From Fusobacteriota bacterium (GTDB lineage Bacteria > Fusobacteriota > Fusobacteriia > JAPLKR01): DNA of 30,468 nucleotides. Under the pieces are notes generated by a model that saw only the letters and a list, made by a program, of their open reading frames with translations, did not search any database and was not told the DNA's origin. The number at the start of each line of letters is the position of its first letter. The stretch's first letter is position 1. The position numbers and the translations under genes were made by a program. Positions 1 through 30,468 of the stretch are shown one piece after another. The stretch is from contig JAPLKR010000057.1 in the NCBI GenBank assembly GCA_026387965.1, positions 1 to 30,468 of the forward strand, read 5' to 3'.

Positions 1-934
1 AAAAGATATTTCCAAGGTTAAGTGACAGGAAGAGATTTTTTCTCTTTCTGCTTTTTACTTTTTGTATATCTAATTTTTTTGTATATACATCCATAGGTTT
101 GAAATTCCCTAATGATTCGTGATATTTTTCAAAATTGAAGAAGTAAATGTATTTTTTGAGAGATTCTTTGAGATGTCTCATGGAATCAAAATTGAAGAGA
201 TAAAGCATATCACATTTAGTCGAACGCCAAAAACGCTCAATGCAAATGTTATGAGTCGCTCTGCCTTTTCCATCCATTGACATTTCAGTGCCTCGTAACT
301 TATAACTGTATTTCTTATGTTGTTGATTTGGTATGGATAAATTTAGAACTTTCACTGCTAATATAGGTTCCAGTTTCAACTCTTTTCTGTATTTTGAAAC
401 AGCATTCACGGAAACAGAAATACCTTTTTCTTTTAGAGCTTGATGGACTTTTCTTGCTTCATATATTGGCACTCTCTCAAAAATTAATAATATAGTGTCA
501 ATAATCCACTTCTTTTCGAAATTTGTTTTGGGTTTATAGCAGACTTTACTTGAAACACCTAGTAAGTTACACTGCTTAGTTACTGCCAATTCTGATAGCT
601 CAGTGTCAATAAGATTGACCTTACTTGTCGAGTTCAATCTTTTTAACTTTCCGGCTAACTACTCTTTCTCAATCGTCAATTCTCCAATTAGCTTTGTATT
701 TCTCTCATTCTTTGATTTTAGTTCTGCTATTTCTTCTTTATATTTTTTGATTATTTTACTTAGATTCATAGCTATTTCTGCATTCTCCATAAATATCTTT
801 CTCTATGAGTTAATACTCTGAGGTAAGTCATCGAACTCACTTGCTATTTCTGCCATTGTTTTCTCGTTTTTCAGTACTACCAAAACCACTTTTGTCTTAA
901 AGGTTGTACTATACTGCTCCTATTGTTATTTCAT
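1..934 (-). pseudogene. Decayed IS3-family transposase, runs off the window edge
   Basis: Read on the minus strand from ATG at 934, preceded by a GGAGG site, one frame carries an IS3-type transposase: an N-terminal helix-turn-helix part (FKTKVVLVVLKNEKTMAEIA), a lysine/glutamate-rich coiled-coil linker, an orfB-like start (QCNLLGVSSKVCYKP) and the C-terminal piece SMDGKGRATHNICIERFWRS followed by YHESLGNFKPMDVY. The frame is broken by TAA and TAG soon after the start and by two later TAG codons, at about 806-808 and 657-659, each standing where family members usually have Trp. The middle of the DDE integrase core is absent: the reading passes straight from about 299 (HKKYSYKLRG) into the SMDGKGR segment, so the first two catalytic acidic residues are missing. 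It cannot encode a working transposase. The downstream end and inverted repeat lie outside the window. The family is confident; the exact IS group is not. Confidence 0.85.
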
Positions 935-1113
935 TTAGATATTCCTCCATTTTTTTCTAGCATGCTTTTTATTTCAGAATATTTTTTCTGCTCTATTCTA
1001 GTGGGACGGTATATCTTTTTCCCATTGAAGCAATTGTGAATTTATAACCTAAATCAATTTCTTTGACACTTACTGAACCAAAAGTATATCAACAACTTAT
1101 ATCTGTTTTCTTA

Positions 1114-1153
1114 AATATGAGGAATGAATGCTTCGGTTGTCATTCCTCATATT
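1114..1153. repeat. 14-bp perfect inverted repeat (hairpin)
   Basis: AATATGAGGAATGA at 1114-1127 is the exact reverse complement of TCATTCCTCATATT at 1140-1153, with a 12-base loop. There is no clean T run on either side, so it is not a standard terminator. It could be a mobile element relic or an RNA hairpin. Confidence 0.7.
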
Positions 1154-1333
1154 ACCGCAATGTATTGTTAAAGTTATAGATACTGGCATTAGCATCAGGC
1201 ATGACAAATTCTAGAATTCTACACGTTTTAGCAATTCGCATTAATTCTCAATCTTGTTTCATTACGAGCTGCGCATGAGATAGATTATTTATTTCATAGC
1301 ATTTTCTATCGCATTCATTTTTTACTTCTTGAA

Positions 1334-1362
1334 AAATTTAAGAGAGCCTTGCGGCTCTCCTT
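1334..1362 (-). terminator. Rho-independent terminator after the histidine kinase
   Basis: GAGAGCC (1342-1348) pairs with GGCTCTC (1353-1359) around a TTGC loop. On the minus strand the stem is followed by TTAAATTTTTC. It lies just after the kinase stop codon and closes the long minus-strand block. Confidence 0.85.
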
Positions 1363-1364
1363 GA

Positions 1365-2723
1365 TTATTCATTTTTAAAAAATATAGAAATTTTAGTTCC
1401 TTGTCCTTCAACACTTTGCACTGCCACTTCAGCCTCATGAAGACTCAATATGTGCTTTACCATTGCAAGACCAAGTCCTAATCCCTCTTTTTTAGTTGTT
1501 CGAACTTTATCTTCGCGAAAAAATCTATGAAATATTTTTTGAATATTTTCTTTTTTAATCCCTATTCCGGTGTCTTCAACTTCTAACAAAACGCCTTTTC
1601 GGTTAGTTAAACTAGAAATAAATATCTTTCCATTTTCGCGGTTATATTTTATCGAATTACTGATAAGATTCATAATAACTCTACGGATCTTATTTTTATC
1701 ACCATGAATAATCGTATTGGCCGATATATTTACGACCATTTCTATATTTCTATCCACAGTTAAAATCGATAGAAGTTCTACAACTTGTTCTACCATCGTT
1801 TTTAAATTAATTTCAACTTTTACCAAACTGGCCGCATTAAGATTTTCAAGCATTAAAAGATCTGTTACCATATTGCCAAGCCAGTTAATCTCTTCTACCA
1901 CTTTAATTAATATTTCCTCATACTCTTCTCTGCTACGTTCTTGAGAAAGCTCCACTTCTATCATGTTTTTTATGGAAGCGATAGGCGTTCGAAGTTCATG
2001 AGACACATCCGAAGTAAATTGTTGAACTCTATTAAAACTACCTTCAATTCTCTCTAACATCTCATTAAACGTTTGAGCTAGATCCGAAATACCTTTTTCA
2101 TAGTAATCACTATCAATTCGAAAGAACAAATTATCATCTCTAATTTTTCTGACAGAACGCGTTACACCTTTTATTTCACTCACATACCGCTCATGCTCCG
2201 TTGCATATAAAAAATACGCACTAATAAAGAGTATAGCAAAAATCCCAACTAAATACCAAGTCAGTCTATACGCTAATTTTTCTGCTGCTTGAATGTCAAC
2301 TCCTGCTATAAAATAGTACTCAATATTATTATATTTGAATGGAAATATTCCAATTCGAATATTTTTTACTGTTGCGAACTGTTCGCCGCCATTTGAGGTT
2401 AGACGCTCAATATTGTAAGCAGAATACACATTTGAAAGTTGCTCATTATTATAATATATTACTTTACCCTCTAAATCAGTAATCACTGCATGCGTTGTTA
2501 AAGGAATAGTCGCTGATGCAACTTTAGGATTATAATTTGGTTGTGAAGAATTCATCATCAAAGTTTGTTTAACTTGGTTAGTTTCATACGTTAGTTCACT
2601 ATCGATATGATAGGTTAAAGTAAGTTTTTGCAAATAAAAAGCGAGTAAGAAAATAATGCAAAATAGAACAAAGAGATTAATAAAATAATTATTAATAAAT
2701 GACCTATTTTTTACGATTTTAAT
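1365..2723 (-). CDS. Sensor histidine kinase (HAMP, HisKA, HATPase), probable ATT start
   Basis: Membrane-bound sensor kinase, likely partner of the OmpR-type regulator just upstream. From the first standard start (TTG at 2633) the product is 422 residues: a sensor region, a membrane segment at about 124-143 (WYLVGIFAILFISAYFLYA), a HAMP linker at about 145-195, the phosphoacceptor motif SHELRTP with His212, and an ATPase domain with N box (NLISNSIKYN), DTGIGI and GLGLGLAM motifs. That start leaves out the first membrane helix, yet the frame stays open upstream and encodes one (NYFINLFVLFCIIFLLAFYL). No ATG, GTG or TTG exists in that extension. The best candidate is ATT at 2723, with AGGAG eleven bases upstream inside the regulator gene and a 13-base overlap with it, giving 452 residues. 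The kinase call is sure; the start is inferred. The signal sensed cannot be read. Confidence 0.88.
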   Translation of the reverse strand: MKIVKNRSFINNYFINLFVLFCIIFLLAFYLQKLTLTYHIDSELTYETNQVKQTLMMNSSQPNYNPKVASATIPLTTHAVITDLEGKVIYYNNEQLSNVYSAYNIERLTSNGGEQFATVKNIRIGIFPFKYNNIEYYFIAGVDIQAAEKLAYRLTWYLVGIFAILFISAYFLYATEHERYVSEIKGVTRSVRKIRDDNLFFRIDSDYYEKGISDLAQTFNEMLERIEGSFNRVQQFTSDVSHELRTPIASIKNMIEVELSQERSREEYEEILIKVVEEINWLGNMVTDLLMLENLNAASLVKVEINLKTMVEQVVELLSILTVDRNIEMVVNISANTIIHGDKNKIRRVIMNLISNSIKYNRENGKIFISSLTNRKGVLLEVEDTGIGIKKENIQKIFHRFFREDKVRTTKKEGLGLGLAMVKHILSLHEAEVAVQSVEGQGTKISIFFKNE

Positions 2724-3385
2724 ATATACCCCACTCCTCTCACTGTATAAATGAGCTTATCATCAAAGCCTTTATCAATTTTTGCTCTTAAATGGTTGAT
2801 GTATACGTCAATGATATTACTCTCTGTTAAAAAATCCATATCCCAAACTTGTTCAGCGATCATTGTACGCGTAAGTGTTTGGTTCTTGTTTCTGACAAAG
2901 TACTCAAGTAGAGCAAACTCTTTTGTCGTAAGTTCGATCTCTTTACCACCACGCATTACTACACGTGTTAACAAGTTAAGCTCCACATCTTTTAATTTCA
3001 ACACCATAATCTCTTCTTTTTTTTCTGTATCTCTTCTAAGTATTGCACGAAGTCGTGCTAAAAGTTCAGAAAAAGCAAATGGTTTGGTAATATAATCATC
3101 TGCTCCACAATCAAGTCCTGTAATTTTATCACTAATTTTATCTTTTGCTGTTAGCATTATAATATAAGCTTTGTTACCATCTTTTTTTAATTTTTCACAT
3201 ACTTCAAGACCACTCATTTTTGGAAGCATAATATCTAAAATAACCGCTTCATAAGGGAATTTTTGGGAGTACTCTAATGCTGTTTCACCATCATAAACAG
3301 TATCCACTACATAACCATTTTCTTTTAATCCTTTAGATATATAACTTGCGATATTTTCTTCATCATCTACAACTAATATTCTCAC
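2711..3385 (-). CDS. OmpR/PhoB-family response regulator
   Basis: Two-component transcription regulator of 224 residues. The receiver domain (about 1-120) has the full set of conserved residues: Asp7 and Asp8, the phosphoacceptor Asp51 in ILDIMLP, Thr79 and Lys101. A winged-helix DNA-binding domain follows (about 130-224), with the typical ELTTKEFALLEYF and TVRGVGYIL segments. The start is GTG at 3385, whose last two bases overlap the TGA stop of yqeK in a GTGA arrangement, with GGAGG upstream. It therefore seems translationally coupled to yqeK and to the kinase downstream. Placed at the end of a pfkA-pyk-yqeK series, it may be expressed with glycolysis genes; its targets are unknown. Confidence 0.95.
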   Translation of the reverse strand: MRILVVDDEENIASYISKGLKENGYVVDTVYDGETALEYSQKFPYEAVILDIMLPKMSGLEVCEKLKKDGNKAYIIMLTAKDKISDKITGLDCGADDYITKPFAFSELLARLRAILRRDTEKKEEIMVLKLKDVELNLLTRVVMRGGKEIELTTKEFALLEYFVRNKNQTLTRTMIAEQVWDMDFLTESNIIDVYINHLRAKIDKGFDDKLIYTVRGVGYILKS

Positions 3386-3981
3386 TTTGTATCCTCCATT
3401 TCACTAATGATACTATTGTACATACCCAGTAAATCACTAGATATTTTTTTATCTCTTTTTATTAAGTTTTTAAATTTGCATTTCACTTCATAAATAATTG
3501 CTTTGTTAATCCCTTCATACTCAAGAATTTTTCGAACTTTTCTCAAATCCTCGCTCTCTTCTCGAAGTGGTTCTATTACATCAGCTAAATATATTATTTT
3601 ACTTAGAATACCAATTTTAGAACACCCATTGGTATGAAAACGAATTGCATCCAATATCTCTTCATCCTCAATATCAAAATATTCTTCAGCGAATTTAGCG
3701 CTGACAACAGCATGTAGTGTGTTGTATTTTTCACGTACAAACTCACTTTGCTTTATCTTACTATAACCTTGAACTTGAGCTAAATAATTAAAATACTCTT
3801 GATCTGAAAGTCCTTTGGCGCAATCATGAAGTAGTGCAGCAGCAATGGCCTTCTTGGTACTTGCGCCATATTTAAGCGCAAGCTTTTCTGCGACCATCGC
3901 TACTGATTTGGAATGTTGTAACCTATCTTTTGATAGTAGCTCTTTTAATTTGTCTTTATGTCTATCTAAATATTCGCTCAT
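3382..3981 (-). CDS. yqeK: YqeK-family HD-domain phosphohydrolase
   Basis: HD-superfamily protein of 199 residues. Members of the YqeK family hydrolyse diadenosine tetraphosphate (Ap4A) to ADP, a function known for the family and not shown here. The metal-binding pattern is visible: His near residue 22, the HD pair in ALLHDCAKG, His in NTLHAVV, His in IRFHTNG and Asp in YLADVIEP. Length is normal for the family. It starts with ATG 8 bases after the pyk stop, with TTAGGA (overlapping that stop) as ribosome binding site, and its own stop overlaps the regulator start. In many low-GC bacteria yqeK sits next to nadD and rsfS; here it lies between pyk and a two-component system, an uncommon placement as far as I know. 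Confidence 0.92.
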   Translation of the reverse strand: MSEYLDRHKDKLKELLSKDRLQHSKSVAMVAEKLALKYGASTKKAIAAALLHDCAKGLSDQEYFNYLAQVQGYSKIKQSEFVREKYNTLHAVVSAKFAEEYFDIEDEEILDAIRFHTNGCSKIGILSKIIYLADVIEPLREESEDLRKVRKILEYEGINKAIIYEVKCKFKNLIKRDKKISSDLLGMYNSIISEMEDTK

Positions 3982-3989
3982 AAAAAATC

Positions 3990-5405
3990 CTAACGAATGA
4001 TATCTACTTTTAGCATGTTTGTAGCTCCTGTTTTAAATAATGGTACACCTGCAACAACTACAATTATATCCCCTTTAGAAGCAAACCCATGAGATTGTGC
4101 ATATTTTTCTGAAAATCCATAGAAATCATCTGTCGTTTCAAATTTTGTATTAATCAATACTGGCTCAACTCCTCTGATAAGTGTTAATTGTTTTGAAGTT
4201 TTTTCGTTAGGGGTAAAAGCAAGAATTTTTCCTTCTGGGAAGAATTTTCTGATGTTCATTACAGTTTTTCCACTTTTAGTTGCAACACAAATAACTTTTG
4301 CATGTAAATTGTTTGCTGCTTCTACAGCGCTTTTGGAAACTGAACCTGTAATTGTAGCATCACACTCTAAACTCTCTACATCTACAATCATTTCTTTGTC
4401 AGCAAGTTGACAAATTTTTGCCATTACAGTTACTGTTTCAACCGGGTATTTTCCTTTTGCTGATTCTCCTGAAAGCATTACAGCATCTGTTCCATCTAGA
4501 ATAGCATTTGCAACGTCAGTCGACTCAGCTCTTGTAGGTCTAGGGTTTTTAATCATTGAATCTAGCATTTGAGTTGCAGTAATAACAGGCTTCCCGGCAG
4601 CATTACATTTTGCAATCATCATTTTTTGTAAAAAAGGCACTTGCTCGATAGGTACTTCTACCCCTAAATCTCCACGCGCAACCATAATTGCATCCGAAAC
4701 AGCTAAAATCTCATCAAAGTTATCTACACCCTCTTGGCTTTCAATTTTAGAAATGATTTTGATATTCTCTCCACCATGTTTCTCTAAATGCTCTCTCATT
4801 TCAAGAACATCTGATTTCTTTCTAATAAACGAAGCAGCAACAAAATCAACACCTTGCTCACATCCGAAAATCAAATCTGAAGCATCTTTTTCAGAAATTG
4901 CTGGAAGACTTACTGTTACATTTGGTAAGTTTACCCCTTTGTTTTCACCAAGCATTCCATTGTTTTTTACGACACATTTAATTTCAATTCCATTAATTTC
5001 TTGAACTTCCATTTCAATTAAACCATCATCAATTAACACGATGTTTCCAGGTTTCAAATCAAGTGGCAGGTGCTCATAAGTAACGGCAACTCTATCTTTA
5101 TTCCCAATTGCAGTTTTATCAGTTGTAATTGTGAACGTTTGACCTGTCATTAACTCAACATCGTTTCCACCTTCAAGTTTAATGGTTCTGATTTCTGGAC
5201 CTTTAGTATCAAGCAAAATTCCAATAGTTTTACCTGTTTTAGCCATAACTTCACGAATATTTTTAATTCTATTGCCATGCTCTTCATGATCGCCATGAGA
5301 GAAGTTTAAGCGAATAATATTCATTCCTGCATCAACAAGTTTTGTTAACATTTCGATAGATTCACTCTTTGGACCAATAGTACAAATAATTTTAGTTTTT
5401 TTCAT
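3990..5405 (-). CDS. pyk: Pyruvate kinase, PykF type
   Basis: Glycolytic enzyme transferring phosphate from phosphoenolpyruvate to ADP in the cytoplasm. Its 471 residues match the roughly 470 of the E. coli PykF type, with no extra C-terminal PEP-utilising domain. Visible landmarks are the N-terminal KTKIICTIGPKS, the RLNFSHG and DTKGPEIRT substrate loops, the B domain at about 70-165, the SFIRK and ISKIES segments (catalytic Lys), MVARGDLG with the metal-binding Glu/Asp set, and ITATQMLDSM with NPRPTRAE. Similarity to PykF suggests activation by fructose 1,6-bisphosphate, but that is inference. It starts with ATG 26 bases after pfkA with GAGG upstream, so the two genes are probably cotranscribed and pfkA supplies the upstream step. 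Confidence 0.97.
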   Translation of the reverse strand: MKKTKIICTIGPKSESIEMLTKLVDAGMNIIRLNFSHGDHEEHGNRIKNIREVMAKTGKTIGILLDTKGPEIRTIKLEGGNDVELMTGQTFTITTDKTAIGNKDRVAVTYEHLPLDLKPGNIVLIDDGLIEMEVQEINGIEIKCVVKNNGMLGENKGVNLPNVTVSLPAISEKDASDLIFGCEQGVDFVAASFIRKKSDVLEMREHLEKHGGENIKIISKIESQEGVDNFDEILAVSDAIMVARGDLGVEVPIEQVPFLQKMMIAKCNAAGKPVITATQMLDSMIKNPRPTRAESTDVANAILDGTDAVMLSGESAKGKYPVETVTVMAKICQLADKEMIVDVESLECDATITGSVSKSAVEAANNLHAKVICVATKSGKTVMNIRKFFPEGKILAFTPNEKTSKQLTLIRGVEPVLINTKFETTDDFYGFSEKYAQSHGFASKGDIIVVVAGVPLFKTGATNMLKVDIIR

Positions 5406-5431
5406 TTTTATTTATCCTCACTTTTATTTTT

Positions 5432-6424
5432 TTATTTTGCTAGTGCCATTGTAATCTCAAAATCTTTTTCAGAAATATGTTTTTTGTACTTCCAAGCATG
5501 TGAGATTGGGTAAGTAACTAATTTATTTGATTCAACACCAACCATAATTCCGCCCTGATTTTCAGCAAGCATTTCGACAGCATAGTATCCAAGCTTTGAA
5601 GCTAGAATTCTATCCATTGCTGTAGGAGCTCCACCACGTTGCACATGCCCGAGTATTGTAACACGCATTTCATTTTGCTCTTTTTTTGTCAGATATGGTT
5701 TTAGCTCTTCTGCAACTTTTTCAGCCGGCGCTACACCCTCTGCGCAAATTACAATGTCATGAAGTTTGCCATTTTCAAAACGCTGGGCTATATGGGCGCC
5801 CATCTCTTCAATGTTATATCCACGCTCAGGAATTAAAAGCCCATCTCCTCCTCCTGCCATGCAGGCGTAAAGGGCTAAATAACCGGCATCTCTTCCCATC
5901 ACTTCAATAATATAAGTTCTTTCGTGCGAGGTTGCTGTATCTCTTATTTTAGACACAGCATCTAAGATTGTATTAAGTGCTGTATCAAACCCAATCGTAA
6001 AATCCGTTCCCGAGATATCATTATCGATCGTTCCTGGAAGCCCTATAACTTTAATTCCGTGTTCCTTGTAAAGCATATCCGCACCACGGTAGGAACCGTC
6101 ACCACCAATAACTATAAGCCCTTGAATCCCGTGTGCTTTAAGATTCTCAGCCGCCTTTGCTCTGCCTTCAACATTTCTAAAATCCTCACAACGTGCACTT
6201 AAAAGAAATGTGCCTCCACGGTCGATAATTCCGCCTACTTCTTTACTCGTCAGCCGAAAAATATCATTGTTGATAAGACCTTGATAACCTCGTCGAACAC
6301 CATAGACACTCATTCCAAATGCAAAAGCTGCTTTACATACTGCTCTTATTGCAACATTCATTCCTGGCGAATCACCGCCGCTTGTTAACACTGCAATCGT
6401 TTTGATTTCTAGTGAATCTTCCAC
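5432..6424 (-). CDS. pfkA: ATP-dependent 6-phosphofructokinase
   Basis: Phosphorylates fructose 6-phosphate to fructose 1,6-bisphosphate, the committing step of glycolysis. The 330-residue product carries the nucleotide-binding GGDSPGMN near the N terminus, GGDGS, PGTIDND with the catalytic Asp, and the substrate segment MGRDAG. Gly in GGDGS and Gly before TIDND are the residues associated with ATP use; the pyrophosphate-dependent enzymes have Asp and Lys there. The start is GTG at 6424 with GGAGG four bases upstream. The N terminus has about seven residues more than the shortest PfkA proteins. A good sigma-70-type promoter lies 50-80 bases upstream, making this the first gene of a pfkA-pyk-yqeK-regulator-kinase unit, though readthrough from rlmB is also possible because no terminator is seen between them. 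Confidence 0.97.
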   Translation of the reverse strand: MEDSLEIKTIAVLTSGGDSPGMNVAIRAVCKAAFAFGMSVYGVRRGYQGLINNDIFRLTSKEVGGIIDRGGTFLLSARCEDFRNVEGRAKAAENLKAHGIQGLIVIGGDGSYRGADMLYKEHGIKVIGLPGTIDNDISGTDFTIGFDTALNTILDAVSKIRDTATSHERTYIIEVMGRDAGYLALYACMAGGGDGLLIPERGYNIEEMGAHIAQRFENGKLHDIVICAEGVAPAEKVAEELKPYLTKKEQNEMRVTILGHVQRGGAPTAMDRILASKLGYYAVEMLAENQGGIMVGVESNKLVTYPISHAWKYKKHISEKDFEITMALAK

Positions 6425-6438
6425 TTATCCTCCTTTGG

Positions 6439-6460
6439 AAATATTTTGTATAAAATATTT
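6439..6460. repeat. AT-rich inverted repeat between pfkA promoter and start
   Basis: AAATATTTT and AAAATATTT are exact reverse complements separated by GTAT. The repeat lies in the 5-prime leader of pfkA, between the -10 box and the GGAGG site. It could be an operator or a weak hairpin; its AT-only arms mean chance is a real alternative. Confidence 0.4.
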
Positions 6461-6473
6461 TGTATTTATGGTT

Positions 6474-6502
6474 ATTATATCTCACTTAGATTAATTTTTC
6501 AA
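6474..6502 (-). promoter_or_regulatory. Sigma-70-type promoter of pfkA-pyk operon
   Basis: On the minus strand TTGAAA (6502-6497) and TATAAT (6479-6474) are separated by exactly 17 bases. The predicted transcript starts near 6467 and gives a leader of about 40 bases before the GTG of pfkA. Confidence 0.8.
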
Positions 6503-6537
6503 TCTTTTTGTAAAATATTATTAATTTTTTTAAAAAA

Positions 6538-7242
6538 TCATTTTATTTTCTCGTGGACAGCACTTAAAATTATCCCTGTTGCAACAGATACGTTAAGTGA
6601 ATTAACATTCCCACTCATAGGAATGGTTACTGTAAAATCTGCCTTTTCCTGAACTTTTTTTCTTATTCCAAATCCTTCGCTTCCTAGTAAAATAACTGAT
6701 TTAAAACTATACTTTTCTTCTAAATATGTTTTGCTTCCTTCCGTATCAATGCTATACACCCAATATCCGACTTTTTTAAGTTTCTCAATCGCTTGGGAAA
6801 GATTATTTACATAACAAATAGGAATATGACTGATCGCTCCAGTAGAGGTTTTAATTGTTGTTTCCGTAACACGTGCACGTCCATGTTCGGGCAAAATAAT
6901 AATATCTACACCAAATGCATCAGCACTTCGAATAATAGCACCTAAATTTCTAGGATCCTGTACCTGATCTAAAATTAACACGATGGATTTGTTTTTCGAA
7001 ATACTCTCGTGCACAAACACTTCAAATTCCATAAGTTTTAACTCTTCATCAACAATGGCTGTTATTCCATCTTGATTTTTCGAACGTTTCTTAACGTACT
7101 GAATCGTTATCCCTTTTTTTTCAGCTAACTCTTCTATTTGAATTTTTCTTGAATGTTTAATATTTTCGTAAATCTCTATGAGCGTCATTTTCTTCTCACT
7201 TTTAATATACTCTATAACAGCATTAGCTCCTTCAACTATCAT
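6538..7242 (-). CDS. rlmB: 23S rRNA 2'-O-ribose methyltransferase of the TrmH/RlmB family
   Basis: SpoU-type (SPOUT) RNA methyltransferase of 234 residues. An N-terminal substrate-binding domain (about 1-75, starting VEGANAVIEYI) is followed by the three SPOUT motifs: DQVQDPRNLGAIIRSADAFG, ILLGSEGFGI and IPMSGNVNSLNVSVATGI, which form the knotted S-adenosylmethionine site with the catalytic Arg and Asn. RlmB modifies a guanosine of 23S rRNA (G2251 in E. coli); assignment within the family, RlmB against other TrmH-like enzymes, rests on the N-terminal domain and length and is likely but not certain. The ATG lies two bases after the murA stop, with GAGG inside the end of murA, so the two are coupled. 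Confidence 0.9.
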   Translation of the reverse strand: MIVEGANAVIEYIKSEKKMTLIEIYENIKHSRKIQIEELAEKKGITIQYVKKRSKNQDGITAIVDEELKLMEFEVFVHESISKNKSIVLILDQVQDPRNLGAIIRSADAFGVDIIILPEHGRARVTETTIKTSTGAISHIPICYVNNLSQAIEKLKKVGYWVYSIDTEGSKTYLEEKYSFKSVILLGSEGFGIRKKVQEKADFTVTIPMSGNVNSLNVSVATGIILSAVHEKIK

Positions 7243-7244
7243 TA

Positions 7245-8522
7245 TTATACCTCATCTTCTAGTCTAACACGTGTTATTTTTGCACCAAGTTTTGTCAATT
7301 TCTCTTCAAATTTGTCATAACCTCTATCGATGTGGTAAATTCTTCGAACCAAGGTTTCGCCCTCGGCCATAATACCGGCAAGGACTAGTGAGGCTCCTGC
7401 GCGAAGGTCTGATGCCATTACTTCCGTTGCAGAAAATTTTTCTACGCCACCTTTGATAAATGCTGTGTGACCCTCAATATGAATATGAGCTCCTAACCGC
7501 TCTAATTCAGGAACATGCATAAAACGATTTTCAAAAACCGTTTCAGCCACTGTGCTCTCGCCATTAACCATCGCCATTAGAATCATTATTTGTGATTGTA
7601 AATCTGTAGGATACCCCGGATGTGGCATCGTTTTAATGTTGACAGGTTTTAAGTTTTTTAAATCTGCTTCGATATGTAGCTCTTCATCAATTTCCGTAAA
7701 CACTACACCCATTTTTTCTAAAACTTCATAAAATTTCTCAATATGTTCTCTGACAGCACCTTTAACTATGATACTCCCGCCTTGCAGTATAGATGCAATG
7801 ATAAATGTACCTGCTTGAATTCTATCATTAATTACTCGATGCTTGGCACCGTGAAGGTGGTCTACACCTTCAATAACAATCGTACTACTTCCTGCACCTA
7901 TTATTTTAGCACCCATCGCATTCAAGAAATTTGCTAAATCCTCTATCTCAGGTTCACGTGCTGCATTCTCAAGTATCGTTGTTCCTTCTGCAAGAGTTGA
8001 AGCCATCATAATATTTTCGGTCGCGCCTACACTTGGAAAATCTAAAATTATCTTAGTTCCTACGAGTTTATCAGCTTTTGCTTCAACATATCCATGCTCA
8101 ATTACAATTTTAGCACCTAATTTTTCAAACCCCTTTAAATGATAGTCTACCGGTCTTGCGCCAATAGCACACCCTCCAGGAAGCGAAACTCTTGAGTGTC
8201 TTTCTGATGCCAGAATTGGACCCATTACCAAAAACGAAGCTCTCATTTTCTTTACTAAGTTGTAAGGTGCTTCAATACCAGTTAACCCTGGGTTTATAAT
8301 GACTAAGTGATTTGGATTTTCCCAGTGAATTTCTAATCCAAAATGCGCTAACAGTTCTATCATTGAGTGAATATCTTTTAGGTTTGGAACATTTTCTAGA
8401 TCAAAACGCCCTTTTGCAAGTAGCGTAGCCGCCAAAATTGGAAGGGCAGAATTCTTTGCCCCTCCAACTTCAACAATTCCAGAAAGTTTTGATCCGCCTT
8501 CAATCTTGTATGCGTATCCCAT
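7245..8522 (-). CDS. murA: UDP-N-acetylglucosamine 1-carboxyvinyltransferase (MurA)
   Basis: Catalyses the first committed step of peptidoglycan synthesis, adding enolpyruvate from PEP to UDP-GlcNAc in the cytoplasm. The 425 residues include the Lys23-Asn24 pair in [10 protein letters not shown], the catalytic loop [20 protein letters not shown] with Cys118 (the residue attacked by fosfomycin in this family), and the C-terminal [18 protein letters not shown] with the conserved Asp and Arg. The Cys is intact, so the enzyme should be fosfomycin-sensitive, by inference. Its ATG follows the TAA of the RND pump with no gap, and its ribosome binding site GGAGG lies in the pump gene. An essential wall gene is thus read as the fourth gene of an efflux unit, with no separate promoter seen. 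Confidence 0.97.
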
Positions 8523-11500
8523 TTAATTTCTTTCCTCCAATTTTTTCGCTTTTAAATATTTCTTGTAGTTTAGATTATACAGTATAGTATATATCGCAGG
8601 AGCAAGAATTACAATATACAACATTTCAAATAGAAGACCAAATATGATTGCCACGGCCATTCCTGCAAAGAGTTGACCGCCACCAATCCATAGAGGAATC
8701 ATTCCAAGAATTGCGGTTAGTACCGTAATGGTCACTGGTCTTGTTCTTCTTACGATAGATTCAACAAGCGCTGCATTATGGTCTCCGCCATTATGATGCA
8801 ACTCAATGTCGATTCTATCGATCAGCACAATAGCATGGTTCAGTATGATTCCGACCAGAGAAAGTACCCCAAGCATTGGCATAAATCCAAACGATTGCCC
8901 TGTTATTAGAAATCCTATAATTACACCGATAATACTAAATGGTAGTATTAAGAAGAGTGTGATTGGCTTTCTAAATGAGTTGAATTTAACCATAAGCAGT
9001 GTAAAGATAATAAAGATTGTAATTGGCATACCTGCTGCAATCGAACCTGACGATTGAGAGCTGTTCTGCTGATCTCCTCCAATTTGCCAGAAAATTCCTT
9101 GGCTCTTCCACTCAGCTTCATTAGCATGAACAGCTACAAGTACTTTGTTTAAAATATCTGTTGGTGTAACATTTCCCGATGCATTGGCATAGGCGGTAAC
9201 ACAATCAAATCCACTGTAGTGCTGAATTTGCTCATATACAAAACTTGTATCAATGGTTGCAACTTGATTAAGTGGTACATAAGTATTTTGTGTGCTCGAA
9301 TACAACATAGTGGTATCAAGTGTATTTACTTCACTACCTGTTTTTAATCCTCGAAGTGCAATTGGTACCGTCTGCTCAGTAATATAGTAATCTGTTATCG
9401 GAAGTCCACCATAATTCATTTGAAGCGAATATCCAACGTCTTGACTACTAATACCTAAATCTCTTAACTTATCTTGATTCAAATTAATATTAAATTGCGG
9501 TGTTGGATTACCCCAGTTATCGCCTACATCCACAGCACCTGGAATATTAGCCATTACTGACTGAAGTTGGATTGATGCAGCTTTAAGCGCTTCCTTATTT
9601 TCTCCAAGTAAGCGAATTTCAACATCATGATCTGCTGGAGGCCCAAGCGTTAGCCTTTCAATGGTAATCTGACCACCTGGAATTTCTTGAGCTCCATATT
9701 GACGTAGGTCACCCATCACTTTGTCCATATTTTTTGTATTAGCAAGGTTAATGATGACTGTAGCTTCATTTGATGAATTTGAGGTTGGACTGTAGGTTAG
9801 TGTGAAACGTGGGGCATCACTTCCTACAAAGCTGGTCCAATTGGTTACACCATTCGGCCGTTTTGATGATTGCTTTAAATTATCAGAAATGTATTTATTC
9901 AATCCCTCAATAACATCATTTGTTCCATATACCGAAGCATTATTCTCTAGCTGAACCTTAAAAATAATTGTTGCATTATCTGCATAAGGGAAAAACACCT
10001 GTGGAATATATTTCCAAAATGGCAGTACAATGACAAGAGCTAAAACAAATACCCCCACCACTCTCCAAGGGTGTGACAGTAGTTTATAATTAAACGCACG
10101 ATATTTCTTATAAAACGGCGTGTTATATAAATCTTCTCCCTTATGTTCCTTTAAAGAAGTTTCTACTTTCACAACTTGAGTTGCTTCATTCGTTTTTTTC
10201 TTTTTACCGAACCGTTTTTTCTTTGGCTCAAGTAATTTCTTCTCATTAAAGTATTTTACAAACAGCACCGGTATACATGTTGTTGCAATAAACCACGAGC
10301 AAACAAGAGTCAGTGTGATTACAATGAATAGGTCCGCTGTATATTGCCCCGCACTTGTTGGTGACAAAAATATTGGTAAAAATGTGGCTGATAGGCAAAG
10401 TGTTGATACAATAAGTGGAACCCATACTTCATTTACCGACTCTAAGATGGCTGTTTTCTTATCCATTCCTTCTTCAACCTTAACAATGGCACCTTCGACG
10501 ACAACAATTCCGTTATCGACGAGAATTCCGAGAGCAATCATAAGTGCTGATAAAGATACCTGGTTAATCGTTACGCCTAATATTGACATAAAGGCAAATG
10601 TTGCAAATATCGTAAGTGGAATAATTGAAGCAATCAACACACCGCCACCTATTCCAACGAAGATAATTACCGATGCACATACAATAACAATCGCTTCAAT
10701 CAGGTTTTCTAAAAATGCTGAAATACTTTCTTTCGTGGTTGTTGCTTCAAAAAACACTTGATGAAATTGCATTCCTTGAGGTAAAGCCTTTGTATTAAAA
10801 TAACTGGTTAAATTTTTACCTAAATTTAAGATGTTTCCTCCAGGAGCAAGAGAAATTGAAAAAAGCATTGCTGGCTGACCGTTGTAATATGTCGCTGTTG
10901 TTGGAGGATCTTGATATGTCTCCTCTACATCTGCAATATCTTTTAGCTCAATCGTTTGACTTTGTCCTGGTATTCCAATGACGGTATTTCTAATTTGATC
11001 CACCGTTGCATAGTCCCCTGAAGGATTTAGATTGATTTGGTTGCCACCAATATAAAGAATTCCACTTGGAACAACTACGTTCTCTGTCGTAAGAATTTGA
11101 GCTATTAAGTAAGGATTTAATTTTAAATTTGCCATTTTATCCATATCAAATTTAATATAAATCGTTTTTTGAAGTTCACCTTGATTTTGAACTTTACCTA
11201 CTCCAGGTATCATGCCTAATTCACGGGTGATTTGATCTGCTTGTGTTTTTAGATCTCCATTGTTATATCCTTCACCTGTCAGAGCATATACAGACCCATA
11301 TACATCACCGAAGAAGTCATTAATAACGGGACCAATGATACCTTTCGGCAGCCCATTACTTTGCTCTAACATCTCCATATAGCGTCTCATCCATGTCCAC
11401 TCTTCTTGAAGTGTAGCCCCTTCTGAGTACTGAGCTAGAACGTTAACATAAACCGTTGACATGCCATCTTGAGATGTACTGTTAGTATACCAAAGCCCTG

Positions 11501-11723
11501 GTAAGTTTTGAAGTTGCTTTTCAATAGGAGCGGTGATACGGTTTTCAACTTGCGCCGCTGTTGCTCCTGGATAATATGTCACAATTACAGCCGTTCCAAC
11601 TGAAAATGTTGGGTCCTCTGCTTTTGGCATCATAATATATCCGATTGTTCCAGCTAGCATAATTACAACCATTACCCATACAATTATCCGTGTCTTTTTT
11701 AAAGAAAATTTTGTTAAAAACAT
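8523..11723 (-). CDS. RND-family efflux pump, inner membrane subunit
   Basis: Proton-driven transporter of the AcrB/MexB superfamily, 1066 residues, the normal length. An N-terminal membrane helix (about 12-32) precedes the first periplasmic porter region, then a bundle of membrane helices (about 335-500), a second periplasmic region (about 575-865) and a second bundle (about 865-1050). The fourth helix reads GILVDNGIVVVEG: Asp403 aligns with AcrB Asp407, but position 404 is Asn, not the second Asp. In the tenth helix SLVGIILNHAIVLID has Asn where AcrB has Lys940. Pumps with a single relay Asp are known, so it is probably active. The linker between the two halves, about 500-545, is very rich in Lys. 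The ATG follows the adaptor stop by three bases with AAAGGAGG upstream. Substrates cannot be told; drugs, lipids or metabolites are possible. Confidence 0.95.
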   Translation of the reverse strand: MFLTKFSLKKTRIIVWVMVVIMLAGTIGYIMMPKAEDPTFSVGTAVIVTYYPGATAAQVENRITAPIEKQLQNLPGLWYTNSTSQDGMSTVYVNVLAQYSEGATLQEEWTWMRRYMEMLEQSNGLPKGIIGPVINDFFGDVYGSVYALTGEGYNNGDLKTQADQITRELGMIPGVGKVQNQGELQKTIYIKFDMDKMANLKLNPYLIAQILTTENVVVPSGILYIGGNQINLNPSGDYATVDQIRNTVIGIPGQSQTIELKDIADVEETYQDPPTTATYYNGQPAMLFSISLAPGGNILNLGKNLTSYFNTKALPQGMQFHQVFFEATTTKESISAFLENLIEAIVIVCASVIIFVGIGGGVLIASIIPLTIFATFAFMSILGVTINQVSLSALMIALGILVDNGIVVVEGAIVKVEEGMDKKTAILESVNEVWVPLIVSTLCLSATFLPIFLSPTSAGQYTADLFIVITLTLVCSWFIATTCIPVLFVKYFNEKKLLEPKKKRFGKKKKTNEATQVVKVETSLKEHKGEDLYNTPFYKKYRAFNYKLLSHPWRVVGVFVLALVIVLPFWKYIPQVFFPYADNATIIFKVQLENNASVYGTNDVIEGLNKYISDNLKQSSKRPNGVTNWTSFVGSDAPRFTLTYSPTSNSSNEATVIINLANTKNMDKVMGDLRQYGAQEIPGGQITIERLTLGPPADHDVEIRLLGENKEALKAASIQLQSVMANIPGAVDVGDNWGNPTPQFNINLNQDKLRDLGISSQDVGYSLQMNYGGLPITDYYITEQTVPIALRGLKTGSEVNTLDTTMLYSSTQNTYVPLNQVATIDTSFVYEQIQHYSGFDCVTAYANASGNVTPTDILNKVLVAVHANEAEWKSQGIFWQIGGDQQNSSQSSGSIAAGMPITIFIIFTLLMVKFNSFRKPITLFLILPFSIIGVIIGFLITGQSFGFMPMLGVLSLVGIILNHAIVLIDRIDIELHHNGGDHNAALVESIVRRTRPVTITVLTAILGMIPLWIGGGQLFAGMAVAIIFGLLFEMLYIVILAPAIYTILYNLNYKKYLKAKKLEERN

Positions 11724-11726
11724 AGT

Positions 11727-12833
11727 CTAATCCTCCTTTACTAAAGGAGTTACAATCTGACCATCGTTAATACTATAAGTTCCTGCCGCAACAATTTGCT
11801 GCCCTTGTCGCAATGCGCCTTTAACGATATAACCGCTTGGCATTGCTTTTTGAATATCCACTGGAATAAACTGTAACTTCAAATTACTAGAACCTGAAAT
11901 TGAATTAACTCCAAACACGCCCGTTTGATTATTAATTTTTGTTACCGAAGTGTTTGGAACTAAGAATCCTGACCCACTTATATTAGACATGTATTTATTT
12001 GGGATATTGAAAGTTACGTTTAATGTCATTCCTATCACAACATCTTTTGGGGGTTTTACTAAATTCACTCTTATTTGGTATGTGTTACCCACACCTGTCG
12101 GAACATTGCTGATACTTTGAATCACACCATTAAAATTTTCACTACCATTTTGAATTTGAACCGATTGCCCAACCTTTACATTTTGAACGGTATCAATTGG
12201 CACTCCAACAAATACTTGGTAAGTCGTATTCGCACTTGTCATAACAAATACAGGTGTCCCTGCCGCTACATTCGTCCCCTGATCAACAAGTTGAACTGAA
12301 ATCGTCCCTGTAAATGGCGCTGCTAGCTGTGTATAGCTTAATTGGTTTTGCAGTACCCCGATTTTCTTTTGAACCGAAATCACTTCATTTTGAGCATATT
12401 GATATTGCGCTGTGGCATTATCAAGTGACGCTGCCGAAGCATCGCCTTGTGCATAAAGCTGCTGAGCACGAATTAAGTCACTTTTTGCATTTTGTGCTTG
12501 CGCTTTCGCTTGCTGTAAATTTGCTTGAGCGCTTTGTAGTTGTAACTCATAGTTACTTGGATCAAGTGTCGCTAGAATTGTTCCCGATTTTACAAAATCT
12601 CCTTGACTAACATACATATTTGTAATATTTCCATCTACCTTAAAACTTACATTAGATTGTGTCGTTGCCTGAACAATTCCGTTATATGTGTACTGCTGTA
12701 AGCTTCCTGACATTCCAACTGTAGTTAACTTTACAATAGAAACATCTTTTGCAGGTTCTGTTTTTTTCCCACACCCTCCTAAAACAGAGAGTGCAATCAG
12801 TGTTGCCCCCGTTACATATCCGATTTTTTTCAT
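11727..12833 (-). CDS. RND efflux adaptor (membrane fusion) lipoprotein
   Basis: Periplasmic adaptor of the AcrA/MexA family, 368 residues, linking the pump to the outer membrane channel. The signal peptide ends in a lipobox, LSVLGGC with Cys21, so it should be lipid-anchored. Then come the first half of a lipoyl-like domain (SFKVDGNITNMYVSQGDFVK), an alpha-helical hairpin rich in Ala and Gln (about 85-160, QLQSAQANLQQAKAQAQNAK), the second lipoyl half (LAAPFTGTISVQLVDQGTNV), a beta-barrel domain and a membrane-proximal domain. The ATG has GGGGGAAG upstream and lies ten bases after the TolC-like gene. Order outer channel, adaptor, pump fits one transcript for one complex. Confidence 0.95.
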   Translation of the reverse strand: MKKIGYVTGATLIALSVLGGCGKKTEPAKDVSIVKLTTVGMSGSLQQYTYNGIVQATTQSNVSFKVDGNITNMYVSQGDFVKSGTILATLDPSNYELQLQSAQANLQQAKAQAQNAKSDLIRAQQLYAQGDASAASLDNATAQYQYAQNEVISVQKKIGVLQNQLSYTQLAAPFTGTISVQLVDQGTNVAAGTPVFVMTSANTTYQVFVGVPIDTVQNVKVGQSVQIQNGSENFNGVIQSISNVPTGVGNTYQIRVNLVKPPKDVVIGMTLNVTFNIPNKYMSNISGSGFLVPNTSVTKINNQTGVFGVNSISGSSNLKLQFIPVDIQKAMPSGYIVKGALRQGQQIVAAGTYSINDGQIVTPLVKED

Positions 12834-12843
12834 CTTCTTCCCC

Positions 12844-15192
12844 CTATTTTTGAGAATTCACAGTTTGTAAGCTTCCTGAAACTGCTTGGTTTAAATTTTG
12901 AATAAATTGTTGATTTTCTGCTGATGTTTTCTCCATACTCATCCATGTAATTGAGCGTTCAAGAGCATAATAATTACTTTGAAGCGTATATTTTGCATCT
13001 GCTACATTTTGCTGGGTTTGAAACTCAAGATTTTGCGCATCGAGTAAATCTAGCATCGTTGCCACACCATTTTGATACGTATTCATAACCAATTGTAGGT
13101 TTTTTATTGCTGTGATATTGGCTTCTTGAGATTTTGTATAGTTAATGCTTCCTGTTTTTAAATTTTGAAGCGCATATGCAACATTTTGTTGAATAAGATT
13201 AATTGCAGCGAGTTTTTTAGTTTGCATCGCTTGCAAAGTGGCATTTGCCCCTGCATATTCTGCCACATGACCACCACTGCTAAAGAGTGGAAGTGACGCT
13301 TGAACACCAATATTCCAATATCCTTTTGGCCCACTGCCCATGTTAGCAACGGCCTGCTGCGTTTGTGGAGAAAATGATCCAATTAAATTATTAAATCCAT
13401 TTGGATAACTTGCATTTGACTCCCAGAAATTATAGTTGTAGCCCCCAAAAGCGGCTACAGTTGGAATGAAAAATTGTTGAAATTGAAAATCTTTACTGCT
13501 TTGACTCGAATCAATATATTGGTTCAATTGCTGAATTTCATAAGAATTAGCAATGCCTACTTGCACTAAATAATTTTGAAGTTTTTGGTAAACTAACATA
13601 TTCGTCAAATAAGGCGTAATCGCTATAAGTAACTCGTTGCTCTGAACGTCTTGTAAATTATATGTTGTTGTAATGCTTACATTCATGACCGTATCTAAGT
13701 TTTGCATCGCAATATTGTAAGTCGCTTTTGCTTGCTCATACTGATTTGAATCTAAAATGTATTTACTTTCCCAACGATAAATTTCCATATTTGAAGTACT
13801 TCCGACATTCGTTTTAACTTTAGCTGCATTTAAATTCTGCTTAGAAAGCTCCATATTCGAGCGTGATACTTTCACCAATGCTTGTGATTTAAGCACATTC
13901 AAATATGCGTCAATGGTTCCGACAATTGTATTCTCTATTTGAATTTGACTTTGAAGTTGAGAGGCTTTGTAAGTATTACTTTGAACCGCATAGTTTAAAT
14001 TAACTTCGGGGCTATAGAGCACTTGAGTTAAATTTACTCCACCACTAAAACTTTGTTGTCTTTGTACACCAAAAGTGCTTTGCGCTGCAGCAGGATCCAT
14101 TGCGAGTCCCGTCAATGTTGCATTTACTTGTGGAAAATATAAGCTTCCCGCAGTAGCTGCAGCAGATTTAGATGCTTGAGTTTGATAGTTTTGCGCCTTT
14201 ATATCTAAATTATTTGCAAGGGATATTTGAATAGCTTGTTCTAGCGTCAAAGGTTGCTGCTGGCTATTGTCAATCATTGTTGCACTTTCCATAGAAGCAA
14301 ACGTTGGGGCTTTTTGCTGTGAATTTATCAACGCCTGATTATAATACACTGAAGCTTTTTGGTAGATTTGATTCTTCACATATACCGAAGGATCTTGATA
14401 TTGAAGTAGATTTTGTACATTTATAGCAGTCGATGCCGCATACGGCGCTATTATACTTGCCCCTAAAAACCCTGAATAGAGTAAATTAGGGTCAAAGTTT
14501 TGAGGCAGAACTGCAAATGTCGGTATGTTCTTTTGATTCAATATCGTCAGGAGCGACGAAGCGTCTGAGGCTGAGAATGTCACAAATGGTGAAAACAGAA
14601 CGCCTTGTGTTGCAGAAATTTCATCAATTAAATTGCTATCTTTATCTCCTACGACCTGTACTTTGGCCGACAATTTGGACACATTCACGTAATTTTGGTA
14701 AAGTTGAACGGTCGCACTCGGCACCACCAATGTTATTGTCGTCAAATTAAGTGCTTTTGAAAACGTATTTATGGCACTATCCACAGCAAATCCATTTACT
14801 GTGATCACTCTCGTTGGCGTTTGTGTTCCTTTTGTGAGTGACCCCGAAATATCTACCGGCACATTAAAATTCATATTTGATGCAATACTCGACCCTAATG
14901 GACCAACAATAATAAGTGCATCTAATTTTTTAGCATTCGCACTGGTCAAAACGCTTTGTAGTGATGTCGCACTTCCTGAAGCGGTAAAAATATTTTGTGG
15001 TAAAATTTCAGCTTTATCAGTTTGGTACGTAAAACCATCTTTTAAGCTTGATTGTAAACTCGTTACTATCCCTACATTTGCAGAATTTGAGTTATCGAAA
15101 ACAATCCCCACTTCATACATCTTGGCTAAACTAATTACTGATAACCCAAATAGTACTGCAGATGAAAGACCAATATAGTACCCTTTTCCCAT
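12844..15192 (-). CDS. TolC-like outer membrane efflux protein with N-terminal substrate-binding-like domain
   Basis: This 782-residue protein is far longer than ordinary TolC-family proteins (about 430-500). An N-terminal signal-like helix (about 5-23) is followed by a region at about 26-275 with alternating strands and helices resembling a periplasmic substrate-binding protein of the ABC_sub_bind type: VGIVFDNSNS, LDALIIVGPLGSSIA, TTITLVVPSATV, TQGVLFSPFV, IPTFAVLPQ and GFLGASIIAPYAAS. From about 314 (QPLTLEQAIQISLANNLDIK) to the end the OEP repeats are clear, with long Gln/Asn/Ala-rich coiled-coil helices and two repeats (about 314-540 and 560-770). The OEP part should form the outer membrane channel for the pump encoded downstream. 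The role of the extra domain is unknown. It is first in the operon, with GGAGG four bases before ATG. The OEP call is firm; the fold of the N-terminal part is my reading of the pattern. Confidence 0.88.
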   Translation of the reverse strand: MGKGYYIGLSSAVLFGLSVISLAKMYEVGIVFDNSNSANVGIVTSLQSSLKDGFTYQTDKAEILPQNIFTASGSATSLQSVLTSANAKKLDALIIVGPLGSSIASNMNFNVPVDISGSLTKGTQTPTRVITVNGFAVDSAINTFSKALNLTTITLVVPSATVQLYQNYVNVSKLSAKVQVVGDKDSNLIDEISATQGVLFSPFVTFSASDASSLLTILNQKNIPTFAVLPQNFDPNLLYSGFLGASIIAPYAASTAINVQNLLQYQDPSVYVKNQIYQKASVYYNQALINSQQKAPTFASMESATMIDNSQQQPLTLEQAIQISLANNLDIKAQNYQTQASKSAAATAGSLYFPQVNATLTGLAMDPAAAQSTFGVQRQQSFSGGVNLTQVLYSPEVNLNYAVQSNTYKASQLQSQIQIENTIVGTIDAYLNVLKSQALVKVSRSNMELSKQNLNAAKVKTNVGSTSNMEIYRWESKYILDSNQYEQAKATYNIAMQNLDTVMNVSITTTYNLQDVQSNELLIAITPYLTNMLVYQKLQNYLVQVGIANSYEIQQLNQYIDSSQSSKDFQFQQFFIPTVAAFGGYNYNFWESNASYPNGFNNLIGSFSPQTQQAVANMGSGPKGYWNIGVQASLPLFSSGGHVAEYAGANATLQAMQTKKLAAINLIQQNVAYALQNLKTGSINYTKSQEANITAIKNLQLVMNTYQNGVATMLDLLDAQNLEFQTQQNVADAKYTLQSNYYALERSITWMSMEKTSAENQQFIQNLNQAVSGSLQTVNSQK

Positions 15193-15254
15193 ATTTCCTC
15201 CACTTTCACTAAATTTAATTTCTTATGTTTTTTAAATAGCTAATTACACTTATA

Positions 15255-15283
15255 ATTATATTAACAAAACCAGTATTTAGCAA
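15255..15283 (-). promoter_or_regulatory. Promoter of the efflux-murA operon
   Basis: On the minus strand TTGCTA (15283-15278) and TATAAT (15260-15255) stand 17 bases apart. The predicted start near 15248 gives a leader of about 55 bases. The intergenic region 15193-15505 holds this promoter, the leuS promoter and the inverted repeat over the -35 box; nothing else is evident in it. Confidence 0.7.
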
Positions 15284-15291
15284 GTGGTTTT
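15266..15291. promoter_or_regulatory. Candidate operator: inverted repeat over the efflux -35 box
   Basis: AAAACCA (15266-15272) and TGGTTTT (15285-15291) are exact reverse complements with a 12-base spacer. The -35 box lies in the spacer, so a bound dimer would block polymerase. Efflux operons are commonly controlled by TetR- or MarR-type repressors, but no such gene is in the window. Confidence 0.5.
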
Positions 15292-15463
15292 TTCACACTT
15301 TGGTCATACTTGTTCTGAAAATGTTTTTGACATTAATATCTACACCACTTTAACTTTTCTAAACGTTTGTAATCAACGCAATCATTTATACGCATTTGTT
15401 TTGAATAATCGCCTTCTTTTTAAATCAACATTAATATTTTTCTAGGAATTTTAGTTGAAATTA

Positions 15464-15472
15464 TGATATAAT
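15464..15472 (+). promoter_or_regulatory. Extended -10 promoter of leuS
   Basis: TGATATAAT provides a perfect -10 box (15467-15472) with the extended TG. No good -35 is seen at the right distance. The transcript would begin near 15479, which leaves about 27 bases of leader and no room for a T-box. Confidence 0.65.
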
Positions 15473-15505
15473 TTGATAAATATTATTGAAAAATTAGGAG
15501 GTCAT

Positions 15506-18070
15506 TTGGAAAAATTTGATTTTATAAATAGTGAAATCTTTTTTCGTGAAAAATGGAAAAATAATAATGCTTTTAAACAATATACAGCGGTAGCTGGAAA
15601 AGAAAATTATTATGTTTTAGAAATGCTCCCCTATCCCTCTGGAAAGCTTCATATGGGACATGTAAGAAATTATACCATTGGAGATGTCGTCGCAAGGTAT
15701 AAAACCATGAATCACTTTAATGTGCTTCACCCTATGGGATGGGATTCTTTTGGTCTCCCTGCGGAGAATGCCGCTATTCAAAATGGCTCACATCCCGCAG
15801 TGTGGACGTTTGCGAATATTGAAAATATGAAAAGACAATTAAATCTTTTAGGCTTTTCATATGATTGGGAGAGAGAAATTGCAACCTGTACCCCTGAGTA
15901 CTATCGTTGGAATCAATGGCTTTTTATTAAAATGTTTGAAAAAGGGCTCGCATACAAGAAAAAAGCCAGTGTAAATTGGTGCCCACACGACAAAACCGTT
16001 TTAGCGAATGAGCAAGTTGAAAATGGATGCTGTTGGAGATGTGGAACGAATGTGATTCAAAAAGATTTAGAACAGTGGTTTTTCAAAATAACAGATTATT
16101 CTGAAGAACTTCTTCAAGATTTAAGCCTTCTTGAGGGCGGTTGGCCTGATAAGGTTCTCGCAATGCAAAAAAACTGGATAGGGAAAAGTCAAGGCACTCA
16201 AGTGGATTTTACTTTAGAGGGCAGCGATTCAAAAATTCCTGTATTCACTACGCGCCCCGATACACTTTATGGAGTAACTTATGTTGTGTTAGCTCCCGAA
16301 CATCCTCTGGTATCACATATTCTTTCAATCAACCCTTCTATTAAAGCGGGCGTTGAAACAATGAAAAGTGAAGATCGATTTGAGCGTTCTAGTGAGTTTT
16401 CTGAAAAACATGGCCTTTATACAGGCCAAAATGTTATCAATCCAATTAATGGCGAGTCCGTCCCACTGTGGATTGGAAACTATGTTCTAATGGATTATGG
16501 AACAGGTGCGGTTATGGCGGTTCCAGCTCATGATACACGTGATTTTCAATTTGCAAAAAAATATTCCTTAGAAATAAAAGTAGTCATTCAAAATAGTAAT
16601 AACTCTCTGTGCGCTACTTCGATGGAAACGGCTTACACCGAAGAGGGAACTTTAGTGAATTCTGCACAGTTTTCAGGACTTCAAAATCGCGAAAGTATTG
16701 AAAAGTTTACATTACATCTTTCAGAAATAAGGGCTGGAGATTTTACCACAAAATACAAACTACGTGATTGGCTTGTTTCACGTCAAAGATACTGGGGGAC
16801 CCCTATCCCATTTGTTTACTGTGAAAATTGTGGAATGGTGGCAGAAAAACTTGAAAATCTTCCAATCGCACTTCCTCAAGATATCGAGTTTACCGAAAAT
16901 GGGAATCCTTTATCCACTTCTGAAAGTTTTATGAACTGTAGTTGCCCTAAATGTGGCAAAAGCGCAAAACGCGAAACAGATACCATGGATACCTTCGTTG
17001 ACTCTTCTTGGTATTATTTTAGATATATTACTCCTCATGAAGATAACGCAATGTTTGGAGATAGTGTCAACAAATGGATGCCTGTTAACCAATATATCGG
17101 AGGGGTAGAACATGCTGTGCTTCACCTACTTTACGCACGGTTTTTCACAAAAGTCCTAAGAGATATTGGAATGGTCACACACGCAGAACCCTTTACAAAT
17201 CTTTTAACTCAAGGTATGGTACTTTCAAATTCTTATTTCTGCCCCGACTGTAAACTTTATTTTAATTTAACCGAATTAAACGAACGCAAAACATGCCCAA
17301 AATGCAATTTGCCGCTTACAGTTAAAATGGAGAAAATGTCTAAATCAAAAAATAATGGCATTGATCCTGAAAGAATTATTTCTGAATTCGGTGCCGATGC
17401 TGCAAGACTTTTTATCTTATTTGCTGCACCACCTGAAAGAGAGCTTGAATGGAGTGAAAATGGACTTATGGGGGCATCGCGTTTTCTATCAAAATACTGG
17501 AATTTCATTCAAGAAAACTTAAATGTGTACCAAAATATTGATTTTATCTCCGTTGAAACACTTTCGTCCTCAGGAAAAGACCTTCTTAAAAATCTTCATA
17601 AAACCATCAAAAAAGTAACGCGTTCTATTGAGGATAATTTCCATTTCAATACTGCTATCGCATGTGTTATGGAGTATTTGAATCTCGTTTCAAGTTTGAA
17701 AAGTTCACTTTCGACTGAGGAAGATAAAAAACTTATTTTTCATATTATGAAAAACTTAACCCTTCTACTTCAACCTTTTGTACCATTTATTACAGCTAAA
17801 ATTTTTATAGATTTAGGTTATACGCAAGATATTCATACCATTGACTGGCCTAAATACAAGGAGTCCCTTACCGTTGATAACATCGTTAAAATGGGGGTTC
17901 AAGTAAATGGTAAACTTCGCGGTGAACTTGAAATTGCTGCAGATGCAAGCGAAGAAGTTATAAAATCTGAAGCGCTTAAAATAGACAAAGTTGGCAAATA
18001 TCTCGAAAACGTAGAAATTATAAAAATTATCATTATAAAAAAACGCATCGTAAATATTGTCATCAAATAG
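15506..18070 (+). CDS. leuS: Leucyl-tRNA synthetase
   Basis: Charges tRNA-Leu with leucine in the cytoplasm. I choose TTG at 15506 as start because AGGAGG (15496-15501) lies five bases before it, and the reading upstream would begin inside the promoter. That gives 854 residues, typical for bacterial LeuRS. Landmarks in order: the HIGH-type motif in PYPSGKLHMGHVRNY, a zinc site around WCPHDKTVLANEQV and CCWRCG, the CP1 editing domain with TTRPDTLYG and AVPAHDTRDF (the discriminating Asp is present, so editing should work), the MDTFVDSSWYY segment, KMSKSKNNGIDP, the anticodon-binding helical domain and a C-terminal domain. A second four-Cys element (CPDC and CPKC) sits just before KMSKS, as in some LeuRS lineages. 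It is monocistronic and ends at a strong terminator. Confidence 0.97.
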   Translation: MEKFDFINSEIFFREKWKNNNAFKQYTAVAGKENYYVLEMLPYPSGKLHMGHVRNYTIGDVVARYKTMNHFNVLHPMGWDSFGLPAENAAIQNGSHPAVWTFANIENMKRQLNLLGFSYDWEREIATCTPEYYRWNQWLFIKMFEKGLAYKKKASVNWCPHDKTVLANEQVENGCCWRCGTNVIQKDLEQWFFKITDYSEELLQDLSLLEGGWPDKVLAMQKNWIGKSQGTQVDFTLEGSDSKIPVFTTRPDTLYGVTYVVLAPEHPLVSHILSINPSIKAGVETMKSEDRFERSSEFSEKHGLYTGQNVINPINGESVPLWIGNYVLMDYGTGAVMAVPAHDTRDFQFAKKYSLEIKVVIQNSNNSLCATSMETAYTEEGTLVNSAQFSGLQNRESIEKFTLHLSEIRAGDFTTKYKLRDWLVSRQRYWGTPIPFVYCENCGMVAEKLENLPIALPQDIEFTENGNPLSTSESFMNCSCPKCGKSAKRETDTMDTFVDSSWYYFRYITPHEDNAMFGDSVNKWMPVNQYIGGVEHAVLHLLYARFFTKVLRDIGMVTHAEPFTNLLTQGMVLSNSYFCPDCKLYFNLTELNERKTCPKCNLPLTVKMEKMSKSKNNGIDPERIISEFGADAARLFILFAAPPERELEWSENGLMGASRFLSKYWNFIQENLNVYQNIDFISVETLSSSGKDLLKNLHKTIKKVTRSIEDNFHFNTAIACVMEYLNLVSSLKSSLSTEEDKKLIFHIMKNLTLLLQPFVPFITAKIFIDLGYTQDIHTIDWPKYKESLTVDNIVKMGVQVNGKLRGELEIAADASEEVIKSEALKIDKVGKYLENVEIIKIIIIKKRIVNIVIK

Positions 18071-18106
18071 AAAAAGAGCTGAACAATTAACTGTTCAGCT
18101 CTTTTT
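18071..18106. terminator. Bidirectional terminator between leuS and the secreted-protein gene
   Basis: Arms of 15 bases (18071-18085 and 18092-18106) pair perfectly around the loop ATTAAC. The stem is flanked by A on the left and T on the right, so it works for leuS on plus and for the convergent gene on minus. The leuS TAG stop abuts the stem directly. Confidence 0.95.
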
Positions 18107-18639
18107 CAATAATTTTGAGGCACATAGGCAACGCATTCACCACTTGAAATTTTAACCGCTTGAACTCGTGTGACTTCCAAAGAAAGTTTTTTGTTCTCAC
18201 TGACAATAGCTTGTAGCTGTGCGCATACTGATGGGGTAATATTCAACTGTATCCCATTACTTACAATGCAACCTTTTCCATTTTTAATACTGGCCACAAG
18301 AGTATATTTACCTGGTTTTTTAGGGCATAGTGTCAAAACGTCATTAAACTCATTTATAATATTTCCATTATCATCCATTGAGCTTGTGTTATAAACTATT
18401 TGATTCACAATCACAAAATTAGAAAGTTCACTAAAACTAACATCATTATTATTTAAATTCTGATTTACGTTTAATTGAATTATTGGTAGTGCAACAAAAT
18501 CTCGATTAACCGTGTTATTAAAGATAGATAAATTGGCTACAACAGTTGTAATCACTGGGGCTTTATTTGTAGCAATCAAGCTCGCCTCAATAGATAAAAA
18601 CATAAAACACAAAACTGCGTAAGAAAGCATTTTTTTCAT
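18106..18639 (-). CDS. Small secreted protein of unknown function
   Basis: I do not recognise this 177-residue protein. It starts with a clear signal peptide (MKKMLSYAVLCFMFLSIEAS, likely cut near residue 20-24) and has no lipobox, so it should be periplasmic or secreted. The mature part is rich in Asn, Val and Ile; its middle (SELSNFVIVNQIVYN, then PGKYTLVASIKNGKGC) alternates like a beta sandwich and resembles bacterial Ig-like domains, though weakly. A short helical stretch near the C terminus (SVCAQLQAIVSENKKLSLEV) could form a coiled coil. Four Cys after the signal peptide could make disulfides. The ATG has AAAGGAG upstream. It diverges from the LytM-like lipoprotein gene, and the stop codon TGA uses the last terminator base. 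Confidence 0.75.
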   Translation of the reverse strand: MKKMLSYAVLCFMFLSIEASLIATNKAPVITTVVANLSIFNNTVNRDFVALPIIQLNVNQNLNNNDVSFSELSNFVIVNQIVYNTSSMDDNGNIINEFNDVLTLCPKKPGKYTLVASIKNGKGCIVSNGIQLNITPSVCAQLQAIVSENKKLSLEVTRVQAVKISSGECVAYVPQNY

Positions 18640-18673
18640 TGATTGCTCCTTTAATATATCTTTTCCTTAATTT

Positions 18674-18679
18674 ATTATA
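18674..18679 (-). promoter_or_regulatory. Probable -10 box for the secreted-protein gene
   Basis: TATAAT on the minus strand lies 35 bases before the start codon. The -35 region at the right distance is poor (ACAGTA), so the assignment rests mainly on the -10. Confidence 0.4.
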
Positions 18680-18749
18680 GTTGAAAAATATAGAATTACT
18701 GTGAACATTTCTTAATATTACATCAATTATTTAACTTTTTCAATATTTA

Positions 18750-18758
18750 TGATATAAT
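18750..18758 (+). promoter_or_regulatory. Extended -10 promoter of the LytM lipoprotein-yajQ unit
   Basis: TGATATAAT with its -10 box at 18753-18758 lies 26 bases before the TTG start. The -35 region is TTTAAC at 17 bases, a partial match. Confidence 0.65.
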
Positions 18759-18784
18759 TTAGGTAACTTATTTTAGGAGGCTCA

Positions 18785-19486
18785 TTGAAACGTTCACTAT
18801 TATTTCTCACACCTTTTAGCATCATTTTACTGCTTACCGGGTGTAAAAGTATTCCAATGCAAGATGACGGAACTAATAATTTCAAATCTGCCGTTTTAAA
18901 ATCTTCGCCATCCATATATGATGATGGAACCAATGCTGCTATCAACCAACTCATTATGAATAACTTGCCAAAAACTGCAAAAATTTCATCTCCTACATCA
19001 AAAAGTATTACAAAACCTAAAATAGGTCAATCAGTAAGTGGCTCCGCAATCGTCTCAAAACCGAAAAATGCTGGCTCAACTTATATACCACCAAAAGTGG
19101 TAACTCCAACCGTAACCTCTTCACAATTTTTCTATCCAATTGCGAGTCCAGGTGTTCAAACTGTTAAAAATGGTGGTATAGACTTTACAGTACCTTCATC
19201 AACGCCTGTTTATCCTTCTGCAACCGGTGTGGTTATTTTTGCAGGGACTAAGGATTCATTTGGAAATGCTGTATTTATTTATAACGACAACAACTATATA
19301 ACTATTTTTTATAACCTTGCTACAATCAATGTTTCTAAAGGGGATTATGTGGGAGATTTCACAAAATCCATCGGAACCGCTAGTGGGACTTTTCACTTTG
19401 AAATTCGTCAAAAAACGGATACTGGCATTACTGTCATGAATGCATCCAAAATGCTCGTCTCTCGTACTTTAATACCCCAAAACTAA
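18785..19486 (+). CDS. LytM/M23-like lipoprotein lacking metal ligands
   Basis: Lipoprotein of 233 residues. The start is TTG at 18785 with AGGAGG five bases upstream. The signal peptide ends in LLLTGC (Cys20). A low-complexity Ser/Lys/Pro linker (about 55-115) leads to a degenerate M23 (LytM) domain from about 118 to 225. Peptidases of this family bind zinc through HxxxD and HxH. Here the first site reads NGGIDFTVPS (His replaced), the position of the catalytic YxHL reads FYNLA, and the last site reads GTFHFEIRQ, where only the second His remains. It should therefore not cut peptidoglycan. In E. coli, EnvC and NlpD have similarly inactive LytM domains and switch on cell-wall amidases; a like role is inferred. 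It is first in a unit with yajQ, 18 bases downstream. Confidence 0.88.
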   Translation: MKRSLLFLTPFSIILLLTGCKSIPMQDDGTNNFKSAVLKSSPSIYDDGTNAAINQLIMNNLPKTAKISSPTSKSITKPKIGQSVSGSAIVSKPKNAGSTYIPPKVVTPTVTSSQFFYPIASPGVQTVKNGGIDFTVPSSTPVYPSATGVVIFAGTKDSFGNAVFIYNDNNYITIFYNLATINVSKGDYVGDFTKSIGTASGTFHFEIRQKTDTGITVMNASKMLVSRTLIPQN

Positions 19487-19504
19487 TTATTAGGAGGCTC
19501 TCAC

Positions 19505-20005
19505 ATGTCAAAAGAACACTCAATGGATATCGTATCCAAAATCAACGTACAAACGCTTAGGGATATTATTCAAACGACCAAACGTACCGTTACCAACCGC
19601 TTCGACTTAAAAGATAAAGCCAATCAAGTCGATTATAACGAAAAGGATGAAAAGCTTGAACTTACAGGCGTCTCTAACATCTCTATCAACTCCATTGTAG
19701 AAATTTTCAAAGCAACGTGCATCAAACAAAACCAATCTATCAAAGCTTTCGATTTTGGAGATATTCTTCCTGCTGCTGGAGCTACTGTGAAGATGAGTGC
19801 CAAGATAAAACAAGGCCTCGATAGTGATACCATCAGAAAAATAAATGAGATGGTGAAAGAGTCTGAAATTAAAGTAAAAACTACCAACCAAAAGGATCAA
19901 ATCCGTGTGGTTAGCAAGAGCATTGATGACTTACAGCTTGTCATTCGCCTAATACAAAGTAGCGAGAAACTTGACCTAGCTATACAATTTGATAATTTGA
20001 AATAA
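19505..20005 (+). CDS. yajQ: YajQ-family nucleotide-binding protein
   Basis: Small cytoplasmic protein of 166 residues with the YajQ pattern: an N-terminal HSMDIVSKIN, then NRFDLKDKANQVDYNEK, a central helix and a second similar half ending in IRLIQSSEKLDLAIQFDNLK. The family folds into two ferredoxin-like halves; some members bind cyclic di-GMP and act with transcription factors, others bind nucleotides or RNA. Which applies here cannot be read. The usual starting segment is M-S-F-D-I-V; here the Met is followed by SKEHSMDIV, so there are five or so extra residues, or the true start is the second Met at residue 7. AGGAGG favours the first ATG. It is the second gene after the LytM-like lipoprotein. 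Confidence 0.92.
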   Translation: MSKEHSMDIVSKINVQTLRDIIQTTKRTVTNRFDLKDKANQVDYNEKDEKLELTGVSNISINSIVEIFKATCIKQNQSIKAFDFGDILPAAGATVKMSAKIKQGLDSDTIRKINEMVKESEIKVKTTNQKDQIRVVSKSIDDLQLVIRLIQSSEKLDLAIQFDNLK

Positions 20006-20012
20006 TTTCTGC

Positions 20013-20041
20013 TTGATATTTCACACTATTTCTGATATAAT
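20013..20041 (+). promoter_or_regulatory. Promoter of rpmB
   Basis: TTGATA (20013-20018), a 17-base spacer, and an extended -10 TGATATAAT with the hexamer at 20036-20041. The transcript would begin near 20048, giving rpmB its own short leader. Confidence 0.8.
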
Positions 20042-20073
20042 AGTTAAGTTAATGAATTATGGAGGTGAACCCA

Positions 20074-20253
20074 ATGAAAAGATGCGCTGTTTGCGGTAAA
20101 AGTGTTATGTATGGAAATCAAATTAGTCACTCTCACCGTTTAACTAGAAGAGTTTGGAAACCAAATCTTCAATCTGCAACTATCATCTTGGACGGCGAAA
20201 AAGTAAAAACTTCAGTATGTACTAAGTGCTTAAAAACTGTAGCTAGAGCCTAA
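20074..20253 (+). CDS. rpmB: 50S ribosomal protein L28, zinc-binding form
   Basis: Ribosomal large-subunit protein of 59 residues. The start is ATG at 20074, preceded by GGAGGTG at 20061-20067; an earlier in-frame ATG at 20059 lies before that site and would add an unrelated MEVNP. The sequence has KRCAVCGKSVMYGNQISHSH, typical of L28, and four Cys at 4, 7, 49 and 52 that form the zinc-ribbon of the C+ form. Organisms with a C+ form sometimes keep a C-minus copy induced under zinc limitation; none is seen here. It is monocistronic, with its own promoter and terminator. Confidence 0.97.
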   Translation: MKRCAVCGKSVMYGNQISHSHRLTRRVWKPNLQSATIILDGEKVKTSVCTKCLKTVARA

Positions 20254-20293
20254 ACCTTTTTTGATGATAGAATAATTAAATTTATATGCATAT

Positions 20294-20330
20294 AAATAGA
20301 CCAAAGCAATTGCTTTGGTCTATTTTATTT
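20294..20330 (+). terminator. Terminator after rpmB
   Basis: A perfect 32-base palindrome (arms 20294-20309 and 20310-20325, centred on CAATTG) is followed by TTATTTTT. The T run favours the plus direction. The A-rich left flank may also let it stop the convergent glycosyltransferase transcript. Confidence 0.9.
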
Positions 20331-20369
20331 TTGGATATATTATATTATGAAAAATAGAGAGAACCGGTA

Positions 20370-21353
20370 CTATTTAATTCTGATACTGCTGTCGATTAAT
20401 ATTTTCACCTCTTGTGGCGTAATGTTTTTCATACACTCAAAATGTTTTTTAGGACACTCCCTATCCCCGTGAAGAGAACAAGGTTGACACACAACATTGG
20501 CTTGTAGTAAAATTTCACGCTGAGTAAAGGTAAACATATTGGGATCCGTTGGCCCAAAGAAGACAAATACGTTTCTTTTAAGTGCCCGTGCGATGTGAAA
20601 TAGTGCCGAATCATTGCACACAACAAATTTTGCATTTGAAATCACAGCACCACTCTCTTTCAAACTAAATTTTCCGCATAAGTTTTCAACATGTAAAATT
20701 TTCTCTCTTGCAAGCAGAGGTTCTAGCACACTAAAATCTTTGCGGTCTCCAACAAATTTTACGGGTATATTAGATAATTTTGCTAACTCCATAAAATAGC
20801 TCACCGGCCACTTCTTCGTCTCCTTAGACGCTCCAATTGCCATAACGCAATACTCCCCATTTGGAATTTTCTCTTTATCCTTTTTTGATATAAAAAACTC
20901 TAACTCCTCTCCGATATTTTCTACGCCTAAAGAGCTCACTGCACCAAAATAATTATTCACAATAGACCCATTCACATGGTACTTTATCATCTTCATCTTA
21001 ACAAACACTGTCTTCCAAAGGGAACGCTTCTTATACCTGTAAGTTGGCTTTCCTAAGAATTTTGCTACCAACTTAGACCGTATTTTCGCATGTAAATCCA
21101 CAACACAGTCATACTCTTTAGATAGATTACTACTCACAAACTTTTTAATTCCAGACTTTCCTTTATAGTGCTCTTTATCAAATAAAATCACCTTACTTAC
21201 ACTATCAATACCTAGAATTGCCTCTTCAAATTGTTTTAATACTAAAATATCTATCTCAGCCGAAGGAAACTTTTGACTTAGAGCCCTCAAAATAGGTGTG
21301 GTCAAGATAATATCTCCAATAGAACTAAACCTTATGACTAGAATTTTTTTCAT
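20370..21353 (-). CDS. Glycosyltransferase family 9 protein (heptosyltransferase type), copy 2
   Basis: Protein of 327 residues of the WaaC/WaaF/RfaF class, which adds heptose or a related sugar to the inner core of lipopolysaccharide at the cytoplasmic face. The N-terminal half starts ILVIRFSSIGDIILTTPILR, the typical acceptor-side segment with the catalytic Asp. The C-terminal half holds the nucleotide-sugar site (CVMAIGASKETKKWPVSYF, then NDSALFHIARAL and FGPTDP). The end carries CQPCSLHG and CPKKHFECM, found in many family members. The ATG has GAGGTG seven bases upstream, inside the preceding gene, and the coding regions overlap by 29 bases. It is related to the upstream gene but clearly diverged, so it probably adds a different residue. 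The donor sugar is not known. Confidence 0.92.
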   Translation of the reverse strand: MKKILVIRFSSIGDIILTTPILRALSQKFPSAEIDILVLKQFEEAILGIDSVSKVILFDKEHYKGKSGIKKFVSSNLSKEYDCVVDLHAKIRSKLVAKFLGKPTYRYKKRSLWKTVFVKMKMIKYHVNGSIVNNYFGAVSSLGVENIGEELEFFISKKDKEKIPNGEYCVMAIGASKETKKWPVSYFMELAKLSNIPVKFVGDRKDFSVLEPLLAREKILHVENLCGKFSLKESGAVISNAKFVVCNDSALFHIARALKRNVFVFFGPTDPNMFTFTQREILLQANVVCQPCSLHGDRECPKKHFECMKNITPQEVKILIDSSIRIK

Positions 21354-22359
21354 CTTGCACCTCGCTTAATGCCTTTTCAATTTCTAAAAGCACTCTTTCA
21401 GGTGTAATATTTCTCATACACTCAAAATGACCCTTAGGACAGCTTTCGCCACCATGCAGGCCACACGGTCTGCACTCCACGTTCAAATCTTCTAAAACAA
21501 TGCTATTTTCACTCCAAGGGTAGAAACCTAATTCCTTTACCGTTGCACCAAATATAGCAATTACCTTTGCTTTTGTGGCCGAAGCAAAATGAATTGGAGA
21601 GCTATCATTACTCACCACTACATCACACCGCCGAAATATCTCATACACCTCTAAAAGTGAGGTGTGCCCCATCAAATCTATCACATTTTCATGATTTTTA
21701 GAGATATCAAGCAAACTCTCCTCTTTACCCCCAATTAAAAGTACTTGCACCTCTTTTTTTGAAAGCAGTTCAAGAAGTGCGGATACATACTCCATCGGCC
21801 ACTGTTTTGTGAACCATTTACTTCCTGGCGCTAGGGCAATAAGAGGCTTCCTGTCATCAACGTGATTTTTCATAAATAGTTGGTCCACACCCTGTTCTAA
21901 GGTAAAACACCCATAAAGTTTAATCGGCGTTTTTCTCTCTTTAAAATCTTCAAACCTCAGTAACCGTTCTACCTCATGGACTCCCTTGATATAGGGAACT
22001 TTTTGTGTAAGCATCCAACTGCCTCCACTCACATCATATCCAATTCGTTCAGGAATTTTAGCAAATTTAGCAAGTGCAACACTTCTAAGATAACGATGAA
22101 AAATGTAAGCCCTATCAAAATGGTATTTTTTCAGTCGCTCAGACATCCTTAAAAATCCCTTTAATCCTTTATGCTCTCCCCTTTTATCATAAACAATCAC
22201 CTCTTTGATATGTGGATTGTTTGCAAGCACTTGTGCGCCTAATTTTGTGGTTACATAGTATATTTCCGCCGATTTATCGTTTGCGTATAAACTCTCAATA
22301 AACGGTGTAGATAGGATAATATCTCCTATAAAGGCGGTATGAATAATGAGCAGCTTCAT
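21325..22359 (-). CDS. Glycosyltransferase family 9 protein (heptosyltransferase type), copy 1
   Basis: Protein of 344 residues of the same class as its downstream neighbour. It starts LLIIHTAFIGDIILSTPFIE, has LIALAPGSKWFTKQWPMEY and NDSSPIHFASATKAKVIAIF for the nucleotide-sugar site and ends with CRPCGLHGGESCPKGHFECM. The first segment is closest to WaaF (heptosyltransferase II), but the exact reaction is inferred. The ATG overlaps the stop of comFC (ATGA), and its binding site AAGGAG lies in the last codons of comFC. Two such enzymes in a row are strong evidence for a lipopolysaccharide or lipooligosaccharide core and hence for an outer membrane. Confidence 0.92.
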   Translation of the reverse strand: MKLLIIHTAFIGDIILSTPFIESLYANDKSAEIYYVTTKLGAQVLANNPHIKEVIVYDKRGEHKGLKGFLRMSERLKKYHFDRAYIFHRYLRSVALAKFAKIPERIGYDVSGGSWMLTQKVPYIKGVHEVERLLRFEDFKERKTPIKLYGCFTLEQGVDQLFMKNHVDDRKPLIALAPGSKWFTKQWPMEYVSALLELLSKKEVQVLLIGGKEESLLDISKNHENVIDLMGHTSLLEVYEIFRRCDVVVSNDSSPIHFASATKAKVIAIFGATVKELGFYPWSENSIVLEDLNVECRPCGLHGGESCPKGHFECMRNITPERVLLEIEKALSEVQDEKNSSHKV

Positions 22360-22988
22360 GACTTTAATCTCCTTGATCTAAAAAATGCGATCTTAACAAT
22401 CTTTTTTACTTTAAATTTTTTCAAGCTCTCTTCCAGCTCTCTCATCGTTGCGCCAGAAGTATATATATCGTCCACAATGGCAACAATTTTTTCTTTTAAC
22501 GCTTTCCCATCTACTATTTCAAATGCCCCTGAGATATTGGCTTTTCTATCCTATAACTAGTGAAAATTGTGCATCGAATTAGTATTTTCGCTACGTCTAA
22601 TTTTCATATAAGGGTATTTCAACGCTTTTATAATCTCTTCGACTTGGTTGAACCCGCGTGCGTTTTCACGCTTCTCATGAATGGGAACGGGAATAATCAC
22701 CTCTATCTTTTCGCTGGCCAGTACATCTAAAAGTTTGTACCTAAAGAGCCGGGAATAAATGGTTGAAATATCTTTAATACTCCCGTATTTGTATTTGAAA
22801 ATAAGGGATTTTAAATGGTCGTTGTAGGGAAGAAAAAAGTATAGATCTCCCTCTTTTTTTATGCTTGAGACGCGCTCAATTTCCGAAAAACACTTTTCGC
22901 AAATATCATACTCTCGCTCATTTAAAGGTTTTGAACACACCGCACAAGTAGATTTGAAAAATATTTTCTTCATATCTTTTAGAAACAT
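22356..22988 (-). pseudogene. comFC: Disrupted comFC (phosphoribosyltransferase family)
   Basis: The first 143 codons from ATG at 22988 (binding site AGGAGG) read as a ComFC/GntX protein: a four-Cys zinc finger (Cys15, 18, 30, 33), then IPVPIHEKRENARGFNQ. They end at TAG at 22557-22559. A second TAG follows at 22551-22553, after which the same frame continues with DRKANISGAFEIVDG and the PRPP-binding motif IVAIVDDIYTSGATMREL, up to TGA at 22356. Adding one T to the TTTT run at 22563-22566 and removing one G of the GG at 22550-22551 would restore SMHNFSLVIDRKAN. So either two compensating indels have hit the gene or the assembly has two errors there. As written, the product lacks the PRPP site. 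ComFC is needed for natural DNA uptake in several bacteria. Confidence 0.85.
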
Positions 22989-22989
22989 G

Positions 22990-23349
22990 CTAACCTCCTA
23001 TTGTTTCCTCATACCCCTCAAACATATTCTTAACCCACTCTATTTTTTCGCTGTCAATGGCAATGAGATCAAAACGATAATTTTCATAACGATGGTTTTC
23101 TAAATAGGTCATTCCTGCAAGATAGATGCGCTTCATCTTAGTTTTTGTTACCGATTCTAAAGCAGTTCCAAATGTTATGCTTTTGCGGTACTTCACCTCA
23201 ACAAATAGAAGCGTGTCGCCCTCTTTTGCAATGATATCTATTTCTCCCACTTTAGCAAAATAGTTTCTCTGTATTATTTCAATGCCATGTGACTCTAAAT
23301 AGAAAACAGCCTTTGACTCTCCAAACGCGCCAACATCTCTTTTTGACAC
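22990..23349 (-). CDS. yraN: YraN family (UPF0102) nuclease-like protein
   Basis: Protein of 119 residues with the YraN fold signature: GAFGESKAVFYLESHGIEII, NYFAKVGEIDIIAKEGDTLL and FVEVKYRKS, the acidic-x-Lys core of a PD-(D/E)xK nuclease-like domain. The family's role is unsettled; Holliday-junction-resolvase likeness is noted from structure. The start is GTG at 23349 with GGAGG seven bases upstream, which places 55 bases of overlap with the end of rnhB. It is followed, one base later, by comFC. Grouping of rnhB with yraN is widespread in bacteria and supports the call. Confidence 0.93.
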   Translation of the reverse strand: MSKRDVGAFGESKAVFYLESHGIEIIQRNYFAKVGEIDIIAKEGDTLLFVEVKYRKSITFGTALESVTKTKMKRIYLAGMTYLENHRYENYRFDLIAIDSEKIEWVKNMFEGYEETIGG

Positions 23350-23957
23350 ACAGCCTCCCCTAAGAGTTTTTTCAAAAATGTTGTCCTATGAATCGACGTG
23401 ATACCATACTTATCAATGGCTTCACAGTGTACTTTCGTCCCATACCCTTTATGCTTTTCTATTCCATACTCTGGATACTCCTTGGCAAGTGAAACCATGA
23501 TATGATCTCGGGCTACCTTTGCTACAATAGACGCTGCAGCGATGTGAAGACTTTTAGAATCCCCCTTTACCACCGCCTCTTGAGAATAGTCACATTTCGG
23601 AAGTGTCTTATTGCCATCTATCAGTAGTAACTCTTCACCAGTATAAATTTTATCCACCGCACGTTTCATTGCAATAAATGTCGCTTGTAAGATATTGTAT
23701 TTATCAATCTCCTCTACACTTGCAATCCCGATGCCCACTTTAGCATGTTTCAATATGTGAGGAAATAATAGCTCTCTCTTTTTTTCTGTGAGTTTTTTAG
23801 AATCATTCACTTCATCAAAAATCTCTAGATACTCTGAAAGTATCACTGCAGCTGCGACCACAGGTCCAGCGAGAGGCCCACGACCGGCTTCATCTATTCC
23901 AATAACTATTTCACCATTTTTCTGATACGCTCTATCAAACTGCCATAATGGATTCAT
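23295..23957 (-). CDS. rnhB: Ribonuclease HII
   Basis: Endonuclease of 220 residues that cuts the RNA strand of RNA-DNA hybrids and starts removal of single ribonucleotides from DNA. The catalytic set is visible: Asp and Glu in GIDEAGRGPLAGPVV, DSKKLTEKKRE, the central LLIDGNK, KGDSKSLHIAAASIVAKVAR and the HKGYGT segment. An extra C-terminal tail of about 20 residues (AVCQKEMLARLESQRLF) is encoded in the part that overlaps yraN. The start is ATG at 23957 with only a weak GGGG upstream. It is the first gene of the rnhB-yraN-comFC-glycosyltransferase unit. Confidence 0.96.
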   Translation of the reverse strand: MNPLWQFDRAYQKNGEIVIGIDEAGRGPLAGPVVAAAVILSEYLEIFDEVNDSKKLTEKKRELLFPHILKHAKVGIGIASVEEIDKYNILQATFIAMKRAVDKIYTGEELLLIDGNKTLPKCDYSQEAVVKGDSKSLHIAAASIVAKVARDHIMVSLAKEYPEYGIEKHKGYGTKVHCEAIDKYGITSIHRTTFLKKLLGEAVCQKEMLARLESQRLFSI

Positions 23958-23984
23958 CTAAAACCCCTTAAAATCTTTTTTTAT

Positions 23985-23993
23985 ATTATAACA
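23985..23993 (-). promoter_or_regulatory. Extended -10 promoter of rnhB unit
   Basis: On the minus strand TGTTATAAT gives a perfect -10 at 23990-23985 with extended TG. The -35 is weak (CAGACA at 18 bases). The region between here and 24170 holds nothing else I can identify. Confidence 0.6.
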
Positions 23994-24170
23994 TAAGAAT
24001 GGCGAGTGTGTCTGGGTAGGTGTGAAAAAACAAACAAATTGCATACAAATTAATTATTTGCTTTTGGCGTAAATCTACATTAATCTCCATAAGTCGACAT
24101 TGATCCGAGTTCTAGATTTTACGTTTTATCCGTATTTAGCGAAGCTACCTGAAGCTAGTAATACATCAAA

Positions 24171-24203
24171 AATAAGAGGTACTCAGTCGAATACCTCTTT
24201 TGT
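24171..24203 (-). terminator. Terminator after cardiolipin synthase
   Basis: AAGAGGTA (24174-24181) pairs with TACCTCTT (24192-24199) around a ten-base loop. T-rich flanks exist on both sides, with TTATTTTTG downstream on the minus strand, so it ends the cls transcript. Confidence 0.8.
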
Positions 24204-24204
24204 T

Positions 24205-25860
24205 TTATAGTAGTGGTGATAACAGTTTGTAAACCCCTTCAAAAAAGCGTGTTCTCTTACTTCTTTGTTTCCATTCTTCCAAGCCAAATTCTACCGATTT
24301 TGCAAAATCCTCTTCAAAATGTGCTTCAAGCTCTTTCACAATATCTTCGTTATAAGCCACAGCATTAACTTCGTAGTTTACCAGTAGACTTCGTATATCC
24401 ATATTGGCTGTCCCCACTGAGGCAATACCCGTATCAACGATCATAACCTTTGCATGAATAAATCCGTTGTCATAAGCAAAAATTCTCACTCCCGCTGTAA
24501 GAAGCTCTTCCACATTTCCACGGGTTCCTACAAAGGCCGATTTATGATCAATACGGTTTGGAATAATAATTCGCACATCTATTCCAGAGTATGCTGCCAT
24601 TTTCAAAGCACTACGAATCGTTTCTGGCAGAATGAGATATGGCGTTGTAAACCAAATTCGGTTTTTTGCATTGCTTATGTGATAAAAATATTGGAAAAAG
24701 ATACATTTTCCTACTGTATCAAGACCACTATATACCAGTTGCATTCTAAAATGTGTCAACTCTGCCCGTTCACTCTCGGTAATATGGGGAAAATATTTCT
24801 CTCCAAAAAGATTTTCGTTAAGCTTTTTATTTTTTCGAGTAGCTAAATCCCAATCATTTGCAAAGACATCTTGAAGAGGATACAAAATCTCCCCTTTAAC
24901 CTTCATGTGTGTATCGCGCCAATACCCCATTTTAGGGTCAAGCCCAAGATATTCGTCCCCAATATTAAAGCCACCTATAAACCCTATTTTTCCATCTAGA
25001 ACAATCACCTTTCGATGATTTCTATAATTTATCTGGCGACTAATATGTGGCATAAAGAAAGCAAATTTTACTCCTGAACTTTCCAACTCTTGAATGTATT
25101 TTTTACTGATTTTTTTACTCCCCATATAATCAATCAGAACTCGTACCTCTAACCCTGCTTTAGCTCTGTCAATTAAAGCATCTTTGATCCGAGTTCCAAG
25201 CCCATCATCTCGCAGTATATACACTTCTATATGAACAAACACTTTTGATTTTAAAATCTCTTCAATTACGACCTCATAAAGTTTATGCCCGTCATTGAAA
25301 AGTTCAACAGAGTTATAAGTCGCAATTGGCTCGTTAATATGTTTAAGTAGATACTGCATCAACCTCTTTCCTGGCATTTCAAGATGCTTTAAATACTCCA
25401 GTTGCGTATCTATTTTTTCAAGCAAGAGTTTTGATGTGGAACGCTTTTTATAATACTCTACTTTTTTGCTACTATCACCTAAAAATACATATAAAATTAC
25501 CCCTGCAATAGGTAAAAATATGATCACCAGAATCCAAGCAAATGTCTTTTCTGCGTTTCGATTATCTATTATAAGTGTAACAATAATTCCGATACTGTAT
25601 ATCCAAAATAGTACTAACACTAGTGCTATACTTCCAAGAAGAATAAAGAGGAATGAACTCGTAAATCTTAAAGTTTCAGTTTTTTTTGCCAAACATACCC
25701 ATTCCGGTCCTACTTTATGTGCTGTTTCAATTTGATTTTTTAGCAGTTCGTAGGTTATTGCGAAACTCGCTTTTGCATCAACATGTATCTTGAATATAAT
25801 AAATAACCCCATAATTAGAATAATAAGAAAGGGTACTAAAACCCATTTTCGTTTTATCAT
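24205..25860 (-). CDS. cls: Cardiolipin synthase (phospholipase D family)
   Basis: Membrane enzyme joining phosphatidylglycerol molecules to cardiolipin. I start it at ATG 25860 because GGGGGAGA lies just before it, and a good promoter begins transcription downstream of the longer alternative start at 25923. That gives 551 residues. Three membrane segments lie at about 5-24, 64-92 and 101-123, then two phospholipase D domains with HKD motifs: HRKVIVLDGKIGFIGG and HAKVMIVDTGIASVGT. The segment between the first and second helices (about 45 residues, with HVDAKASFAITYELLKNQIE) is longer than in typical Cls proteins, which have two N-terminal helices close together. It is monocistronic. Confidence 0.93.
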   Translation of the reverse strand: MIKRKWVLVPFLIILIMGLFIIFKIHVDAKASFAITYELLKNQIETAHKVGPEWVCLAKKTETLRFTSSFLFILLGSIALVLVLFWIYSIGIIVTLIIDNRNAEKTFAWILVIIFLPIAGVILYVFLGDSSKKVEYYKKRSTSKLLLEKIDTQLEYLKHLEMPGKRLMQYLLKHINEPIATYNSVELFNDGHKLYEVVIEEILKSKVFVHIEVYILRDDGLGTRIKDALIDRAKAGLEVRVLIDYMGSKKISKKYIQELESSGVKFAFFMPHISRQINYRNHRKVIVLDGKIGFIGGFNIGDEYLGLDPKMGYWRDTHMKVKGEILYPLQDVFANDWDLATRKNKKLNENLFGEKYFPHITESERAELTHFRMQLVYSGLDTVGKCIFFQYFYHISNAKNRIWFTTPYLILPETIRSALKMAAYSGIDVRIIIPNRIDHKSAFVGTRGNVEELLTAGVRIFAYDNGFIHAKVMIVDTGIASVGTANMDIRSLLVNYEVNAVAYNEDIVKELEAHFEEDFAKSVEFGLEEWKQRSKRTRFFEGVYKLLSPLL

Positions 25861-25894
25861 TTTCTCCCCCTTATTATTTCCTTCGTTTTGTTTT

Positions 25895-25923
25895 ATTATA
25901 ACTGAAAATTGCAAACCCTTCAA
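25895..25923 (-). promoter_or_regulatory. Promoter of cls
   Basis: On the minus strand TTGAAG (25923-25918), 17 bases, TATAAT (25900-25895). The predicted start near 25888 gives a leader of about 28 bases and excludes translation from 25923. Confidence 0.75.
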
Positions 25924-25985
25924 GACATATATTAATCTTTAAAACTAAATTAATTATAAATTGCTTCCCATATTTTTCATCTTTA

Positions 25986-25994
25986 TGCTAAAAT
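25986..25994 (+). promoter_or_regulatory. Probable extended -10 promoter of the aminotransferase gene
   Basis: TGCTAAAAT with -10 at 25989-25994, lying 28 bases before the chosen ATG. No clear -35. Confidence 0.5.
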
Positions 25995-26021
25995 ACTATC
26001 ATTACTAGGGTGGAGGTAAAC

Positions 26022-27320
26022 ATGAAGACAAATGAAAATAATCCGGATTTCGGAAAAGATTTTTTTGCAAAACGTTCTCAAAATAAAAAAATTGTAGACA
26101 ACGTTTTTGCTATGGGAGTACGCGTTGAAAAAGCAAAAAAACTCTATGGCGATAGTGTCATTAATGGGACTATTGGTTCGCTTCTAGATGAACAGGAAAA
26201 TATTCTTATTTTTGATGCAATCAAATCTACGTACTATGCACTCTCTACAAAGGAACATTTTTCCTATGCAGATACATTTTCTGGTACAAATGATTATAAA
26301 GAAGCTGTAAAAAATTGGATATTTCTCCCTAAGCACCTGGAAGCGTTGAAAGAATTTCATATTGAGGTTACGGCCTCCCCTGGAGCAAGTGGCGCGGTAA
26401 GCAGCGCAATTCATAATTTTCTAGATCCTGGTGAAAAACTTTTAATTTCGCATATTTCATACCCCATTTATGATTTTAGTATCAAAGAGTATGGCGCACT
26501 CACTGTGGAATACTCTCTATTTACACAAGATTTGAATTTCAACTTTGATGATTTAGAAAAAAAAGCATGGGAGATTCTTAAAACGCAAGATAAGTTGGTA
26601 TTGCTTTTAAATGACCCTTGCCAAAACCCTACTGGCTACTCTCTTTCTAGAAGCGAGTGGGCAACACTTTGTGAACTTCTGAATAAAATAGCGCAAGTAA
26701 AAAAAGTTGTTTTTCTACTGGATATTGCCTATATTGATTTTGATCCACGAGGAAAAAACCTTACGCGAAACTTTTTATTTGAAATCGCAAAGTTGCACAA
26801 AAATGTTTTTACCATTCTTATGTTTAGTTGCTCTAAATCCTTTTCATGTTATGGCCTCCGCTCTGGTGCACAAATTGCAATCACTCAAAGCAAAGATGTT
26901 ATTGACGCCTATAAAAATATTCAATATTGCTCCTGTCTCGGGATATGGGCAACAACATCTCGAGTTGCTATGACGCTTTTTGCCACAATCTTATCAAATC
27001 CTAACTATCTGCAAGCCCTCGAAATAGAACAGGAAAAAAGTCGTGATATTCTGTGTGATAGAGCTGATATTTTCATTGAAGAGGCTGACCTTGTCGGTTT
27101 AAAACATTACCCATATGGTGGTGGTTTTTTTATTACTCTCATCGAACCGAACACCCCTGAAAAAATTGATAAATTTATTTCACTCTGTGCCGATAATCAT
27201 ATTTTCTTGATTCCGTTAAAAAATGGAATCAGAATCGCTATTAGTAGTATTCCTATAAGGAAAATTCCAGGGCTTGCTACAAAGCTTAAGAAAATTCTCA
27301 CTACATTACATCTTCTTTGA
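26022..27320 (+). CDS. PLP-dependent class I/II aminotransferase
   Basis: Fold-type I aminotransferase of 432 residues, probably acting on aspartate or aromatic amino acids, which cannot be decided here. The start is ATG at 26022 with GGAGG seven bases before it; an in-frame GTG at 26010 overlaps that site and is less likely. Family marks in order: the N-terminal NGTIGSLLDE segment, TASPGASGAVSSAI at the cofactor phosphate site, NDPCQNPTGYSLS, LLDIAYIDFD with the Asp and Tyr that hold the pyridine ring, SCSKSFSCYGLRSGAQ with the Schiff-base Lys and the phosphate Arg, and GIRIAIS with the substrate carboxylate Arg near the end. It is flanked by non-coding DNA on both sides and appears monocistronic. 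Confidence 0.92.
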   Translation: MKTNENNPDFGKDFFAKRSQNKKIVDNVFAMGVRVEKAKKLYGDSVINGTIGSLLDEQENILIFDAIKSTYYALSTKEHFSYADTFSGTNDYKEAVKNWIFLPKHLEALKEFHIEVTASPGASGAVSSAIHNFLDPGEKLLISHISYPIYDFSIKEYGALTVEYSLFTQDLNFNFDDLEKKAWEILKTQDKLVLLLNDPCQNPTGYSLSRSEWATLCELLNKIAQVKKVVFLLDIAYIDFDPRGKNLTRNFLFEIAKLHKNVFTILMFSCSKSFSCYGLRSGAQIAITQSKDVIDAYKNIQYCSCLGIWATTSRVAMTLFATILSNPNYLQALEIEQEKSRDILCDRADIFIEEADLVGLKHYPYGGGFFITLIEPNTPEKIDKFISLCADNHIFLIPLKNGIRIAISSIPIRKIPGLATKLKKILTTLHLL

Positions 27321-27533
27321 TTTTCTTATTTATAAATTATATTTTCTACTCGTGTATGTCTCTTTAACTTCATCATAAATTTGGCAATATCATCAAACTC
27401 TGCACTCCATAACAAATTTACTTCCGAGCTTCATTTTATCACTATATTACATTTTATTCTAAATTATGACTTCATTTCTCTTGAATCACCCACAAATACC
27501 AACTTTTGCTTGAAACTTTTTCACTTTATCGTT

Positions 27534-27549
27534 ACACTATAGATAGTGT
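27534..27549. promoter_or_regulatory. Palindromic candidate operator before the metal-uptake operon
   Basis: ACACTAT-AG-ATAGTGT is a perfect 7-2-7 palindrome ending 12 bases before the GGAGG of znuA. It lies where the promoter must be, partly overlapping TATAGA and TATAAA -10-like boxes. It does not match the classical Zur, Fur or MntR boxes I know. The rest of 27321-27533 is AT-rich with nothing recognisable. Confidence 0.5.
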
Positions 27550-27570
27550 TATAAATTCTTGGAGGTTCGT

Positions 27571-28416
27571 TTGAAAAAAATTATTTTTTCCCTATTTTTT
27601 AGTGTCATTTCAGCTTGTATTTTAGCAAGCTCCATTCCGACTGTTACGGTATCTATTGCACCAGAAAAATATTTTGTTCAAATGATTGCAAAAAGCAGTG
27701 TCGATGTTAACATTCTCACACCTAACAATGTAGAGGCTGAATACTTTTCGCCTACGCCACAACAACTGATCAATTTAAAAAATTCCGATCTCTATTTTCA
27801 AATAGGGCTGCTCCATTTTGAAGCTACCATTAATTCGAAAATAAAATCTATTGCACCGAATACACAGGTGATTAATCTTTCTCAAAATTTGAATCTCACT
27901 TCAAACGCAGACCCACACATCTGGCTTTCTGTAAAAAATGCTCAGGTAATGTCTCAAACTATTTATAATGCTCTGTGTAATAAATATCCGCAAAACAAAG
28001 CTTTCTACACAAAAAATTATCAAAAACTTCAAGCTCATAATGTAAAACTAGCTAAAGAAATGACCTTTATATTGAAAAAATTTCAAGGATATTCATTTAT
28101 CACCTATCACCCTGCATACTCATATTTTGCTTCTGAATATGGTCTAAATGAGGTAGCTATTGAACAAAATGGAAAAGAACCTTCACCCCAGCAAATGGCG
28201 AACATTATTCAATTAGCAAAACGAAATCACATTCCTACAATTTTTATACAGTCCCAAGTCAATGATAAACCAGCCCTTGTTATTGCAAAACAAATTAGAG
28301 CGCAAGTTATAGTTCTTAACCCAATGGCAGAAAATTGGCCAAATAATATGTTAAATATCGCAACAAAATTGTCAGGGTCTTTTCAAGTTGGTGATTATGA
28401 TTCTAGAAGTCTCTAA
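27571..28416 (+). CDS. ZnuA-like metal-binding protein of an ABC importer
   Basis: Extracytoplasmic solute-binding protein of the cluster 9 (ZnuA/TroA) family, for zinc or manganese, 281 residues. The start is TTG at 27571 with GGAGG five bases upstream. The signal peptide is LKKIIFSLFFSVISACILAS; a Cys is present (ISAC), but the residues around it do not make a clear lipobox. Two of the usual ligands are visible, His in DPHIWLS and His in YHPAYSYFASEYGL. The first ligand, normally His in a P-H-x-F/Y-x-P-T-P context, is Glu in EAEYFSPTP. The His-rich loop common in ZnuA is missing. The gene overlaps the ATPase gene by 20 bases. Metal preference is therefore open. Confidence 0.88.
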   Translation: MKKIIFSLFFSVISACILASSIPTVTVSIAPEKYFVQMIAKSSVDVNILTPNNVEAEYFSPTPQQLINLKNSDLYFQIGLLHFEATINSKIKSIAPNTQVINLSQNLNLTSNADPHIWLSVKNAQVMSQTIYNALCNKYPQNKAFYTKNYQKLQAHNVKLAKEMTFILKKFQGYSFITYHPAYSYFASEYGLNEVAIEQNGKEPSPQQMANIIQLAKRNHIPTIFIQSQVNDKPALVIAKQIRAQVIVLNPMAENWPNNMLNIATKLSGSFQVGDYDSRSL

Positions 28417-29131
28417 TTTATCTATCACCCTTGATGGTATTACAATCATCGAACCATGTTCTTTTTCAGTTTCAGAAAACGATTTTATTGGTATCATTGG
28501 CCCTAATGGAGGTGGAAAATCCACACTTATTAAAGCTTTCCTAGGTTTGATACCTTATAGTGGTAGCGTAAACTTTTCCATTCCTCTTTCACATATTGGT
28601 TACCTTCCGCAATTTAATCATTCTATTGATAAACGCTTTCCCATTACTGTGGAAGAAATTATTCTTTCCGGAATTGAAGGGATAACACCAAAACTCACTA
28701 AAAATGAGAAAAAAAATAAGCTCACTCATGTCCTTTCTACTTTTAACCTTACACGTCTTAAAAACAACTCGATTGGCACTTTATCTGGCGGAGAAATTCA
28801 AAAAACGCTTCTGGCTAGAAGCATTATTAGTAACCCAAAGCTTCTAATATTAGATGAACCTACAAATTTTATAGATCATACATCTGAGCAAGAACTCTAT
28901 ACTATTCTTAAAAACCTCAACCAAACGATGGCTATTATGATGATTTCACACGATTTAGCCATTATTCCAACATACATTAAGTCTATCCTATGTGTGAATA
29001 AAAGTGTTCATTTTCACGCAGGAAATGCCATTACTCCAGAAGTACTTTCAACATATCACTGCCCCGTCGAACTTATTGCTCACGGAAGCTTTCCTCACCG
29101 TGTTGTAGAATCCCATAAAAAGGAGTCTTAA
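28397..29131 (+). CDS. ABC transporter ATPase for zinc/manganese uptake (ZnuC-like)
   Basis: Cytoplasmic ATPase of 244 residues that powers the importer. Motifs: Walker A GPNGGGKSTL, Q-loop YLPQFNHS, signature LSGGEIQKTLLARS, Walker B LLILDEPTNFID and switch His in MMISHD. I choose ATG 28397, where ILEVSNLSI begins the usual first strand; TTG 28388 and GTG 28391 are in the same frame and possible. The start lies inside znuA, so the two are translationally coupled. The C-terminal 40 residues (HFHAGNAITPEVLS onward) contain several His, as in other ZnuC proteins. Confidence 0.93.
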   Translation: MILEVSNLSITLDGITIIEPCSFSVSENDFIGIIGPNGGGKSTLIKAFLGLIPYSGSVNFSIPLSHIGYLPQFNHSIDKRFPITVEEIILSGIEGITPKLTKNEKKNKLTHVLSTFNLTRLKNNSIGTLSGGEIQKTLLARSIISNPKLLILDEPTNFIDHTSEQELYTILKNLNQTMAIMMISHDLAIIPTYIKSILCVNKSVHFHAGNAITPEVLSTYHCPVELIAHGSFPHRVVESHKKES

Positions 29132-29133
29132 AA

Positions 29134-29955
29134 ATGTTAGAGCTATTTTCTTATCAGTTCATGCAAAATGCCTTTATCGGGTCTATCTTAGTGAGCATTT
29201 TATGTGGTATTATTGGGAGTTACATTGTTGTAACTCGAAAAGTTCTTATATCAGGGAGTATCTCACATGCTTCTTTTGGGGGCATTGGAATTGCTTTTCT
29301 TCTCAATATGCCTCCTCTTCTATGTGCTTCAATATTTAGTGTCATTGTAGCTGTTCTTATTCAATGGATGTCTAAACATCTAAAGATGCGTGAGGATTCA
29401 GCTATTGGCATGATTTGGGCTTGTGGAATGGCTATTGGAGTTATTGCAATCTATCTCGCCCCTGGTTACGCTAAAGATTTAGGTTCCTATCTATTTGGAA
29501 ATATCTTAACACTTAGCAGTAGTGATCTCTTTTTTTCTGCTTCAATTATGATACTCCTTATCATTTTTTTTACGCTATTTTATAAAACTATCTTATATGG
29601 TGCTTTTGACTCTGAGTATATGAAAACACGTGGAGTTTCAACAAAAATAATTGATTATCTCTTAATGGTGCTGTTAGCCCTTACCATTATCGCATCACTT
29701 CGATTAATTGGAATTATTTTGATTGTTGCCATGCTCACAATCCCGCAAGAATGCGCCTCAATTTTTGTTAAAAAATTGAAGTTTATGATATATTATTCCA
29801 TTGTTATTTCTTTAATCGCTTCAATATTAGGACTTATCATCTCTTTTTATCTTAATGTGCCTTCAGGCCCTATTATTATTTTACTTCTTATACTGTTTTA
29901 TAGTATCTTAAAGGGCTTGTTCCTTTTAAAGATACAAATAAAAAAGAGAACTTGA
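29134..29955 (+). CDS. ABC-3 family metal importer permease (ZnuB-like)
   Basis: Membrane permease of 273 residues with about eight hydrophobic segments. The family hallmark is present near the N terminus (GSYIVVTRKVLISGSISHAS) and centrally (YMKTRGVS, then LIGIILIVAMLTIPQECA). AGGAG lies ten bases before the ATG, inside the end of the ATPase gene; the two genes are two bases apart. With the binding protein and ATPase it makes a complete importer. Its last codons, for KKRT and TGA, lie inside the terminator stem. Confidence 0.93.
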   Translation: MLELFSYQFMQNAFIGSILVSILCGIIGSYIVVTRKVLISGSISHASFGGIGIAFLLNMPPLLCASIFSVIVAVLIQWMSKHLKMREDSAIGMIWACGMAIGVIAIYLAPGYAKDLGSYLFGNILTLSSSDLFFSASIMILLIIFFTLFYKTILYGAFDSEYMKTRGVSTKIIDYLLMVLLALTIIASLRLIGIILIVAMLTIPQECASIFVKKLKFMIYYSIVISLIASILGLIISFYLNVPSGPIIILLLILFYSILKGLFLLKIQIKKRT

Positions 29956-29976
29956 AATTTTCAAGTTCTCTTTTTT
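29941..29976. terminator. Bidirectional terminator shared by znuB and a small peptide gene
   Basis: GAGAACTTGAAA (29946-29957) pairs with TTTCAAGTTCTC (29959-29970); A5 on the left and T6 on the right allow termination both ways. The znuB TGA (29953-29955) is part of the left arm. Confidence 0.92.
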
Positions 29977-30046
29977 ATACTAAGCCATGTATCATTAAGA
30001 GTAATCCTAAGACTGCCACTACAAGTGATATCGATATATATTTCAT
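29975..30046 (-). CDS. 23-residue hydrophobic membrane peptide
   Basis: On the minus strand GGGAGGC is followed five bases later by ATG at 30046 and a frame of 23 codons ending TAA: MKYISISLVVAVLGLLLMIH plus GLV. It reads as one transmembrane helix with a short positive N terminus. It has a TATAAT-type promoter upstream and the shared terminator downstream, so all parts of a small gene are present. I do not recognise the product; very short single-helix proteins often bind membrane complexes or act as toxins of type I systems, but nothing here tells which. It is too short for homology to be judged by eye. Confidence 0.65.
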   Translation of the reverse strand: MKYISISLVVAVLGLLLMIHGLV

Positions 30047-30075
30047 ATTAGCCTCCCAAAGCCTTCCTAATAATA

Positions 30076-30103
30076 ATTATATACGTTAATTTTACCGCAA
30101 CAA
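30076..30103 (-). promoter_or_regulatory. Promoter of the 23-residue peptide gene
   Basis: On the minus strand TTGTTG (30103-30098), 16 bases, TATAAT (30081-30076). The predicted start is near 30069 and the leader about 24 bases. Confidence 0.6.
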
Positions 30104-30117
30104 CTCAAGATCTCCTC

Positions 30118-30157
30118 AAAAAAAATAGCGATGGCTTTTATCGTCGCTATTTTTTTT
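30118..30157 (-). terminator. Terminator overlapping the stop of the MscS-like gene
   Basis: AATAGCGA (30124-30131) pairs with TCGCTATT (30144-30151), flanked by A and T runs. On the minus strand the TAG stop of the channel gene is in the first arm and T8 follows the second. Confidence 0.9.
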
Positions 30158-30468
30158 TATTGGTTTGAAATATTTGTGGTGGAGCCATCGTATCTTCTTC
30201 ATTGTAAAGAGAATAAGTTGGAAAAGCCATATCTGCATCATTATCGTGTATAATTTTCGCAACCGTTATCATGATTGAATCCTGAATTTCTTTAAATTCC
30301 ACCCAATTAGTCGTCTTCGTAAACGCATAAATAGCTATGGTGAGTTGATACGTTCCAAATGCACCACCATTTTCAGCACCATCTGCTAAACTCACTGTAA
30401 CAGCTTTACTTTGATCGATCCCCTCATGCCCTACTAAAAAGGCTCTAATATCTTCGATTACTTTCAAT
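30147..30468 (-). CDS. MscS-family mechanosensitive channel, C-terminal part
   Basis: Partial gene: the frame is open to the window edge, so the N-terminal membrane part lies beyond 30468. The 106 visible residues match the cytoplasmic C-terminal domain of MscS-like channels: a segment KVIEDIRAFLVGHEGID, a beta-rich stretch ending in IAIYAFTKTTNWVEF, and DADMAFPTYSLYNEED close to the end. These channels open under membrane tension and release solutes on osmotic downshock. The tail after AFPT is short and ends in Lys residues. Confidence 0.85.
   Translation of the reverse strand, partial: LKVIEDIRAFLVGHEGIDQSKAVTVSLADGAENGGAFGTYQLTIAIYAFTKTTNWVEFKEIQDSIMITVAKIIHDNDADMAFPTYSLYNEEDTMAPPQIFQTNKKK

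Follow-up and report, generated by a model that had tools for sequence, protein, structure and literature searches.

Why should the outer-membrane duct of an efflux pump carry, in front of its barrel and tunnel, a domain that resembles the substrate-binding proteins of importers? In models of such pumps, the TolC duct plays a passive part, that of a pipe recruited by the adaptor. The question is raised by a gene on the minus strand of the window, by which we mean the whole stretch of 30,468 nucleotides that was analysed. This gene (12844..15192) starts with ATG, is preceded at a distance of four bases by a Shine–Dalgarno-like GGAGG (15197..15201, minus strand), and was read as an open reading frame of 782 amino acids. 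A preliminary description, made from the sequence, had placed here a TolC-like protein with about 290 residues ahead of its OEP repeats, and this is confirmed, the OEP part beginning at residue 317. In the order of the protein, and with all features on the minus strand, residues 1–23 form a putative signal peptide (15124..15192) that lacks a lipobox Cys and whose hydrophobic leader is also found in relatives; residues 24–310 form the added domain, hereafter the N-domain (14263..15123); residues 311–316 are a short linker to the duct (14245..14262), the equivalent stretch of which is of low confidence in the model of a Cetobacterium homologue; and the first OEP repeat (PF02321, residues 317–504, 13681..14244) and the second (PF02321, 12952..13569) follow. 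The match to PF02321 reaches 128.5 bits against a cut-off of 22, in two stretches, which identifies the protein as an outer-membrane factor. Thus, the fusion is a complete TolC/OEP duct preceded by a domain of about 287 residues with a binding-protein fold.

The nature of the N-domain had to be established without help from domain annotation, since the roughly 287 residues ahead of the OEP part have no Pfam match at E ≤ 10 in the window protein, neither that protein nor the 17 relatives scanned reach the Pfam gathering cut-off of ABC_sub_bind (PF04392), and no Peripla_BP family of Pfam matches any of the fusions scanned. Because it scores below the gathering cut-off, the window protein is kin to PF04392 and not a member of it. 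An AlphaFold2 model of window residues 24–314, of moderate confidence (mean pLDDT 60, pTM 0.58), predicts alternating strands and helices in a bilobed arrangement, with 3lkv (Z 17.0), 3lft (Z 16.1), and 6hni (Z 15.2), which belong to a single family of binding proteins, as its best structural matches and other type I folds, XylFII-LytSN being among the matches, at Z 13.5 or less. The full-length model of the Cetobacterium homologue is better (mean pLDDT 79) and the same three structures are its best matches in the N-domain region, residues 21–306 aligning with 3lkv at Z 21.9 over 274 residues. In this homologue, residues 314–741 match TolC with Z up to 29.8 and show the TolC-type barrel and helical tunnel, and the added domain ends about 10 residues before the residue aligned to TolC residue 1. 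Profile comparison by hhalign of 21 N-domains with 11 PF04392 proteins of Fusobacteriota gave E 3.4e-7, with a probability of 93% over 226 columns, whereas five unrelated families and a reversed control gave E 0.09–0.8. Moreover, the best PDB sequence match of the N-domain profile is again 3lkv (E 0.004), and among its lower-scoring hits in the phylum are seven stand-alone proteins that PF04392 finds as well. A bridge is provided by the 803-residue fusion of Sulfuricurvum kujiense, which scores 123 bits to the N-domain profile and 38.6 bits to PF04392 (cut-off 25.9), its OEP part also exceeding the Pfam cut-off. Taken together, the hhalign result, the profile hits, the bridge protein, and the structure prediction indicate that the N-domain has a bilobed type I periplasmic-binding-protein fold close to ABC_sub_bind. 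The type I fold proposed in the preliminary description is thus borne out by the predicted structure; of the Pfam families it named for a search, PF04392 proves to be related by hhalign and structure, although the N-terminal part of the window protein has no Pfam match of its own.

The fusion gene stands first in a tight operon, in which its stop codon is followed after 10 bases by the gene of an RND-type periplasmic adaptor (11727..12833, minus strand, 368 aa; profile match to TIGR01730, 186 bits) and, after a further 3 bases, by that of an RND permease (8523..11723, minus strand, 1066 aa; profile match to ACR_tran, E 5e-149). An adaptor and an inner-membrane pump as gene neighbours are again what characterizes an outer-membrane factor, and the suggestion that the fused duct shares one operon with pump and adaptor is upheld by these two genes. 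On the 3' side of the operon (window 3990-8522) lie aroA and genes for a SpoU methylase, phosphofructokinase, and pyruvate kinase, and in Cetobacterium, just before the pump operon (L080:2493-5260), there are pyruvate kinase-like and enolase-like genes, as judged by their first residues; the neighbourhood is possibly conserved. Elsewhere, the window carries two adjoining family 9 glycosyltransferases of heptosyltransferase type (20370-22359), which fits an LPS-bearing cell, and a metal-uptake locus consisting of a ZnuA-type binding protein, an ABC ATPase, and an ABC-3 permease (27559-29955). At three loci, a gene pair is located just upstream of the fusion operon (L075:2163-4189, L076:5186-7206, and L083:8737-10744); in the first, an MlaA lipoprotein is encoded next to a protein of 418 aa that matches no Pfam family, and the other two pairs resemble it by their first residues only. 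The MlaA-containing pair may hint at a link to outer-membrane lipids.

The source genome, that of a distant relative of Fusobacterium, is a draft of 1.79 Mb in 141 contigs; it falls into the class that includes Cetobacterium and the other Fusobacteriaceae and is the sole member of its order in the collection searched. It contains a second fusion of 739 aa on another contig (C58, L073:3895-9492), where the order is TetR, fusion TolC, HlyD-type adaptor, and EmrB-type MFS pump. Further OEP proteins are encoded on contigs C113, C118, and C53; some of the frames are not long enough for a fusion. A profile search of this genome found no stand-alone PF04392 protein, and PF06541, considered as an importer partner, was set aside, since TrpXYZ-type systems have a different permease.

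A search with the N-domain profile covered 98 Fusobacteriota genomes of 29 genera and found the domain joined to an OEP frame in 34 of these genomes, spread over 9 genera; this count omits weak hits to short stand-alone genes. The order TolC fusion, adaptor, and RND pump occurs in 23 of the 24 Fusobacteriaceae neighbourhoods inspected (overlapping contigs being counted separately), and the remaining one (L092) ends at a contig edge; in the Cetobacterium MAG UBA6069 (L037:10171-14843), the genes for adaptor and RND pump are fragmented into several frames. Outside the phylum, where the distribution was probed on plasmids, the fusion is present on the complete plasmid pSULKU01 of Sulfuricurvum kujiense (Campylobacterota), in the order TetR, PF04392/OEP fusion, HlyD adaptor, RbbA-like ABC protein, and ABC permease (L093:6247-14053). 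Plasmid hits in Nitratidesulfovibrio (a 412-aa gene) and Aureimonas (a 406-aa gene) proved to be stand-alone binding-protein genes and were rejected as fusions. The window protein itself, used as query against the genome contigs, found no relative because it is very divergent, whereas an alignment of Fusobacteriaceae proteins succeeded; an 18-sequence alignment was too divergent to yield search patterns. Counting the genomes, as had been suggested, therefore shows that the idea of an unusual, single arrangement was too strong, since the fusion is frequent among Fusobacteriaceae and public databases already list it, under the name 'TolC family protein' or 'ABC transporter substrate binding protein'; these names are misleading or partial. 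The search of the open literature returned no description of the fusion and no paper combining ABC_sub_bind and TolC. Both parts are thus of known kinds, and their combination is annotated in public records and without description in the literature searched.

The N-domain is under purifying selection, with dN/dS of about 0.05–0.29 over 19 close pairs, versus 0.03–0.12 for the OEP part. At all distances it has changed faster than the duct, and the divergence of the two parts runs in step, with r of 0.97 over 435 pairs and 0.90 for pairs below 60% duct identity, values that are inflated by the shared descent of the pairs; such parallel divergence is expected if both parts have travelled together since one fusion. 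Judged by selection, the N-domain has some function.

What this function is depends largely on whether the ancestral ligand site has been kept. Solitary PF04392-type proteins bind Trp, Tyr, or Phe (PMC6816091), and in TrpX five conserved residues contact the amino acid, namely T108, A127, T129, D152, and N233 (PMC9382623). In the profile alignment, these positions are occupied in the window protein by P, V, I, N, and V, and when 22 fusions were compared with the solitary proteins, the T, A, and T were kept in none, the D in one (Sulfuricurvum), and the last N in one, with the reservation that positions mapped at about 10% identity may each be off by a few residues. By contrast with these contact positions, positions that belong to the fold, D100 (a strand-start Asp), N145 (a hinge-region Asn), and N308 (the Asn of the C-terminal motif), are mostly kept across the fusions, the window protein having T in place of the hinge Asn. 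Moreover, a strand–helix unit of lobe 2, about 27 residues long, is absent from 12 of 30 aligned proteins, which belong to two genera, Cetobacterium (g4) and a second one (g6), whereas the bilobed fold is complete in the window protein and 18 of the 30; where lobe 2 is partly deleted, the operon is unchanged. Because the contact residues are lost in the alignment, the fusions have very probably given up the known way of holding an amino acid, and a different ligand, held by new residues, is possible.

The explanation that we favour, by a modest degree of belief, is that the N-domain is a repurposed periplasmic module with a docking or scaffold role rather than a cargo selector. On this reading, the fusion serves a tripartite RND efflux pump as its outer-membrane factor, and its PF04392-fold domain is placed a few residues before the first TolC helix; the domain would descend from a binding protein of the aromatic-amino-acid type, but the residues for gripping the ligand are no longer kept, and lobe 2 has been trimmed in some lineages. 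Outer-membrane factors are trimers with periplasmic N-termini, and three N-domains would, for this reason, lie in the periplasm and form a collar round the periplasmic body of the duct. There they would contact protein or envelope and dock, space, or stabilize the duct, the adaptor, and the pump. A docking or scaffold role is preferred to cargo selection because the same duct design is paired with three classes of pump (RND, EmrB-type MFS, and ABC-2), which speaks against the selection of cargo, and because the contact residues are gone. Nevertheless, a full bilobed fold, as in the window protein and 18 of 30 proteins, would be superfluous in a pure scaffold, the mapping of the pocket may slip at such low identity so that new residues could hold a different ligand, and the window model is only moderately confident.

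A second view, tentative and on the whole rather unlikely, follows the preliminary description: at the exit duct, the N-domain would sense a ligand or select cargo, its cleft binding a periplasmic compound and thereby gating or directing export. The retention of the bilobed type I fold in the window protein and in most genera, the purifying selection on it, and the use of such folds as sensors elsewhere, e.g., in XylFII-LytSN, are in its favour, but it has to account for contact residues almost wholly missing from the fusions compared, for the partial deletion of lobe 2 with no change in the operon, and for one design serving three pump classes. Thus, from the proposal that a ligand-binding module sits on the duct, the covalently joined fold stands, whereas the binding itself is called into question by the lost residues and by the trimming of lobe 2 in many relatives. 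A ligand-gated exit duct, in which a rebuilt cleft would let the three N-domains sense a periplasmic compound and so govern the opening of the duct or the docking of the pump, appears improbable, and if true, it would be a regulatory layer without description for TolC systems in the literature searched. The faster divergence of the N-domain, the loss of the contact residues, and the partial deletion in one branch would also suit a leftover from an ancient fusion, one that has little function and is tolerated outside the duct; yet the low dN/dS and the retention of the domain in 9 genera and two phyla point to selection to keep it, and we regard a leftover as quite improbable. Finally, the merging of two genes through a mistake in assembly or a frameshift, for which there speaks only the general risk of a 141-contig draft, can be rejected with near certainty, as the architecture recurs in 34 genomes, occurs on replicons that are complete, both in Cetobacterium somerae and in the Sulfuricurvum plasmid, and has a second copy within the source genome.

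The fusion is a case of a binding-protein fold transferred from import to export machinery. A conserved and selected periplasmic domain in the duct of many Fusobacteriota implies that the duct itself can carry an extra function. The N-domain escapes annotation, as most members lack a Pfam model for it.

Compared with TolC, OprM, and CusC (PF02321), the fusion has the same two OEP repeats with the TolC helix–strand pattern and shares the operon with adaptor and RND pump; residues 316–741 of the Cetobacterium model align with TolC residues 1–417 at Z 28.9, but TolC and OprM lack the extra domain of about 290 residues that precedes TolC residue 1. The N-domain shares its whole-domain fold (Z 15–22) with 3LFT, 3LKV, and 6HNI (TrpX/SP1069, VC1101, and CD0873, respectively) and has a remote sequence kinship to PF04392 proteins that includes the C-terminal Asn motif. 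Those substrate-binding proteins exist on their own, either secreted or anchored by a lipid; their partner is an ABC importer and their ligands are aromatic amino acids (PMC6816091), whereas the N-domain is joined to a duct and its contact residues are not conserved. Bucl8 is likewise a TolC-type duct with an added domain, but it is described as collagen-like and not as having a binding-protein fold (PMC7682875). The YbjP–TolC complex (9V52, 9TG4) also brings an extra envelope protein to TolC, but YbjP is a separate, unfused lipoprotein of the DUF3828 type, for which the account consulted (PMC13082787) reports no binding-protein fold. A further counterpart is WP_041667226.1 of Sulfuricurvum kujiense ('ABC transporter substrate binding protein', 803 aa), which has the same two-domain order as the window fusion and likewise leads an efflux operon, here behind a TetR gene, but belongs to another phylum, Campylobacterota, and serves an ABC-2 type pump instead of an RND pump.
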